Shown here one piece after another: positions 1 to 39,609 of a stretch of 39,609 nt of DNA. The notes beneath the pieces are model-generated. The model saw only the letters and a list, made by a program, of their open reading frames with translations, searched no databases and was not told the DNA's origin. Source of the stretch: Ignavibacteria bacterium. Lineage in GTDB: Bacteria; Bacteroidota; Ignavibacteria; Tepidaquicellales; Tepidaquicellaceae. How positions within the stretch are numbered: position 1 is the stretch's first letter; each line of letters starts with the position of its first letter. A program made the translations under genes and the position numbers. The stretch lies in the NCBI GenBank assembly GCA_019187405.1, contig JABAQZ010000027.1:1-39609 (forward strand), in the 5' to 3' direction.

Positions 1-3000
1 ATTTCTTTTATTTTAAGGAAGGATTTGTATTTGCATGGACTGTAAAAAAATTATCAGAAGAAAAGTTAAACATTTTCAGAAGATTCTCGATTGTATTAAG
101 CCTGACATTCAGAAGATATCTTGATATAAAGGAGTCCGAAGCGCAGGCAAGGGAATCAAAAATTGAAACCGCTTTGGAAAGGGTACGAAGCAGAACAATG
201 GGAATGCAGAAAAGCAAAGAGCTCAAAGAGGTAATTCAGCTTGTGTTTGAACAATTCGTTCAATTAAATATCAATATTGGACATACAGGATTTATTATTG
301 ATTACAAAGCCAGAGATGATATGCACATCTGGCTTGCTGACAGAGAATACGTTCCTTCAGAAATTACCATTCCTTATTTCGATTGTCCGCATTGGAATAG
401 TTTCAACCTGGCAAAAAAGAAAAAATTGAACTTCTTTGCCAACCATCATTCATTTGAAGAAAAAAACATCTTTTACAAAAAACTTTTCAAAAAAATCCCC
501 GGCATACCTGAGAAAGTACAAGAATTTTATTTCAACTGTCCCGGTCTAGATATATCTACCGTGTTACTGGATAATGTCGGATTGTATATTGAAAACTTTT
601 CGGGGGTTCCTTATACAAACGAAGAAAATGCCATACTTATGCGGCTCGGCAAAGTATTTCAGCAAACATATACAAGATTTCTTGATTTGCAAAAAGCCGA
701 AGCTCAAGCCAGGGAAGCACAGATAGAAGCATCACTGGAAAGAGTCAGATCGAAAGCGATTGCCATGCAGAGAAGTGAAGATCTTGCAGCTGCAGTTACC
801 GTCGTATTTGAAGAAATGGATAAGCTCAAACTTGAAACATCACGTTGCGGGATTGGAATTATCGAAAAGGAAAGAAGAACAGTCGATGTCTGGGCTATTG
901 TAAAAACCAAAGAAGGATATATAGCAAAACTTAATGCGGAAGTATTAATGGACGTACATCCGCTTCTGCAAGGAGCTTATAACGCCTGGGTTAAACAGGA
1001 AGATTTTTCCTATATGCTTGAAGGCAAAAAAATTACAGAATATTATAAAGCGCTTGAGAAGGAAAAATTCATTCTTCCCGATCCGATAAAGTCAGGGCAG
1101 GAAAAAGAAATTAAGATGCAGTATTACTTTGTGACGACGTTTCAGGCAGGCGGGCTTTTTGCTTTCAACGATATGGAATTTTCGGAAGAGGCAAAATCAG
1201 TGCTTAAAAGATTTGCTGATGTATTCAACTTTACATACATGAGATTTCTCGATTTGCAGAAAGCTGAAGCGCAGGCAAAAGAAGCCAGGATAGAAGCTTC
1301 ACTTGAGCGGGTGAGGACACAGGCTATGGGTATGAGAAAATCCGAAGAGCTGTCAGTCGTAAGCGAAGTGATTTTTAATGAGCTTAAAACTCTCGGATTC
1401 AGAAACTTGCGCAACACCGAAGTCATCATAAACAATGATGAAAAAGAATCCGTCTTGAGTTATTACTATTCCGATTACGGTGTAACCGGAAAGATTGAAG
1501 TATTTTACAGGGAACATCCGACAGTAAAAGCCTGGGCGGAAGAAATGAAAAAAGCTGAAGACGCATTTACGGTAGTGGAAATTACGGAAAGAGAAATAGA
1601 TGAATGGAGAAAGTACAGAAAAAAAATAGGATACTTGCCGGATGTAAAGTTAAATAAAGCTAAAGAAGTAATTTATTATTCATACTCAACAGGTCTCGGT
1701 GCATTGAGTGTTTCCGTATTTAAGAAGTTAAGCGACGTTGAGCTGAAAATACTTGAAAGATTCAGAAATGTATTCGGACTTGCATATAGAAGATATTCCG
1801 ATGTTGCGCTTGCCGAGGCGCAGGCGCACAAGGCACAGATTGAAGCGGCATTAGAGAGAGTAAGGGCAAGAGCTCTTGCCATGCAGGAACCCGAAGAGTT
1901 GTTTGAGGTTGCTAAAGTATTGAGATATGAAATGGGGCTTCTAAATGTTGATGAACTTGAAACCGCATCAATTTTTATTTACAGGGAAAATTCGGATAAG
2001 ATGGAATGCTGGTATTCACTGCGCGACACAAGAGTTGATGAAAAGAAGTTTATTTCGGATAACATAACCATACAACTTAAGCAATCCGAAACCGGCAGGA
2101 AGCTTCTGAAATTTTTTGAATCCGGTGAAACCAGGATAAAATTGTTTATGAGCAAAGAAGAAAGAAAGGAATGGATCGAATATTGCTTTTCATTATCTCC
2201 ACAGCTGAAAGAGTTCTACGCGGAAAACATTCCGGAAAGGATATATCACATGCACAAATTTTCCGACGGCGCGGTTGCAGCTATATCGGAAGGGGATATA
2301 TCGGAAGAAAGCTGGGAGCTGCTTAAGCGTGCTGCATCGGTTTTTACGCTGGCTTATTCGCGTTACAAAGATCTGATGCAGGCAAGAACAGATCTTCAGC
2401 TTTTAAAGGAAGAGAAGAAACGATCTGATTCTCTTTTGCTTAACATTCTTCCGGAGGAAATTGCGGCTGAGCTGAAAGAGTTCGGAAAATCTTATGCGCG
2501 AAAGCATGATGAGGTTACGGTAATGTTTGCTGACATCAGGGGTTTTTCAAAAATTGCGGAAATGCTGACTCCAAGCGAGCTTGTTACTCAGCTCGATGAA
2601 TGCTTCAGGGCATTTGATTACATAGTGGAGAAACACGGGCTTGAAAAAATCAAAACAATAGGTGATGCATATGTTTGCGCATGCGGTTTGCCCAAACCAG
2701 TGGATGATCATGCAGTAAAAGCAGTGAGAGCAGCACTTGACATGATGGAGTTCATAAAAGGATTCAGCATGACAAAGAAAATTCAGGACTTACCCGAATT
2801 TGAATTCAGAATAGGAATACACACGGGTCCTGTTATTACCGGAGTTGTAGGATTGAAGAAATTTACTTACGACATCTGGGGAGATGCGGTAAACATGGCG
2901 GCGAGGATGGAGCAGCACGGAGAATCGGGCAAGATAAACATTTCGGAAAGCACATACAGATTTGTAAAAGATAAATTCAAATGCATTCCCCGCGGCGCAA

Positions 3001-3047
3001 TAGAAGCTAAGAATAAAGGAATGGTGGAGATGTACTTTGTTCAATAG
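1..3047 (+). CDS. Multi-sensor class III adenylate/guanylate cyclase (5' partial)
   Basis: The reading frame is open from the left edge (first full codon at base 3), so the start lies outside the window; 1,014 residues are visible. The N-terminal part is a chain of GAF-sized modules separated by near-identical charged linkers beginning near bases 129, 687, 1257 and 1803 (consensus EAQAREAQIEAALERVR, then AM and SEEL). After the last module a coiled coil and the segment LLLNILPEEIAAELKE (about 2430-2480) lead into a class III cyclase domain. FADIRGF (about 2525-2545) supplies the first metal Asp. EKIKTIGDAY supplies the second Asp and the purine-selecting Lys. YDIWGDAVNMAAR (about 2870-2910) supplies the second purine contact (Asp) and the transition-state Asn and Arg. 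Lys plus Asp is the adenylate-type pair, so cAMP is the predicted product. No membrane segment is visible, so it is probably cytoplasmic. The ligands of the sensor modules are unknown. Confidence 0.88.
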   Translation, partial: FFYFKEGFVFAWTVKKLSEEKLNIFRRFSIVLSLTFRRYLDIKESEAQARESKIETALERVRSRTMGMQKSKELKEVIQLVFEQFVQLNINIGHTGFIIDYKARDDMHIWLADREYVPSEITIPYFDCPHWNSFNLAKKKKLNFFANHHSFEEKNIFYKKLFKKIPGIPEKVQEFYFNCPGLDISTVLLDNVGLYIENFSGVPYTNEENAILMRLGKVFQQTYTRFLDLQKAEAQAREAQIEASLERVRSKAIAMQRSEDLAAAVTVVFEEMDKLKLETSRCGIGIIEKERRTVDVWAIVKTKEGYIAKLNAEVLMDVHPLLQGAYNAWVKQEDFSYMLEGKKITEYYKALEKEKFILPDPIKSGQEKEIKMQYYFVTTFQAGGLFAFNDMEFSEEAKSVLKRFADVFNFTYMRFLDLQKAEAQAKEARIEASLERVRTQAMGMRKSEELSVVSEVIFNELKTLGFRNLRNTEVIINNDEKESVLSYYYSDYGVTGKIEVFYREHPTVKAWAEEMKKAEDAFTVVEITEREIDEWRKYRKKIGYLPDVKLNKAKEVIYYSYSTGLGALSVSVFKKLSDVELKILERFRNVFGLAYRRYSDVALAEAQAHKAQIEAALERVRARALAMQEPEELFEVAKVLRYEMGLLNVDELETASIFIYRENSDKMECWYSLRDTRVDEKKFISDNITIQLKQSETGRKLLKFFESGETRIKLFMSKEERKEWIEYCFSLSPQLKEFYAENIPERIYHMHKFSDGAVAAISEGDISEESWELLKRAASVFTLAYSRYKDLMQARTDLQLLKEEKKRSDSLLLNILPEEIAAELKEFGKSYARKHDEVTVMFADIRGFSKIAEMLTPSELVTQLDECFRAFDYIVEKHGLEKIKTIGDAYVCACGLPKPVDDHAVKAVRAALDMMEFIKGFSMTKKIQDLPEFEFRIGIHTGPVITGVVGLKKFTYDIWGDAVNMAARMEQHGESGKINISESTYRFVKDKFKCIPRGAIEAKNKGMVEMYFVQ

Positions 3048-3205
3048 TAAATTTTAAATGATAATTTATAAATGTGAGTTTGTTTTTTTCTGAAAGATTC
3101 ATGATTGAATTATACTTTGAGTTATTATTGAAAAGAGAAAGTATAAATTTCCAAAACGTGAAATATTTAGTGATAAAATACTGTTAATATTCTGAAATCA
3201 GACAC

Positions 3206-3718
3206 ATGAATTTCAAACAAATTGAAAAAAGGGACGAACTGGGAAAGTTGTTTCAGGAATATTATTTAAAGGGAACGGGAGCTGAAGTAGGAGTTAAGAA
3301 AGGAAAATTTTCCAGGCAAATATTAAAATACTGGAAAGGAATACTTCTATGCGTAGATATATGGGAAGACACACAGGATTATGAAGATGCAAAAAAGCTT
3401 CTTCTGCCTGATGCCGTTCTTATCAAAGGAAATTCAAAAAACATATCCCTGAAAATAGAAGATGAGTCTCTTGATTTTGTTTACATCGATGCAGATCATC
3501 GTTACGAAAGTGTTTTGGAAGATATGCAATCGTGGTTTCCCAAAGTAAGACGGGGAGGAATCATTTCGGGACACGATTATTGCAGGTATCTCGAGCACTT
3601 CGGAGTTATTGAAGCAGTAAATGATTTTTGCAGAGATTACGGTTACAAAGAAATCGGATTAACAAAAAATGATTTCTGGAACGGCATTGAATTTCCTTCA
3701 TGGTATTTTAAGAAATGA
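3206..3718 (+). CDS. Class I SAM-dependent methyltransferase (Methyltransf_24-like)
   Basis: 170 residues. A motif-I-like glycine-rich stretch (GAEVGVKKGKFS, about residues 23-34) is followed by the acidic strand VDIW and by YIDADHRYESVLEDM, the hallmark of the Methyltransf_24 family often found in surface polysaccharide clusters. The stop overlaps the next start by ATGA (3715-3718), so it is translationally coupled to the glycosyltransferase downstream. This points to methylation of a sugar or lipid-linked glycan, although the substrate cannot be read from the sequence. The ATG at 3206 follows a 158-bp gap after the cyclase in which I see no gene or strong terminator. Confidence 0.75.
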   Translation: MNFKQIEKRDELGKLFQEYYLKGTGAEVGVKKGKFSRQILKYWKGILLCVDIWEDTQDYEDAKKLLLPDAVLIKGNSKNISLKIEDESLDFVYIDADHRYESVLEDMQSWFPKVRRGGIISGHDYCRYLEHFGVIEAVNDFCRDYGYKEIGLTKNDFWNGIEFPSWYFKK

Positions 3719-4854
3719 GTATACCTAAAATAATATATTCGACCTGGATTAACGACAAGCCGCTTCCGGCGAAATTTCAAAACTATATTGAAAGCTGGAA
3801 ACGATTTCTGCCTGATTATGAAATCAGAATGATAACGTTGGAGAATGTGTCGAAGAATCCATTCACGAAAAAATTCATTTATGAAAAAAGATATGCTGTA
3901 GCCGCGCAGTATGCAAGAACTCAGCGGGTATATGAAACAGGAGGTTTGTATTTTGACATTGATGTGGAAGTAATAAAAAGTTTTGACATGCTTCTGGGAA
4001 ATAACATGTTTGCGGGAATTGAATCCAGAAGTAACAATAACTTTATCAATAATGCGGTGTTTGGCACTTGCAAAGGAAATTCATTCCTGAAGGACTGCAT
4101 GACATACATGGACAATATTGATGTATTGAGAAATGATATTGAAGTCGGTACAGGACCTTTAATGTTTACAGAATTGATGAAAGACAGAGGCTGGATTTCC
4201 GAAAATAAAAATTGCATTGTGAGTGGAATTCAAATTCTAAGTTCAGATTACTTTTATCCTTATTGTCCAGACGAACAGTATAAACCAGATTGCATAACTG
4301 AAAACACACATGCAGTACACCACTGGGCAGCTACTTGGAAAAACAGCGTGTCGGTGATAATTCATGGAAACTACCTGAAAGAAGAACTTATCAAAACCAT
4401 TGAAGTTGTAAAGAAACAAACAGTTAAAGTAATCGAGATTATTTTAATCAATGACCGGAAAAATACACACTCTCTTAAGCTTCAGGAGTTGGCAGAATTG
4501 CATAAAATAAAAATTATTGAAACGGACAACAGCTTATCAGTTTCGGCAAAAAATGCTGCGGTGGATTTTGCAAAGGGAAAATGGATTTTGATTCTTAAAT
4601 CCGGCGATAAACTAGAAAAGACTTTTATAGAAAAAACAATTGATAAAGGTGATATTGTCGGAATCGAAACAGAATATGCAGTCAAAAAAGAAAACCAGCA
4701 TTTAAAAAATGATTTTATGCTTTTCAAAAAAGAAGTTTGGGAAAAAATAAGCGGATACGATGAAAAGTTGATCGATGGATATGACAGTAATGATTTTTTA
4801 AAAAGAGCTGCAGTAAGAGGATATACAATTAAGAGGCTTAAAACTAAAGTTTGA
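3715..4854 (+). CDS. GT32-type glycosyltransferase fused to a degenerate GT2-like domain
   Basis: 379 residues in two parts. Residues 1-210 match GT32/capsular sugar transferases: PKIIYSTWIND at the N-terminus, AAQYARTQRVYETGGLYFD leading into DID (81-83, the metal/nucleotide-sugar DXD) and HHWAATW (202-208). Residues 211-379 resemble a GT2 GT-A fold (SVSVIIHGNY; SAKNAAVDFAKGKW; FKKEVWEKISGYDEKL), but the catalytic positions look eroded. The usual DDGS motif reads NDRKN (246-250) and the usual DxDD motif reads LKSGDK (294-299). The GT32 half is probably active and the GT2-like half may be a structural or acceptor-binding leftover. It starts inside the preceding methyltransferase stop codon. 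Confidence 0.78.
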   Translation: MSIPKIIYSTWINDKPLPAKFQNYIESWKRFLPDYEIRMITLENVSKNPFTKKFIYEKRYAVAAQYARTQRVYETGGLYFDIDVEVIKSFDMLLGNNMFAGIESRSNNNFINNAVFGTCKGNSFLKDCMTYMDNIDVLRNDIEVGTGPLMFTELMKDRGWISENKNCIVSGIQILSSDYFYPYCPDEQYKPDCITENTHAVHHWAATWKNSVSVIIHGNYLKEELIKTIEVVKKQTVKVIEIILINDRKNTHSLKLQELAELHKIKIIETDNSLSVSAKNAAVDFAKGKWILILKSGDKLEKTFIEKTIDKGDIVGIETEYAVKKENQHLKNDFMLFKKEVWEKISGYDEKLIDGYDSNDFLKRAAVRGYTIKRLKTKV

Positions 4855-4888
4855 AGTTGTATCATTACAGAATTAAAAAGTAAATTTT

Positions 4889-5500
4889 ATGGGAATTGTT
4901 CAGCCGGATTTCTGGCTTTATGATTATTATGTAAATAATTTTGCAGAGGAAAATGGAAAAACTCTTAGTGAAATAAGCATGCTTGAGTTAGGAAATCAGA
5001 CATTTCAGGATATTAAACTTATCAAAAACCTGAATCTTCCATTAACTGCAAAGGAATACTGGCAAAGCAAAGGAGTAAAACATACGTCCGTTGATTTGAA
5101 CGGGCTTGACGGTGCACTCGAACTGGACTTGTCAAAAGCTCTTCCCGAAAAATATTATAATGAGTTTGACATTGTAACAAACTGCGGAACATCGGAACAT
5201 GTAAAAAATCAATTTGAATGCTGGAAGAATATTCACAAATGTTTGAAGGTGAAAGGGTATTTACTGTCGGCTAATCCAGAAATAAACAAATATAACGATA
5301 AACATTGTGACTGGTTTTATGACATTAATTTTTTTAATCAGTTTGCAGAACACCTTGGATACAAAATTTATTTATTGGGGGAACTGCTTTTTCCTTACAA
5401 CGGAGGATATGTGATATTCGCTTCAATGAAAAAGATCATTGAATCAGAGTTTAATTTCAAAGAAGCAGAGTTCAATTCGCTTCTGCATAAGATCAGATAA
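4889..5500 (+). CDS. Methyltransferase-like protein, surface-sugar cluster
   Basis: 203 residues. MLELGNQTF is in the place of SAM motif I but lacks the classic GxGxG. It is followed by TSVDLNGLDGALELDLS and by DIVTNCGTSEHVKNQFECW, which resembles the post-motif region of Methyltransf_11 proteins, then LKVKGYLL like the 'L.pGG.L' strand. It lies 34 bp after the GT32-GT2 gene on the same strand and very likely shares its transcript. A sugar or polyketide-like O/N-methyltransferase role is possible, but the altered motif I leaves catalysis open. Confidence 0.55.
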   Translation: MGIVQPDFWLYDYYVNNFAEENGKTLSEISMLELGNQTFQDIKLIKNLNLPLTAKEYWQSKGVKHTSVDLNGLDGALELDLSKALPEKYYNEFDIVTNCGTSEHVKNQFECWKNIHKCLKVKGYLLSANPEINKYNDKHCDWFYDINFFNQFAEHLGYKIYLLGELLFPYNGGYVIFASMKKIIESEFNFKEAEFNSLLHKIR

Positions 5501-5562
5501 ACAAATTAATTATGATACTTTCAGATTTTTCAACTCTAACTTTAAACAGGGACTTTTAAAAA

Positions 5563-6207
5563 TTACTTCAGAAAATTCACTCCTAATGAAAGCTGAAACC
5601 CGCCGACATTAGAGATTTCACTGCTCTCAAGACTCTGAAGGCCGCCGCCGATTACCGGAAGGTAATAGTAACCGACTCTTATATTGAGCGATGTGTTTTC
5701 GCTTTGGCTGTAATTGAATCCGATACCGGCAAAAGGACCGACGGCAAACTTTGATGTCGTGTAGCCGATTGCATTGAAAAAACTTTTATCATAAGGGTTT
5801 GTAAGTATGAGAGTGGGAGCAACGCCGAAATTGATGACCGGCTTAAAGCTTCCCTCAAGATCGCCTTTGAATAATTCTTTATTAATGCCGATGCTTAAAG
5901 GGAACATGAAGATGCGGTTTACTTTTCCGTAAACTACGGGATTACCGTATAAATCGTAGCGTTCTATTTCTCTTGAATCGGTTACGTTGGAAAACAATAT
6001 ATTAAAAAACAAATCAGTACTTTTTCCAATCGTATAATATTTGCCGACCGAAAAGCCGAAACCGCTTTCCGAATAAACGAATCCTAGTCCCCAGTTGTTT
6101 CTCGGTTCTTTTAAAGTGATTTTTGTTTTATTTTGAGCGTAAGAATGAATTGAAACAATTAAACTGAATAAGATTACAAAGAGAAGTTTAATCTTTATGT
6201 TATTCAT
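5563..6207 (-). CDS. Outer-membrane beta-barrel protein (porin-like)
   Basis: 214 residues starting at ATG 6207. A cleavable signal peptide is clear (Lys-rich start, hydrophobic core LLFVILFSLIVSI, likely cleavage after SYA). The mature part alternates aromatic and glycine residues as in small outer-membrane barrels (GLGFVYSESGFGFSVGKYY, VGPFAGIGFNYS, NIRVGYYYLPVIGGG) and ends in a hydrophobic strand, LSLGVNFLK. It converges with the sugar cluster across a 62-bp gap without a strong hairpin. Function beyond barrel formation is not visible. Confidence 0.65.
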   Translation of the reverse strand: MNNIKIKLLFVILFSLIVSIHSYAQNKTKITLKEPRNNWGLGFVYSESGFGFSVGKYYTIGKSTDLFFNILFSNVTDSREIERYDLYGNPVVYGKVNRIFMFPLSIGINKELFKGDLEGSFKPVINFGVAPTLILTNPYDKSFFNAIGYTTSKFAVGPFAGIGFNYSQSENTSLNIRVGYYYLPVIGGGLQSLESSEISNVGGFQLSLGVNFLK

Positions 6208-6276
6208 ATATGAATATTTGTTAATTGTTTAAAGAAAGTTAAATAATTAATTTTTCATTTAAAATTCTAAACACGC

Positions 6277-6861
6277 TTGACACCTAAAAGATTTTCCAGA
6301 TTAAAGGAGGTTACGCAAAGACGTCAGAAATATTTAACCGTAGTATTGGAAAACATACATGACCCGCATAATGTAAGCGCTATATTAAGAACAGCAGATG
6401 CTGTAGGTATAGATAAAGTTTATCTGATATATAACAGCAGTAAATTTCCCAAAATAGGAAAAACGTCTTCTGCCAGTGCTAAAAAATGGATTGAGCTTAA
6501 AAAGTATTCTGTTGTAGAAGAATGTTTTTTAGATTTAAGAAAAGAGAAATTTAAAATTTATTCAACCAGCTTTAGCAGCAAAAGTAAAAGTTATTCTTTG
6601 TATGATTTAAATTTTACAGGTAAAACGGCATTTGTGTTTGGAAACGAACATTCGGGAGTTTCGGAGGAAGTATCGATGCTTGCGGATAAAAATTTTATCA
6701 TACCCATGTACGGAATGGTGCAATCGTTGAATGTATCAGTTGCGGCTGCAATCTGTTTTTATGAAGCCTTGAGACAGAGGGAAATCAGAGGTATGTATGG
6801 TAAATCAAATTATTCCAAAAAAGAATTGACAGAAAAATTAAACAGCTACTTAAACAGATAA
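6277..6861 (+). CDS. TrmH/SpoU-family RNA 2'-O-methyltransferase
   Basis: 194 residues with a TTG start at 6277. All three SPOUT motifs are present: motif 1 VLENIHDPHNVSAILRTADA (residues 23-42, with the catalytic Arg in ILRTAD), motif 2 FVFGNEHSGVS (about residue 118 on) and motif 3 IPMYGMVQSLNVSVAAAI (about 142 on). Length and motif 1 fit TrmH, which methylates G18 of tRNA, but the target nucleotide is inferred from family resemblance. kdsA starts 2 bp after the stop, so the two are likely cotranscribed. No ATG fits the conserved N-terminus. Confidence 0.85.
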   Translation: MTPKRFSRLKEVTQRRQKYLTVVLENIHDPHNVSAILRTADAVGIDKVYLIYNSSKFPKIGKTSSASAKKWIELKKYSVVEECFLDLRKEKFKIYSTSFSSKSKSYSLYDLNFTGKTAFVFGNEHSGVSEEVSMLADKNFIIPMYGMVQSLNVSVAAAICFYEALRQREIRGMYGKSNYSKKELTEKLNSYLNR

Positions 6862-6862
6862 T

Positions 6863-7687
6863 ATGTTACCCGAATATTTATTCAATGAATACAATTTAAA
6901 ACATCCGGAAAACTTTTTGCTGATATCCGGACCGTGCGTTGTAGAATCAAAATCAGTAGTGTTCAAAACGTGTGAAGCGCTAAAGGAAATCACAAACAAG
7001 CTAAATATACCTTTCATTTTCAAATCTTCATACATTAAAGCCAACAGGACTTCTGCAGATTCGTTCAGAACAATGGGCATAGAAGAATCTCTCAGGATAT
7101 TGTCAGATGCAAAGAAAGAATTTGAAACGCTTATACTTACCGATGTTCATTCGGAATCAGAGATACCCGATGCTGCCGAAGTTGCCGACGTGCTTCAGAT
7201 TCCTGCATTTCTTTCGAGACAGACAGAGCTTCTCGAAAGTGCGGGCAGAAGCGGAAAGATTGTTAACATAAAGAAAGGACAATTTCTAGCACCGGAAGAC
7301 ATGGAGTATCAGGCAAAAAAAGTTTCATCTACGGGAAACAAAAAAATATTCCTTACAGAAAGAGGTTCGTCATTTGGATATCATAATCTTGTTGTTGACA
7401 TGAGAGGTCTTGTCATCATGAGTAAAACCGGATATCCCGTGATATTTGATGCGACGCATTCGGTTCAGATGCCTTCCGGGGAAAAAGGAGTCAGCGGAGG
7501 TTCTCCGGAATTTATTACGCCGCTTGCAAGAGCTGCAGCAGCTGCGGGAGTTGACGGATTTTTCATCGAGACGCATCCTGAGCCGAGTAAAGCTCTAAGC
7601 GATGCAAGCAGCATGATGAAGCTTGACAGGATGGAGAGTTTGTTAAAACAATTATCAGAGATACATTTGCTTAAGACAGTGAAATAA
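6863..7687 (+). CDS. kdsA: 3-deoxy-8-phosphooctulonate synthase (KDO-8-P synthase)
   Basis: 274 residues. It condenses PEP with arabinose-5-phosphate to give KDO-8-phosphate for the LPS inner core, in the cytoplasm. The signature segments ISGPCVVES, FKSSYIKANRTS, NIKKGQFLAPEDM and FDATHSVQMPSG are all present. Metal-ligand positions Cys25, His199, Glu236 and Asp247 can be read directly. They match the Aquifex aeolicus ligands (Cys11, His185, Glu222, Asp233) at a constant offset of 14, so this is predicted to be the metal-dependent class; enzymes of the E. coli type have Asn at the Cys position. It follows the trmH-like gene by 1 bp. Confidence 0.93.
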   Translation: MLPEYLFNEYNLKHPENFLLISGPCVVESKSVVFKTCEALKEITNKLNIPFIFKSSYIKANRTSADSFRTMGIEESLRILSDAKKEFETLILTDVHSESEIPDAAEVADVLQIPAFLSRQTELLESAGRSGKIVNIKKGQFLAPEDMEYQAKKVSSTGNKKIFLTERGSSFGYHNLVVDMRGLVIMSKTGYPVIFDATHSVQMPSGEKGVSGGSPEFITPLARAAAAAGVDGFFIETHPEPSKALSDASSMMKLDRMESLLKQLSEIHLLKTVK

Positions 7688-7711
7688 GTATTCATAAATA
7701 AAAAAAGTTTA

Positions 7712-10168
7712 ATGATTTTAAAAAAAGCTTCGATCAACAATTCGCCGAAAGTAAAGACTTCTTATTATGCAGGAATTTTTCTCATAGCATTATCGACATT
7801 GCTGCTTGAGTATACCATGACGCGGGTCATGTCTGTAGCTCTCTGGCATCATTTTGCTTTTTTGATTATCAGCATAGCGCTGCTTGGATTTGGAATAAGC
7901 GGAGTGTTTGTTTCCGTAAATAAAAAAATCTCGTCTTATGATACCGACAGACTGCTCACGATTTTATCGATAATATTCGGAGTAAGCGTAATATTCAGTT
8001 TTATACTTATAAATAAAATTCCTTTTGATCCTTTCAGTCTGCTTAACGATCCCATACAGTTTTTATATCTTCCTTTGTTTTATCTGCTGATTACGATTCC
8101 TTTCTTTTTTTCGGGAATAATAATTTCCTTACTGTTATCAAAATTCAAACATGAAATATCAAAGTTATATTTTTTTGATTTAACGGGAGCCGGTTTTGCA
8201 TGTCTTGCATTTATAATTTTAATGCCGGCTGCAGGAGGAAACGGAAGCATTGTATTTATTGCAGTATTCGGATTTCTTGCAGCAATAGTTTTCGGATTTG
8301 AAAAATACAAATCACTTTCACTTGCGGCTTTTATTTTGGCAGGATTAAGCATGACTTTTCTCATAGATTCTGACAATAGATTTCCAATAAATGTGACAAC
8401 GAACAAGATATACGGGAATTACATTAAGTCGAGACCGGATTTAAAGATACGAACCGACTGGAATACTTTTTCAAGAGTGGATGTGATGAAGGAGGAAGAA
8501 AAATCTCCTGACGGTTATGACATTATGCTTGCTATCATTGACGCCGGTAATGCAACAACCAACATACCGAACGTGAAATCTTTTCCTCTTGAAAGAAAGC
8601 CTGCCGATGCTTCCAATCTTGCATTTAAGCTCAAAGATTCAGCAGACAAAGTTTTCATCATAGGTTCTGCGGGAGGTGGAGAGATATTAACCGGATTGTA
8701 TCACAATGCAAAAAGCATTACTGCAGTTGAAATTAACGGAATACTTAACAATCTGATTAATGATGATCTGAATTTCTGGACAGGACCACTTGTAAAAGAC
8801 AATAAGAGAGTCAAGCTTATAACAGACGATGCCCGTTCAGTACTATCATCGAAAAGAATTTTGTATGATGTTATCATATCTGCACATACGATTTCATCCT
8901 CTGCTGTTTCAAGCGGAGCGATGAGCATGGTAGAAAATTACATACTTACAAAGGAAGCTGTCAAAGAATATTTAAAACATTTAGAAAAAGACGGAGTGCT
9001 TTATATTACGAGACCGGAAAACCAAATACCGAAATTAATCAAAACAATTAAAGCTGCAAGACTTGAAATCAGCGGAGGACTTGACAGCAGTAAAAATAAG
9101 TTTATAATATTCCGAAGACCTCCGGGTAGTTTTGAAGGAGACAGGAGTTTTCTTGCGGGAGTTTTGTACAAGAAGGATGGATTTACACAGGAGCAGATAC
9201 TTAACATAAGAGATGAATCAAGTTCACTCGGACTTGATTTGCTGTATGATCCGATATCAAAAACAGAATCTCCGCTTAAGACATTTATTGAATCTGGGAT
9301 AAATACAATAATGACGGAGTTTCCCGAATCATCAGTAAAGCCTGCAACAGACGACAAACCGTTTTTTGATCAGAACATTGGATTTGGAAATTTATCATTG
9401 GAAAGCATAAAGGAAACATTTTCACAGGACGACAGAGCTATTCTTGCACTGAAGGATAAACCTGTTGCAGAGACAATGCTCATTGCAATATTAATACAGT
9501 GTATATTAATTGCGGGAATATTCATATTGCTGCCTATAAAGATATTTTCCAAGGAAAAAACAGGAGATAAAAAAGGAGACGAATATTCCATGGACAAAAA
9601 ATTTCTGATATATTTCTGTTGTCTTGGTTTCGGATACATACTGCTTCAGATTTGCATGATACAGAAATTCACTTTATTTCTCGGACAGCCGTCAGTTACA
9701 CTGCTCACGGTAGTTTCCACAATGCTTGTTTCATCAGGAATAGGAAGCCTTGTATCTGCAAAAGTATTTGGAAATAATCCGAAGAGACTTTATTTAATTT
9801 TCGGAATAATAGTAACGCTTGTATTGTTAATAGGAATGTTTAATGAGTATTTTTATGAATCTTTTGTAAGAATGAATCCTGCATTAAGAGTAGCAGTTTC
9901 GGTTATGATAATTTTTCCTTTAGGTTTTTTCATGGGAATGCCATTCCCGCTGGGAATTTCAATGATACTGCCTGAAGAGAAGAGGTTTGCAGCATTTGCA
10001 TGGGGAGTTAACGGATTTTTTTCGGTAATAGGAACCGTAGTGGCAGTAATTTTTGCAATGATGTATGGCTTTAAGTTTGTATTTATTTTAGGCGCATTCA
10101 TTTATATTATTGCCATGTTGATAATTCAAAACAGATACAAGAAATCATATTCAGTAAAAATTAATTAA
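7712..10168 (+). CDS. Polytopic membrane protein with embedded spermidine-synthase-like domain
   Basis: 818 residues. Transmembrane helices fill about residues 20-230 and 585-810. Between them is a Rossmann methyltransferase/spermidine-synthase-like domain with IIGSAGGGEI (nucleotide loop), a following acidic VEING and TDDARSVL. The catalytic Asp region of true polyamine synthases (DSSDP-like) is replaced by SAHTISSSAVSSG, so aminopropyl transfer is doubtful. The C-terminal helices contain GFGYILLQICMIQKF and FPLGFFMGMPFPLGI, as in other large membrane 'spermidine synthase-like' proteins. It lies between kdsA and two PFK genes on the same strand, and its role is unknown. Confidence 0.75.
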   Translation: MILKKASINNSPKVKTSYYAGIFLIALSTLLLEYTMTRVMSVALWHHFAFLIISIALLGFGISGVFVSVNKKISSYDTDRLLTILSIIFGVSVIFSFILINKIPFDPFSLLNDPIQFLYLPLFYLLITIPFFFSGIIISLLLSKFKHEISKLYFFDLTGAGFACLAFIILMPAAGGNGSIVFIAVFGFLAAIVFGFEKYKSLSLAAFILAGLSMTFLIDSDNRFPINVTTNKIYGNYIKSRPDLKIRTDWNTFSRVDVMKEEEKSPDGYDIMLAIIDAGNATTNIPNVKSFPLERKPADASNLAFKLKDSADKVFIIGSAGGGEILTGLYHNAKSITAVEINGILNNLINDDLNFWTGPLVKDNKRVKLITDDARSVLSSKRILYDVIISAHTISSSAVSSGAMSMVENYILTKEAVKEYLKHLEKDGVLYITRPENQIPKLIKTIKAARLEISGGLDSSKNKFIIFRRPPGSFEGDRSFLAGVLYKKDGFTQEQILNIRDESSSLGLDLLYDPISKTESPLKTFIESGINTIMTEFPESSVKPATDDKPFFDQNIGFGNLSLESIKETFSQDDRAILALKDKPVAETMLIAILIQCILIAGIFILLPIKIFSKEKTGDKKGDEYSMDKKFLIYFCCLGFGYILLQICMIQKFTLFLGQPSVTLLTVVSTMLVSSGIGSLVSAKVFGNNPKRLYLIFGIIVTLVLLIGMFNEYFYESFVRMNPALRVAVSVMIIFPLGFFMGMPFPLGISMILPEEKRFAAFAWGVNGFFSVIGTVVAVIFAMMYGFKFVFILGAFIYIIAMLIIQNRYKKSYSVKIN

Positions 10169-10175
10169 GATACTA

Positions 10176-11453
10176 ATGAAAGAAGACCATTATCGTAAGA
10201 AAACGCTTGCAATATTAGTAGGGGGAGGACCAGCTCCCGGTATTAACGGAGTAATACGATCAGTAACCATAGAAGCAATAAATTCAGGATTATCAGTTAC
10301 GGGAATTTATGATGGGTTTGAATATCTTTCAAAGGGTGATTCGAGTCATACAAGGGAATTGAGAATTGATGATGTTTCAAGAATACATTTCGACGGTGGC
10401 AGCATACTTCATACATCCCGTGTGAATCCTGCAAAGAGCAAGGAAATGCTCGATGCCACTCTGAAAGCGCTAACACAGTTGTCGGTTGATTATCTCGTTA
10501 CAATCGGAGGAGACGATACTGCAACAAGCGCATACAAAATTGACGAGCTTGCCAAAGGTCAGATTCAGGTAGCGCATATTCCAAAGACAATTGACAATGA
10601 TCTGCCGTTGCCGGGTAACATGCCGACATTCGGTTATCAGACAGCAAGGGATTTCGGGTTTCACATTGTGCAGTCTCTAATGGTAGACGCTGCTACAACA
10701 AGGAGATGGTACTACGTTATATCTATGGGAAGGAAAGCCGGACATCTTGCGCTTGGTATTGGAAAATCCGCCGGCGCAACTTTAACAATAATCGGTGAAG
10801 AATTCAGGGACAGAACGATCAGCTTCGAAACAGTATGCGACATACTTGAAGTATCTATCATAAAGAGAATGGCATTGGGCAATCCATACGGAGTAGCAGT
10901 ATTAGCAGAAGGAATTATCACAAGAATAGATCAGGAAGAGCTGAAGCAACATCCTTATGTTAATCTCGAGAAAGATCTACACGGCAATATAAGACTTTCG
11001 GAAATTGACATTGGCAGAATTACAAAAGACGAAGTCAGAAGAAGATTTAGAGAAAGAGGAATAAATGTTACAATTGTGAACAAAGACATAGGTTATGAAT
11101 TGAGATGTGCAGCGCCTAATCCGTTTGACTGCGAATATACTCAGGATCTGGGTTATGCCGCAGTACGGTATCTACTTGAGGGAAATTCCGGTGCGATAGT
11201 AACAGTAGATAAAGGTCAGCTGATACCAATTAAGTTTAAAGACATAATCAGCGAGAAGGGAAAAATTGAAACGAGGGAAGTGGATGTAGATTCGGACAGT
11301 TATCAGGTAGCACGGAAATACATGATAAGACTTGAAGCAAATGATTTTGACGAGATAAAAAATGTTGCGAGGCTTGCATTGATCGGTAATATGAAGACGG
11401 AGGAGTTTATAGCTAAGTTTAAATATCTGATTAATGATCCTCCCGTAAAATAA
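10176..11453 (+). CDS. 6-phosphofructokinase, PPi-dependent signature
   Basis: 425 residues, longer than the 320-residue bacterial ATP enzyme and similar to PPi-PFK lengths. The nucleotide loop is GGGPAPGIN (16-24). The diagnostic donor positions read GGDDT (111-115), with Asp where ATP enzymes have Gly, and PKTIDND (136-142), with Lys. This Asp/Lys combination marks pyrophosphate-dependent fructose-6-phosphate 1-phosphotransferases (EC 2.7.1.90), which act reversibly. The fructose-binding stretch MGRKAGHLALGIG is present. It starts 7 bp after the preceding membrane protein and is followed by a second, different PFK. Confidence 0.85.
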   Translation: MKEDHYRKKTLAILVGGGPAPGINGVIRSVTIEAINSGLSVTGIYDGFEYLSKGDSSHTRELRIDDVSRIHFDGGSILHTSRVNPAKSKEMLDATLKALTQLSVDYLVTIGGDDTATSAYKIDELAKGQIQVAHIPKTIDNDLPLPGNMPTFGYQTARDFGFHIVQSLMVDAATTRRWYYVISMGRKAGHLALGIGKSAGATLTIIGEEFRDRTISFETVCDILEVSIIKRMALGNPYGVAVLAEGIITRIDQEELKQHPYVNLEKDLHGNIRLSEIDIGRITKDEVRRRFRERGINVTIVNKDIGYELRCAAPNPFDCEYTQDLGYAAVRYLLEGNSGAIVTVDKGQLIPIKFKDIISEKGKIETREVDVDSDSYQVARKYMIRLEANDFDEIKNVARLALIGNMKTEEFIAKFKYLINDPPVK

Positions 11454-11483
11454 AAAATTAAAAATTTATAAAAATTCTTGCAA

Positions 11484-12515
11484 ATGAAAATCGGAATACT
11501 TACCAGCGGCGGAGATTGTCCCGGATTAAATGCTGTCATAAGAGCAATAGTAAGGAAATGCGATCAGCTGGGAGTTGAAGCATTTGGAATAATGAATGGA
11601 TGGAAAGGAATATTTGACGAGAGTTACAAGCCGCTTAATCTGAATAACATTGCTGGCATTATTAACAAGGGCGGAACAATACTCGGTACGGCAAGGTTTA
11701 GTCCATTTCAGGAAAAGAACGGAGAAGAAACTCTTGTTCACAAGATTTCAAAGGAAGGGTTTGACTGCATTATAGCAATCGGGGGCGAGGGTTCGCTGCA
11801 CATTGCACACAAAGCGCAAGAGCTTGGCATAAATGTTGTAGGTGTGCCGAAAACAATAGACAATGACATTTGGGGAACTGATTATACATTTGGATTTGAT
11901 ACGGCTGTAGGAATAGCAACTGAGGCAATAGACAGACTTCATTCAACTGCAGAATCGCATCACAGGATAATGATACTTGAAGTAATGGGAAGACATGCAG
12001 GATGGATTGCATTATACAGCGGGATTGCCGGCGGAGCGGATGTAGTAATCATACCTGAAGTAAAATCAAAAATATCCGATGTAATAGAAATTTTAAAGAG
12101 CAGATATAAAAGGGGAAAAATTTTTTCAATTATTGTTATAGCAGAAGGAGCAACATTTTCAAAGGAAGAACTTGATACTTCGAAAAAGCAAAGTCATTTT
12201 GACGATTTTGGAAGGGAAAGACTCGGTGGGATTGGAAATTTTCTTGCAGAAGAAGTCGAGAGAATAACGGGATTTGAAACAAGGGCAACAATATTAGGAC
12301 ATGTACAGAGAGGTGGAGTACCTTCAGCATTTGACAGGATACTTGGAACAAGGCTTGGGATATATTCGGCTGAGATGGCTGCCGAGAAAAAGTTTGGCAG
12401 AATGGCAGTTTTAAAAGGGGACAAAGTAACGGACATTCCGATATCGGATTCAGTAGGGAAGTTAAAGACTGTTGATATGGAAATGTATGAAATAGCTCAG
12501 GTATTTTTTAAGTGA
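11484..12515 (+). CDS. pfkA: 6-phosphofructokinase, ATP-type (group III-like)
   Basis: 343 residues from ATG 11484; a TTG at 11478 would add only two residues, and the ATG fits the conserved KIGILTSGGDCPGLN start. The donor loop reads GGEGS (100-104) with Gly at the key position, and the catalytic segment reads PKTIDND (122-128). Gly plus Lys is the pattern of group III PFKs, for which ATP is the usual donor. MGRHAGWIALYSG, GHVQRGGVPSAFDR and the TDYTFGFDTA segment complete the family signature. It commits F6P to glycolysis. It lies 30 bp downstream of the PPi-type paralogue and ahead of the palindromic repeat array. Confidence 0.9.
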   Translation: MKIGILTSGGDCPGLNAVIRAIVRKCDQLGVEAFGIMNGWKGIFDESYKPLNLNNIAGIINKGGTILGTARFSPFQEKNGEETLVHKISKEGFDCIIAIGGEGSLHIAHKAQELGINVVGVPKTIDNDIWGTDYTFGFDTAVGIATEAIDRLHSTAESHHRIMILEVMGRHAGWIALYSGIAGGADVVIIPEVKSKISDVIEILKSRYKRGKIFSIIVIAEGATFSKEELDTSKKQSHFDDFGRERLGGIGNFLAEEVERITGFETRATILGHVQRGGVPSAFDRILGTRLGIYSAEMAAEKKFGRMAVLKGDKVTDIPISDSVGKLKTVDMEMYEIAQVFFK

Positions 12516-12537
12516 GCAGGAATGTGGAGTCGGGGTG

Positions 12538-12810
12538 GGGGGAAACCGTTTAAACGGTTTCCCCCTGCGCCACAAACTCATACATCGATTGAGCAAAAAA
12601 TCTCGAGTTCAGAAAAGGAGAGCGGGCGCATCACCAGCGGTAAAAAACCGTTTAAACGGTTTCCCCCAGTGCCACAAACTCATACATCGATTGAGCAAAA
12701 AATCTCGAGTTCAGAAAAGGAGAGCGGGCGCATCACCGGCGGTAAAAAACCGTTTAAACGGTTTTTCCCCCCAGCTCCACAAACTCATACATCGATTGAG
12801 CAAAAATCTC
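12538..12810. repeat. Three tandem 102-bp repeats with palindromic cores
   Basis: Three copies start at 12543, 12645 and 12747, an exact 102-bp period; the third breaks off near 12810. Each begins with the 18-bp perfect palindrome AAACCGTTTAAACGGTTT. In copy 1 the symmetry extends to 28 bp (12538-12565, flanked by five G and five C), in copy 3 to 22 bp (12745-12766), and in copy 2 it is 18 bp (12645-12662). The shared body contains ACAAACTCATACATCGATTG, ATCTCGAGTT and GGAGAGCGGGCGCATCACC and is more G+C-rich than its surroundings. Because 102 is divisible by three, two reading frames stay open across the array, but these look like by-products. No hairpin is followed by a T-tract, so it is not a standard terminator. 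Confidence 0.9.
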
Positions 12811-12952
12811 GATTGCTGTTAATATAAGAAATAATTTATAAAACTGAACTTTATTCAGAATATTATAACAGCTAAATATATATGCAGCAGATTCCAGTTA
12901 AGTTCGGAATGATAATTTTTTCAGTCTCCATTTTCAATTAACCTATTTTGCC
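12811..12952. other. A+T-rich upstream region of the permease gene
   Basis: 142 bp between the repeat array and the permease start. It is A+T-rich and holds no gene. A TATTTTGCC stretch abuts the ATG and resembles part of a Bacteroidota -7 element (TAnnTTTG), but the match is incomplete and no -33 element is evident. Confidence 0.4.
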
Positions 12953-14386
12953 ATGTCAAAAAATTCTGCACACGAAGTTCATTCAAGCGGACTGCTTACG
13001 AAGCTTGGCTCTTATACAGCTATCATGATTGTAATCAGCTCAATGATAGGATCCGGTGTTTTTAAAAAAGCTGCTCCCATGGCAGCCGATGTTCAATCAG
13101 GAGGAATTCTTCTCCTTTGCTGGCTGATTGCCGGAATAATTACCTTTATTGGCGCAATTACAAATGCCGAAATCGCAGGACTCATTGCAGCGCCGGGCGG
13201 TCAGTATGTTTACTTCAAGGAAATGTACGGCAAAGCATTTGCTTTCATTTATGGATGGTCATGTTTTTCCGTGATTCAATCCGCATCTATCGCATCTATT
13301 GCTTATGTTTTTGCTGAATCAGTAAATGCCGTTATTCCTCTGCCTCGGTTAAGTGAAGTAGCAGAAAGCTTCAGCATACTCGGCATCTTTTTTCCTTTTC
13401 AAAGTTTCGGTGTAAAAGCATTAACGATATTTACAATCATATTTCTTACTTCCGCAAATTATCTCGGTGTAATTTTCGGAGGTTACATTAATAACTTATT
13501 TACTGCGCTTAAAGTAGCCGGTATCTTTGTGATCATAATTCTCGGACTTACAATAAGCGGCGGTTCAGCCGGTAATATTACACCTATCGGACAAAATCCT
13601 CAGGCAGTATATGACTCGTCACTTGGATTATTCGGTGCCATGTTTGCCGCAATGCTCGGCGCATTTTGGGCTTATGACGGATGGAATAACATCGGTTATC
13701 TCGGCGGTGAAATAAAAAATCCCAAAAAAAATATTCCACGAGCGCTTTTTACTGGAGTGGGAATTGTCTTGGTAATTTATCTGCTGATAAACTTTACTTA
13801 CATGTATGTGCTTCCGGTAAATGAAATCATTGATATAAGCAGTAAAGATAATACAATCGTTGCAGTAGAAGTCCTAAGAAAATTTCTGGGTTTCGGCGGC
13901 GCTTTTTTTATTTCCATTCTTATTATGATTTCTACATTCGGAACTACAAACGGCACGATTCTGGCTTCTTCAAGAATTTATTTTGCAATGTCACGGGATA
14001 AACTGTTCTTTAAATCAGCAGGAAATGTCCATCCGAAATTCAAAACTCCTTATACTTCATTGATAATTCAGGGCTGCTGGGCTTGCCTGCTTGTGCTGTC
14101 AGGAACATTCGATCAGCTTACTGATATGGTAATCTTCGCTTCTTTTATTTTTTACGGAGCAGGCGCTTTCGGCGTCTTTGTATTAAGAAAAAAAATGAAA
14201 GATCATGACAGACCTTACAAAGTATCCGGATATCCTGTCATTCCCATGGTATTTGTGATTTTTTGTCTGACTCTCGTAGTGGTTACCGTATTGCAAAATC
14301 CGCGCGATGCAGGCATTGGACTTGTACTTGTCCTGTCGGGAATTCCGTTTTATTTGTTTTGGAATAAAAAAGAAAAATCAGAGTAA
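12953..14386 (+). CDS. APC-superfamily amino acid permease
   Basis: 477 residues, about 12 transmembrane helices, inner membrane. The helix-1 substrate motif is present as MIGSGVF (31-37, the family GSGIF). AAPGGQYVYFKEMYG and GAFWAYDGWNNIGYLGGEIKNPKKNIPRAL match the helix-3 and helix-6/7 regions of LAT/YfnA-like transporters of the amino acid-polyamine-organocation family. Substrate is not predictable. The last 29 or so codons (14280-14367) are repeated exactly at 17016-17103, beyond a restriction-modification cassette, so this gene's 3' end was the integration point but remains complete. Confidence 0.88.
   Translation: MSKNSAHEVHSSGLLTKLGSYTAIMIVISSMIGSGVFKKAAPMAADVQSGGILLLCWLIAGIITFIGAITNAEIAGLIAAPGGQYVYFKEMYGKAFAFIYGWSCFSVIQSASIASIAYVFAESVNAVIPLPRLSEVAESFSILGIFFPFQSFGVKALTIFTIIFLTSANYLGVIFGGYINNLFTALKVAGIFVIIILGLTISGGSAGNITPIGQNPQAVYDSSLGLFGAMFAAMLGAFWAYDGWNNIGYLGGEIKNPKKNIPRALFTGVGIVLVIYLLINFTYMYVLPVNEIIDISSKDNTIVAVEVLRKFLGFGGAFFISILIMISTFGTTNGTILASSRIYFAMSRDKLFFKSAGNVHPKFKTPYTSLIIQGCWACLLVLSGTFDQLTDMVIFASFIFYGAGAFGVFVLRKKMKDHDRPYKVSGYPVIPMVFVIFCLTLVVVTVLQNPRDAGIGLVLVLSGIPFYLFWNKKEKSE
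14280..14367 (+). repeat. 88-bp direct repeat, left copy (permease 3' end)
   Basis: Identical over 88 bp to 17016-17103 (offset 2,736 bp). It covers the permease codons from VTVLQNPRDAG through FYLFWN. Outside the identical core the sequences diverge but still look related: the left copy ends NKKEKSE and the right copy ends NNKKMS before a stop. The two copies bracket the restriction-modification genes. Confidence 0.95.
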
Positions 14387-14390
14387 TTGA

Positions 14391-14822
14391 ATGGATAATC
14401 TAACGATTTCACAAAGAAGAAAAAACATGCAAGCCATAAAAAGCAAGAATACAAAAATTGAAATCTTATTAGGAAAATTAATGTGGAATAAAGGATTACG
14501 CTATCGAAAAAATGATTATACAGTATTAGGAAAACCTGACTTCACATTTAAACAAAAAAAAATTGCTGTATTTTGTGATGGTGAATTTTGGCATGGTAAA
14601 AACTGGTCAAATGAAAAATATAGAATAAAAAGCAATAGAAAATATTGGTTTGCGAAAATTGAGAGAACCATAATTAGAGATAACAAAATAAACCGAGAAC
14701 TTAAGAAAAATGGGTGGATTGTAATTCGATTCTGGGCAAAAGAAATAGAGAAAAAGAATAGTAAGTGTATCGATAAAATTATAAAGAACATAAATCAACG
14801 AACTGAAAAATCCATCAAATAA
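14391..14822 (+). CDS. vsr: Vsr-like DNA mismatch endonuclease
   Basis: 143 residues. Family motifs run in order: RRKNMQAIKSKNTKIE at the N-terminus, GLRYRKND-like basic segment, GKPDFTF with the metal Asp, and FCDGEFWHGKNW, matching the Vsr FxxGCFWHxH block (Cys replaced by Glu). NRKYWFAKIERTIIRDNKI and GWIVIRFWAKEI match the C-terminal core. Vsr nicks T:G mismatches produced by deamination of 5-methylcytosine, which fits the neighbouring cytosine methyltransferase. It starts 4 bp after the permease stop and overlaps the convergent restriction gene by 28 bp. Codons are strongly A+T-biased (many AAA, AAT, ATA), unlike the permease. Confidence 0.82.
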   Translation: MDNLTISQRRKNMQAIKSKNTKIEILLGKLMWNKGLRYRKNDYTVLGKPDFTFKQKKIAVFCDGEFWHGKNWSNEKYRIKSNRKYWFAKIERTIIRDNKINRELKKNGWIVIRFWAKEIEKKNSKCIDKIIKNINQRTEKSIK

Positions 14823-15772
14823 TTTTCTTCATCAATTTTGTAAAAAGTTACATCTGTTCTTCCGTATTTAACTAAATCATCCTTTGTTATAAACGAACCG
14901 CTGGATAAATTAAGTCGATATCTGAAATACTCACCAAGTAATGAGTTGTTTAAGGTTGTATGAATACCTTTGCCGCTATCTTGTGCGCGAACACAAATAA
15001 ATTGTTTCTTATCATCTGTGAAGATGGTAAAAGTTTTATATCTATCAGGAAAAAAACCTGATCTGCCAATTTTTGCAGGAATATTAATATAAGCTTGATT
15101 AGGCTCTCTGCCTTTTCTTTGACCCCAGTTTAAACCAGATCTCGAAGGAACTTCTCCTTTTTTTTCAAGAAATGTAAGAGTTACATTAGGCAGATTGAGA
15201 ATATTAGAAGTTAACACAGTGTTAACTTCATCAGATTCATCTGGTATCAATACCTTCTTATTTAATAAGATTCTATCATAAATATTAATTAGCTCCTGAA
15301 TATTCTCATTATCACAATTTACGGTTTCATCCAACAGTGAAAAAAAATATTCACGACATGTTTTTGCATCTTCCTCTATTAATATTTCTCTCATAGAAGA
15401 ACTAAATCCGCTTTGTGTGTAATTTGCAGAACCAACAAATCCTGCAATAGGATTTTTGTCTTTATACCAAGCATATATTTTGGAATGAACAGGAGGAGAA
15501 TCAATAACATAGTTGCATTTGAAATCGATTTCAAATTTGTTTGTCTGCAAATCCTTAAATGCTAAATGATTTTTTTTATCAATTCCGTCTAGTGGACACA
15601 TTCCAACAATCAATCGAATAGAAAAACCTTTTTTTAAAGTTCTTGCAAAATGAGCGTGTCGCATTACCATCATAGCAGTTGCATAACCCGAAACAACATA
15701 CAATGTGTTCGCACCATTTTTTAAGGGTTCAACAAGTGCTTTTTCAAATAGTTTACTAGTTATTAAACTCAT
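14795..15772 (-). CDS. NgoFVII-family type II restriction endonuclease (PLD-type nuclease)
   Basis: 325 residues. A phospholipase-D-like catalytic block is visible: HSKIYAWYKDKNPIAGFVGS followed by ANYTQSGF, the HxK...(G/S)...N pattern, near residues 95-125. The N-terminus (LFEKALVEPLKNGANTLYVVSGYA) and the C-terminal half (SRSGLNWGQRKGREPNQAYI, KTFTIFTDDKKQF, GKGIHTTLNNSLLGEYFR) resemble NgoFVII-like enzymes with a C-terminal target-recognition domain. NgoFVII recognises GCSGC; whether this enzyme shares that site is unknown. The start lies 2 bp after the methyltransferase stop, so modification is made before restriction on one transcript. Confidence 0.78.
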   Translation of the reverse strand: MSLITSKLFEKALVEPLKNGANTLYVVSGYATAMMVMRHAHFARTLKKGFSIRLIVGMCPLDGIDKKNHLAFKDLQTNKFEIDFKCNYVIDSPPVHSKIYAWYKDKNPIAGFVGSANYTQSGFSSSMREILIEEDAKTCREYFFSLLDETVNCDNENIQELINIYDRILLNKKVLIPDESDEVNTVLTSNILNLPNVTLTFLEKKGEVPSRSGLNWGQRKGREPNQAYINIPAKIGRSGFFPDRYKTFTIFTDDKKQFICVRAQDSGKGIHTTLNNSLLGEYFRYRLNLSSGSFITKDDLVKYGRTDVTFYKIDEENYLMDFSVR

Positions 15773-15774
15773 TT

Positions 15775-16881
15775 TTAAGAGTATTCCTCTGTTGATTCTG
15801 AAACTAATTCTCCAAATAAATTTTTTTGACTTAATTTAATATTTGGTTCAGTATTTTCATAAGCAATTCCTGCGAATGTTTTTAATATTGCTTCAAATAT
15901 TATTTTTACACCTCTAGGAGGAACTGCCATTCCAATCTGCTTTCTCACACTTTCTTTTGAACCGTAAAAAATAAAATCATCAGGAAAAGTTTGAAGTCTT
16001 GCTCTTTCACGATTTGTTAATGCCCTGTTATATTTCCAATGATATACATGTGTTCCTCCTCCCCCACTTCCTGTTATTGTATAAGCAGGTTTATCGGGAT
16101 CAAGCCTTTTATAAATCTGACTTATTTGAGCTCCTCTAATATTTAATTGTAAATGTTCTGGTAACTTTGCAGTAAAAGCATTTTCACCCGGCTTAATGTG
16201 CTTAAGTCTTTCAATCACATTGTTTGACTGGTTTGTCAATTCATTGTTTGGTGAGTTTTCAATTATTGGTGGATTCTCTATTGCTTCTCTAGAGGTAATA
16301 ATTCTGGGGCTTTTTAAAATCGGGATTTTAAAATCTAAATTTAAATCCGTTCTTATTCCCACAATTATTATTCGATGTCTCCTTTGAGGAACTTCATAAT
16401 ATTCAAATTTATAAAGGTGAGCTTTAACGTCATAACCAACATCTCTTAAATCTTCTATTATTTTTTCAAATGCCTTTCCATCATTGGAATTTCGCAATCC
16501 TCCTACATTTTCTGCTAGAAACCAAAAAGGCTGGAATTTTTGTAGAATTTTAACTCCATAAGAGTATAGAGGACCATAAGGTCCTTCAATTCCCTTCTGT
16601 TCACCTACAATAGAAAAATCATTACATGGAAAACCAAAAGCTAATGCGTCTATTTCCGTTAACTTATCAATGTTCAGTTTTCTAACATCTTTACAAATTA
16701 CTGATTTTGTGTTTACTGAGCAAATATTTTTAGAGTAAGTTTCACATGTATCTTTATCATAATCATTTGCCCATTCATGAACTATTGAGAATTCTTTCCC
16801 ATTAATAATAAAAGCCGCTTCTTTTGCCCCTAAGGCAATTCCACCAGGTCCACAAAATAATTCTCCAAGCCTAAATTTCAT
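15775..16881 (-). CDS. dcm: DNA (cytosine-5) methyltransferase
   Basis: 368 residues with the ordered m5C motifs: I GELFCGPGGIALGA (6-19), IV FGFPCNDFS with the catalytic Cys (PCN rather than the usual PCQ), VI FLAENVGGLRNS, VIII VPQRRHRIIIVGIR, then the variable recognition region, IX LTNRERARLQTFPDDF and X IGMAVPP. It methylates the cassette's own recognition site and protects against the adjacent NgoFVII-type enzyme. It is first in a minus-strand operon M-R. The 135 bp upstream of its start, before the repeated permease fragment at 17016, is very A+T-rich and probably holds its promoter. Confidence 0.9.
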   Translation of the reverse strand: MKFRLGELFCGPGGIALGAKEAAFIINGKEFSIVHEWANDYDKDTCETYSKNICSVNTKSVICKDVRKLNIDKLTEIDALAFGFPCNDFSIVGEQKGIEGPYGPLYSYGVKILQKFQPFWFLAENVGGLRNSNDGKAFEKIIEDLRDVGYDVKAHLYKFEYYEVPQRRHRIIIVGIRTDLNLDFKIPILKSPRIITSREAIENPPIIENSPNNELTNQSNNVIERLKHIKPGENAFTAKLPEHLQLNIRGAQISQIYKRLDPDKPAYTITGSGGGGTHVYHWKYNRALTNRERARLQTFPDDFIFYGSKESVRKQIGMAVPPRGVKIIFEAILKTFAGIAYENTEPNIKLSQKNLFGELVSESTEEYS

Positions 16882-16998
16882 GAATAGTTATTTAATTTGA
16901 TTTACAATAATTTCATCAGAAATTTAATTTATTGATGTTCAATATACAATTCTAAAAAGATAAGAAGCTCCAATACTTGATATAAGCATATTAAATTT

Positions 16999-17119
16999 TA
17001 TTTTTGTATTAGTTCTGGTTACCGTATTGCAAAATCCGCGCGATGCAGGCATTGGACTTGTACTTGTCCTGTCGGGAATTCCGTTTTATTTGTTTTGGAA
17101 TAATAAGAAAATGTCATAA
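16999..17119 (+). pseudogene. Second copy of the permease 3' end (gene remnant)
   Basis: Contains the right 88-bp repeat copy (17016-17103), in frame as LVTVLQNPRDAG through FYLFWN, then NNKKMS and a stop at 17117-17119. The segment just before the repeat (IFVLV) looks like an eroded version of the upstream gene's FVIFCLTLV. No start codon or permease body precedes it. Recombination between the two copies would remove the cassette and leave a permease ending in NNKKMS. It is probably the original 3' end of the permease or a duplicate made on insertion. Confidence 0.88.
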
Positions 17120-17153
17120 TAAACAATTAATTTTTTAATCAAATCATACTGAA

Positions 17154-17627
17154 ATGAAAAATCTAATTTCCCTATTTGTTTTTTCTCTTGTAATCTTTTC
17201 CCTTGTTCTGATTTCAGAAAAATCTGCTTTTAATAAAACTAATTCAGATTCTGACTCTGTCGAAGCAAAGAAAAAAATTTACATTGATGCACTTAAAGAA
17301 CAAATTAAAGGCAAAGAACAATTGCCATCGGAAACAGTCTTCAAAGACCTTCAAATGCTGAAAGAAATGCCTGCTGAAAAAATTCTTTCTATTATGGATA
17401 AAGGTTTTAGCAATTCGCTTGGCGTAAGCTGTGAACATTGTCACAATACTGAAGACTGGGCTTCCAATGAAAAAAAGGAAAAAATTATTGCAAGAGAAAT
17501 GATGAAACTCTCCGGTCAGATAAGAAATATGATTTCTAATATTAAAGAAATTGACTCGGAGAATGCATCTGTATCATGTTACACATGCCACAGAGGTCAG
17601 ATCATACCGGCAACAAAGCCAAATTAA
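17154..17627 (+). CDS. Secreted cytochrome c with two CXXCH sites (CytoC_RC-like)
   Basis: 157 residues with a hydrophobic N-terminal signal or anchor (LISLFVFSLVIFSLVLISE). Heme attachment sites are CEHCH (93-97) and CYTCH (142-146). LPSETVFKDLQMLKEMPAE and the pattern LGVSCEHCHNTEDWASNEK, then KIIAREMMKLSGQI, match small proteins annotated as 'photosynthetic reaction centre cytochrome c subunit' family. They occur widely in non-phototrophs and do not imply photosynthesis. It is predicted periplasmic or membrane-tethered and involved in electron transfer, partner unknown. It begins 35 bp after the permease remnant and would have been the permease's direct neighbour before the insertion. Confidence 0.78.
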   Translation: MKNLISLFVFSLVIFSLVLISEKSAFNKTNSDSDSVEAKKKIYIDALKEQIKGKEQLPSETVFKDLQMLKEMPAEKILSIMDKGFSNSLGVSCEHCHNTEDWASNEKKEKIIAREMMKLSGQIRNMISNIKEIDSENASVSCYTCHRGQIIPATKPN

Positions 17628-17747
17628 TCTTCTGTATGGCATACAAAGTAAGATTTCTGAAATTATTCCGAACTCATGCTTCCAGCAATGCTTGATTATA
17701 TTTTGCTCTGAGAATAATTAAAAAATCTAATTTCATTAGCGCTCTAT

Positions 17748-17755
17748 TATATTTG
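17748..17755 (+). promoter_or_regulatory. Possible Bacteroidota -7 element
   Basis: TATATTTG fits the TAnnTTTG -7 consensus of Bacteroidota sigma factors and lies 7 bp before the ATG of the GT39-type gene, which would give a nearly leaderless mRNA. No TTG -33 element is found at the expected spacing, so this is weak. Confidence 0.25.
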
Positions 17756-17762
17756 CATTCTT

Positions 17763-19421
17763 ATGTTTAGTCTTTTTGTTATTATCTTTCTTTTGTTTTT
17801 ATCTCTGATATTTTTTTTCGGAATCAAAAAAACAAAATACTTCTCTGCCGAAAACCCTACAGAGATTAAATATTTTTATTCTCTCTTTGTAATTATATTA
17901 TTCATTGCTGTACTTCTCAGAATTATTAATCTGAATTTCAATTCATATTGGATAGATGAATTGTTCAGTATTAATACGGCTTCGTTCAAGTCAGCTTCGG
18001 AAGTAATTTCCGAATGTCGCGAAGATGTCCATCCGCCTTTGTATCAACTGATACTGCATTACTATACAGGTTTTGCCGGCAGTTCCGAAATTGCAAGCAG
18101 GCTTCTCTCTGCAATATTCGGAATACTTTCGACAGCAGGAATTTATCTGATTACAAAATTGCTTTTTGATACAAAGAAAGCTCTTGCAGTAATGCTGATG
18201 TTTTCCGTTGCATATATGCCGGTTTATTATTCGCAGGAAGTTCGCAGCTATTCTCTTTTGCTGATGCTGACGCTATTTACGAATTATTTTTTTCTGAAGG
18301 CATTTATTCTTGCCGAACATGAAATTAAATATAAAATTTTACATACCGTTTTTTATTGTATTTCATCCGTTCTTCTCATGTACACACACTATTACGGGAT
18401 TCCGGTTATCGTATTTAACTTCTGTTTTCTTACATTCTATTTTTTCATGCAATATCGTTTCGGCGAATTTATTAAAAATATTCTGAAGACAATTCCGATT
18501 TACCTGCTCGTTGCTGCTGTATATTATTTTTCATGGGGATATGTTATTGCTTATCAGTATCAGAGAACTTTCTGGCCGAAAATCGGCGACAGAAATATAT
18601 TTTCGGCTTTTGTTTTTTATGTTCTTACTCCTAATCTGAAAAATTATTTTATTAATGATTTGCTATTACAATTTGTTGCTGCGCTGATGTGCATATTTTT
18701 AATCTATTATTTTTTTAAAACAGTAAAGTGTAAGTTCAATTTATTGCCGGTAAAAAAATATTATTATTCAATGCTGTTTCTTTTATTTTGGATTTTCATA
18801 CCGTATGTAATTTCGTTTCTGCAGACAGTTTTTTCAAATCCGAGCATATCATTCAGAAATCTCATTATACTGTCTCCTGCAGTTATTATAATTTTATATT
18901 CAATTGTTGAAAAATCCATTGATAAGATTTTGAAATTTATTACCGAAAGATTTATTTTTTTAACAGGGAAATTTAAATTAAAATATCTTACGGTTAATCC
19001 AATGATTCTTTCGGTAATACTTTCAATGTTTTTATTTGTAAAAACTTATGGATATTATTCATATCCAACAAAACATGATATCCGCTCCATTATAAAAGAA
19101 ATATCTGAAGATTACGAAAATAGAGGCGACAGCACCGTAATGTTTACAACCTCAAAAACTTCCGACCAGCTTAATTACTATTTCAAAAGATTCTCTCCTA
19201 AGCTGCGTATAAAAAGCTATCTCGCCGGCGAAAGTCTTGAAAATGAATTAATAAAATTCAAAGATGATTTTCTGAAAAACGATTTTCTCATATTATTTGA
19301 TCTTAAAAACTGGGGCAAAGATTCGGATAAATCACTAAATTATTTTAAATCGAAATACACGCTTGAAATGCATAAAGAGTCAGAAGGTTTTGCCGTTTAT
19401 GTGTTTGATCTGAAAAAATGA
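17763..19421 (+). CDS. GT39/ArnT-like membrane glycosyltransferase
   Basis: 552 residues, polytopic. After the first two helices comes YWIDELFS (62-69), the DE motif of GT-C enzymes, followed by DVHPPLYQLILHYY (about 88-101), both typical of the PMT/ArnT-like family using polyprenyl-phosphate sugars. About ten hydrophobic helices follow, then a C-terminal soluble domain (about 440-552: PTKHDIRSIIKEI, STVMFTTSK). It probably transfers a sugar to a lipid or protein on the periplasmic side; donor and acceptor are unknown. It stands alone on the strand with 195 bp of A+T-rich, gene-free DNA after it. Confidence 0.75.
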   Translation: MFSLFVIIFLLFLSLIFFFGIKKTKYFSAENPTEIKYFYSLFVIILFIAVLLRIINLNFNSYWIDELFSINTASFKSASEVISECREDVHPPLYQLILHYYTGFAGSSEIASRLLSAIFGILSTAGIYLITKLLFDTKKALAVMLMFSVAYMPVYYSQEVRSYSLLLMLTLFTNYFFLKAFILAEHEIKYKILHTVFYCISSVLLMYTHYYGIPVIVFNFCFLTFYFFMQYRFGEFIKNILKTIPIYLLVAAVYYFSWGYVIAYQYQRTFWPKIGDRNIFSAFVFYVLTPNLKNYFINDLLLQFVAALMCIFLIYYFFKTVKCKFNLLPVKKYYYSMLFLLFWIFIPYVISFLQTVFSNPSISFRNLIILSPAVIIILYSIVEKSIDKILKFITERFIFLTGKFKLKYLTVNPMILSVILSMFLFVKTYGYYSYPTKHDIRSIIKEISEDYENRGDSTVMFTTSKTSDQLNYYFKRFSPKLRIKSYLAGESLENELIKFKDDFLKNDFLILFDLKNWGKDSDKSLNYFKSKYTLEMHKESEGFAVYVFDLKK

Positions 19422-19616
19422 CAATTTAAATATAGTAATTGAGTAGTCAATTTTTTTAAATGCTTGTATTCAACGCTTACTGCATTTTATTATCAAAAGC
19501 TGCTAAAGGTATTTTACCATCAGACATTTCTCTAATTGCATTCTCACTTTTTATAAAAAATTATTATCACTATTTTATTAATACTTAATTAATTCTTATA
19601 AAGTAAAATTATAACG

Positions 19617-20264
19617 ATGAAAATATTTATTGATACAGCAAATCTGAATGAAATACGCGAAGCTGCTGATATGGGAGTTCTCGACGGTGTTACGACAAAT
19701 CCGTCTCTGGTTTCAAAGGAAGGTCACAAAGATTTCCGCTCGATGCTTGAAAAAATCTGCGCTATCGTTGACGGAGACATCAGCGCCGAAGTTGTTTCCA
19801 CAAAGTGCGATGATATAGTCAAAGAAGGACGGGAATTATCCAAAATTCATAAAAATATTGTAGTAAAAGTGCCGCTTATTGGCGAAGGTCTCAAAGCCGT
19901 TAAGATTTTTGCTGCAGAAGGGATAAAGACAAATGTAACGTTATGTTTTTCTCCGACTCAGGCTTTGCTGGCTGCCAAAGCCGGTGCTTATATAATTAGC
20001 CCGTTTGTCGGCAGACTCGATGATATTTCTCAAAACGGAATGGAACTTATTCAGCAGATTATACAGATTTACGGAAACTATAATTATAAAACACAGGTGC
20101 TCGTGGCTTCGGTTAGACACCCTATTCATGTTGTCGATAGTGCGCTTATGGGAGCTGACATTGCTACAATGCCGTTTAAAGTAATCGAACAGCTGGTTAA
20201 ACATCCGCTGACAGATATCGGTCTTGAAAAATTTCTAAGCGATTGGAAAAAACTCAACGGGTGA
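19617..20264 (+). CDS. tal: Transaldolase (small TAL/FSA family)
   Basis: 215 residues, full length for the short family. TTNPSL (26-31) and the Schiff-base Lys84 in [11 protein letters not shown] identify it. Two positions separate transaldolase from fructose-6-phosphate aldolase. Glu58 (SAEVV) is here where FSA has Gln, and Phe130 (SPFVGRLDD) where FSA has Tyr. Both favour true transaldolase, moving a dihydroxyacetone unit in the non-oxidative pentose phosphate pathway. The neighbours give no operon context. ATG 19617 fits the conserved [10 protein letters not shown] start. Confidence 0.88.
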
Positions 20265-20434
20265 TTTTTTATTGATATATTGTTTAAACTTATTTCAATA
20301 AAGTTTTTGTCTGATGTCGATTTAAAAAATTTATTTGTTAAACATTTTAAAAAACTGATTTACAAAGTAAGATGTTAAATGGATGTTGGATGAAAATCTA
20401 TTTATATAAGATGAAGATATTTTAGAAATTTATA
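20265..20434. other. A+T-rich gap with no recognisable gene
   Basis: First part of a 317-bp gap between the transaldolase and gcvT genes. It is A+T-rich with short T and A runs, and I see no reading frame, hairpin with T-tract or RNA gene in it. Confidence 0.5.
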
Positions 20435-20545
20435 TTATTAAAAAGAATCATCTTAAATCAAAATATCATTTTAGGAAAGCCAGCTATAAGAGAATTACGT
20501 ATCACAACAGAGATTATTTTAGAAAAGCTTGCAAATGGAGAATAA
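20435..20545 (+). pseudogene. Decayed DUF433-type antitoxin fragment
   Basis: One frame of this gap reads RIILNQNIILGKPAIRELRI followed by TTEIILEKLANGE and a stop at 20543. This matches the N-terminal half of DUF433 proteins (RI..NP.I..GKPVIRGTRI.VE.ILE.LANG). No ATG precedes it (stop upstream near 20421) and the C-terminal half of the domain is missing. DUF433 proteins are commonly antitoxin-like partners of DUF5615 PIN-type proteins; no partner is present here. It is most likely a remnant of a lost toxin-antitoxin pair. Confidence 0.55.
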
Positions 20546-20581
20546 AGAAAAAAATATATTAGAAGTATAAATTTTTAAATT

Positions 20582-21664
20582 TTGAAAAAAACCGGATTTA
20601 ATAACATTCATAAAAAACTCGGAGCAAAACTGGTTGACTTTGCCGGCTTTGAAATGCCTGTTCAGTACGAAGGCATTATAGCCGAGCATAAAGCAGTTCG
20701 TGAATCTGTAGGCGTGTTTGATGTCTCGCATATGGGTGAAGTCGAAGTCAGTGGTAATGATGCATTTGAATTTGTACAAAAAATTACTACCAATGATGTA
20801 TCAAAACTTGAAATCGGCGACGTGCAGTATTCTGCAATGTGCCTGAAAAACGGAGGAATCGTTGACGATCTGCTTGTTTACAGGTGCCACGATTATTTCA
20901 TGCTTGTAATTAATGCGGCTAACATTGAAAAAGATTTTAAATGGATGCAGGAAAATAAGTTCGGAGACGTAGAGCTGAAAAATGTATCGGATGATTTTTC
21001 TCTGCTTGCGGTTCAGGGAAAAAACTCACTCGCAACACTGCAAAAGCTTACTGATGTAGATCTTTCCGGAATAGATTATTACAAATTCAGGTTCGGACAA
21101 ATTGCCGGACAGCCGGCATTGATATCACATACCGGTTATACTGGAGAAAAAGTATGTTTTGAAATTTATTCATCTTCTGATCCTGAAAAATCGGAAGCAT
21201 TATGGAACGCAATTTTTGAAGCAGGTAAAGAATTTAACATAAAGCCGGTAGGTCTCGGTGCAAGAGATACACTGCGGCTTGAGTATGCATTCCGGCTTTA
21301 CGGAAACGATATGGATGAATCAAACAACACTATTGAAGCGGGACTTGGTTGGATTACAAAAACTGATAAAGGTGATTTTAACGGGAAAGATGCAATATTA
21401 AATGCAAAAGAAAACCCCGTAAAAAAATTAGTTGGATTTATTGTGGATGACAGAATGGTGGCACGGCATGGTCAGGAAATATATTCGTCGGACGGAAAGA
21501 AAATCGGAATTGTAACAAGCGGAAGCTTTTCTCCAATACTCAACAAAAATATTGGGCTTGCATACATTGACAGGGGATTCAATAAAACAGGAAGCGAAAT
21601 TAATATATCGGTCAGAGATAAAAAGCTGAAAGCAACGATTGTTAAGACACCTTTTTTAAACTGA
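20582..21664 (+). CDS. gcvT: Aminomethyltransferase, glycine cleavage T protein
   Basis: 360 residues with a TTG start; the sequence begins KKTGFNNIHKKLGAKLVDFA as in the family. FDVSHMGEV (46-54), NGGIVDDLLVYR with the folate-binding Asp, SHTGYTGE and GLGARDTLRLEYAFRLYGND are all present. It takes the aminomethyl group from the H protein and passes it to tetrahydrofolate, releasing ammonia. The genes for P and H proteins are not in the window. It is followed at 57 bp by comB. Confidence 0.92.
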   Translation: MKKTGFNNIHKKLGAKLVDFAGFEMPVQYEGIIAEHKAVRESVGVFDVSHMGEVEVSGNDAFEFVQKITTNDVSKLEIGDVQYSAMCLKNGGIVDDLLVYRCHDYFMLVINAANIEKDFKWMQENKFGDVELKNVSDDFSLLAVQGKNSLATLQKLTDVDLSGIDYYKFRFGQIAGQPALISHTGYTGEKVCFEIYSSSDPEKSEALWNAIFEAGKEFNIKPVGLGARDTLRLEYAFRLYGNDMDESNNTIEAGLGWITKTDKGDFNGKDAILNAKENPVKKLVGFIVDDRMVARHGQEIYSSDGKKIGIVTSGSFSPILNKNIGLAYIDRGFNKTGSEINISVRDKKLKATIVKTPFLN

Positions 21665-21721
21665 CAAAATGCAATATAATTTTTATCAATTAATCATGAA
21701 CAGAGGAAACAATAGTAATTT

Positions 21722-22558
21722 ATGAAAAATATAAATGTCGTACTTATACAATCTGTCATTCAGGACGATCTTCAGCTTAAAGACAAAAATGTAATTATAC
21801 TTGATGTGTTAAGAGCTACTACCACAATTTCCACTGCTCTTGCGCACGGTGCAAAGGAAATTATTCCGACTGAGAGCATTACAACAGCAGTAAGAGTCGC
21901 AAAGGGTTCGAAGAACTCTCTGCTTTGCGGTGAGAGAAACGGTAAAATTGTGGACGGATTTAATCTCGGAAATTCTCCATTTGAATACACTACGGATGCC
22001 GTAAAAGATAAATCTTTAATCTTCAGCACAACAAACGGAACTTCTGCAATTATTAAATCAAAGTTTGCAAAGAACTGTCTCTTATGCAGTTTCATTAACA
22101 TTTCGGCAATAGTAGATTTTGTAAACTCTGTTAATGAGGATTTTACAATAATTTGCTCGGGCAAGCTTAATGATTTTTGTCTTGAAGATGCTGTCTGCGC
22201 AGGACTTCTGCTCACAAAGCTTTCTGCAGGAAGATCAATCAACATGAAAGATTCCGAAATTGCAGCTTTGAATTTGTGCAATGATCTTGCCATGCTGTTA
22301 AATGTGCCTTCACAAGATAAAATTTTAAAAATGTTTCAGCTTAGCGAACACGGAAAATATCTTGCATCGATCGGTTTTGGAAAAGACCTTGAATTTTGCT
22401 CGAAGATAGATTCTTATCCCTGCATCCCGCTTTACAAAAACGGAGTTATCAAACTTAAAGAGCAGTTTGAAGGAGAGACTACGCAAAAATCAAAGATGAA
22501 GCGTGTGAACATCGGCAGCAAAGATAATGAGCCAAAGCAAAAATTGAGCGAAAAATAA
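21722..22558 (+). CDS. comB: 2-phosphosulfolactate phosphatase family protein
   Basis: 278 residues. ILDVLRATTTISTAL (26-40), CGERNGKIVDGFNLGNSP (69-86) and STTNGTSAI (102-110) are the conserved ComB motifs that bind Mg and phosphosulfolactate. ComB acts in coenzyme M biosynthesis in archaea, but bacterial homologues are widespread without that pathway and the physiological substrate here is uncertain. A lysine-rich tail follows residue 255. It lies between gcvT and ftsK on the same strand. Confidence 0.82.
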   Translation: MKNINVVLIQSVIQDDLQLKDKNVIILDVLRATTTISTALAHGAKEIIPTESITTAVRVAKGSKNSLLCGERNGKIVDGFNLGNSPFEYTTDAVKDKSLIFSTTNGTSAIIKSKFAKNCLLCSFINISAIVDFVNSVNEDFTIICSGKLNDFCLEDAVCAGLLLTKLSAGRSINMKDSEIAALNLCNDLAMLLNVPSQDKILKMFQLSEHGKYLASIGFGKDLEFCSKIDSYPCIPLYKNGVIKLKEQFEGETTQKSKMKRVNIGSKDNEPKQKLSEK

Positions 22559-22580
22559 TTTGCCAACTTAATTTTTTCAA

Positions 22581-25136
22581 ATGAAAAAAAGCAGGCGTTC
22601 ACGTTCCAATAAGACAGACAGCAGGCCAACCGGTAAATCCGTTAAGAGAAACTCCGGTGCGGAAGATTTCAGCATTTCTACCGATTTCAAAAAACAACTG
22701 CTTGGATTTTTACTGTTCCTTTTCGGCGTATTGCTATGTCTTGCCGTGATTTCTTATTCTCCAAAAGATCAGGCAAACCTTGAACGGCTTCAGCTGCTCG
22801 ATATTGCAAGAAAAGAATCATATTCAAAATCATTCATTACATTCAATTGGCTCGGCATTGTAGGAGCATATACTTCACAGTTTATAATTTATAATCTCTT
22901 CGGTTATTTTTCGGTTATATTTTCCGTAATTTTTTGTGCATTCGGATTAGCGTTAATTAGAAAAAAATCTTTGAACCGAACAATTCAGTTTGGCATATAT
23001 TCCGTTCTGATAATGGCATTGCTTGGTTCATTTTTTGGCTTGCTGAAAATATTCTGGGGAGCTGAAACCATACTTCCGGTTATGACAGGAACAACCGGAG
23101 ATTTCTTCGCAAATATTTTTTATAAAACCTTCGGCAGCATCGGAGCTTTTGTGATTTTTATTTCTTTGCTTGGACTTTTTGGAACGCTTCTTATTGACGG
23201 CAATATTATAAAGACACTTGCTCGAATGAAACTCTTCACTGAAAGAATTAAGGATAATTTCAAAAAAGAGAAAGAAGAGTTGACTCTTAAAAAAGATGCA
23301 TTAATTGAAAACAAAAATCTATCAGCTGCCGGCTCTGAAAATACTGACGAAGAAAGAAAAATAGAAGAAGCCCTTAAAAAAGAAAGAGAAAGAATCCTGA
23401 AGAGTAAATATTCAAAACCTGAAGACGAAGCCGATGATGAATTGCGGATTAAAGAAACGGAGATTAACAGACCGAAGGAAATAGAAGTTTCAGATACTTT
23501 GGACAAAAGAAAAAAGCAAAAGGAACAGCAGTTACCTGAACTTGAAATCAAACCTTTACAAAATAAAGAAGCAGATGAAATAGATATAAATCCGGAAAAC
23601 TCCAATGAAGTCGAAAAATTACAGAGCAACAGAGAAGAAGATTTTGTTGAAGAGAAATTGGAAAGTTTTAAATTTCCCGATACTGAACTGCTGACTGAAC
23701 CCACTAAAGAAGAGTTTGACGTTATTCCAAATGAGGAACTAACAGAAAACGGAAGACTGCTACAGGCAAAACTTCTGAAGTTTGGCATTGAAGTTGAAAA
23801 AGTTTTTGCAACACCGGGTCCTGTAGTAACTTTGTATGAACTTGTTCCGGCTCCAGATGTGAAGCTTTCCAAAATAGAATCCCTTCAGGATGACATTGCG
23901 CTTGCCATGAAAGCCAAAGGCATCCGCATGATAATTCCGATTCCAGGTAAAGGAACTGTCGGTGTTGAAATTCCCAACAAGAAAGCTCAGCTCGTGAGAA
24001 TCAAGAGTCTGCTTACATCGCAGAAATTTGTCAGCAGTAAATCCTGTCTTCCGGTTGCATTCGGAAAAACAATTGACGGCGAAGTTTTCATTGACGACCT
24101 TGCAAAGATGCCTCATCTGCTTATTGCGGGAGCTACCGGTTCCGGTAAAAGTGTCGGAATAAATACCATCATTGCAAGTCTGCTGTTTAAACTTCATCCA
24201 TCAGATTTAAAATTTGTGATGATTGATCCCAAAAAGATCGAGCTAAGTTTGTATTCAAAATTAAAAAAGCATTATCTGGCAACGTCGTCTGATATTAACG
24301 AAAGCATTGTTACCAGTCCTTCGAATGCAGTATCTGTTTTAAAAAGCGTGGAGTGTGAAATGGAAAACAGGTATGATAAACTTGCAAATGCAGGCGTCAG
24401 GAATCTTGAAGCATACAATGAAAAATATCTTCAGGGAAATCTTAAGGATAATGAATCGATACGTCATAGAAAAATGCCGTATATTGTTGTGATAATTGAT
24501 GAGCTTGCTGACCTGATGATAACAGCGAAAAGAGATATTGAAGAGCCGATAGCACGAATAGCGCAAATGGCCAGAGCTGTCGGTATTCACCTTATTGTTG
24601 CAACACAAAGACCGTCGGTTGATGTAATCACTGGTGTAATTAAAGCAAACTTTCCGGTACGGGTTGCGTATCAAGTAGCTTCAAAAATTGATTCAAGGAC
24701 AATTCTCGATATGGGAGGAGCAGACCAGCTCTTGAGAAACGGTGATATGTTGTATTTGTCATCGGCTTCGATTAAACCGATAAGGATTCAAAATGCTTAC
24801 ATTACGACAGAAGAGTGCGAAGAAGTTTCTGCATATATTGAATCTCAGCAAGGATTTTCAAAACCGTATCTTCTGCCGTCAATTGTCGAAAGGAAAACTT
24901 CCGGATTCGGTGAAGGCGAAGACAGAGATGAATTATTCGGAGAAGCAGCAAGACTTATCTTTAGACTTCAGCAATGCTCCACATCTACTTTACAGAGAAG
25001 GCTAAAACTCGGATATGCGCGTGCGGCAAGAATTGTCGATCAGCTGGAGGAAGCCGGCATCGTCGGTCCAAAAAACGGCGCTAATGCAAGGGAAGTGCTT
25101 ATCTCCGATGAAGAAGAACTGGAAAATTATTTGTAG
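22581..25136 (+). CDS. ftsK: DNA translocase FtsK/SpoIIIE
   Basis: 851 residues. A basic N-terminus (KKSRRSRSNK) precedes about four transmembrane helices (35-210). Then comes a highly charged Glu/Lys linker (about 215-390), the beta domain, and the RecA-like motor with Walker A AGATGSGKSVG (about 516-526), DPKKIELSLYSKL, Walker B VVIIDELADLM (about 635-645) and ATQRPSVDVITGVIKANFPVR. The C-terminal gamma winged helix (about 780-851: LQRRLKLGYARAARIVDQLEEAGIVG) reads polar chromosome signals. It pumps DNA at the division septum and activates XerCD. It converges with ptsI with only 3 bp between the stop codons. Confidence 0.95.
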   Translation: MKKSRRSRSNKTDSRPTGKSVKRNSGAEDFSISTDFKKQLLGFLLFLFGVLLCLAVISYSPKDQANLERLQLLDIARKESYSKSFITFNWLGIVGAYTSQFIIYNLFGYFSVIFSVIFCAFGLALIRKKSLNRTIQFGIYSVLIMALLGSFFGLLKIFWGAETILPVMTGTTGDFFANIFYKTFGSIGAFVIFISLLGLFGTLLIDGNIIKTLARMKLFTERIKDNFKKEKEELTLKKDALIENKNLSAAGSENTDEERKIEEALKKERERILKSKYSKPEDEADDELRIKETEINRPKEIEVSDTLDKRKKQKEQQLPELEIKPLQNKEADEIDINPENSNEVEKLQSNREEDFVEEKLESFKFPDTELLTEPTKEEFDVIPNEELTENGRLLQAKLLKFGIEVEKVFATPGPVVTLYELVPAPDVKLSKIESLQDDIALAMKAKGIRMIIPIPGKGTVGVEIPNKKAQLVRIKSLLTSQKFVSSKSCLPVAFGKTIDGEVFIDDLAKMPHLLIAGATGSGKSVGINTIIASLLFKLHPSDLKFVMIDPKKIELSLYSKLKKHYLATSSDINESIVTSPSNAVSVLKSVECEMENRYDKLANAGVRNLEAYNEKYLQGNLKDNESIRHRKMPYIVVIIDELADLMITAKRDIEEPIARIAQMARAVGIHLIVATQRPSVDVITGVIKANFPVRVAYQVASKIDSRTILDMGGADQLLRNGDMLYLSSASIKPIRIQNAYITTEECEEVSAYIESQQGFSKPYLLPSIVERKTSGFGEGEDRDELFGEAARLIFRLQQCSTSTLQRRLKLGYARAARIVDQLEEAGIVGPKNGANAREVLISDEEELENYL

Positions 25137-25139
25137 CAG

Positions 25140-26885
25140 TCAGGATAATTCTTCGATTTCAGAAGTTATCTTTTTATAGTATTCTTCTGCCATTTTCTTT
25201 ACTTCAGTTTCAATAGAACATTTCAACAATTCATTGCATAAATTTTTCACTTCGCGGTAATTTACTTTTCTGATTATTTGCTTGATTTGTGGAAATACGG
25301 ATGGAACCACGCTTAACTCGTCTATTCCCAATCCGATAAGTATTGCCGTTGCCAGGGGGTTTGATGCCATCTCTCCGCAAACGCTGACGGGAATTCCGTT
25401 TTTGTGAGCAGCATCAGCGATATATTTTATGGCTCGTATGACTGCAGGATGAAACTCAAGAAACATTCCCGAAATAAATTCATTCCCCCTGTCAACAGCA
25501 AGCAGATACTGTATCAAATCATTTGTTCCTATGCTGAAAAAATCCACATGTCTCGCCAACTCATCGGCAAGAAAGTATGCAGAAGGAACTTCTATCATAA
25601 TACCTGTTTTAATATTCCTGTCATAAAGAATTTTCTTTTCATCAAGATCAGTTTTTACTTCTTCGAGGATTTCACGCGCTTTAATAACTTCGCTCAATGA
25701 CGAAATCATCGGATACATTATCTTTACATTTTTATCTTTTGAAGCTATTAGTATTGCCTTTAACTGCTCTTTGAAAATCTCAACTTTATCAAGACTTATT
25801 CTGATTCCTCTCCATCCGAGAAATGGATTATCTTCTTTCTCGGATCTTGGCAAAAGTTTGTCTCCACCGATGTCAAAAGTTCTAATTGTAACAATATTCG
25901 GATAAGTAATGTTGGCAATATGCATATATTCTTCAATTTGTTTTTCCTCGCTCGGAAATCCGCTTTCTTCAATGAACAGATGCTCAGTTCTGTAAAGTCC
26001 GATACCGCAATGACCGGTATTTATGATAAAATCTATTTCTTCATCAAATTCAATGTTAGCCGAGAGCTCGATTTTTTTATTGTCCACAGTTTCTGAAGGC
26101 ATGATTAGAATGTCTTTCAGAGTTCTCTCATAATCCTCAAGTTCGGCAATTTTTCTTTTGTATTCAGATTGAGTGTGTTCAGAAGGATTGGAAATAATAT
26201 ATCCCGATAGACCGTCAATTATGATGAAATCTCCTGTAGATATGTTTTTTGAAATATCTTTCATACCTACAACGGCAGGGATCCTGAGCGCTCTGGAAAT
26301 TATAGCCGCATGCGAAGTCAGTCCGCCTTTGTCGGTTGCATAGCCTTTTACTTTTCTTTTGCTGAACAGTATTGTATCTGCAGGAGTAAGTTCATGACCA
26401 ATGATAATTGAATTTTCTTCAACTTTTGAAACCAGTTTTTCCTTTCTCAAATTTCTGATTACTCGGTTTCTTAGATCTTTGATGTCGGAGAATCTTTCTT
26501 TGAGATAATCATCATTTGAATTAAGAAATGCACCGCTGATTTTTGATATTTCATCGTCAAAAATAAAACTTGCAGTTTTTAATTCGGTCTTAATTCTGTG
26601 AAAAACTGTTGCTGTAAAATAACTATCCTCCAGCATTTCAAGCTGAGCATCAAATATCATAGAATTTTTTTCTCCGATTTTTTCATAAGCGAGCGATCGG
26701 ATTTTCTTAAGCTCTTTTTTAGAAAGCTCTACGGCTCTTTCAAATTCAAGCAATTCTTTTTCCACTTCATCAGATTTCAGTGGTTGGTAATCAATTTCAA
26801 AATTGCTTCTTGCATAAATATATGCAAACCCGGTTGATATACCAGGAGATGCAGGTATGCCCTTAAATATTTTTTCCGGCGCCAA
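25140..26885 (-). CDS. ptsI: PTS phosphoenolpyruvate-protein phosphotransferase (Enzyme I)
   Basis: 581 residues with a TTG start at 26885; upstream in-frame codons reach a stop without an ATG. The phospho-His is His192 in DKGGLTSHAAIISRAL (E. coli His189). RTEHLF, RTFDIGGDK, GWRGIRISL and the C-terminal VCGEMASNP with the PEP-site Cys complete the enzyme. It transfers phosphate from PEP to HPr. No HPr or EII gene is in this window, so it may serve a regulatory PTS (HPr kinase style) or components located elsewhere. It is divergent from the GT-C gene across 369 bp. Confidence 0.93.
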   Translation of the reverse strand: MAPEKIFKGIPASPGISTGFAYIYARSNFEIDYQPLKSDEVEKELLEFERAVELSKKELKKIRSLAYEKIGEKNSMIFDAQLEMLEDSYFTATVFHRIKTELKTASFIFDDEISKISGAFLNSNDDYLKERFSDIKDLRNRVIRNLRKEKLVSKVEENSIIIGHELTPADTILFSKRKVKGYATDKGGLTSHAAIISRALRIPAVVGMKDISKNISTGDFIIIDGLSGYIISNPSEHTQSEYKRKIAELEDYERTLKDILIMPSETVDNKKIELSANIEFDEEIDFIINTGHCGIGLYRTEHLFIEESGFPSEEKQIEEYMHIANITYPNIVTIRTFDIGGDKLLPRSEKEDNPFLGWRGIRISLDKVEIFKEQLKAILIASKDKNVKIMYPMISSLSEVIKAREILEEVKTDLDEKKILYDRNIKTGIMIEVPSAYFLADELARHVDFFSIGTNDLIQYLLAVDRGNEFISGMFLEFHPAVIRAIKYIADAAHKNGIPVSVCGEMASNPLATAILIGLGIDELSVVPSVFPQIKQIIRKVNYREVKNLCNELLKCSIETEVKKMAEEYYKKITSEIEELS

Positions 26886-27254
26886 ATTTTGATGTGTATA
26901 TTTTAATCTAAAATAATTCTTTCACTGATTAAAAGTAAGGAGATAATAAACATCGTGATTACAAATGCAACACAGCTAATCAATACAGTTTAAAGTTGTA
27001 AAGTTAAGCAAATGTTCTAAGCTTTTAAATTATTTTAATACATTATTATTCTAACAGATACGCTCTTGTCCTTTACTTAGCAAGGAGAAGGTCAGGAGGG
27101 ATATTATTAAGATTAGAGAAATTTTGCTGATAATCATTTCTTACAAAATAGTTTTTATTGAATTGGAAAAATGTTTTGGATTCAAATGATATAAACTATA
27201 TCCTTTAAATCTCTTTAAAATTGAAATTACACATTCAAATAATTATTTTGCCTT
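26886..27254. other. Divergent intergenic region with a possible repeat remnant
   Basis: 369 bp between the divergent ptsI and GT-C genes, probably holding both promoters; I see no gene. Around 27069-27100 a more G+C-rich patch, TCCTTTACTTAGCAAGGAGA, stands out: TCCTT (27069-27073) and AAGGA (27082-27086) form a short inverted repeat followed by GGTCAGGAGGG. This may be a decayed intergenic repeat. The stem is only 5 bp and there is one copy in the window. Confidence 0.35.
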
Positions 27255-29252
27255 ATGAAAAAACTCAAATATCCCATAAAAAAAAAGCGAAGTCAGAAAG
27301 TTGATTTAAGCAAATATACTTTTGATAATCCTTACCGTCCAAAAAAGATAATAAGGATTATTTTCTATACGCTGATAATACTTATCCCTGTTTTTTTAAC
27401 TTATGTATATCTCAGATCCTCAATAAAACTCAATAAAGAATTCAGTTTTCCGCTCGATGATCCATGGATTCATCTGACCTTTGCAAAAAATCTTGCTGAA
27501 TATTTCAGTTTTTCCTATTTCAAAAACGAAATGGTTACGGCTGGCTCAACCTCTCCGCTTTACACAATCATAGTTGCAATTGCATTTTTTATATCGAGCA
27601 ACGAAATGATAATTAGTTATGTATTAGGAATTTTGTTTTTGGTTGGAAGCGTCGTCGCCTTTTATAGATTGTCTTCGTTTGAATTTCAAAAGGAACATTT
27701 ATTTGCAATGGTATGTACGGGAATTTTCATTCTGGATAAGTGGATGAATTTTATTGCGGTCTCGGGTATGGAAACAACAATGTTTATTCTGTTGCTGTTA
27801 TTATGCGGATATTTTTATAAAAAGAAAGAAGCGATTCCTTTTGCCGTTATGCTTGGACTTATAATGTGGACAAGACCTGACGGAGTTGCTTTCATTGGAG
27901 CTGTGATCGTAGATTATTTAATCATAAAAATTGTATTAAAGGATTCAGAAAAAGTATCGACATTTTCGGCATCCGATATAAAAATTATTCTTTTGATATT
28001 CGGCGGAATATTGGGATTGTATTTTTTGATGAATTATCTGCTGTCAGGATCGCTCCTGCCAAATACTTACAATGCAAAGCTTACTTATTATTCGCCGGAA
28101 TTCAGAAGCAGATATGATTTTCTTAAATATGAAGTTTGGGATTATTTTACTACCGGCTCTTATTATGTGTTGATGATAGGATTTATTTTCGCGCTGTTGA
28201 AATTTTTCTATGATTTATATAACAGAAATTTCAATCAAAATACGATTTATATATTGTTTATTCTTTCTCTCGTATTTATATACTGGCTAAAACTTCCGTA
28301 TGCCCACAGATTTGGAAGATATATGATGCCGATAATTCCATTCTTCGTTCTTGTTTCAGTTATCGGTTTCAGGGATTTTGCGAGATTCATAAATAGATAT
28401 ACAACCAATGTTCTCTTTGCTAAAAGTATATTTTACATACTAATAGGTATTACTTTTTTTATTGGTGTAAAGGATTATGATTTAAACCGCGAACTGTATG
28501 TTACACAGTCCAAATACATATTTGACAGACAGGTATCAGCAGCAAAATGGATAAAGGAATCTACAAACGATTCTGCAGTAATTGCCACGCATGATGTAGG
28601 TGCCATAGGATTTTACAGCGGCAGAAAAATAATTGACGTTGCCGGACTCGTTACGCCCGAGCTCATTTCCAAAATTAATGACCTGAATTATGTTAATTAC
28701 ATGAAAGACTATATGAATAAAAACGGAGTTACTCATTTGGCTTTTTTGCGAGAATGGTACAGGGTTTCAAATCAGAAACCATTGTTTACCACCGTTTATA
28801 GATTTGGTCCTGAAGTCATGGAAGTGTATGAATATTTTCCAAATAAAACAAAAATTCTATCCAGAGAAGCAAACAGTCTTTTGATGAACGCCCAATCGCT
28901 GTTAGGTCAAAAAGCCGGACAGCAGATTATTTTCATTACAAACAGGTTATTGGCAATGGAACCGGATTGTTCTGAAGCATATTATTTAAGAGGATATGCT
29001 TATTATCTCAACAAAGATTTTCAGAATTATGAAAAGAATATAAAACAAGCGCTTGAACTTTTTCCTCAAAATTATGAAGCACAGTATTATTTCGGTGAAT
29101 ATCTGATGAGTAATAATAGATATGCTGAGGCAAAACCTCATATTGAAAAATATTTGGAATTAGATCCGGAAAATGAAAAAATGAAAAATTTCTTAAGTCA
29201 GATTCAGGACACAATCTCTACAGGTAAAATAACCCAGGATACTCTGAAATAA
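27255..29252 (+). CDS. GT-C-like membrane protein with C-terminal TPR repeats
   Basis: 665 residues. A basic N-terminus is followed by a first helix (31-53), then FPLDDPWIHLTFAKNLAE (66-83), an acidic first-loop motif like the catalytic DD of GT-C transferases, and TAGSTSPLYTII. About ten helices run to residue 415. A soluble region follows (AAKWIKESTNDSAVIATHD, about 424-442), and the last 110 residues hold TPR-like helices (EPDCSEAYYLRGYAYYLNKD, ALELFPQNYEAQYYFGEYLM, YLELDPENEKMKNFLS). It probably glycosylates an envelope target, with the TPR part binding a partner. Donor and acceptor are unknown. mltG follows at 36 bp. Confidence 0.65.
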   Translation: MKKLKYPIKKKRSQKVDLSKYTFDNPYRPKKIIRIIFYTLIILIPVFLTYVYLRSSIKLNKEFSFPLDDPWIHLTFAKNLAEYFSFSYFKNEMVTAGSTSPLYTIIVAIAFFISSNEMIISYVLGILFLVGSVVAFYRLSSFEFQKEHLFAMVCTGIFILDKWMNFIAVSGMETTMFILLLLLCGYFYKKKEAIPFAVMLGLIMWTRPDGVAFIGAVIVDYLIIKIVLKDSEKVSTFSASDIKIILLIFGGILGLYFLMNYLLSGSLLPNTYNAKLTYYSPEFRSRYDFLKYEVWDYFTTGSYYVLMIGFIFALLKFFYDLYNRNFNQNTIYILFILSLVFIYWLKLPYAHRFGRYMMPIIPFFVLVSVIGFRDFARFINRYTTNVLFAKSIFYILIGITFFIGVKDYDLNRELYVTQSKYIFDRQVSAAKWIKESTNDSAVIATHDVGAIGFYSGRKIIDVAGLVTPELISKINDLNYVNYMKDYMNKNGVTHLAFLREWYRVSNQKPLFTTVYRFGPEVMEVYEYFPNKTKILSREANSLLMNAQSLLGQKAGQQIIFITNRLLAMEPDCSEAYYLRGYAYYLNKDFQNYEKNIKQALELFPQNYEAQYYFGEYLMSNNRYAEAKPHIEKYLELDPENEKMKNFLSQIQDTISTGKITQDTLK

Positions 29253-29288
29253 AACCGATAAATGTGATTCAATAAAACCTGATAACTA

Positions 29289-30329
29289 TTGTTAATCTTA
29301 ACGGAAAAAATCAGAAGTATATTGAAGTATCTTATACTTCTTAATGTTTTTCTGATTGCTTTTATTGTATATCAGATATATTACTCTCCTTATAACTGGT
29401 CCGGAAAAAATGAAAAAGATTTTGAAGTTGAACAGGGCAAAACTTTGGATGAAATTGCTTTCAGTCTGAAGCAAAATGACATTATACCAAGTATTCTCCT
29501 TTTTAAAATTGCCGTAAAATTTTCGGGAAAGGAAAATCAACTTATATCCAGCTCCTATACTTTTAAAAATGGAATGAATAATATTGAACTTTTAGAAATT
29601 CTTACGGATAAAAATCTCGTCAAGCTCACAAAATTTACAGTTCCCGAAGGTTTCACCATAAAGCAAATTGCAAATCTTGCCGCAAAGAAATTAAATCTTT
29701 CCGGAGATAAATTTATCCGTGAAGCATCAAATGATTCTCTCATCGGTATTATCGGTTTAAAAGGTAAAATAAAAAATCTCGAAGGATTTCTATATCCGAA
29801 TACTTATGAGCTGCCCAAAAATACCACCGAAAAAAAACTCGTGCAGATTCTGTTTAATGAATTTCAAAAAAAATTTTTTAATAATAATAAAATCAATTCA
29901 AATGTTAAAGAAAACGACACCCTTCTTTTAAACACAATAATTTTGGCGTCGATAATTCAAGGAGAAACAGGTATGAGAAATGAAATGCCGGTGATTTCCG
30001 GCGTTTATAAAAACAGGATGAAAATTAATATGAAGCTCGAAGCCGACCCCACAATTCAATATATTATTCCGGACGGACCTCGACGATTGCTTTATTCAGA
30101 TTTGAAAATTAATTCGCCTTACAATACTTACATAAACAAAGGTCTGCCTCCGGGACCGGTTAATAATCCCGGAATAGATGCCATACTTGCAGCGCTTCAG
30201 CCCGATGTGCATAATTTTCTCTTCTTCGTTGCAACAGGCGACGGCGGCCATAAGTTTTCGGAAAACTACTCCCAGCATCAGCAGGCTGTTAAAGAGTACA
30301 GACAAAACCAGAAGAATAAAAATAAATGA
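29289..30329 (+). CDS. mltG: Endolytic murein transglycosylase
   Basis: 346 residues with a TTG start; an in-frame stop (TAA 29283-29285) lies just upstream, so a longer start is impossible. One N-terminal transmembrane helix (about 12-30) is followed by a LysM-like subdomain (FEVEQGKTLDEIAFSLKQN) and the YceG domain. The catalytic Glu226 lies in ASIIQGETGMRNEMP, and EADPTIQYI, SPYNTYINKGLPPGPVNNPG and FFVATGDGGHKFS follow. It cleaves nascent glycan strands in the periplasm and sets their length. Its stop overlaps the next start as ATGA (30326-30329). Confidence 0.93.
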   Translation: MLILTEKIRSILKYLILLNVFLIAFIVYQIYYSPYNWSGKNEKDFEVEQGKTLDEIAFSLKQNDIIPSILLFKIAVKFSGKENQLISSSYTFKNGMNNIELLEILTDKNLVKLTKFTVPEGFTIKQIANLAAKKLNLSGDKFIREASNDSLIGIIGLKGKIKNLEGFLYPNTYELPKNTTEKKLVQILFNEFQKKFFNNNKINSNVKENDTLLLNTIILASIIQGETGMRNEMPVISGVYKNRMKINMKLEADPTIQYIIPDGPRRLLYSDLKINSPYNTYINKGLPPGPVNNPGIDAILAALQPDVHNFLFFVATGDGGHKFSENYSQHQQAVKEYRQNQKNKNK

Positions 30330-31888
30330 ATACATTTTTGCCTGCAAAAAATAATGTTTCTTTGCTGTTCAGCCTGTTTAGAAAAATTGATTACAGGGAT
30401 AAAGAAAATTCGGATAAGAGAAAGCTTTTTGGAATTATACTGGCTTACCTTGTTTCTAATACAATTTTATCGCTAAATTTTTTCAGCTTTTTTAATGAGC
30501 GAAGTTACATAATACTCACTTTGTCATCAAATTTGTTTCTGTTGGGAATAATTGTTTTAAACGAATTCGATAATCTGTTTCTTGCTGTCAGATCGTATGA
30601 CTCACTGATATTACTTCCTCTAAACAGCAAGGATATTTTCATTTCAAAATTTATTTCGGCGCTTTTATATTTGTCACTGTTTGTTTTCTCATGTATGCTT
30701 CCGCAAATTGTGTTTTTTTATTTTTTTAAACATGAAACGTTTAATACAATTCTTTTTGCACTAACATCGTTTTTGTTTTCGTTCAGCAGTATATTGTTGT
30801 TGGTTTTTGCATATATGCTTTTATTGAATATATTCAAAGGTAAGTCACATATTTTGCTTAACTTATTTCAACTTCTGTTTTTCTTATTTGTATTTTATTC
30901 TTCAACTTTATCATCAAGAATAAAAAGGAGCGGCATTCCTGTTAACGTTAAAATCGATATTACGGGGTTTGAGTTTATAAAATATTTTCCGCAGACTTAT
31001 TACGCTGAATCCGTTTATAATTTTATTTACACAATAGCAGGTACAGCAATTATGATTATTTTGATTGCGGCTTTTTATTACAGCCTGTCTGCAAATTATT
31101 TAAGACTGCTTGAGACAGTCATGTCATCCAATAAGTCAAAAAAACCAAAGAAAAGAATTAACATAACGCTATATGGAAATATTCTCAAAAAATATTTTCT
31201 AAAAAATAATTATGAAACGGCCGCTTATGGTCTGGTTAAAAATCAGATTAAGAATTCCAGATTTCTTAAGTTGAAATTCATTCCGTTTGCATTAATGCCT
31301 CTTATGATGGTTGCTGTTGGTTTGATTTCTGGAATACGCGAACTACTATTCTTTAATCCATCCGAATCAAGTTTGTTTATGAATACCGAACTGTTAATCT
31401 TAAGTCCGTCTGTTACAATGATGATTATAATGAGTGCAAAGCTGCTTGTTTCGAATACAAAAATACTTGATGACATTTCCTCTGATACATTATGGATATA
31501 TGAAAATCTTTCAATACCCGACAAGAGATTAATGATTAACGGCGCGAACAAATTTGTTTATTTTAACTTTATACTGCCGATTTTATTACTGATTTTATTG
31601 GCTCTAAGCTATGCAGCCGGTTTATTTAACGTGCTGATGAATGTTTTATTTGTGGCGGTTTCAGTTTATTTCGTTCTTAGTGTAGGGACTATGTTTGATA
31701 AAGTTTATCCCTTTACGCTCGAAAGTACAAAGTTTAACTCTGCATCAAAACTTCTTGAAATTCTTTTTTCAATGCTGCTGGGTGTTTTGATATTTTTGAT
31801 TCAGATTTTTGTTTTTCAAAACATTATATTTGTAATAATTTTCATAGTTGTCTTCATTACGGTTTCAATACTTCTGAACAGAATTTAA
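30326..31888 (+). CDS. Polytopic membrane protein, ABC-2 permease-like
   Basis: 520 residues with about 12 hydrophobic helices. LILLPLNSKDIFISKFISAL (about 92-111) resembles the first cytoplasmic loop of ABC-2 transporter permeases ('LLSLPISRREIVLSKL'). A soluble stretch follows at about 264-305 (SSNKSKKPKKRINITLYG), then a second membrane half. No ATPase gene is adjacent, which is unusual for an ABC exporter half. It is coupled to mltG by a 4-bp overlap and followed 8 bp later by ubiX. Function unknown. Confidence 0.6.
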   Translation: MNTFLPAKNNVSLLFSLFRKIDYRDKENSDKRKLFGIILAYLVSNTILSLNFFSFFNERSYIILTLSSNLFLLGIIVLNEFDNLFLAVRSYDSLILLPLNSKDIFISKFISALLYLSLFVFSCMLPQIVFFYFFKHETFNTILFALTSFLFSFSSILLLVFAYMLLLNIFKGKSHILLNLFQLLFFLFVFYSSTLSSRIKRSGIPVNVKIDITGFEFIKYFPQTYYAESVYNFIYTIAGTAIMIILIAAFYYSLSANYLRLLETVMSSNKSKKPKKRINITLYGNILKKYFLKNNYETAAYGLVKNQIKNSRFLKLKFIPFALMPLMMVAVGLISGIRELLFFNPSESSLFMNTELLILSPSVTMMIIMSAKLLVSNTKILDDISSDTLWIYENLSIPDKRLMINGANKFVYFNFILPILLLILLALSYAAGLFNVLMNVLFVAVSVYFVLSVGTMFDKVYPFTLESTKFNSASKLLEILFSMLLGVLIFLIQIFVFQNIIFVIIFIVVFITVSILLNRI

Positions 31889-31896
31889 TTTAAGAT

Positions 31897-32547
31897 ATGA
31901 ATAAAACAAAAACTTCGGAAACCGCCCAAACAGAAACATTTCCGCTCATAAAAAGCATTGACGGCGAAGGAAAGAATGTTATTCTCGCTATGACCGGAGC
32001 AAGCGGTGCTATCTACGGATTAAGAATTTTAAGAGCTTTGCTGATGAATGAGTTTAATGTTGATCTGATATTATCTGAATATGCGGTTTATACTCTGTAT
32101 TATGAATGCGGGGTTGAACTGACTCAAAAAAACATTACATCACTCTTTCCAGAAATACTCGTGATGAAATCTTCGATAACGTTTCATAACAATCTCGATT
32201 TGAAGTCGGAAATATTCACAAATAAATATGTATGCCATGGAATGATAGTAGCGCCATGCTCTATGGGTGTGCTTGCGGGTATTGCCAACGGCGAGTGCAA
32301 GAATCTAATTGAGAAATCTGCTGATTTTACTTTTTCATATTCAAAGCCGCTTGTAATTGTTCCGAGAGAAACTCCGATTAATAAAATACATTTAATTAAT
32401 ATGATGAAGATCATTGAAGCGGGCGGTAATATTGTTCCTGCAATGCCGAGCTTTGAATATAATCCTTCGGATTTTAATGATCTCGCGGATTTCATCGCCG
32501 GAAAAGCAATTGATTTGATTTCAGGAGGGAGAAATACTTTCGCTTGA
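31897..32547 (+). CDS. ubiX: Flavin prenyltransferase
   Basis: 216 residues, with about 25 extra N-terminal residues before the conserved start VILAMTGASGAIYGLRIL. APCSMGVLAGIANG and PLVIVPRETPINKIHLINMM are the FMN- and dimethylallyl-phosphate-binding segments. It makes prenylated FMN for UbiD-type decarboxylases; a ubiD gene is not in the window. It follows the ABC-2-like gene by 8 bp and converges with the metallopeptidase fusion with only 4 bp between stop codons. Confidence 0.9.
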   Translation: MNKTKTSETAQTETFPLIKSIDGEGKNVILAMTGASGAIYGLRILRALLMNEFNVDLILSEYAVYTLYYECGVELTQKNITSLFPEILVMKSSITFHNNLDLKSEIFTNKYVCHGMIVAPCSMGVLAGIANGECKNLIEKSADFTFSYSKPLVIVPRETPINKIHLINMMKIIEAGGNIVPAMPSFEYNPSDFNDLADFIAGKAIDLISGGRNTFA

Positions 32548-32551
32548 TAAT

Positions 32552-35443
32552 TCAGAAATCATATCCGAAATAAAAATTATGAAATAAATTTCCTTGTATA
32601 GTTGTAAAATTGTTTTCTATTCTTTTTCCAAGGTCATATCTTAGAACAATAAATCCGAGAACATTCATTCTGATTCCGGCTCCTATACTTCCATACGTTA
32701 TGCCGTAATAATTTGAGTTGTCCCATGCATTGCCGGCATCAAAGAAAAACGCTCCGCGTATTCCGGGAAAATCAAGACCAATGCCGAGAGGAAACCGGAG
32801 AGCTACGACATTGAGAAGCGGAAACCGAAGCTCGAGATTTGTCTGCCACATTTTACTGCCGCGAATGGAATTTAACGGCCATCCTCTCAATGACCAGCTG
32901 CCTCCCATAAAAAATCTCCGCTCATCTTTGCCTTCATTGAAAAAAAGCTGAGCTCTCAATGCAAGTGTAGTAGGAGTTCCGAGCCGGTAATATTTTCTGT
33001 AATCAAAGAAGAAGGAAAAATAATTTGTATAAGAATTGGTTATGTCTGTTGTATATCCGAGCGTAACGTTGAGACGCTCGCCGTCAAGAGGTCCTGTCCA
33101 TCCCCAAAGAGAATTATCTTTGACATAACTTATGTAATTTGAAAGAAGAAGCGACCTGCTTGTTTCAAGGTAATCAATGCTTTTGATTGATTGAGAAAGA
33201 CTTGATGTAATCTCAAGTCTTCTGAAAAAAGACAATGGATAAGCCATGCTTAGATATCCGCCATATTGCCTTTCATAGTATGATTCGTTGAATTCGCTGA
33301 TGTCATATCTTCTTCCCGATAAATGAAATACTCCGTATGCATAATTCAACCTGTCTTCGACTGAAATTTTTGAAACAGCTATATTAAAACTTTTCCAGAA
33401 TTCAGCGTCGCCGTTTGAATTATTGAATACAAGAAAGTAATACTTCTCGTTTCCAAGCAGATCGCTGAGAGATACAATGCCTCCTGTGTTTGCACCGAAT
33501 ACAGGATCAACGGTAAGCGCGGTAGTTGCAATATCAAAAGAAAACCGTTTTTCATACTTAAGATTATTCTTTTTGGTATCGCTTTTGATTTTTTTCGGAG
33601 ACCAGTTTTCTCCTTTTGTCAGAAGATCTGTTTTTCTGATAATCTTACTGCTGTCATATCTGTCCTGCATGTTCCTCAGCATCCTGATGTTTATTCCACC
33701 GTTTTCAAAAGTCGAAAATACAATTCTGTTTTTTCCAGCCCATTTCGGGTCAAATGCGGATGTGGTAAAATTTGTAATTTGCCGGGCTTCAAGATTTTCG
33801 TAATTGATTCTGTCTTCTGTTACGGCAGAATTTCTTCCGTTTCTTCGCTCTTCATCCGTCAGCTGATTTCCAAGATTTATCATCCAAATATTCTGAGGTC
33901 CGCCTACAGTTGATGTGTAAACAATTTTTAAACCGTCAGATGAAAAGTGTGGTGAATAATCTATCTGATCTCCAATTGTAAGATAATCAATCTTGCCATC
34001 CGAGATGCTGTATAAAAATAAATTATAACTCCGGTCTTTGCCGTAAGTAGTTCTGTCTGATGAAAATACTATAAACTTTCCGTCAGGAGAAATATCCGGA
34101 TCTCTGTCGTCATAAAAATCATTAGTTAGTCTTTTAAGCTCATTCGTTTCGGTATTCAGCATGTAAAGGTCGGACTTGCCTCCGAAATCAGAAGCAGGAA
34201 ATACAATTGTTTTGTTATCAGAGCTCCATGAAGGAGAGCCGATGTTTACAAGATCTTTAAACGAATAATCAGCCAGATGTTTTTTGCTCTTTGTGTCGAG
34301 TATGTGCAGCGCGTCTGCATTTCCTTTTTGTGTAGGAAAAGCAAGAAGCCCCGAGGCGGATACATCCATTCCGGTTCTGAAAAAATGAAACTGCTCGAAT
34401 TCATCACTCGTTTCTCCTTCTATAACCAGCTCCGGACTGTCGCTTTTTCTCAAATCAATTTTGTAAATGGATGTAAACCCAGTTTTATTTCCTATAAAAT
34501 AAATTTCCTTCTTACCGCCGGCTTCAGAATATGTCGGCTTGTGAGAAAATGATTCGCTGTAAATGTTGTCAGAAACTTTTGACGGATAATCGGAATCTTT
34601 AAGCTGAGGATAATATTTTTTTTCGAGATGATATAGATATTCATTGTCAAATTGTGCGTAATCTTTGCCGATTGTTGCTTTCATGACATTAGAAAAATTA
34701 TCGTCAATCCAAATGTTGTCCACAAGCTGAAGCACCTTATTTTCTCCGTAATTTTCCGCAATGTATTCAAGCACATTTTGTCCGAGCTTATACATGAAAT
34801 AAGTACCGTAAAATCTTTCCCAGTTATCGAGACCTGAAATGTATCCGCTTAAGACGGCATCCTTAAGTACCATTTCCGCCTGCGAATCCCATTTTGTAGA
34901 AAGAAATTCAGCCAGTCCTTCTGTAAACCAAAGAGGCGGAGTTATGTCCGAATTTTTACGGTGAGAGCGGAGTATGTTGAAAACCTTGCTTGTCATAAAA
35001 ACGTGTGTAAGTTCATGTCGTATCACATGTCTAAACTGATAAAGCGAACCCTCGAATGGAATTACAACTCTTCCTTTGATGAATTCAAAAAACCCTCCGA
35101 CGCCGTCGGGTATTAAACCCGGTGTCGTATTTGTCTGCTTGAAATGTAAAGGCGATGCATAAAAAATCAAAGGTACAGTATCGGTTAGAGAATGTTTGAA
35201 TTTTTGCTGAAGATGAGCATAGCTTTCTTCCGCATAGTTGGCTCCGATTTCCGCCAGCTCTTTAGCTTCTTTATAAAAATAAATCTGAAAATGCTCGGTC
35301 TGAAGAATTTCCCACTCAAAATCAGAATACTGAACCTTGTTTCTGCCGAAATCAACAAATTGACTGAATGAATATGAGGAAACGGCAAAGACTAAAGCCG
35401 CAGTAAAAATAACTATCTTAATAATATTTGATCGGGAGATCAT
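32552..35443 (-). CDS. Metallopeptidase-beta-propeller-outer-membrane barrel fusion
   Basis: 963 residues. There is a signal peptide (1-27). A gluzincin-type peptidase domain carries HELTH (143-147) and the third ligand in WFTEGLAEF (Glu175), like peptidase MA proteins. About residues 270-620 hold TolB/WD40-like beta-propeller repeats (DRDPDISPDGKFIVFSSDR, IDYSPHFSSDGLKIVYTS, SAFDPKWAGKNRIVFSTF). The last 300 residues look like an Omp85-type surface barrel (FMGGSWSLRGWPLNSIRGS, LELRFPLLNVVALRFPLGIG, FFDAGNAW, final Phe). It is predicted to sit in the outer membrane with the protease and propeller in the periplasm. Substrate unknown. Confidence 0.75.
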   Translation of the reverse strand: MISRSNIIKIVIFTAALVFAVSSYSFSQFVDFGRNKVQYSDFEWEILQTEHFQIYFYKEAKELAEIGANYAEESYAHLQQKFKHSLTDTVPLIFYASPLHFKQTNTTPGLIPDGVGGFFEFIKGRVVIPFEGSLYQFRHVIRHELTHVFMTSKVFNILRSHRKNSDITPPLWFTEGLAEFLSTKWDSQAEMVLKDAVLSGYISGLDNWERFYGTYFMYKLGQNVLEYIAENYGENKVLQLVDNIWIDDNFSNVMKATIGKDYAQFDNEYLYHLEKKYYPQLKDSDYPSKVSDNIYSESFSHKPTYSEAGGKKEIYFIGNKTGFTSIYKIDLRKSDSPELVIEGETSDEFEQFHFFRTGMDVSASGLLAFPTQKGNADALHILDTKSKKHLADYSFKDLVNIGSPSWSSDNKTIVFPASDFGGKSDLYMLNTETNELKRLTNDFYDDRDPDISPDGKFIVFSSDRTTYGKDRSYNLFLYSISDGKIDYLTIGDQIDYSPHFSSDGLKIVYTSTVGGPQNIWMINLGNQLTDEERRNGRNSAVTEDRINYENLEARQITNFTTSAFDPKWAGKNRIVFSTFENGGINIRMLRNMQDRYDSSKIIRKTDLLTKGENWSPKKIKSDTKKNNLKYEKRFSFDIATTALTVDPVFGANTGGIVSLSDLLGNEKYYFLVFNNSNGDAEFWKSFNIAVSKISVEDRLNYAYGVFHLSGRRYDISEFNESYYERQYGGYLSMAYPLSFFRRLEITSSLSQSIKSIDYLETSRSLLLSNYISYVKDNSLWGWTGPLDGERLNVTLGYTTDITNSYTNYFSFFFDYRKYYRLGTPTTLALRAQLFFNEGKDERRFFMGGSWSLRGWPLNSIRGSKMWQTNLELRFPLLNVVALRFPLGIGLDFPGIRGAFFFDAGNAWDNSNYYGITYGSIGAGIRMNVLGFIVLRYDLGKRIENNFTTIQGNLFHNFYFGYDF

Positions 35444-35667
35444 ACTTTTCGGGATTTAAACTATGCAAGCTGTAACAACATGCTCAAAATATAAATTACA
35501 GCTTAAATGATTTTCGAGGGCTGTTTTCTTTTGAAAAATATAAAACTCAAATTCAAAAATCCATAGTGGATTGAATGCATTTAAAAATTTTTAAGAGAAA
35601 TTTTTTTAAGCATTATTAAAAACACAGAATCAGTAAATTGAAATAACGGAATTTAAAACAGTAAATT

Positions 35668-37065
35668 ATGAAACTAATAATTACGGTAATCTGTATATTG
35701 CTTTTTTTAACGGAAGCAGCACATTCGCAGAAATTCAGCGATGTAAGAAGCATGTCGCTTGGTAGAACTTCAGCATCAAATTCTACCGATATAGACGCTC
35801 TTAACAACAATCCTGCAAACATCTACCACGAAAGAAGCGTAAATGATGCAGGTGTTTATTTCAGCATCGGAACAAATTTTAATTTCTTATCTAACAGCGA
35901 ATATCTTACCTTTGATTTTATTAACAAATACTTTACGGAAAATGCTATTCTTAGTCCGGTAATTTTAAGCGATCAGGATAAAGCTGATTTAGTCAATGAT
36001 GCGGGCAACCAAACTGTTAATCTTTCCGGATATCTGAGAAGCTTAGCTGTAGTCGTAAATACAAAATCCATCGGCTCTTTTGGATTTTCTATTGATGACA
36101 GAATTGCGGGTGATTTTAGAATCAGCAGGGATTTTCTCGATATCGGAGTTTACCTGCCAGAAATAAACAGAGTATATGATTTCTCCGAACTCAAATACAA
36201 TGCCTCCTGGATAAGACAGCTAAATTTTTCTTATGCAAATAAAATTCATCTCGGTAAAAAAAGTCTGCTGAAAAATCTTGCATTCGGCGTTTCAATCAAG
36301 CCTCAATTCGGTTTGTACTATTCAGAAACAAAAAGTAATAATCTGACAATTCAGCTGGATAACAAGCTTAATGTTCTTGGCAATGGAGCTTTGGAACTGC
36401 TGTTCTCGGGAATTACTGATTTTAATGAATTGCAGTTTACTCTAAAACCTGCCGGTTTTGGCTTTGGGTTTGATGCGGGCATAAACGGTACTTTTAAAGA
36501 ATTATCAAAAAACAGCATTTTAAATTTCGGACTCAGTATCATAGACCTTGGCTATATTAACTGGACAAAGAATACGAATAATTATTATTACAACGGAAAT
36601 TATATTGTAACAGATATTACAAATCAAAAGCAGCTCGATTCACTCAAGGAAATAATAAAAGGAACACGGACTCCGGTTTTATCATTTGTAAAAACTCTGC
36701 CGACTAACCTTAGACTTGGCTTAACATATACGATTTATAAGAAACCCGTTTCAGATAAACCCGGCGCATTAAACAGCGAGATTGTAAGTTTAACGGGCGA
36801 ATATGTACAAAGCTTTACGGAAAATCTGAGTTCTACTACAAAACCCGTTTTAGGATTTGGATGTGAATTCAATGTCGGAGATGTTTTTTATCCGAGAGTT
36901 GGCTTAGCCGCAGGCGGACTGGAAAAGTTTGTTGCAAGTTTCGGGTTTGGCATTGAAACAGGTCCTGTAATCATCGATCTTGGTACATACAATATTTCTT
37001 CTATTTTTACTCCGGCAAGTACTTCAAAAATTTCCGGAGGCTTAAGCATTAAATTTAAAATCTGA
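35668..37065 (+). CDS. Outer-membrane protein, DUF5723/PorV-like
   Basis: 465 residues with a signal peptide (1-20, cleavage near AHSQ). The N-terminus SDVRSMSLGRTSASNSTDID and ALNNNPANIY is the conserved opening of DUF5723-like barrels: early glycine-rich strand, then asparagine-rich NNNPA. Many amphipathic strands follow and the end is a strand, GGLSIKFKI. It is probably an outer-membrane barrel, related to FadL/PorV-like proteins. It lies opposite the metallopeptidase fusion across a 224-bp gap with no visible gene. Confidence 0.65.
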   Translation: MKLIITVICILLFLTEAAHSQKFSDVRSMSLGRTSASNSTDIDALNNNPANIYHERSVNDAGVYFSIGTNFNFLSNSEYLTFDFINKYFTENAILSPVILSDQDKADLVNDAGNQTVNLSGYLRSLAVVVNTKSIGSFGFSIDDRIAGDFRISRDFLDIGVYLPEINRVYDFSELKYNASWIRQLNFSYANKIHLGKKSLLKNLAFGVSIKPQFGLYYSETKSNNLTIQLDNKLNVLGNGALELLFSGITDFNELQFTLKPAGFGFGFDAGINGTFKELSKNSILNFGLSIIDLGYINWTKNTNNYYYNGNYIVTDITNQKQLDSLKEIIKGTRTPVLSFVKTLPTNLRLGLTYTIYKKPVSDKPGALNSEIVSLTGEYVQSFTENLSSTTKPVLGFGCEFNVGDVFYPRVGLAAGGLEKFVASFGFGIETGPVIIDLGTYNISSIFTPASTSKISGGLSIKFKI

Positions 37066-37076
37066 TTAAATAAAAA

Positions 37077-37104
37077 GAATACTCCCAGTATGACGGGAGT
37101 ATTC
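37077..37104 (-). terminator. Intrinsic terminator for msrA, possibly bidirectional
   Basis: A perfect 10-bp stem, GAATACTCCC (37077-37086) with GGGAGTATTC (37095-37104), has an 8-base loop. Read on the minus strand it is followed by TTTTTATTTA, a good T-tract, 40 bp after the msrA stop. On the plus strand it lies 12 bp after the DUF5723-like gene and is followed by a weaker TAAATTTAAAT, so it may serve both convergent genes. Confidence 0.85.
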
Positions 37105-37143
37105 TAAATTTAAATCCGGTAATGTAATTTTTCAAAATCGGAT

Positions 37144-37812
37144 TTACATACCTTCTTTTATCTTGTCTTTAAACTTCTCTCTGAATTTTTGAAGCTTGGG
37201 ATTAATTACAAATTTGCAGTAGCTCTTTTCGGAATTCTGATTATAATAATCCTGATGATAATTCTCAGCAGGATAAAATTTTTCCAATGGTGTTATTTCG
37301 GTAACGATTTCATCAGACCATAATTGAGGAGCAGATTCTTTTTTTGATTTTTCGGCTGATTGCTTTTGCTCATCGTTTAGATAAAAAATAACAGAGCGGT
37401 ATTGCGTGCCTACATCAGCTCCCTGTCTGTTTAAGGTCGTCGGGTCATGTGTTGTCCAGAAAACATCAAGCAGCTCTTTATATGAGATTATTTCCGGATC
37501 ATATATGATTCTTGCTACTTCCGCATGTCCTGTGTTACCATTGCATACTTGTTCGTAAGTCGGATTTTCAGTAGTTCCGCCCGCATAACCGGATTCTACC
37601 GATTCCACGCCTTTTAATCTTTCGAATATGGTTTCTACGCACCAAAAGCACCCTGCTCCAAATACTGCTGTGTCTGTTTTAGTTGACATTTTTGATTTGA
37701 CGTTATCTGTTTTAATTATTTGATTTACCGGAATCGAGTTCTTTGTACATCCCGAAAATAAAAATATTAATGCAATTAAATAAGTCATAGTTTTTAATGA
37801 TTTGCTTTTCAT
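37144..37812 (-). CDS. msrA: Peptide methionine-S-sulfoxide reductase, lipoprotein form
   Basis: 222 residues. The N-terminus is a lipoprotein signal with lipobox FSGC (Cys22), so it is likely envelope-anchored rather than cytoplasmic. The catalytic motif GAGCFWCVE (Cys55 nucleophile) is followed by SGYAGGTTENPTYEQVCNGN, TGHAEVARI, WTTHDPTTLNRQGADVGTQY and PAENYHQDYY. It reduces methionine-S-sulfoxide in oxidised envelope proteins. No MsrB is fused or adjacent in the window. Confidence 0.93.
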   Translation of the reverse strand: MKSKSLKTMTYLIALIFLFSGCTKNSIPVNQIIKTDNVKSKMSTKTDTAVFGAGCFWCVETIFERLKGVESVESGYAGGTTENPTYEQVCNGNTGHAEVARIIYDPEIISYKELLDVFWTTHDPTTLNRQGADVGTQYRSVIFYLNDEQKQSAEKSKKESAPQLWSDEIVTEITPLEKFYPAENYHQDYYNQNSEKSYCKFVINPKLQKFREKFKDKIKEGM

Positions 37813-38058
37813 GAAATAAATAACGTAAAAATATTTGAAACAGATTTGCCAATTATTTTTTGTAAAAAAAATTGATCGTGTTTAAGAAAACTCTAAAAAA
37901 AAGGAAAATCAAAATAATTATTCAAATCAATTAATACATTGAAATAAATTTACTCACTTCGAGCAGTATCTGAATAAAATCAAATTTTAATAAAAAAATA
38001 AAAGTATCCGGATTGTAAATTCAATTGATAACATTTTATAATCTTCCTTTGTTTTTTT
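37813..38058. other. Gene-free A+T-rich gap
   Basis: 246 bp between the msrA start and the end of the receptor gene, both on the minus strand. It has long A and T runs. No gene or convincing hairpin is seen; it should contain the msrA promoter, which I could not locate. Confidence 0.4.
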
Positions 38059-39609
38059 TTAAAAGCCCAAAATTATCTCCGCATATAAATTTCTTGTCGC
38101 TGCAGGAATCCAGTACGGTGTTCCGAAGCTAATGCTTCCAGAAGTTTCATAAAGCGCATCAAATATATTGTCAGCATTGACTCTCAATTCGATTTTCCTG
38201 AAATATTTTTTATTGAATAGATTTGCAAAATTATATGAAAGTCCCGCATCAATAACGGTATATGGGTCAATATATTTGTCTGCATATCCTGATTGATTTC
38301 TTGCATCGGGATTTTTTCTTTCGTTTTCGGAATTATCGAGATATTGCTTTGAAACATGTCTCAATGAAACAAATGCATTAAATGATTCATCTGTATAATT
38401 CAGATTCAGATTACCTATTGCATTTGGAGAAAGCAAAATCTGATTTCCGGAATAATCATTTCCGTAAATGACATTACCTGATGAATCAGCTCCAACAACT
38501 TCTCGATAATCGGTAAAATAATTATCAGAAAGCGTCAAGTTTCCCGTTAAAGAAAAATTTTTGAAATATCCATTTTCAAATGGTCTTACACTGAAATCAA
38601 ATTCAATACCTATGTGCTTAGACCTTCCGGCATTTCCTACAATTGGTTGACCGACGTTGTCAAGCTGACCGTTGCTTACAAGCTCATCCTTAAAATCCAT
38701 CAAATAGAAATTTAATCCGGCATCTGCTAAATGGGATTTAAACGAAACTCCGGCTTCGTAGTCCATCATTGTTTCGGGATTAACAAGCGGGTCATCATAA
38801 ATTCCATTTTCCGCATCTACATACCTGAAATTGGGTTTCGAGTACGGATTTTCTCCGTCATAAATATCTTTGTGTCTTGGCTCTCTTCGAGCAATGGAAA
38901 AATTTAAATATGCATTAAACTTTTCTGAAAAATTATAATTTACTCCTGCTCTCGGCGTAAAAAAATTATAGCTTAAGCTGAAGTCATAAGGTTTAAATTT
39001 ATCGTTTGAGATATTATATCTGTGATATACATATTGCAGACCGAGCATGGCAGTCAGCTTTCCCGTAAATTCATATAATTCATTTGCAAATACGGAGTAA
39101 GTTCTTTTTCCGCCGTTATAAAAATAATACTGATGATTTGGCTGTGTACCCTGCGGCAAAGCTTCTCCAAATATAACTTCACCGAAGTGTTCCGAATTAT
39201 GAAATCTCAATTCTCCTCCTATTACAAGATTTCCTTTATTTTTCGAATGACTTATCTGCAATTTGGGAAACCAGCCGTAACTGTTATTGTTTACAGTAAG
39301 CTTTGAGACAATATCGCTTCTTACAATTTCATAACCTTTGCCTTTCTCATAAAAAAAAGTTCCGTCTTCGTTTCTTCTGTAATATGCCGGATTAAATGTG
39401 GTGGTATCCGAGACATAAAACGGATTCAATCTGAAATAATCAAAATCATATCCGTAATAAACAGGAAAGAAAGTATTAAAATATCCCTGACCTCTTATAT
39501 AGCTGAAAGTATTTGAAAGAAAAATATTTTTCGAAAGCTGTTGATTGAATACTGCTTCATAATGAGGTTGAAAATAATTATCTGTTTCATCAGGATATGT
39601 AAGATAATT
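38059..39609 (-). CDS. TonB-dependent outer-membrane receptor (5' partial)
   Basis: The frame stays open to the right edge, so the start lies outside; a TTG at 39427-39429 is internal and not the start. 516 residues of the C-terminal barrel are visible. They show alternating aromatic strands (RPFENGYFKNFSLTGNLTLS), ARREPRHKDIY, YEAGVSFKSHLADAGLNFYL and NVGQPIVGNAGRSKHIGIEF, all typical TonB receptor positions. The final strand ends in NLYAEIILGF with terminal Phe, the Bam recognition signal. The plug domain and TonB box are off the window, so the substrate cannot be inferred. Confidence 0.88.
   Translation of the reverse strand, partial: NYLTYPDETDNYFQPHYEAVFNQQLSKNIFLSNTFSYIRGQGYFNTFFPVYYGYDFDYFRLNPFYVSDTTTFNPAYYRRNEDGTFFYEKGKGYEIVRSDIVSKLTVNNNSYGWFPKLQISHSKNKGNLVIGGELRFHNSEHFGEVIFGEALPQGTQPNHQYYFYNGGKRTYSVFANELYEFTGKLTAMLGLQYVYHRYNISNDKFKPYDFSLSYNFFTPRAGVNYNFSEKFNAYLNFSIARREPRHKDIYDGENPYSKPNFRYVDAENGIYDDPLVNPETMMDYEAGVSFKSHLADAGLNFYLMDFKDELVSNGQLDNVGQPIVGNAGRSKHIGIEFDFSVRPFENGYFKNFSLTGNLTLSDNYFTDYREVVGADSSGNVIYGNDYSGNQILLSPNAIGNLNLNYTDESFNAFVSLRHVSKQYLDNSENERKNPDARNQSGYADKYIDPYTVIDAGLSYNFANLFNKKYFRKIELRVNADNIFDALYETSGSISFGTPYWIPAATRNLYAEIILGF

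What the first reader, a model, noticed from the sequence alone, without database searches (positions are those of the whole stretch)
14280..17119. Restriction-modification island inserted at the 3' end of a permease, flanked by an 88-bp identical direct repeat
Bases 14280-14367 and 17016-17103 are identical. The upstream copy completes the permease; the downstream copy is an orphan in the same frame. Between them are only Vsr-like, NgoFVII-type nuclease and m5C methyltransferase genes, with no recombinase or transposase. Insertion with long (about 100-bp) target duplication has been described for restriction-modification genes in Helicobacter pylori, and this looks like a case in a different phylum. 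The gene stays whole, so insertion would cost the host little.
Basis: partly seen in the sequence, partly recalled or inferred. Interest (0 to 1): 0.72.

Follow-up and report, generated by a model that had tools for sequence, protein, structure and literature searches.

The report
Restriction cassette with duplicated gene end
A small anti-virus gene cassette was inserted at the end of a transporter gene and left an exact 88-letter copy of that gene end on its far side, so the gene stayed whole; related bacteria show the same scar around many similar cassettes, which bears on how such genes move without any known moving enzyme.

Summary
In detail: 14280-14367 and 17016-17103 are identical over 88 bp. 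No other copy was found in this 3.8-Mb draft genome. The first copy completes an amino-acid permease; the second is an orphan piece. Between them lie only vsr, an NgoFVII-type PLD nuclease and an m5C methyltransferase; no recombinase was found. Family relatives carry one copy of this gene end, and several run straight from permease to fructose-6-phosphate aldolase.

A survey shows the scar recurs. Of 98 m5C-methyltransferase loci, 10 are flanked by long direct repeats, usually a host gene's 3' or 5' end (rhodanese, GNAT, Fe-S oxidoreductase, dnaE). Over 158 loci, 16 flank the target gene against 3.6 expected for random positions. It is not specific to restriction-modification: DUF4143 ATPase genes show it too (5 of 40: ychF and alaS ends among them). 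Permease loci, as housekeeping controls, gave 7 of 71 with such a repeat, none spanning the permease.

Best reading: insertion with long target duplication, known for restriction-modification systems of Helicobacter, here in Ignavibacteria. In several other loci the two copies differ mostly at synonymous sites, so a gene end brought in by donor DNA is a serious rival mechanism. The exact empty site could not be shown, because no other genome of the genus is held.

The parts
12953..14386 (+). APC-family amino-acid permease, intact; its last 107 nt carry copy 1
   Evidence: Pfam AA_permease_2; orthologues 67-83% identical in family genomes
14280..14367 (+). repeat copy 1, inside the permease 3' end
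   Evidence: 88/88 identical to copy 2
14368..17015 (.). inserted segment as bounded by the repeats (2648 bp); no terminal inverted repeats seen, no recombinase found
   Evidence: gene G+C 27-32% against 40% in the permease and 35% for the window
14391..14822 (+). Vsr-like mismatch endonuclease; its start lies 4 bp after the permease stop
   Evidence: Pfam Vsr E 4e-30, TIGR00632 above cut-off
14795..15772 (-). NgoFVII/NgoVII-type restriction endonuclease: PLD domain with HxK motif and B3-like DNA-binding domain
   Evidence: PF09565 and PF20731 above cut-off; HSK at residue 96; only solved relative 4rct R.NgoVII
15775..16881 (-). m5C DNA methyltransferase
   Evidence: PF00145 E 2e-77; motifs PCN, ENV, QRRHR
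17016..17103 (+). repeat copy 2, orphan permease 3' end
17104..17119 (+). tail of the orphan copy (codons to NNKKMS*), presumed original permease terminus under the target-duplication reading
   Evidence: inference
17154..17627 (+). c-type cytochrome, right neighbour; next to fsa in relative G013
   Evidence: NF033196; L143
19617..20264 (+). fructose-6-phosphate aldolase (fsa); directly follows the permease in relatives L041, L045, L052 and G019

Best explanation
A type II restriction-modification cassette (vsr, NgoFVII-type nuclease, m5C methyltransferase) was inserted at the 3' end of the permease gene by an event that left the last 88 bp before the junction on both sides of the insert. Because the duplicated block reaches almost to the stop codon, the upstream copy still makes a full permease, with its last few codons now supplied by the insert's edge, and the downstream copy is a dead remnant. 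Shown: the exact repeat, the gene content, no recombinase found, the single copy in relatives, and recurrence of the same scar around other cassettes. Inferred: that the duplication arose in the insertion itself, most simply by opening the target with cuts about 88 nt apart on the two strands and filling both ends after the foreign DNA was joined in. That the survivors are those whose duplication spans a gene boundary is also inferred.
For: Exact repeat with sharp borders; DNA beyond the borders is not significantly alike (p 0.07 right, 0.39 left). The insert is A+T-richer than the flanks. Only the window locus and two distant tandem-permease loci (L063, L095) gave a second C-terminal copy in tblastn over the fetched loci; permease and fsa are adjacent in L041, L045, L052 and G019. 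The same scar occurs elsewhere: Fe-S oxidoreductase 3' end 42 bp (L180), rhodanese gene at least 121 bp (L179), GNAT 3' end 109 bp (L251, same family), second rhodanese gene 66 bp (L308, same family), dnaE 5' end in genus g69 (L260, L261, L291). Flanking repeats at 16 of 158 surveyed loci against 3.6 +/- 1.65 for random positions; m5C loci alone 10 of 98 against 2.6. Long, variable target duplications of about 100 bp are described for restriction-modification systems (PMC3874152).
Against: No congeneric genome is held, so the exact empty site (permease directly before the cytochrome gene with one copy) was not seen. Seventeen codons upstream of the orphan copy look weakly permease-like (p about 0.0004 to 0.008 by several nulls), which a simple duplication does not predict. 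At other loci intact and orphan copies differ mostly at synonymous sites (35 against 14), which is not what drift of a dead copy gives. No junction intermediate or excised form was seen. The enzymology of long target duplication is unknown.
Confidence: 0.62

Rival explanations
1. Homology-based capture: incoming DNA (a circle, or a linear fragment joined by homology at one end and illegitimately at the other) carried its own copy of the permease 3' end next to the cassette. Recombination within the 88 bp gave the intact gene the donor's tail and left the resident tail on the orphan.
For: Differences between intact and orphan copies at other loci are mostly synonymous: 35 synonymous, 14 not (p 8e-6 against a 40% expectation that I set for mixed drift). 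In alaS (L349) the tails beyond the block are still alike (17/30, p 0.0004) and the stop codons align, as they do in L251. In genus g69 one orphan dnaE start is nearer to another species' dnaE (1 difference in 70) than to its own (4). Weak permease-like codons lie upstream of the orphan. Homology-facilitated illegitimate recombination is a described process (PMC3240628).
Against: In the window the 88 bp are identical and neither outer side shows significant DNA similarity. Other orphans match their own intact gene (G662 0/70), and two loci look like drift (L330 1 synonymous/5 not; L284 5/5). Later replacement of the intact gene by other alleles would give the same synonymous excess.
Confidence: 0.23
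2. A site-specific integrase acting in trans put the cassette into an attachment site at the permease 3' end, as integrative islands do at gene ends.
For: Gene-end location with a restored 3' end is typical of such islands (established knowledge). The dnaE start is used repeatedly in genus g69, and a 45-bp repeat at what reads as a tRNA 3' end is seen in L289.
Against: No integrase in the insert or among the window ORFs scanned. Each cassette uses a different gene, at 3' or 5' ends, with repeats of about 40 to 190 bp. The edges of related cassettes L179 and L180 differ relative to their genes, so there is no fixed element end.
Confidence: 0.07
3. The orphan is the remnant of a tandem permease paralogue, mostly deleted when the cassette came in, with its end kept identical by gene conversion.
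For: Tandem permease copies exist in two distant loci (L063, L095), and there are weak permease-like codons upstream of the orphan.
Against: Family relatives fetched have one copy of the end. It needs duplication, deletion and conversion. It does not explain the same scars at dnaE, alaS, ychF and other genes.
Confidence: 0.05
4. Assembly artefact: the draft contig was joined at the 88-bp block.
For: The genome is a 38-contig draft; reads were not available; similar repeats sit at contig ends in L179 and L261.
Against: Both outer junctions had to be assembled for the contig to exist. The same kind of scar (ychF, L330) lies in a genome held as a single contig (G263).
Confidence: 0.03

Closest known systems
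Insertion with long target duplication of restriction-modification genes (Nobusato et al. 2000; Furuta et al. 2010), known to me here through PMC3874152, PMC3031569 and PMC4978471
   Same: Restriction-modification genes without a transposase, flanked by direct repeats of target sequence of the order of 100 bp
   Different: Described from strain comparisons, largely in Helicobacter pylori; here an Ignavibacteria genome without a strain pair, and the same scars surround non-restriction genes (DUF4143 ATPases) in related genomes
R.NgoVII / NgoFVII type II restriction systems (PLD nuclease with B3-like domain plus m5C methyltransferase)
   Same: Both Pfam domains of the nuclease, HxK motif, adjacent m5C methyltransferase
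   Different: Low sequence identity to R.NgoVII (phmmer E 2e-6); a vsr gene is added; recognition site and activity unknown
Genomic islands integrated at the 3' end of genes by tyrosine recombinases
   Same: Gene end duplicated, host gene kept whole
   Different: No integrase found, no common attachment sequence, insert of only 2.6 kb

Membership tests
Restriction-modification insertion with long target duplication | Restriction-modification genes lie between direct repeats of target sequence of about 100 bp | tested here: met
   88/88 repeat around vsr, nuclease and methyltransferase
[quoted passage not shown]
   Single copy in family relatives and permease-fsa adjacency in several, but no congeneric genome with the same right flank
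Restriction-modification insertion with long target duplication | No linked transposase or integrase | tested here: met
NgoFVII-type type II restriction-modification system | PLD nuclease domain with HxK and C-terminal B3-like domain | tested here: met
   PF09565, PF20731; HSK
NgoFVII-type type II restriction-modification system | Cognate m5C methyltransferase with catalytic motifs | tested here: met
   PF00145, PC, ENV, QxRxR
NgoFVII-type type II restriction-modification system | Cleavage and methylation of GC-rich sites such as GCSGC | not testable with these tools
   Needs protein or methylome data
Integrase-mediated genomic island | Encodes or adjoins a tyrosine or serine recombinase | tested here: not met
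   None among the insert and window ORFs scanned
Composite IS transposon | Flanking insertion sequences | tested here: not met
   Flanking repeats are permease sequence, no transposase found

The most novel reading that the evidence does not exclude
Ignavibacteria and related genomes acquire small defence-like cassettes (several kinds of restriction-modification systems and DUF4143 ATPases) by a general route without a dedicated recombinase. It duplicates or imports a host gene end of about 40-190 bp, keeps the host gene whole, can repeat at one gene (dnaE start in one genus) and can fuse the cassette to host translation starts.
Probability: 0.45. Interest if true: 0.75.

Novelty: new member of a known kind. 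Interest (0 to 1): 0.55.

Why it matters
How restriction-modification systems move without recombinases has been open since long target duplications were described in Helicobacter. This locus and the survey give a set of scars at conserved genes in a group not, to my knowledge, known for it, and show that another gene family carries the same scar. That shifts the question from selfish restriction genes to a general insertion route and makes it testable with strain pairs.

Tried and rejected
Exact patterns from the 88-bp core and from the left junction were absent from viral contigs. Protein-level relatives of the nuclease and methyltransferase there and of the nuclease in two plasmids are distant; the viral loci show no such repeat (the plasmid loci were not checked). 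Cassette relatives L130, L132, L168-L171 have no flanking long repeat, so the cassette itself does not force one. The similarity of the right-hand tails looked meaningful (p 0.005 by dinucleotide shuffle) but is not once local A-richness is kept (p 0.07). Permease-like codons upstream of the orphan were tested by several nulls and remain suggestive only. A search with N6/N4 methyltransferases gave 1 of 20 loci. Furuta et al. 2010 is not held.

Full report
OBSERVATION. Bases 14280-14367 and 17016-17103 are identical over 88 bp, spaced 2736 bp start to start. A 42-nt core of the block, with up to three mismatches allowed, occurs at these two places only in the 3.78-Mb, 38-contig genome. The first copy ends a 477-aa APC permease; the second sits in frame in a 51-codon open stretch that begins only 17 codons upstream. 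After the block the tails differ: intact NKKEKSE stop, orphan NNKKMS stop.

CONTENT. Between the copies lie vsr (14391-14822, +), an NgoFVII-type nuclease with PLD and B3-like domains (14795-15772, -) and an m5C methyltransferase (15775-16881, -). The catalytic signatures HSK (nuclease) and PCN, ENV, QRRHR (methyltransferase) are present. The only related solved structure found for the nuclease is R.NgoVII, 4rct. The insert genes have 27-32% G+C, the permease 40% and the window 35%. No recombinase was found, no tRNA in the window, and the ends of the insert are not inverted repeats.

RELATIVES. By its closest permease relatives the genome is an Ignavibacteria member (record titles). It is the only genome held in its genus. 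The left neighbourhood (two phosphofructokinase genes, permease) is conserved across the family. To the right, permease is directly followed by fsa in L041, L045, L052 and G019, and the cytochrome gene is next to fsa in G013. A tblastn of the permease C-terminus found second copies only in the window locus and in two distant loci with tandem permeases, L063 and L095. So the single-copy state is probably ancestral in the family, but the exact empty site (permease before cytochrome gene) was not seen.

RECURRENCE. Close relatives of the nuclease were fetched without knowledge of repeats, then 80 loci of the m5C methyltransferase family PF00145 from the class. Of 98 methyltransferase loci, 10 have exact direct repeats of at least 30 bp flanking the methyltransferase. 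Examples: an Fe-S oxidoreductase 3' end with stop, 42 bp (L180); a rhodanese gene, at least 121 bp, cut by the contig end (L179); a GNAT 3' end, 109 bp with 3 differences, in the same family (L251); the start of dnaE in three species of one genus (L260, L261, L291); the end of an ORF in L284. Some of these host genes (rhodanese, GNAT, Fe-S oxidoreductase, dnaE, thrS) were named by reading the translation, not by a family search; ychF and alaS were confirmed by Pfam. L260 carries three dnaE starts with two different restriction-modification cassettes between them, and in L291 a methyltransferase frame begins with the dnaE start. A further search found extra dnaE starts in 5 of 7 genomes of that genus searched; two of those are short, diverged pieces.

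CONTROLS. Seven of 71 permease loci hold a repeat of this size, none across the permease. I expected DUF4143 ATPase loci to be a negative control. They were not: 5 of 40 are flanked. Three of these are gene ends (ychF, alaS, a secreted protein: L330, L349, L338) and two are intergenic repeats (L344, L353). N6/N4 methyltransferases gave 1 of 20, a rhodanese gene end in a family member (L308). With the target placed at random in its own locus, 16 flanked loci compare with 3.6 +/- 1.65 (no random set of 2000 reached it); m5C loci 10 against 2.6; DUF4143 5 against 0.9, p 0.0005. The three dnaE loci share a genus and are not fully independent. One flanked locus (L330) lies in a genome held as one contig, which speaks against a general assembly artefact.

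MECHANISM. The simplest account is an insertion that duplicates the target over tens to some 190 bases. Duplications that span a gene boundary leave the gene whole, so such survivors should dominate, and both 3' and 5' ends occur. Against plain duplication followed by decay of the orphan, differences between the copies at other loci are mostly synonymous: 35 against 14, p 8e-6 against a 40% expectation that I set for mixed drift (edge codons left out by hand). The tails in alaS remain alike beyond the block (p 0.0004), and one orphan dnaE start is nearer to another species' gene than to its own. This favours, at some loci, incoming DNA that carried its own version of the gene end, or later allele replacement in the intact gene. 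For the window itself the block is identical and neither outer side is significantly alike in DNA; codons upstream of the orphan are weakly permease-like. I therefore keep target duplication first and homology-based capture second.

COMPARISON. Reviews state that some restriction-modification systems insert with long, variable target duplications of the order of 100 bp (PMC3874152; PMC3031569; PMC4978471). Of the primary papers, Furuta et al. 2010 is not held and Nobusato et al. 2000 was known only through citations. The window fits that kind; a strain pair, its usual proof, is missing. What is added is a case in Ignavibacteria, a count with a null model, and the same scar around DUF4143 genes.

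LIMITS. One genome per species was available, so no population data. Repeats were scored by exact seeds of 20-30 bp, so older scars are missed. p values for the codon test were chosen after the similarity was noticed and should be discounted.

Noticed in passing
window 12543-12812: Tandem array of a 102-bp unit, 2.6 copies, containing the 18-bp perfect palindrome AAACCGTTTAAACGGTTT, inside a 101-aa ORF without any Pfam or NCBIfam match, between pfkA and the permease.
   Followed up: partly
L260 5406-12933, L261, L291 5893-8309, L358/L363: The start of dnaE is duplicated around restriction-modification cassettes in one genus (g69); extra dnaE starts occur in 5 of 7 species searched, and G572 carries two different cassettes in series.
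   Followed up: partly
L291 5893-7203: A methyltransferase reading frame begins in frame with about 30 codons of the dnaE start, which could place its translation under a host gene's start.
   Followed up: no
L330 5054-7002, L349 5367-6740, L338 5251-6788: DUF4143 ATPase genes inserted at the 3' ends of ychF, alaS and a secreted-protein gene with long direct repeats.
   Followed up: partly
L133 11513-13284: An imperfect direct repeat of about 87 bp flanks a DUF4143 ATPase gene right next to an NgoFVII-type cassette.
   Followed up: partly
L271 387-2900: The start of what reads as thrS (threonyl-tRNA synthetase; not checked by a family search) is duplicated over 65 exact bp with about 2.4 kb of other genes between the copies.
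   Followed up: no
L289 7590-10122: A 45-bp direct repeat at what reads as the 3' end of a tRNA gene, with a 600-aa ORF between the copies, beside an m5C methyltransferase.
   Followed up: no
L131 10130-12149: The methyltransferase matches in two pieces separated by about 1 kb, suggesting an insertion in the gene.
   Followed up: no
L063, L095: Tandem copies of the permease in two distant relatives; in L095 the 3' ends share 62 identical bp.
   Followed up: no
window 14384-14391: The vsr start codon lies 4 bp after the permease stop, so vsr may be transcribed from the permease promoter.
   Followed up: no
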